From positions 1-11,392 of the forward strand of contig JABWCP010000048.1 in assembly GCA_013360215.1 (NCBI GenBank): 11,392 nt of DNA, written 5' to 3'. Positions 1-11,392 of the stretch are shown one piece after another. Position 1 is the stretch's first letter. Every line of letters begins with the position of its first letter. This DNA comes from a bacterium (lineage in GTDB: Bacteria; CLD3; SB21). The notes below the pieces were generated by a model, which had not been told where the DNA came from, did not search any database, and saw only the letters and a program-made list of their open reading frames with translations. Both the position numbers and the translations under genes were made by a program.

Positions 1-83
1 TACGATCGGTCCGGTGGTCGTCGAACATCTCCGTAAAATCACCAAACTTCCGCTGGATGTTCATCTTATGATCGTCGAACCCG
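1..83 (+). repeat. Left copy of an 83-bp direct terminal repeat
   Basis: These bases are identical to the last 83 bases of the window (11310-11392), base for base and in the same orientation. Both copies lie inside the same part of the rpe reading frame (Thr45 to Pro71 of the right-hand gene). Because the repeat coincides exactly with both window edges, it may be a k-mer-sized assembly overlap from a circular or looped graph path. A true genomic duplication is also possible; it could be longer, but nothing beyond the edge can be seen. Confidence 0.97.
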
Positions 84-130
84 AAAAATATATCACCGCA
101 TTTCGTGATGCCGACGTAGATTTTCTCTGA
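2..130 (+). pseudogene. rpe: Internal fragment of ribulose-phosphate 3-epimerase ending in a premature stop
   Basis: The frame opens at the window edge and encodes 42 residues of Rpe, beginning [10 protein letters not shown]. It includes the DVHLM motif, whose His is a metal ligand in this family. Rpe similarity continues past the 83-bp repeat for about 15 codons (EKYITAFRDADVDFL, compared with the usual EKYI.AF..AGAD). A TGA then stops it, where the family normally reads on for about 130 more residues, including the second catalytic Asp. After the stop, in-frame FHH and LIKRIFSK followed by L..N faintly recall the family's FHxEAS...LIK...K..L..N, with stops and an apparent frame slip between them. 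That would fit a decaying 3' end but could be chance. If the window is joined end to end, the product would be 86 residues and inactive. Whether this is a real pseudogene or an assembly product cannot be settled here. Confidence 0.75.
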
Positions 131-177
131 TTCCATCATTGAGATTTCGAAACAGAAGATGCGGGTATGCTGATTAA

Positions 178-224
178 GAGAATATTCTCAAAGATTTCAC
201 TGCTTGCAAACAAATTTGTTCGCA
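178..224. promoter_or_regulatory. Two palindromes spaced about three helical turns apart
   Basis: GAGAATATTCTC (178-189) is a perfect 12-bp palindrome. Bases 205-224 form a 20-bp near-palindrome: TGC, one mismatch, AACAAATTTGTT, one mismatch, GCA. The two centres are about 31 bp apart. The second could form an RNA hairpin but lacks a following T-run, so it is not a terminator. Paired palindromes are typical of dimeric repressor sites, but no promoter or downstream plus-strand gene is visible to go with them, so a regulatory role is only a guess. Confidence 0.25.
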
Positions 225-244
225 GGTCAAGATAGAAATTTTAG

Positions 245-275
245 AAAAAAGGCTGTGGAAAATTCCACAGCCTTT
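245..275 (-). terminator. Intrinsic terminator of the minus-strand operon
   Basis: Bases 248-275 are a perfect inverted repeat with 13-base arms (AAAGGCTGTGGAA and its complement) and a 2-base centre. Read on the minus strand, the GC-rich stem GGCTGTGGA/TCCACAGCC is followed directly by six T's. It lies about 55 bases past the stop codon of the last gene of the minus-strand operon. Confidence 0.85.
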
Positions 276-291
276 GGTCATCATCACACGG

Positions 292-325
292 AAGTCCACA
301 CCGGAGTTCCCGTGGTACTTTTTTT
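292..325 (+). terminator. Probable plus-strand terminator facing the operon
   Basis: AAGT+CCAC pairs with GTGG+(T)+ACTT around a small inner stem GG/CC, and a run of seven T's follows (319-325). It would stop transcripts coming from the rpe side before they enter the 610-aa gene. Together with the minus-strand terminator it makes a facing pair between converging units. The bulges make it weaker than its partner. Confidence 0.45.
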
Positions 326-331
326 ATCTAA

Positions 332-2164
332 CTATTTAAAAGCATTCTCACATAAAACTTCATAGGGATCCATCACCATGCCGCGTGAACTGCGATACAG
401 CACGCCATATGAGTTTCCCGCATAATCTTGGGTAAAATTCATATACTCTACAATACATTTTCCTTCTTCATTTTTGAAAATAACAGCGGCTTGTATGGTG
501 CGGTTCAAAACGATACCCGTGATTTCATTTCTCTGGACATACCAGGTTGGATCGGTTTGGATAACTCTGACGACATGGAAACCTTCTGATTTAAGAACGG
601 CCGTCATATTTTGTTCAATCCCTTTATCAGCAGCCTTTGCTTTGGGTGGAAGTGCATTTTGAATTTTAGATTTCGCGAGAGCGCCTGATAAAGTTTTGTA
701 ATTATCCTGACCTTCGGAACAGTCAAGCTCAAACGTGCCCCATGCAACCTCCTGATCGTTTGCAAAAAGGCCAACTTTGATAGTGTGGTTTCTTGGTGAC
801 AATTCACTGAATAATTTTGCAAACTCTGCTGCCACTTCCGGCCTCTCTGTCTGCTGAGGATCGGGCGTCATTTCAACTTCTAATGTAGTTTCTTGCATCT
901 TGGGATGATCCGACTTGACAATATATTCCCCAGTTTTGTTTGCCGTCCAAGGCGTTAAAATCCCACCTTCCGCAGGATCGACGTAAACCGCTATGGTAAT
1001 TTTCGGGCTCATACTACCATATTTGGATAGTTCCTTGATTGTGCTCTTGAAATACGCCATGGCATAGATATTTTCTCCGGCTGTAAAGGAACTTTGAGCG
1101 GTCGCAGATGTTTCTTTTTTCAGCACGATACGTGTTTTTGAAAACACAATTTTACCACGATTAGTTTTATGAAAGTCGCTAGTGTATAAAACTGAACCCG
1201 GTTCTGCGTTGATTTTATCATACGCAGACTGTGCATCCTTTCGCAGTTTTTGAATATTGATCTCATCTGGAGTTACCAAAAGCACCGCTTCCGCCATCAA
1301 CACGGCAATTTCTGCCTCCTGGACAGCCGTTGAAAGCCCGGTCTTTCCTTTTGCTTTTTCTGCATAAGCCTTTTCAATGTGCGCATTCACATCAGCGATA
1401 TAATATGTTTTCAGAAATACCTGAAATTTCGGCACAAATTCTTTGGTCAAAAATGTCACATACGTATCATTTCTAACCTCTTCATCCGTTACCTCTTTTT
1501 GAATCCGTCTTAGAATCGAAGGATAATTTAATTTTTTACATCTATCGTAAAATTCCTGCGCTTCCTCAAGCGTCAGATACGTTGCTTTTCCGTATTGGAC
1601 CAATTCATCTCCGGTCATCCATGCTGTGTACAAGGCGTCGGACAGCCCCATATTGGCCTTGCCATCCTCCTCAAGCGACGAAAACTGCTTTTCAAAACCA
1701 GCCAGCCGTTTGGTATATGAAGTCAGATTTAAATCGGGGAATTTTATTTTCGTCTCATCGATTAGAGCCCGCGCCGATTCGATTTTTTCTTTTGCTTTTG
1801 AAGCCTGTTGATCAAATGTGGCGCTTGCCAGACGATCCTTAAGTAAAGAAAGTTCATTTTCAATTAACTTCAAGCTACGTCCTATCTTCGCAGCAGCCAG
1901 AGAATCGTCGCTAATACCGGTTTGATTGTCATCTTTTTCCGGGTTACTCGACTGGACAGTTTCTACAGTTCCCGAAGCGCCTTTAACCTCTTTTACTACT
2001 TCCTTCGCATCTTTTTTTTTCTCCGGTTTCTTTTTTATGGCGGCGCCTTCGATTTTCTTTTTGGATAATTGTAAAGACAAGACATGAACTCCGGCTCTTC
2101 TAAACACAGGTCTTTCTGCCGCTAAAAGCGAGCTTGTTAAACACAAGATGATGACCCATTTCAT
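332..2164 (-). CDS. Secreted Lys-rich coiled-coil protein of unknown family
   Basis: The 610-residue product has a typical signal peptide (MKWVIILCLTSSLLAA, likely cleaved before ERP), so it should act in the periplasm or outside the cell. Residues 35-60 form a Lys/Glu-rich linker with a run of KKK motifs, and 60-85 are polar and disordered-looking. Residues about 88-170 and 255-320 are helical with heptad-like Leu/Ala spacing and probably form coiled coils. The C-terminal half (about 325-610) looks globular and beta-rich, with blocks such as KITIAVYVDP, HTIKVGLFAND and WYVQRNEITGIVLNRTI; the last block and the following EEGKC...MNFTQDYAGNSYG stretch look like one compact domain. I do not recognise the family. 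The ATG has an AGGAAAAG ribosome site a few bases upstream. It is the last gene of a three-gene operon, 41 bases after the TPR lipoprotein and followed by a strong terminator. A structural or cargo-binding role at the cell surface would be a guess. Confidence 0.85.
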   Translation of the reverse strand: MKWVIILCLTSSLLAAERPVFRRAGVHVLSLQLSKKKIEGAAIKKKPEKKKDAKEVVKEVKGASGTVETVQSSNPEKDDNQTGISDDSLAAAKIGRSLKLIENELSLLKDRLASATFDQQASKAKEKIESARALIDETKIKFPDLNLTSYTKRLAGFEKQFSSLEEDGKANMGLSDALYTAWMTGDELVQYGKATYLTLEEAQEFYDRCKKLNYPSILRRIQKEVTDEEVRNDTYVTFLTKEFVPKFQVFLKTYYIADVNAHIEKAYAEKAKGKTGLSTAVQEAEIAVLMAEAVLLVTPDEINIQKLRKDAQSAYDKINAEPGSVLYTSDFHKTNRGKIVFSKTRIVLKKETSATAQSSFTAGENIYAMAYFKSTIKELSKYGSMSPKITIAVYVDPAEGGILTPWTANKTGEYIVKSDHPKMQETTLEVEMTPDPQQTERPEVAAEFAKLFSELSPRNHTIKVGLFANDQEVAWGTFELDCSEGQDNYKTLSGALAKSKIQNALPPKAKAADKGIEQNMTAVLKSEGFHVVRVIQTDPTWYVQRNEITGIVLNRTIQAAVIFKNEEGKCIVEYMNFTQDYAGNSYGVLYRSSRGMVMDPYEVLCENAFK

Positions 2165-2205
2165 TTGACTTTTCCTTTCTATGGTGTTTTTAGATAAGAA
2201 ACCGA

Positions 2206-2796
2206 TTAACGATATTGTGCGTAGAGCATTTCCAATCTTACCAAAATAAGCGCAGGATCATTGGAGGGTATCCATATCGGATCCAATTCATGAATCACAT
2301 CATTACAAGCGTTATAATTTCTCAGGTGAAACAAGCTATAAGCCTGATGAAGTTTGATATCTGATATGTTTATAGACTTGTCATGCGAAAAAATATACTC
2401 AGGATCCCTCCTTCTGACGAATTGCGAAGCTTCAATGGCTTGGGTAAAATGATCCTGCCGCCACTTCACAAATACGCTGCCTGCGTAACCGTCCGTTAGC
2501 GAATCCGCAGCGACAGATTCAAAAAAGGCCTCAGCCTCGGGAAAACTATCCATTCGCAACGCCGTCCATCCGAGTCCAACAACGGCCTCTGGCCTTTCTA
2601 TTTCACTAAAAAGCGCATAGGCTTCACTATATGCTCTCTTCTCATATTTTTCCCACGCCTCTTCCAACGGACTGATCGGATCCTCACAAGAAAGTATTAA
2701 CATCAAAAGGATCAGGGCCATGATCGACATAAACGTTGTGAAGATTAGCCCATCGATGAATGCAGCTTTGTTTTTCGAATCGAAATGAAACGACAT
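2206..2796 (-). CDS. TPR-repeat lipoprotein
   Basis: The 196-residue protein has a hydrophobic segment (residues 17-36) ending in LILSC, a lipobox-like site with Cys37 as the likely lipidated residue. The mature part would start CEDPISPLEEAW. About four helix-pair repeats of TPR type follow: AWEKYEKRAYSEAYALF (47-63), AVVGLGWTALRMDSFPEAEAFF (71-92), YAGSVFVKWRQDHFTQAI (104-121) and LHQAYSLFHLRNYNACNDVI (149-168). It is therefore probably a small membrane-anchored scaffold facing the periplasm. The n-region before the hydrophobic core is unusually long (about 16 residues). Met23 would give a more ordinary lipoprotein signal, but only the ATG at 2796 has a good ribosome site (AAGGA, about 7 bases upstream), so I keep the longer form. 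It starts 18 bases after the beta-helix gene and precedes the secreted 610-aa gene by 41 bases. That context suggests it assists export, anchoring or assembly of those two proteins, but this is inference. Confidence 0.85.
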   Translation of the reverse strand: MSFHFDSKNKAAFIDGLIFTTFMSIMALILLMLILSCEDPISPLEEAWEKYEKRAYSEAYALFSEIERPEAVVGLGWTALRMDSFPEAEAFFESVAADSLTDGYAGSVFVKWRQDHFTQAIEASQFVRRRDPEYIFSHDKSINISDIKLHQAYSLFHLRNYNACNDVIHELDPIWIPSNDPALILVRLEMLYAQYR

Positions 2797-2814
2797 AAGT
2801 TTTTCCTTTTTATG

Positions 2815-5800
2815 CTATTTGATGAGTAGCATTTTTTTGGATATCGTACCCTTGCCGGTTTCCAATCGGTAAAGATAAATTCCACTGCTCACTGGCTCTC
2901 CCCGGTTGTTTTTTCCATCCCAAAAAACTTCATGATACCCTGCAGGTTTGTTCTCACTGATCAACGTGGTGATTGTTTGTCCCAGTATATTATATATGAC
3001 GAGACGTGTTTTCCCGTCTTCAGGCAGACCAAACCGTATGGTCGTCGAAGGGTTGAATGGATTGGGATAGTTTTGAGTCAATTCGAGTTTTTGAGGTATG
3101 ATTACTTCAACGGGATCATATACCAGTGCGTACAAACCTGATCGATAGATTGTCGCTGCAATTTTTTCATGCTCTGTACTTACATTCATACCGGCATGGA
3201 CGGATGAGATTTCCTGTATGGATAATTTTTGTGCGTCAAAACACCCAAACTCCTGCTGTATGAATTGTATGTCTTCCTTGTAATAATTCATCGCCAGCTT
3301 CAAGGACACGGCTTCGGTCATGATCACTTCTACCGATCGTATATACCGCTTATCCGATTTTATTTCGCGGGATTCCTGAGTCGATAAAAACACATAACCG
3401 CCTGATCCGGTGTAATTTTTTAACTGCCTCAATTCAACTGACGATGACGTTAGAGTCATCCATCGGTTTTTGGTCAACTCACCAACATCGTAATTTTTAG
3501 ACACTTCTCCGCGATTCCCGGCAGAATCAGTTCCCGCAAAATTCAGAGAAAGCACTCCTGCCGATAACATCTTGTGGTCCGTTGAAAAAATCCGGGTACT
3601 TCCGGATACGGCCGTTGTTGCTTTATTTGAATTATTGACTCTAATAACTACAAATGAGAGTCCCTCGTTGCTGGTTCCGTAAATCTCCACCTGATCTTTC
3701 AAAATTGTACTTCTCAAAACTCCGATGGACAAGATCGGCGATATATTTTCGAGCCCAATACCCGACAACGGCAGGCGTATCGGGGAGCCCGCTCCATTAT
3801 GGAAGATGTTCACTGTGTCGGTCAGAATACCCTCTACAAGCGGTTTAAATCTGATAGTGAGTATGAGTGAATCGGAAGTAATCGTGACAGGAAGAACCCA
3901 TGGAAGAATTTTAAAATGTGTCCCTTTCTCCAAAGAAATTGCGGTTACGGACACAGGACTCTGCGGCGCTTTGATCGTAACGGATGCAGATGAACTGTCT
4001 CCGATACGAGCATCGCTAAAACTGCCAATCGCTCCGGTTGAAAGAACTCGGTTTACTCCGGTGCCGGTGATATAAACATCCAGTTTCCTCACATCGTAGG
4101 TTGCGCGTATCGTATCAATGAAATTTCCGATAGCCGTAGGCTTAAACTTGATGAAACCTAACAGAGTATCAGGATGTAAAATATCCAGTGTATCGATGGA
4201 CGGTCCGATAAATTGAAAGGGCGTACTATGCAAAACTGAAAAACCCGAAATCAGACTGCCACCTTCCGAATAAAAACGTATCGGCAAAATCAGGCTGTCC
4301 CCGATATGAACATTTCCCATCGGAAAAAACGCATCCGGCGAATGATGTTTTGCAAATAAATCAGCCGTTGCCGTGACGTCGATCCGGTTTGAAAAAACGG
4401 ACGAGTTCGCTGCACTGTCTTGTATCGCCGTAAACGTATGGCCAACGTGCACTTCGCCTGTATGAAAAGCCCAATCACCGGAAGGCGTGGCCGTGGTCGC
4501 ACCAGCATAATATCTCGCCTGTGTCAGACCTGTACTATCCCTGAAAACTTCGATTTTAGCATTAGGCGCCGACTTACCCCAGATTGTTCCTGAAGTCAGG
4601 CCACCCCAAATTCTGGGAGGTTGAATCCCTTTTTGAGAACCTGCATCTACTTTGAGGATACCGCCGTTGACATTTTTAAAAATTAAATTCTGACTCCAGC
4701 GGATGCTGTCTGATTCAGCATCTTCCAAATACATTCCGTAAAACCCGTTATACGCGATCGTGTTATTATTGACCGTAACACGGGAGCATCTAAAGTTTAT
4801 TAAAACACCAGCTCCATCATTGCTTTGCGCACCGATTCCGTTTGAGTCTGTACCTATTAAATTATTCTGAATCAAAACTCCCGATGACCGGTTTATCGTG
4901 ATCCCATGCCCGCTACTTCCGCCTATGACGTTGTTGGTGAGTACAGTATTCTTAGACGAATCAATAAACACGCCTGTACCCCCGAAAGCGGCACTGCGAA
5001 TAGCATTTCCATTTTTCCCAAGCCCTATATAATTGCCGGATACCCAATTGGTGTCAGAATGGGCGAAGAACCCAAGTTGAATATTGATGAGGCCTCCGAC
5101 GATATAATTTCTACCATTCGGACTACCATTCCCGATTCTATTATGCCTGCCGTAGATATTGATTCCTCGATCGAAACCATAAGAAGCCGTTCCGTTGATA
5201 TCCGTTCCGATCAAATTGGATTCGATGATATTGGAGTCAGCGTTTAATGAAATGCCTGATCCCAGTGTAACTTGACCTGCAAATACGTTATTTCGAATGA
5301 TCCCACCGGATCCGGATTGGAATAGGCCACTTGCGTTGGCTTTCAATGTCGTTCCGTCGGCAGCCAGGCCGATCACGTTGCAATTTAACGTAAAGTTTTT
5401 TCCTGAATTGACAATCGCAGAACTCATCATGCCCGTAAAATAATTAACGCCTGACGCTGTCCCGTCGCCGACGGTGAGGTTATCGGAGGAATTGGAAATT
5501 CCCGAATTCCCTGCAAACGAAGTACTTCCGTTGGCGCCTAATCCAAAATAATTTCCATAAATCATATTGTTTGCAGACGTGGATGTTATGTTGACTCCGT
5601 CCGTGCTTGCCCAAAAGATATTCCGCCCTCCGGGCGTTCCGTTACCGATTTGAGTAAATGATCCACCGGTTATCCCTATGCCAAAGCTCACATTGCCAGG
5701 AGCATTACCTGTGGAATCCGTACCAAAATAGTTTCCAAGAAAGCTACAGTGATGAGAAAACATCATATCAACTGCATTTGCAGCATATCCGAAAATATTT

Positions 5801-6732
5801 CGCCCGGCCGTTGTGCCATTACCAATCTGAGTATAATTGCCGGGATCAATCGTAATTGCACCGAATGGCGGTTTAGCGGGTGTTTTTCCGTCCGGATAGA
5901 GGCCAAAAAAATTTCCGGCAACAAACGTGCTGTCTCCAATTAAATACACCGGTGTTGTATAAGAACCAATCACATTCCTTCCGGCGTAGGTTCCATCACC
6001 GATTTTGTTGGCATTCCCATATACGAACAAGGCCGAGTTACCATAAACGGTATCGATTATTGCAGCGTTTGCCGAATTGAAACCAAATTTGTTTCCGACG
6101 ATCAGACTCCCCCTACCGGTATTTTCTGCAAAACCTGTTCCTAACCTGATGTCGGTGAACTGGCTTGCGGCAAAACGATTGCCGCGAATCGTATGATAAC
6201 CAGCCGAAGCGTCATCAACCCCCATAAAATTCGTCACAACATCGTCACCGGAAGTCACACCAAATTGGTTATTGAGGATAGATGCCCCGGATTGAAGCAG
6301 GAAGATGGCAATATTACATCCGGTAAAAATATTGGCAGAGATGATAACATTTGGCGCTTGTACACAGACTGCAAACCGAGCCGCTGTAAAATTAAAACGG
6401 GTTATCGTGGTGTTTGCTGCTTTTACGGTAAAAATCGTATCTAATGACGGTTGATCGGATGTAAGCGTTATCGCATATCCATACCCGTCTATAAAAACTT
6501 CATCCGTTATGGAGATCGCACCTGCAGTGAGTTTCAAAGTATCCCCAACCGCAAAAAGAATATTATCTGGTCCCGGGTTGATATTGGCCAGATAAACAGC
6601 TTTTCGCAGAGAACCGATCGAACCGGGTGCAAGACTATCACCGAAATTGGTGACAAAAAACGTGTCGGCATAAATCCCAGAATGCCCGGCTACAAAAAGA
6701 ATAAAAATGTACAGCCGCCCTAAACAATTCAT
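2815..6732 (-). CDS. T9SS-exported right-handed beta-helix surface protein
   Basis: This is a 1305-residue exported protein; numbering is from the ATG at 6732. A signal peptide (MNCLGRLYIFILFVAG, cleaved near IYA/DTFF) is followed by the entry motif of CSLREA-type beta-helix proteins (VTNFGDS...GSLRKAV..AN..PGPD). A long right-handed parallel beta-helix spans about 60-695, with repeated GRNIFG and GNYFGTD..G motifs. Next come an Ig-like unit (about 705-790), two choice-of-anchor D-like domains (about 795-895 and 896-995), another Ig-like domain (about 996-1085), a beta-rich domain ending RSGLYALVYD, and a FlgD-like type A sorting domain (about 1216-1305: NYPNPFNPSTTIRF, YNILGQ, WDGKNNRGE, SSGIYLYRL, KKMLLIK). 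That last domain sends proteins through the type IX system. An in-frame GTG 12 bases upstream (6742-6744) overlaps the GGAGG ribosome site and would add MEEV before the signal peptide, so the ATG is preferred. Beta-helices of this type occur in adhesins and polysaccharide lyases. I see no lyase active site, so adhesin or glycan binding is a guess. Confidence 0.92.
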   Translation of the reverse strand: MNCLGRLYIFILFVAGHSGIYADTFFVTNFGDSLAPGSIGSLRKAVYLANINPGPDNILFAVGDTLKLTAGAISITDEVFIDGYGYAITLTSDQPSLDTIFTVKAANTTITRFNFTAARFAVCVQAPNVIISANIFTGCNIAIFLLQSGASILNNQFGVTSGDDVVTNFMGVDDASAGYHTIRGNRFAASQFTDIRLGTGFAENTGRGSLIVGNKFGFNSANAAIIDTVYGNSALFVYGNANKIGDGTYAGRNVIGSYTTPVYLIGDSTFVAGNFFGLYPDGKTPAKPPFGAITIDPGNYTQIGNGTTAGRNIFGYAANAVDMMFSHHCSFLGNYFGTDSTGNAPGNVSFGIGITGGSFTQIGNGTPGGRNIFWASTDGVNITSTSANNMIYGNYFGLGANGSTSFAGNSGISNSSDNLTVGDGTASGVNYFTGMMSSAIVNSGKNFTLNCNVIGLAADGTTLKANASGLFQSGSGGIIRNNVFAGQVTLGSGISLNADSNIIESNLIGTDINGTASYGFDRGINIYGRHNRIGNGSPNGRNYIVGGLINIQLGFFAHSDTNWVSGNYIGLGKNGNAIRSAAFGGTGVFIDSSKNTVLTNNVIGGSSGHGITINRSSGVLIQNNLIGTDSNGIGAQSNDGAGVLINFRCSRVTVNNNTIAYNGFYGMYLEDAESDSIRWSQNLIFKNVNGGILKVDAGSQKGIQPPRIWGGLTSGTIWGKSAPNAKIEVFRDSTGLTQARYYAGATTATPSGDWAFHTGEVHVGHTFTAIQDSAANSSVFSNRIDVTATADLFAKHHSPDAFFPMGNVHIGDSLILPIRFYSEGGSLISGFSVLHSTPFQFIGPSIDTLDILHPDTLLGFIKFKPTAIGNFIDTIRATYDVRKLDVYITGTGVNRVLSTGAIGSFSDARIGDSSSASVTIKAPQSPVSVTAISLEKGTHFKILPWVLPVTITSDSLILTIRFKPLVEGILTDTVNIFHNGAGSPIRLPLSGIGLENISPILSIGVLRSTILKDQVEIYGTSNEGLSFVVIRVNNSNKATTAVSGSTRIFSTDHKMLSAGVLSLNFAGTDSAGNRGEVSKNYDVGELTKNRWMTLTSSSVELRQLKNYTGSGGYVFLSTQESREIKSDKRYIRSVEVIMTEAVSLKLAMNYYKEDIQFIQQEFGCFDAQKLSIQEISSVHAGMNVSTEHEKIAATIYRSGLYALVYDPVEVIIPQKLELTQNYPNPFNPSTTIRFGLPEDGKTRLVIYNILGQTITTLISENKPAGYHEVFWDGKNNRGEPVSSGIYLYRLETGKGTISKKMLLIK
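4825..6093 (-). repeat. Seven or eight diverged ~59-codon units in the beta-helix gene
   Basis: Motifs of the form N-[YFVL]-[FI]-G-x(4)-G recur at residues about 214, 274, 334, 394, 452, 506, 567 and 624. IG[ND]G[TS]xxGRN motifs recur at about 244, 303, 362, 420 (as VGDGTASGVN) and 533. The spacing is 54-61 residues, mostly 58-60. One unit is therefore about 177 bases, probably two to three helix coils. The DNA of the units is well diverged, so the copies are old or selected only at protein level. Confidence 0.8.
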
Positions 6733-6737
6733 AACTT

Positions 6738-6742
6738 CCTCC
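6738..6742 (-). promoter_or_regulatory. Shine-Dalgarno site that sets the start of the beta-helix gene
   Basis: GGAGG on the minus strand sits 5 bases before the ATG at 6732. The alternative GTG start at 6744 overlaps this site and has no comparable site of its own, which decides in favour of the ATG. Confidence 0.8.
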
Positions 6743-6827
6743 ACCTTGTGATGATATCAAACACATTCAAGGTAGATAGAAATCGAGATGAGCTCTAACA
6801 GCCAGCGTTCAAAAACTGACACTCTGG

Positions 6828-6857
6828 TTGCATCATAGTGCAAACTGTTGTTTTATA
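6828..6857 (-). promoter_or_regulatory. Possible promoter and operator ahead of the three-gene operon
   Basis: In the 148-base gap between the sensor gene and the beta-helix gene, the minus strand has a -10-like TATAAA (6852-6857) with no good -35. Just downstream, about where transcription would begin, lies the inverted repeat TTGCA-N6-TGCAA (6828-6843). No clear terminator follows the sensor gene, since the repeat makes only a 5- to 6-bp hairpin with no adjacent T-run. Read-through from the sensor gene is therefore possible. The remaining bases of the gap hold nothing I recognise. Confidence 0.25.
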
Positions 6858-6880
6858 AGAAAATTGTGGGGGCAGTAAGA

Positions 6881-9800
6881 TTAGAATTCTGAAGGATTTT
6901 TACCAAATTCCTCACGAAAACATTTGGTAAAGTAGGATAAATTATTAAAACCGACGTCAAATGCCACTTGGGAAACGTTACCGGCGTTCTTTTCGAGCAT
7001 AATTTTTGCCTTTTTGAGGCGCCACTTCCGGATAGTATCGGTTGGGTTCATACCGGTCAGCGCGATCATTTTTCTGTAAAGTTGCGACCGGCTCATCAGG
7101 AGTTGTGCGGCCATATCCTCAACGTTAAAATCCGGATCAGTAATATTTTCTTCCAAAACTTCCTGAACACGGCTCATAAACAAATCATTTACATTTTTTA
7201 CATCATAGATCGCTTGTCCGGAAAAGAACGTTTTGCTGTATTTTTCGATGAGCGTCTCACGAAGGCGGATGCAATTATTGATCCGGGTCTTTAGTTCGCG
7301 CACATTGAATGGTTTGACAAGATAGTCATCGGCACCGGTTTCCAGTCCCTCTATTTTATTATCTTCAGACGCCTTAGCCGTCAATAAAATCACTGGAATA
7401 TGATTGGTTCGCATATCCTTTTTGAGTTCACGCGAAAGCGCTACGCCGTCTTTTTTGGGCATCATAATATCACTGATGATCAGATCAGGCACGAGCGAAA
7501 CAGCTTTATCAAACCCCTCGACGCCGTCACGAGCTTCGGAGATTTGAAATTCTCCGGAAAGATGTTCTTTGATGTAATCGCGGACGTCTGGATGATCCTC
7601 CACGATCAAAATAGTTTTCCCCCGATATTCAGAGTTCGTATCACTTACCACATTATCGTCCGACCAATCCGCCTCGGCGTCCCATTTGACGGTTCGATCT
7701 GCTTCGATTGATTTCTCTTCATCAGGCCATACTTCCGGATTCAACGGCAGGTGCAGCGTAAAAGTTGTGCCCCGATGCAACTGACTCACGACTGTCAGGC
7801 GACCGTGATGCAGTTCAGACAATTGCTTGGCAAGGGCCAGACCAATACCTGTTCCAGGATACTCGCGCATTTCTGAAGAATCCACCTGATAAAAACGGTC
7901 GAAAATTTTTGTTATATCAGATTCCGAAATTCCAACGCCTGTATCGGAAACGTTGATCTGAATATGATCGGAGTCGCGCTGAACAGAGACACGTACTTCT
8001 CCTTTTTGAGTAAACTTGATCGCATTGGAAATCAAATTAAATAAAATTTTTTCTAAAAATTCACGGTCACGGTAAAATTCCGGCAGATTGTCCTCAAGTT
8101 TTAATTTCAGTTCAATGCCTTTGCGGTCAGCCAGCGAAGAAAACGCATGTACCACTCCTTTCATAAAATTCAAGTCACCGAGGCACGCGTTGGGTTTCAG
8201 CTGATGATTTTCAATTTTAGATATGTCCAGCAGCTGATTGACAAGCCGGAGCAATCTTTTGCCATTGCGCAAAACCATATCCGCCATGGGCCATGCGGAA
8301 GGTCCGGACCTGAGTTCCTCCAACGGCCCGAGAATCAGCGTCAAGGGGGTTCGAAATTCATGTGAAATATTAGCAAAGAATCTGGATTTGATCTCGTCCA
8401 TTTCTTCCAGTTTTTTGGCTTGCTCCTGAAGTTGACGTGTTCGCACCTCGACAATCCGTTCTAATTCTGCTTTTTCAGCAAGTATTTTTCTGGATCGAAA
8501 TTGCACGCCACCCCACCAAGTTAAACCCAGCAAAGTCACATAAAGTAAATATGCCCACCACGTGCGATACCACGGAGGAAGCACTGTAAAACGGACGTGG
8601 CTATCCTGGCTAACGTGCCCTAATACATTGCGGCTGCGAACTGAAAAAACATACGTACCTTCGTAAAGATTGGAATATTCTTTTGTGTTTTCTTTTGACC
8701 AGATTGACCACCCTTTATCGGTGCTTAATTTATATTGAAATTCCGTTTCTTTTTCATCCACAAATGAAGTCGAACCATACTCAATACGAACCTGCGTCTG
8801 ATCATATCCCAACGTGAGATTGTCGGGAATCGCATTCCCTTGAAATAAAACCGAGTCGCGCCCAATCCCAAAAAAAGAGATAACGGTCGAATGTGACGGA
8901 AAAACATGTTTCAGTTTTTGATCATATCGAATAACACCACTCGTCGTTGAAAACCAAATGACGCTATCGCGATCCCTAAGCACATAGTTGAGGGCTGATC
9001 GTTTGGCCAGCAGGGCTATTCGACTAAATGTCTGACTATCCCATTGCATTGTGGCGGCAACTTGTTTTCCACGAAATAACTTTGTCGGTGTGCTCACCCA
9101 AATATCGCCGAGCATATCCGTAATGGCATACGTGATCGGCTCCGATTCATTCCAAAGCCGTGTATCACGTACAAAACTTGATTGAACAGTATCATAGCTG
9201 AAAATTCCTGCCCTGCAGGCAATCCAGGCGGATGCTCCCCCGCCGATAATTTCGAGATTTTTATTTTCCGACGAAAGATTTTGACCAACGGATACGATTG
9301 TTTCAGAATTCAAATCCATGTTTATGATTTCGTTTGCGCCCGATCTTATCCAAAATTTACCGGGAGTACCTTTGAAGATTTGAAAAATACGCCCTTTCAA
9401 AGCGGGAACGACATTTTTTATTTGCTTTGACTTGATATCAATAATACAAAGGCCGTTATTTTTTCCTAATAACCAGCGGCCATTCTCAAGCTCACAATAA
9501 CTGTAAGCGTTGACTTCAGCATCCCACGTTGTAACTTTGTTTGAAGCATCGAAAATCTTAAGGCCATTTACAGTCCCCAATAAATGGATCTCACCGATCG
9601 GTACCGACCAATACACGGCACCGATCCCAAATGCTTGCGTATGATTTTTATGAAGTTCATAGAGGTCATTACCGGTGCCGATAAATAAATTATCGCCTTT
9701 ACGAAAAATGCAATTGACCCCGCTTTTGAGTCCTTGTTCTTTTTGTAAAAAACGAAAAGACGACAATTCAATTTTATTGACCCCATCCTCCGTCATCACC

Positions 9801-10693
9801 CACAAATTCCCTTCTTGATCTTCCAAAACACCATTACATGCGTTTGCAGAAAGGCCCTCTTTTTCTGTGATTTCATCGACGACTTGCAGTTGATCATTCA
9901 GAATAACCAATCCGCTTGTAAACGAGCAGAAAGCAAATCCGCCATGTTTCAACCGGATACCGCTGTGAATATACTTAAGAGGATAAATCGGCCGGATATC
10001 GCCTTTATCCCATAAAATTAACCCTTTTTCGTGCGAGCCAATCAGGGCACGGTTACTGTCGAACCGGAAAACGCCATAAGTGCCGTCTTTTTTCGAATAT
10101 TTTGAAAATGGAGCTTCGACGATGGAGTCGCCCGCTAGTTCAAAAATCGCATATTGCTTCTGTTCGTCCCTTCCTGTGATTGTTATTTTCCCGCCGTTAT
10201 AATACAAAACGCCAAAACTTTTTTTACCAGCTGCGATAGTAGTAAACGTTTGATTTTTCCATCGGTAGATACCCGACCGGCATACAAAATATACCGCTGA
10301 ATCTATAACTGCGACTGAACGTACGCCCCCTGCAATAGCACCTGAAGGAAGTTTATCGAGTAAAGACACCCTTCGGGGTTTTCCATTGGTAAATTCGATA
10401 TATCCCAAATCGTTCGGTCCATCGTAATATAATTTACCCTGAGCATCAAATTCCGTCGCACGAATCGGACCGCCGCTGATTTCAAATTCGTAACGCCATG
10501 TCACACCATCATAGGAATAGAATGCATTTCCATTGGAAAGGTATAAAATACCTGACGGGGCTTGTACGATTTGCCAGTTTTGGGGATGAGTGCCTGGATG
10601 GTAAACTGTGATCTTTGGAGCTATGGTCTGACCTGATACTAATCCGAAACGAACTAGTAAAAAAAGTAAAAATGTTTTTTTGAGATTTTTCAA
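6881..10693 (-). CDS. Hybrid two-component sensor/AraC-type regulator (HTCS)
   Basis: This 1270-residue protein carries a whole signalling pathway. A signal peptide (1-21) leads a periplasmic sensor of Reg_prop-type propeller blades (about 25-620; for example DQEGNLWVMTEDGV at 292-305 and RDSVIWFSTTSGVIRYD near 575-591). A Y_Y_Y domain (about 636-703), one membrane helix (about 712-732) and a short coiled coil follow. The kinase has H-box FFANISHEFRTPL with phospho-acceptor His778, N-box LFNLISNAIKF (Asn890), G1 DTGVGI (917-922), F-box IFDRFYQ and G2 GTGIGLALAK (947-956). The receiver has acidic pair Glu1032/Asp1033, phospho-acceptor Asp1075 (SDIMMPK), Thr1105 and Lys1127. An AraC-type helix-turn-helix (about 1170-1270) ends in GKNPSEF. 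All key residues are present, so it should be active. The start is TTG, with an in-frame stop five codons upstream and no ribosome site; the signal peptide supports it. Such proteins usually control nearby operons, here probably the three genes downstream. No SusC/SusD genes are in view and the ligand is unknown. Confidence 0.95.
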   Translation of the reverse strand: MKNLKKTFLLFLLVRFGLVSGQTIAPKITVYHPGTHPQNWQIVQAPSGILYLSNGNAFYSYDGVTWRYEFEISGGPIRATEFDAQGKLYYDGPNDLGYIEFTNGKPRRVSLLDKLPSGAIAGGVRSVAVIDSAVYFVCRSGIYRWKNQTFTTIAAGKKSFGVLYYNGGKITITGRDEQKQYAIFELAGDSIVEAPFSKYSKKDGTYGVFRFDSNRALIGSHEKGLILWDKGDIRPIYPLKYIHSGIRLKHGGFAFCSFTSGLVILNDQLQVVDEITEKEGLSANACNGVLEDQEGNLWVMTEDGVNKIELSSFRFLQKEQGLKSGVNCIFRKGDNLFIGTGNDLYELHKNHTQAFGIGAVYWSVPIGEIHLLGTVNGLKIFDASNKVTTWDAEVNAYSYCELENGRWLLGKNNGLCIIDIKSKQIKNVVPALKGRIFQIFKGTPGKFWIRSGANEIINMDLNSETIVSVGQNLSSENKNLEIIGGGASAWIACRAGIFSYDTVQSSFVRDTRLWNESEPITYAITDMLGDIWVSTPTKLFRGKQVAATMQWDSQTFSRIALLAKRSALNYVLRDRDSVIWFSTTSGVIRYDQKLKHVFPSHSTVISFFGIGRDSVLFQGNAIPDNLTLGYDQTQVRIEYGSTSFVDEKETEFQYKLSTDKGWSIWSKENTKEYSNLYEGTYVFSVRSRNVLGHVSQDSHVRFTVLPPWYRTWWAYLLYVTLLGLTWWGGVQFRSRKILAEKAELERIVEVRTRQLQEQAKKLEEMDEIKSRFFANISHEFRTPLTLILGPLEELRSGPSAWPMADMVLRNGKRLLRLVNQLLDISKIENHQLKPNACLGDLNFMKGVVHAFSSLADRKGIELKLKLEDNLPEFYRDREFLEKILFNLISNAIKFTQKGEVRVSVQRDSDHIQINVSDTGVGISESDITKIFDRFYQVDSSEMREYPGTGIGLALAKQLSELHHGRLTVVSQLHRGTTFTLHLPLNPEVWPDEEKSIEADRTVKWDAEADWSDDNVVSDTNSEYRGKTILIVEDHPDVRDYIKEHLSGEFQISEARDGVEGFDKAVSLVPDLIISDIMMPKKDGVALSRELKKDMRTNHIPVILLTAKASEDNKIEGLETGADDYLVKPFNVRELKTRINNCIRLRETLIEKYSKTFFSGQAIYDVKNVNDLFMSRVQEVLEENITDPDFNVEDMAAQLLMSRSQLYRKMIALTGMNPTDTIRKWRLKKAKIMLEKNAGNVSQVAFDVGFNNLSYFTKCFREEFGKNPSEF

Positions 10694-10727
10694 TAGAGGA
10701 GGTTTTCAAATTCAAAAAATTTTTTCA

Positions 10728-10756
10728 TATATAAATACAAATCGATCGCAAAGCAA
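10728..10756 (-). promoter_or_regulatory. Candidate promoter of the sensor gene
   Basis: On the minus strand, TTGCTT (10751-10756) is followed after 17 bases by TATATA (10728-10733). Transcription would start near 10721, giving a leader of roughly 28 bases before the TTG start codon. The short leader has no SD; instead CCTCCTCT lies directly before the start. The -35 is weak but has the same form as the rpe promoter candidate. Confidence 0.45.
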
Positions 10757-11119
10757 AATAATTTTCGATGTCCAAATCGGAAAACCCGGATTTTATTGCA
10801 ACCCCGAATTTTGTGGAATGCTTTGGAGAGGAAAGAATTCGAAATTGGACTTAGGTGATGCAGATTAATTTATCGCTTTTTTTTTACTAATCTTTCACCA
10901 CGTCGGGCGCCAGAGATAACCATTAAGACCAAATTGATCCTCAGGCGTTAGCTCAGGGATTTACATACAAATCATCTTTTATAAAGCAGAGGAAGCTCAG
11001 AAATCGATCCTACGATCTACTACAATAATGCAATTGAAAATATCTTGTCGGTATTTACAGCCAAATTTAACCTTCAAACTCTCATCTTTTTTTAGGAAGT
11101 TTGGAACACCACTTCCCCG

Positions 11120-11148
11120 TTGCTTATCCCGCGCAATATTCATAAAAT
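11120..11148 (+). promoter_or_regulatory. Candidate promoter of rpe
   Basis: TTGCTT (11120-11125), 17 bases, then TAAAAT (11143-11148), a good -10. Transcription would begin near 11155, about 24 bases before the rpe ATG. No SD is visible in that short leader. Confidence 0.45.
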
Positions 11149-11178
11149 AGCTTCTGAATAATTAACTGTTTTATATTT

Positions 11179-11392
11179 ATGCCCATCATTGCACCTTCTA
11201 TTTTATCGGCCGATTTTGCCAATCTTTCGCGGGATATTCGCATCGCCGAAGAATCCGGTGCGGATTGGATTCACGTCGATGTGATGGACGGAAGTTTTGT
11301 ACCTAATATTACGATCGGTCCGGTGGTCGTCGAACATCTCCGTAAAATCACCAAACTTCCGCTGGATGTTCATCTTATGATCGTCGAACCCG
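11179..11392 (+). CDS. rpe: Ribulose-phosphate 3-epimerase, N-terminal part (cut by window edge)
   Basis: The enzyme interconverts ribulose 5-phosphate and xylulose 5-phosphate in the cytoplasm, in the pentose phosphate and Calvin pathways. The 71 visible residues match the start of this TIM-barrel family closely: APSILSADF (5-13), then [17 protein letters not shown] with metal ligand His32 and catalytic/metal Asp34, and DVHLM with metal ligand His65. The family is about 215-230 residues long, so roughly two thirds are missing, including the second catalytic Asp. The ATG fits the usual N-terminus exactly, a few residues before APSILS; no ribosome site is seen. It is transcribed away from the sensor gene. 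Its last 83 bases are repeated at the left end of the window, where the frame runs only 15 codons further before a stop. It is therefore uncertain whether the gene continues intact beyond the right edge. Confidence 0.93.
11310..11392 (+). repeat. Right copy of the 83-bp direct terminal repeat
   Basis: Identical to bases 1-83. It begins with the last base of the Ile44 codon of rpe and runs to the end of the window, so the true length of the repeat cannot be seen at either end. Removing one copy would leave a closed sequence of 11309 bases. Confidence 0.97.

What the first reader, a model, noticed from the sequence alone, without database searches (positions are those of the whole stretch)
1..83. 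Window closes on itself through an exact 83-bp repeat inside rpe
The first and last 83 bases are identical, in the same frame of the same gene, and end exactly at the window edges. An arbitrary cut from a chromosome would not do this. Options: (a) a circular contig or assembly-graph loop with k-mer overlap; (b) a chromosomal segment flanked by a partial and a complete rpe; (c) an excised or amplified circle formed by recombination at rpe. No replication, integrase or transposase gene is present, which argues against a self-replicating element.
Basis: partly seen in the sequence, partly recalled or inferred. Interest (0 to 1): 0.6.

Follow-up and report, generated by a model that had tools for sequence, protein, structure and literature searches.

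The report
Contig-end overlap at duplicated rpe fragment
The matching 83-base ends are a by-product of how the assembler cut the genome at a gene fragment present twice (part of the sugar-metabolism gene rpe), so they are no evidence for a circular DNA molecule; the segment is most likely an ordinary stretch of bacterial chromosome between a broken and a whole copy of rpe.

Summary
In detail: bases 1-83 and 11310-11392 are identical. The window is the whole of contig C48 of a 56-contig, 3.72-Mb genome. The same 83-mer also ends contig C8 and starts contig C46. C8 and C48 share their last 99 bases, and C48 and C46 their first 99. Ends sharing exactly 99 bases recur throughout the assembly (28 of 44 detected end pairs), so the assembler's k-mer was 99, not 83. 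The exact repeat is 115 bp, and 83 = 2x99-115. A k=99 de Bruijn graph of C8-C48-C46 in line regenerates the window base for base, and so does one with C48 excised as a circle. An isolated circle would give 11408 bases and a 99-bp overlap. The closure is graph geometry and says nothing about circularity.

Beneath it is a real partial duplication of about 317 bp: the rpe promoter plus about 82 codons. Synteny supports C8 and C46 flanking one locus. C48, a sensor-kinase/T9SS cassette with a collinear paralogue on C33, most likely sits between them as chromosomal DNA behind a truncated rpe. One residue (Arg in the C8 copy, Ser in C48) weakly favours the other phasing, so excision or strain mixture is not excluded. 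Interest is low.

The parts
1..83 (+). Left copy of the 83-mer; also the end of contig C8 and the start of contig C46
1..99 (+). k-mer (k=99) shared with the start of contig C46: right-arm end of the graph
1..130 (+). 3' part of the truncated rpe copy; homology to intact rpe to about base 116 (98%), then decay; in-frame stop at 128-130
248..275 (.). Near-perfect palindrome around GGCTGTGGAAAATTCCACAGCC; terminator-like, between the convergent 3' ends of truncated rpe and the 610-aa gene
   Evidence: self-match on the opposite strand; sequence; function inferred
332..2164 (-). 610-aa protein, no Pfam or NCBIfam family; paralogue on C33 (46-47%)
2206..2796 (-). 196-aa lipoprotein-like protein with TPR-like appearance (by eye; no Pfam hit); 14 matches in this genome including itself
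2815..6744 (-). 1309-aa right-handed beta-helix protein with T9SS type A sorting domain
6881..10693 (-). 1270-aa hybrid two-component sensor: propeller repeats, HisKA, HATPase, receiver, AraC-type HTH
11106..11392 (+). Promoter region plus 5' part of rpe (ATG at 11179), 96.5% identical to the end of contig C8
11294..11392 (+). k-mer (k=99) shared with the end of contig C8: left-arm end of the graph. With the 16 bases that follow the 83-mer (window 84-99) it makes up the 115-bp exact repeat
11310..11392 (+). Right copy of the 83-mer

Best explanation
The closure is an assembly effect at a real partial gene duplication. The genome holds two copies of the rpe promoter plus about the first 82 codons, identical over a 115-bp core. 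With k=99 the graph collapses the core into one 115-bp node with two incoming arms (C8, end of C48) and two outgoing arms (start of C48, C46). Every arm is clipped to 99 bases of the repeat, so the two ends of C48 overlap by 2x99-115 = 83. Most likely the chromosome reads C8, then a truncated rpe, then C48 (four-gene sensor/T9SS cassette), then an intact rpe continuing into C46. Shown: k, the node, the four arms, the truncation. Inferred: the linear order and the way the partial copy arose. The likeliest route is one homologous exchange in rpe on one side of incoming or duplicated DNA and illegitimate joining on the other, leaving a 5' rpe remnant.
For: Window = all of C48; the 83-mer is also at the end of C8 and the start of C46, and nowhere else in the genome. 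Shared ends are exactly 99 on both sides, giving an exact repeat of 115. Contig ends throughout the assembly share exactly 99 bases, and C56 shows the same topology with 89 = 2x99-109. A k=99 graph of the linear order yields unitigs of 115 and 11392, with the window reproduced base for base; an isolated circle would give 11408 with a 99-bp overlap. The left end of C48 carries a decaying, stop-terminated rpe while C46 carries an intact 3' part. Synteny: in relatives rpe-CoxM-like-purD-amidase is conserved, with FG-GAP and dacB upstream of rpe, and the C8-tail gene abuts hisS; in this genome FG-GAP abuts hisS on C39, the reciprocal of C8-tail next to rpe, so C8 and C46 flank one locus. C48 holds no replication or mobility gene.
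Against: The graph cannot tell the linear order from C8-rpe-C46 plus a C48 circle. Codon 39 (ATG = codon 1) is CGT (Arg) in the C8 arm and AGT (Ser) in the C48 arm; among 79 homologues in 80 loci, Arg occurs 56 times, His 14 and Ser 0, and all six relatives have His. So the C8 arm looks more like the functional 5' half, weakly favouring C8-rpe-C46. There are no reads or coverage. An unbinned contig could add further arms.
Confidence: 0.78

Rival explanations
1. The direct repeats recombine in part of the population: C48 is chromosomal in some cells and an excised, probably non-replicating circle in others, or strains with and without the insertion were co-assembled, so that both pairings exist.
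For: The unitig set is identical to that of the linear insertion. The Arg/Ser difference favours C8 pairing with C46. The 115-bp core is the longest mismatch-free run in a 317-bp homologous span, which could reflect recent exchange, but random placement gives this in 7.5% of trials.
Against: No positive evidence of a junction. With k=99 as the last step, reads were probably too short to span 115 bp (inference), so failure to resolve is expected without any mixture. No recombinase or replication gene.
Confidence: 0.17
2. C48 is a free, self-replicating circular element (plasmid or phage) closing through its own ends.
For: Terminal identity alone.
Against: An isolated circle in a k=99 graph would overlap by 99 and be 11408 long, not 83 and 11392. 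Both ends are shared with other chromosomal contigs. No replication, partition, mobility or phage structural gene. The gene set has a collinear chromosomal paralogue on C33. No match to the 610-aa protein among 72,556 plasmids.
Confidence: 0.03
3. C48 is a contaminant contig from another organism, binned wrongly and linked only by a conserved rpe stretch.
For: Tetranucleotide correlation with C8, C46, C33 and C39 is 0.93, 0.90, 0.91 and 0.82, no higher than with related genomes.
Against: 99 bases shared exactly with C8 and with C46, and 96.5% identity over 287 bp including non-coding promoter, against 70-78% to other genomes of the family. C33 itself correlates only 0.88 with C39.
Confidence: 0.02

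Closest known systems
De Bruijn graph repeat node (two-in, two-out) with contig ends overlapping by k
   Same: Arms on each side share exactly k=99 bases; the collapsed repeat is longer than k; contigs break on both sides of it
   Different: Nothing essential; because the repeat lies between k and 2k, the flanked contig appears to close on itself with 2k-r bases
Circular contig called from a terminal k-mer overlap
   Same: Identical sequence at both contig ends
   Different: The overlap is 83, not k=99, and the end sequences are shared with two other contigs
Partial gene duplication flanking an insertion, as could be left by homology-facilitated illegitimate recombination (process described in PMC3240628) or single-crossover integration
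   Same: Direct partial copies of a host gene flank foreign or duplicated DNA; one copy intact, one truncated
   Different: Neither the donor arrangement nor an empty site in the same species was available; mechanism inferred only

Membership tests
De Bruijn repeat node artefact | Both arms on each side share exactly k bases with the same k as elsewhere in the assembly | tested here: met
   99 bases at C8/C48 and C48/C46, and 99 in 28 end pairs of the 56-contig assembly
De Bruijn repeat node artefact | Graph built from the proposed sequence regenerates the contig exactly | tested here: met
   11392-base unitig equal to the window, 115-base node
Circular element | Terminal overlap equals k and ends are unique to the contig | tested here: not met
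   Overlap 83 against 99; ends shared with C8 and C46
Circular element | Replication or mobilisation genes | tested here: not met
   None in Pfam, NCBIfam or PHROGs scans of the four main ORFs
Circular element | Raised or distinct coverage; reads crossing the junction | not testable with these tools
   No reads or coverage held
Insertion flanked by partial gene duplication | Two direct copies of the target, one truncated | tested here: met
   About 317-bp homologous span, 11 mismatches; left copy decays after base 116 and stops at 128-130
Insertion flanked by partial gene duplication | Both flanks adjacent in a genome lacking the insert | tested here: inconclusive
   No congeneric genome held; family relatives keep an older order, and the reciprocal junction on C39 implies C8-rpe adjacency
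Homology-facilitated illegitimate recombination | Donor with C48-promoter-rpe order | not testable with these tools
   No donor genome found; relatives carry FG-GAP upstream of rpe

The most novel reading that the evidence does not exclude
The 115-bp core of the two rpe copies is an active recombination site, and the 11.3-kb sensor/T9SS cassette is reversibly excised, switching the promoter and 5' part of rpe between two versions (Arg39 and Ser39).
Probability: 0.05. Interest if true: 0.5.

Novelty: not a real feature. Interest (0 to 1): 0.1.

Why it matters
It gives a simple arithmetic test for false circles in short-read assemblies: an end overlap smaller than the assembler's k, equal to 2k minus the repeat length and shared with other contigs, means a collapsed repeat and not a closed molecule. 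Pipelines that call circular contigs from any terminal identity would miscall this contig. Biologically it shows only an ordinary partial duplication of a housekeeping gene next to a paralogous sensor/secreted-protein cassette.

Tried and rejected
k=83: rejected, since shared contig ends are 99 everywhere. Other copies of the rpe fragment in the genome: only the four arms exist. C48 genes near rpe in relatives: none beyond a short kinase-domain match. Plasmid matches to the 610-aa protein: none. Rfam and tRNA scans, in case of an att site or RNA: none. Pattern searches (DVMDG-Ser/Arg-FVP) in the phylum to settle the phasing: only nine genomes are held and only this genome matches, so uninformative. 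Clustering of mismatches as proof of gene conversion: P=0.075, not significant. Paper searches gave a definition of homology-facilitated illegitimate recombination (PMC3240628) and nothing specific on terminal overlaps below k.

Full report
The first and last 83 bases of the window are identical and no longer terminal overlap exists. The window is not a cut from a larger sequence: it is the whole of contig C48 (11,392 bp) of a 3.72-Mb, 56-contig genome rated 100% complete. That explains why the repeat coincides with the window edges.

Where else the 83-mer lies settles the matter. In the same genome it is also the last 83 bases of C8 (174,888 bp) and the first 83 of C46 (12,662 bp), and it occurs nowhere else. 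C8 and C48 share their last 99 bases; C48 and C46 share their first 99; together these make a 115-bp exact repeat. I fetched both ends of all 56 contigs. Of 44 detected end pairs, 28 share or overlap by exactly 99 bases, which identifies the assembler's last k as 99. In such a graph a repeat of length r between k and 2k becomes one node with two arms on each side. Each arm reaches k bases into the repeat, so the contig between the two copies overlaps itself by 2k-r: 2x99-115 = 83. Contig C56 shows the same pattern with 89 = 2x99-109.

I tested this by building k=99 graphs. The order C8-C48-C46, joined through the repeat, gives unitigs of 115 and 11,392 bases plus the two flanks, and the 11,392-base unitig is the window letter for letter. 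A chromosome C8-C46 plus a C48 circle gives exactly the same set. An isolated circle gives 11,408 bases with a 99-base overlap, which is not what is seen. With k=119 the linear order would have assembled into one piece. The apparent closure is thus a geometric consequence of the repeat and carries no information on circularity.

The repeat itself is real. Comparing C8+C48 with C48+C46, homology runs about 317 bp, from about 70 bp upstream of the rpe ATG to about codon 82, with 11 mismatches. The path into C48 then decays and meets a stop at window 128-130; the path into C46 completes a 220-residue ribulose-phosphate 3-epimerase. So one 3' part is broken (C48 start) and one intact (C46).

Which left arm goes with which right arm cannot be read from the sequence, because the 115-bp core is identical. 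Three lines bear on it. First, synteny. In the family relatives rpe is followed by a CoxM-like gene and purD, and an amidase where the contig reaches it; FG-GAP and dacB genes lie upstream in all five relatives whose contig extends that far (G005's ends too early). The gene at the end of C8 abuts hisS in G001 and G002. In this genome FG-GAP abuts hisS on C39, the reciprocal junction, which implies that the C8 end and rpe (C46) became neighbours in this lineage. C8 and C46 therefore flank one locus, with C48 between them or absent. Second, C48 has no replication, integrase, transposase or phage structural gene, and its four genes have a collinear paralogue on C33 (35-47% identity; one extra gene lies between there), so it looks chromosomal. 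Third, and pulling the other way, codon 39 is Arg in the C8 arm and Ser in the C48 arm. Of 79 homologues, 56 have Arg, 14 His and none Ser, which weakly suggests that the C8 arm belongs with the functional 3' part. I weigh this as a hint for excision or a strain mixture, not as proof.

Most likely mechanism: a segment carrying the cassette and an rpe 5' region entered or was copied into the locus, by homologous exchange within rpe on one side and illegitimate joining on the other, leaving a truncated rpe to the left and a complete rpe to the right. Homology-facilitated illegitimate recombination is described in PMC3240628. The 3.5% divergence of the left part would fit allelic divergence between strains. 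This step is inference; no donor or empty site was available.

As a finding it is an assembly artefact over an ordinary partial duplication.

Noticed in passing
window 332-10693; C33 (locus L245) 8692-20000: The four genes of C48 (hybrid sensor with AraC output, beta-helix T9SS protein, small lipoprotein-like protein, 610-aa protein) have a collinear paralogous set on C33 (35-47% identity); the small protein has 14 matches in this genome and several in every family relative, suggesting an expanded family of sensor/secreted-protein cassettes with no named family for two of its members.
   Followed up: partly
C39 (locus L242) 8463-11167; C8 end (L010); G001 and G002 loci L243, L244, L132, L134: Lineage-specific reciprocal rearrangement: relatives have FG-GAP next to rpe and the C8-tail gene next to hisS, whereas this genome has FG-GAP next to hisS and the C8-tail gene next to rpe.
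   Followed up: yes
contig C56 (locus L246), ends shared with C34 and C45: A second contig (3020 bp) appears to close on itself, with an 89-bp overlap, inside a sensor gene that has a paralogue on C34: the same graph effect with a 109-bp repeat.
   Followed up: yes
window 11293-11295 (rpe codon 39): Ser at a position that is Arg, His, Val, Lys, Gln or Cys in 79 homologues; the C8 copy has Arg.
   Followed up: partly
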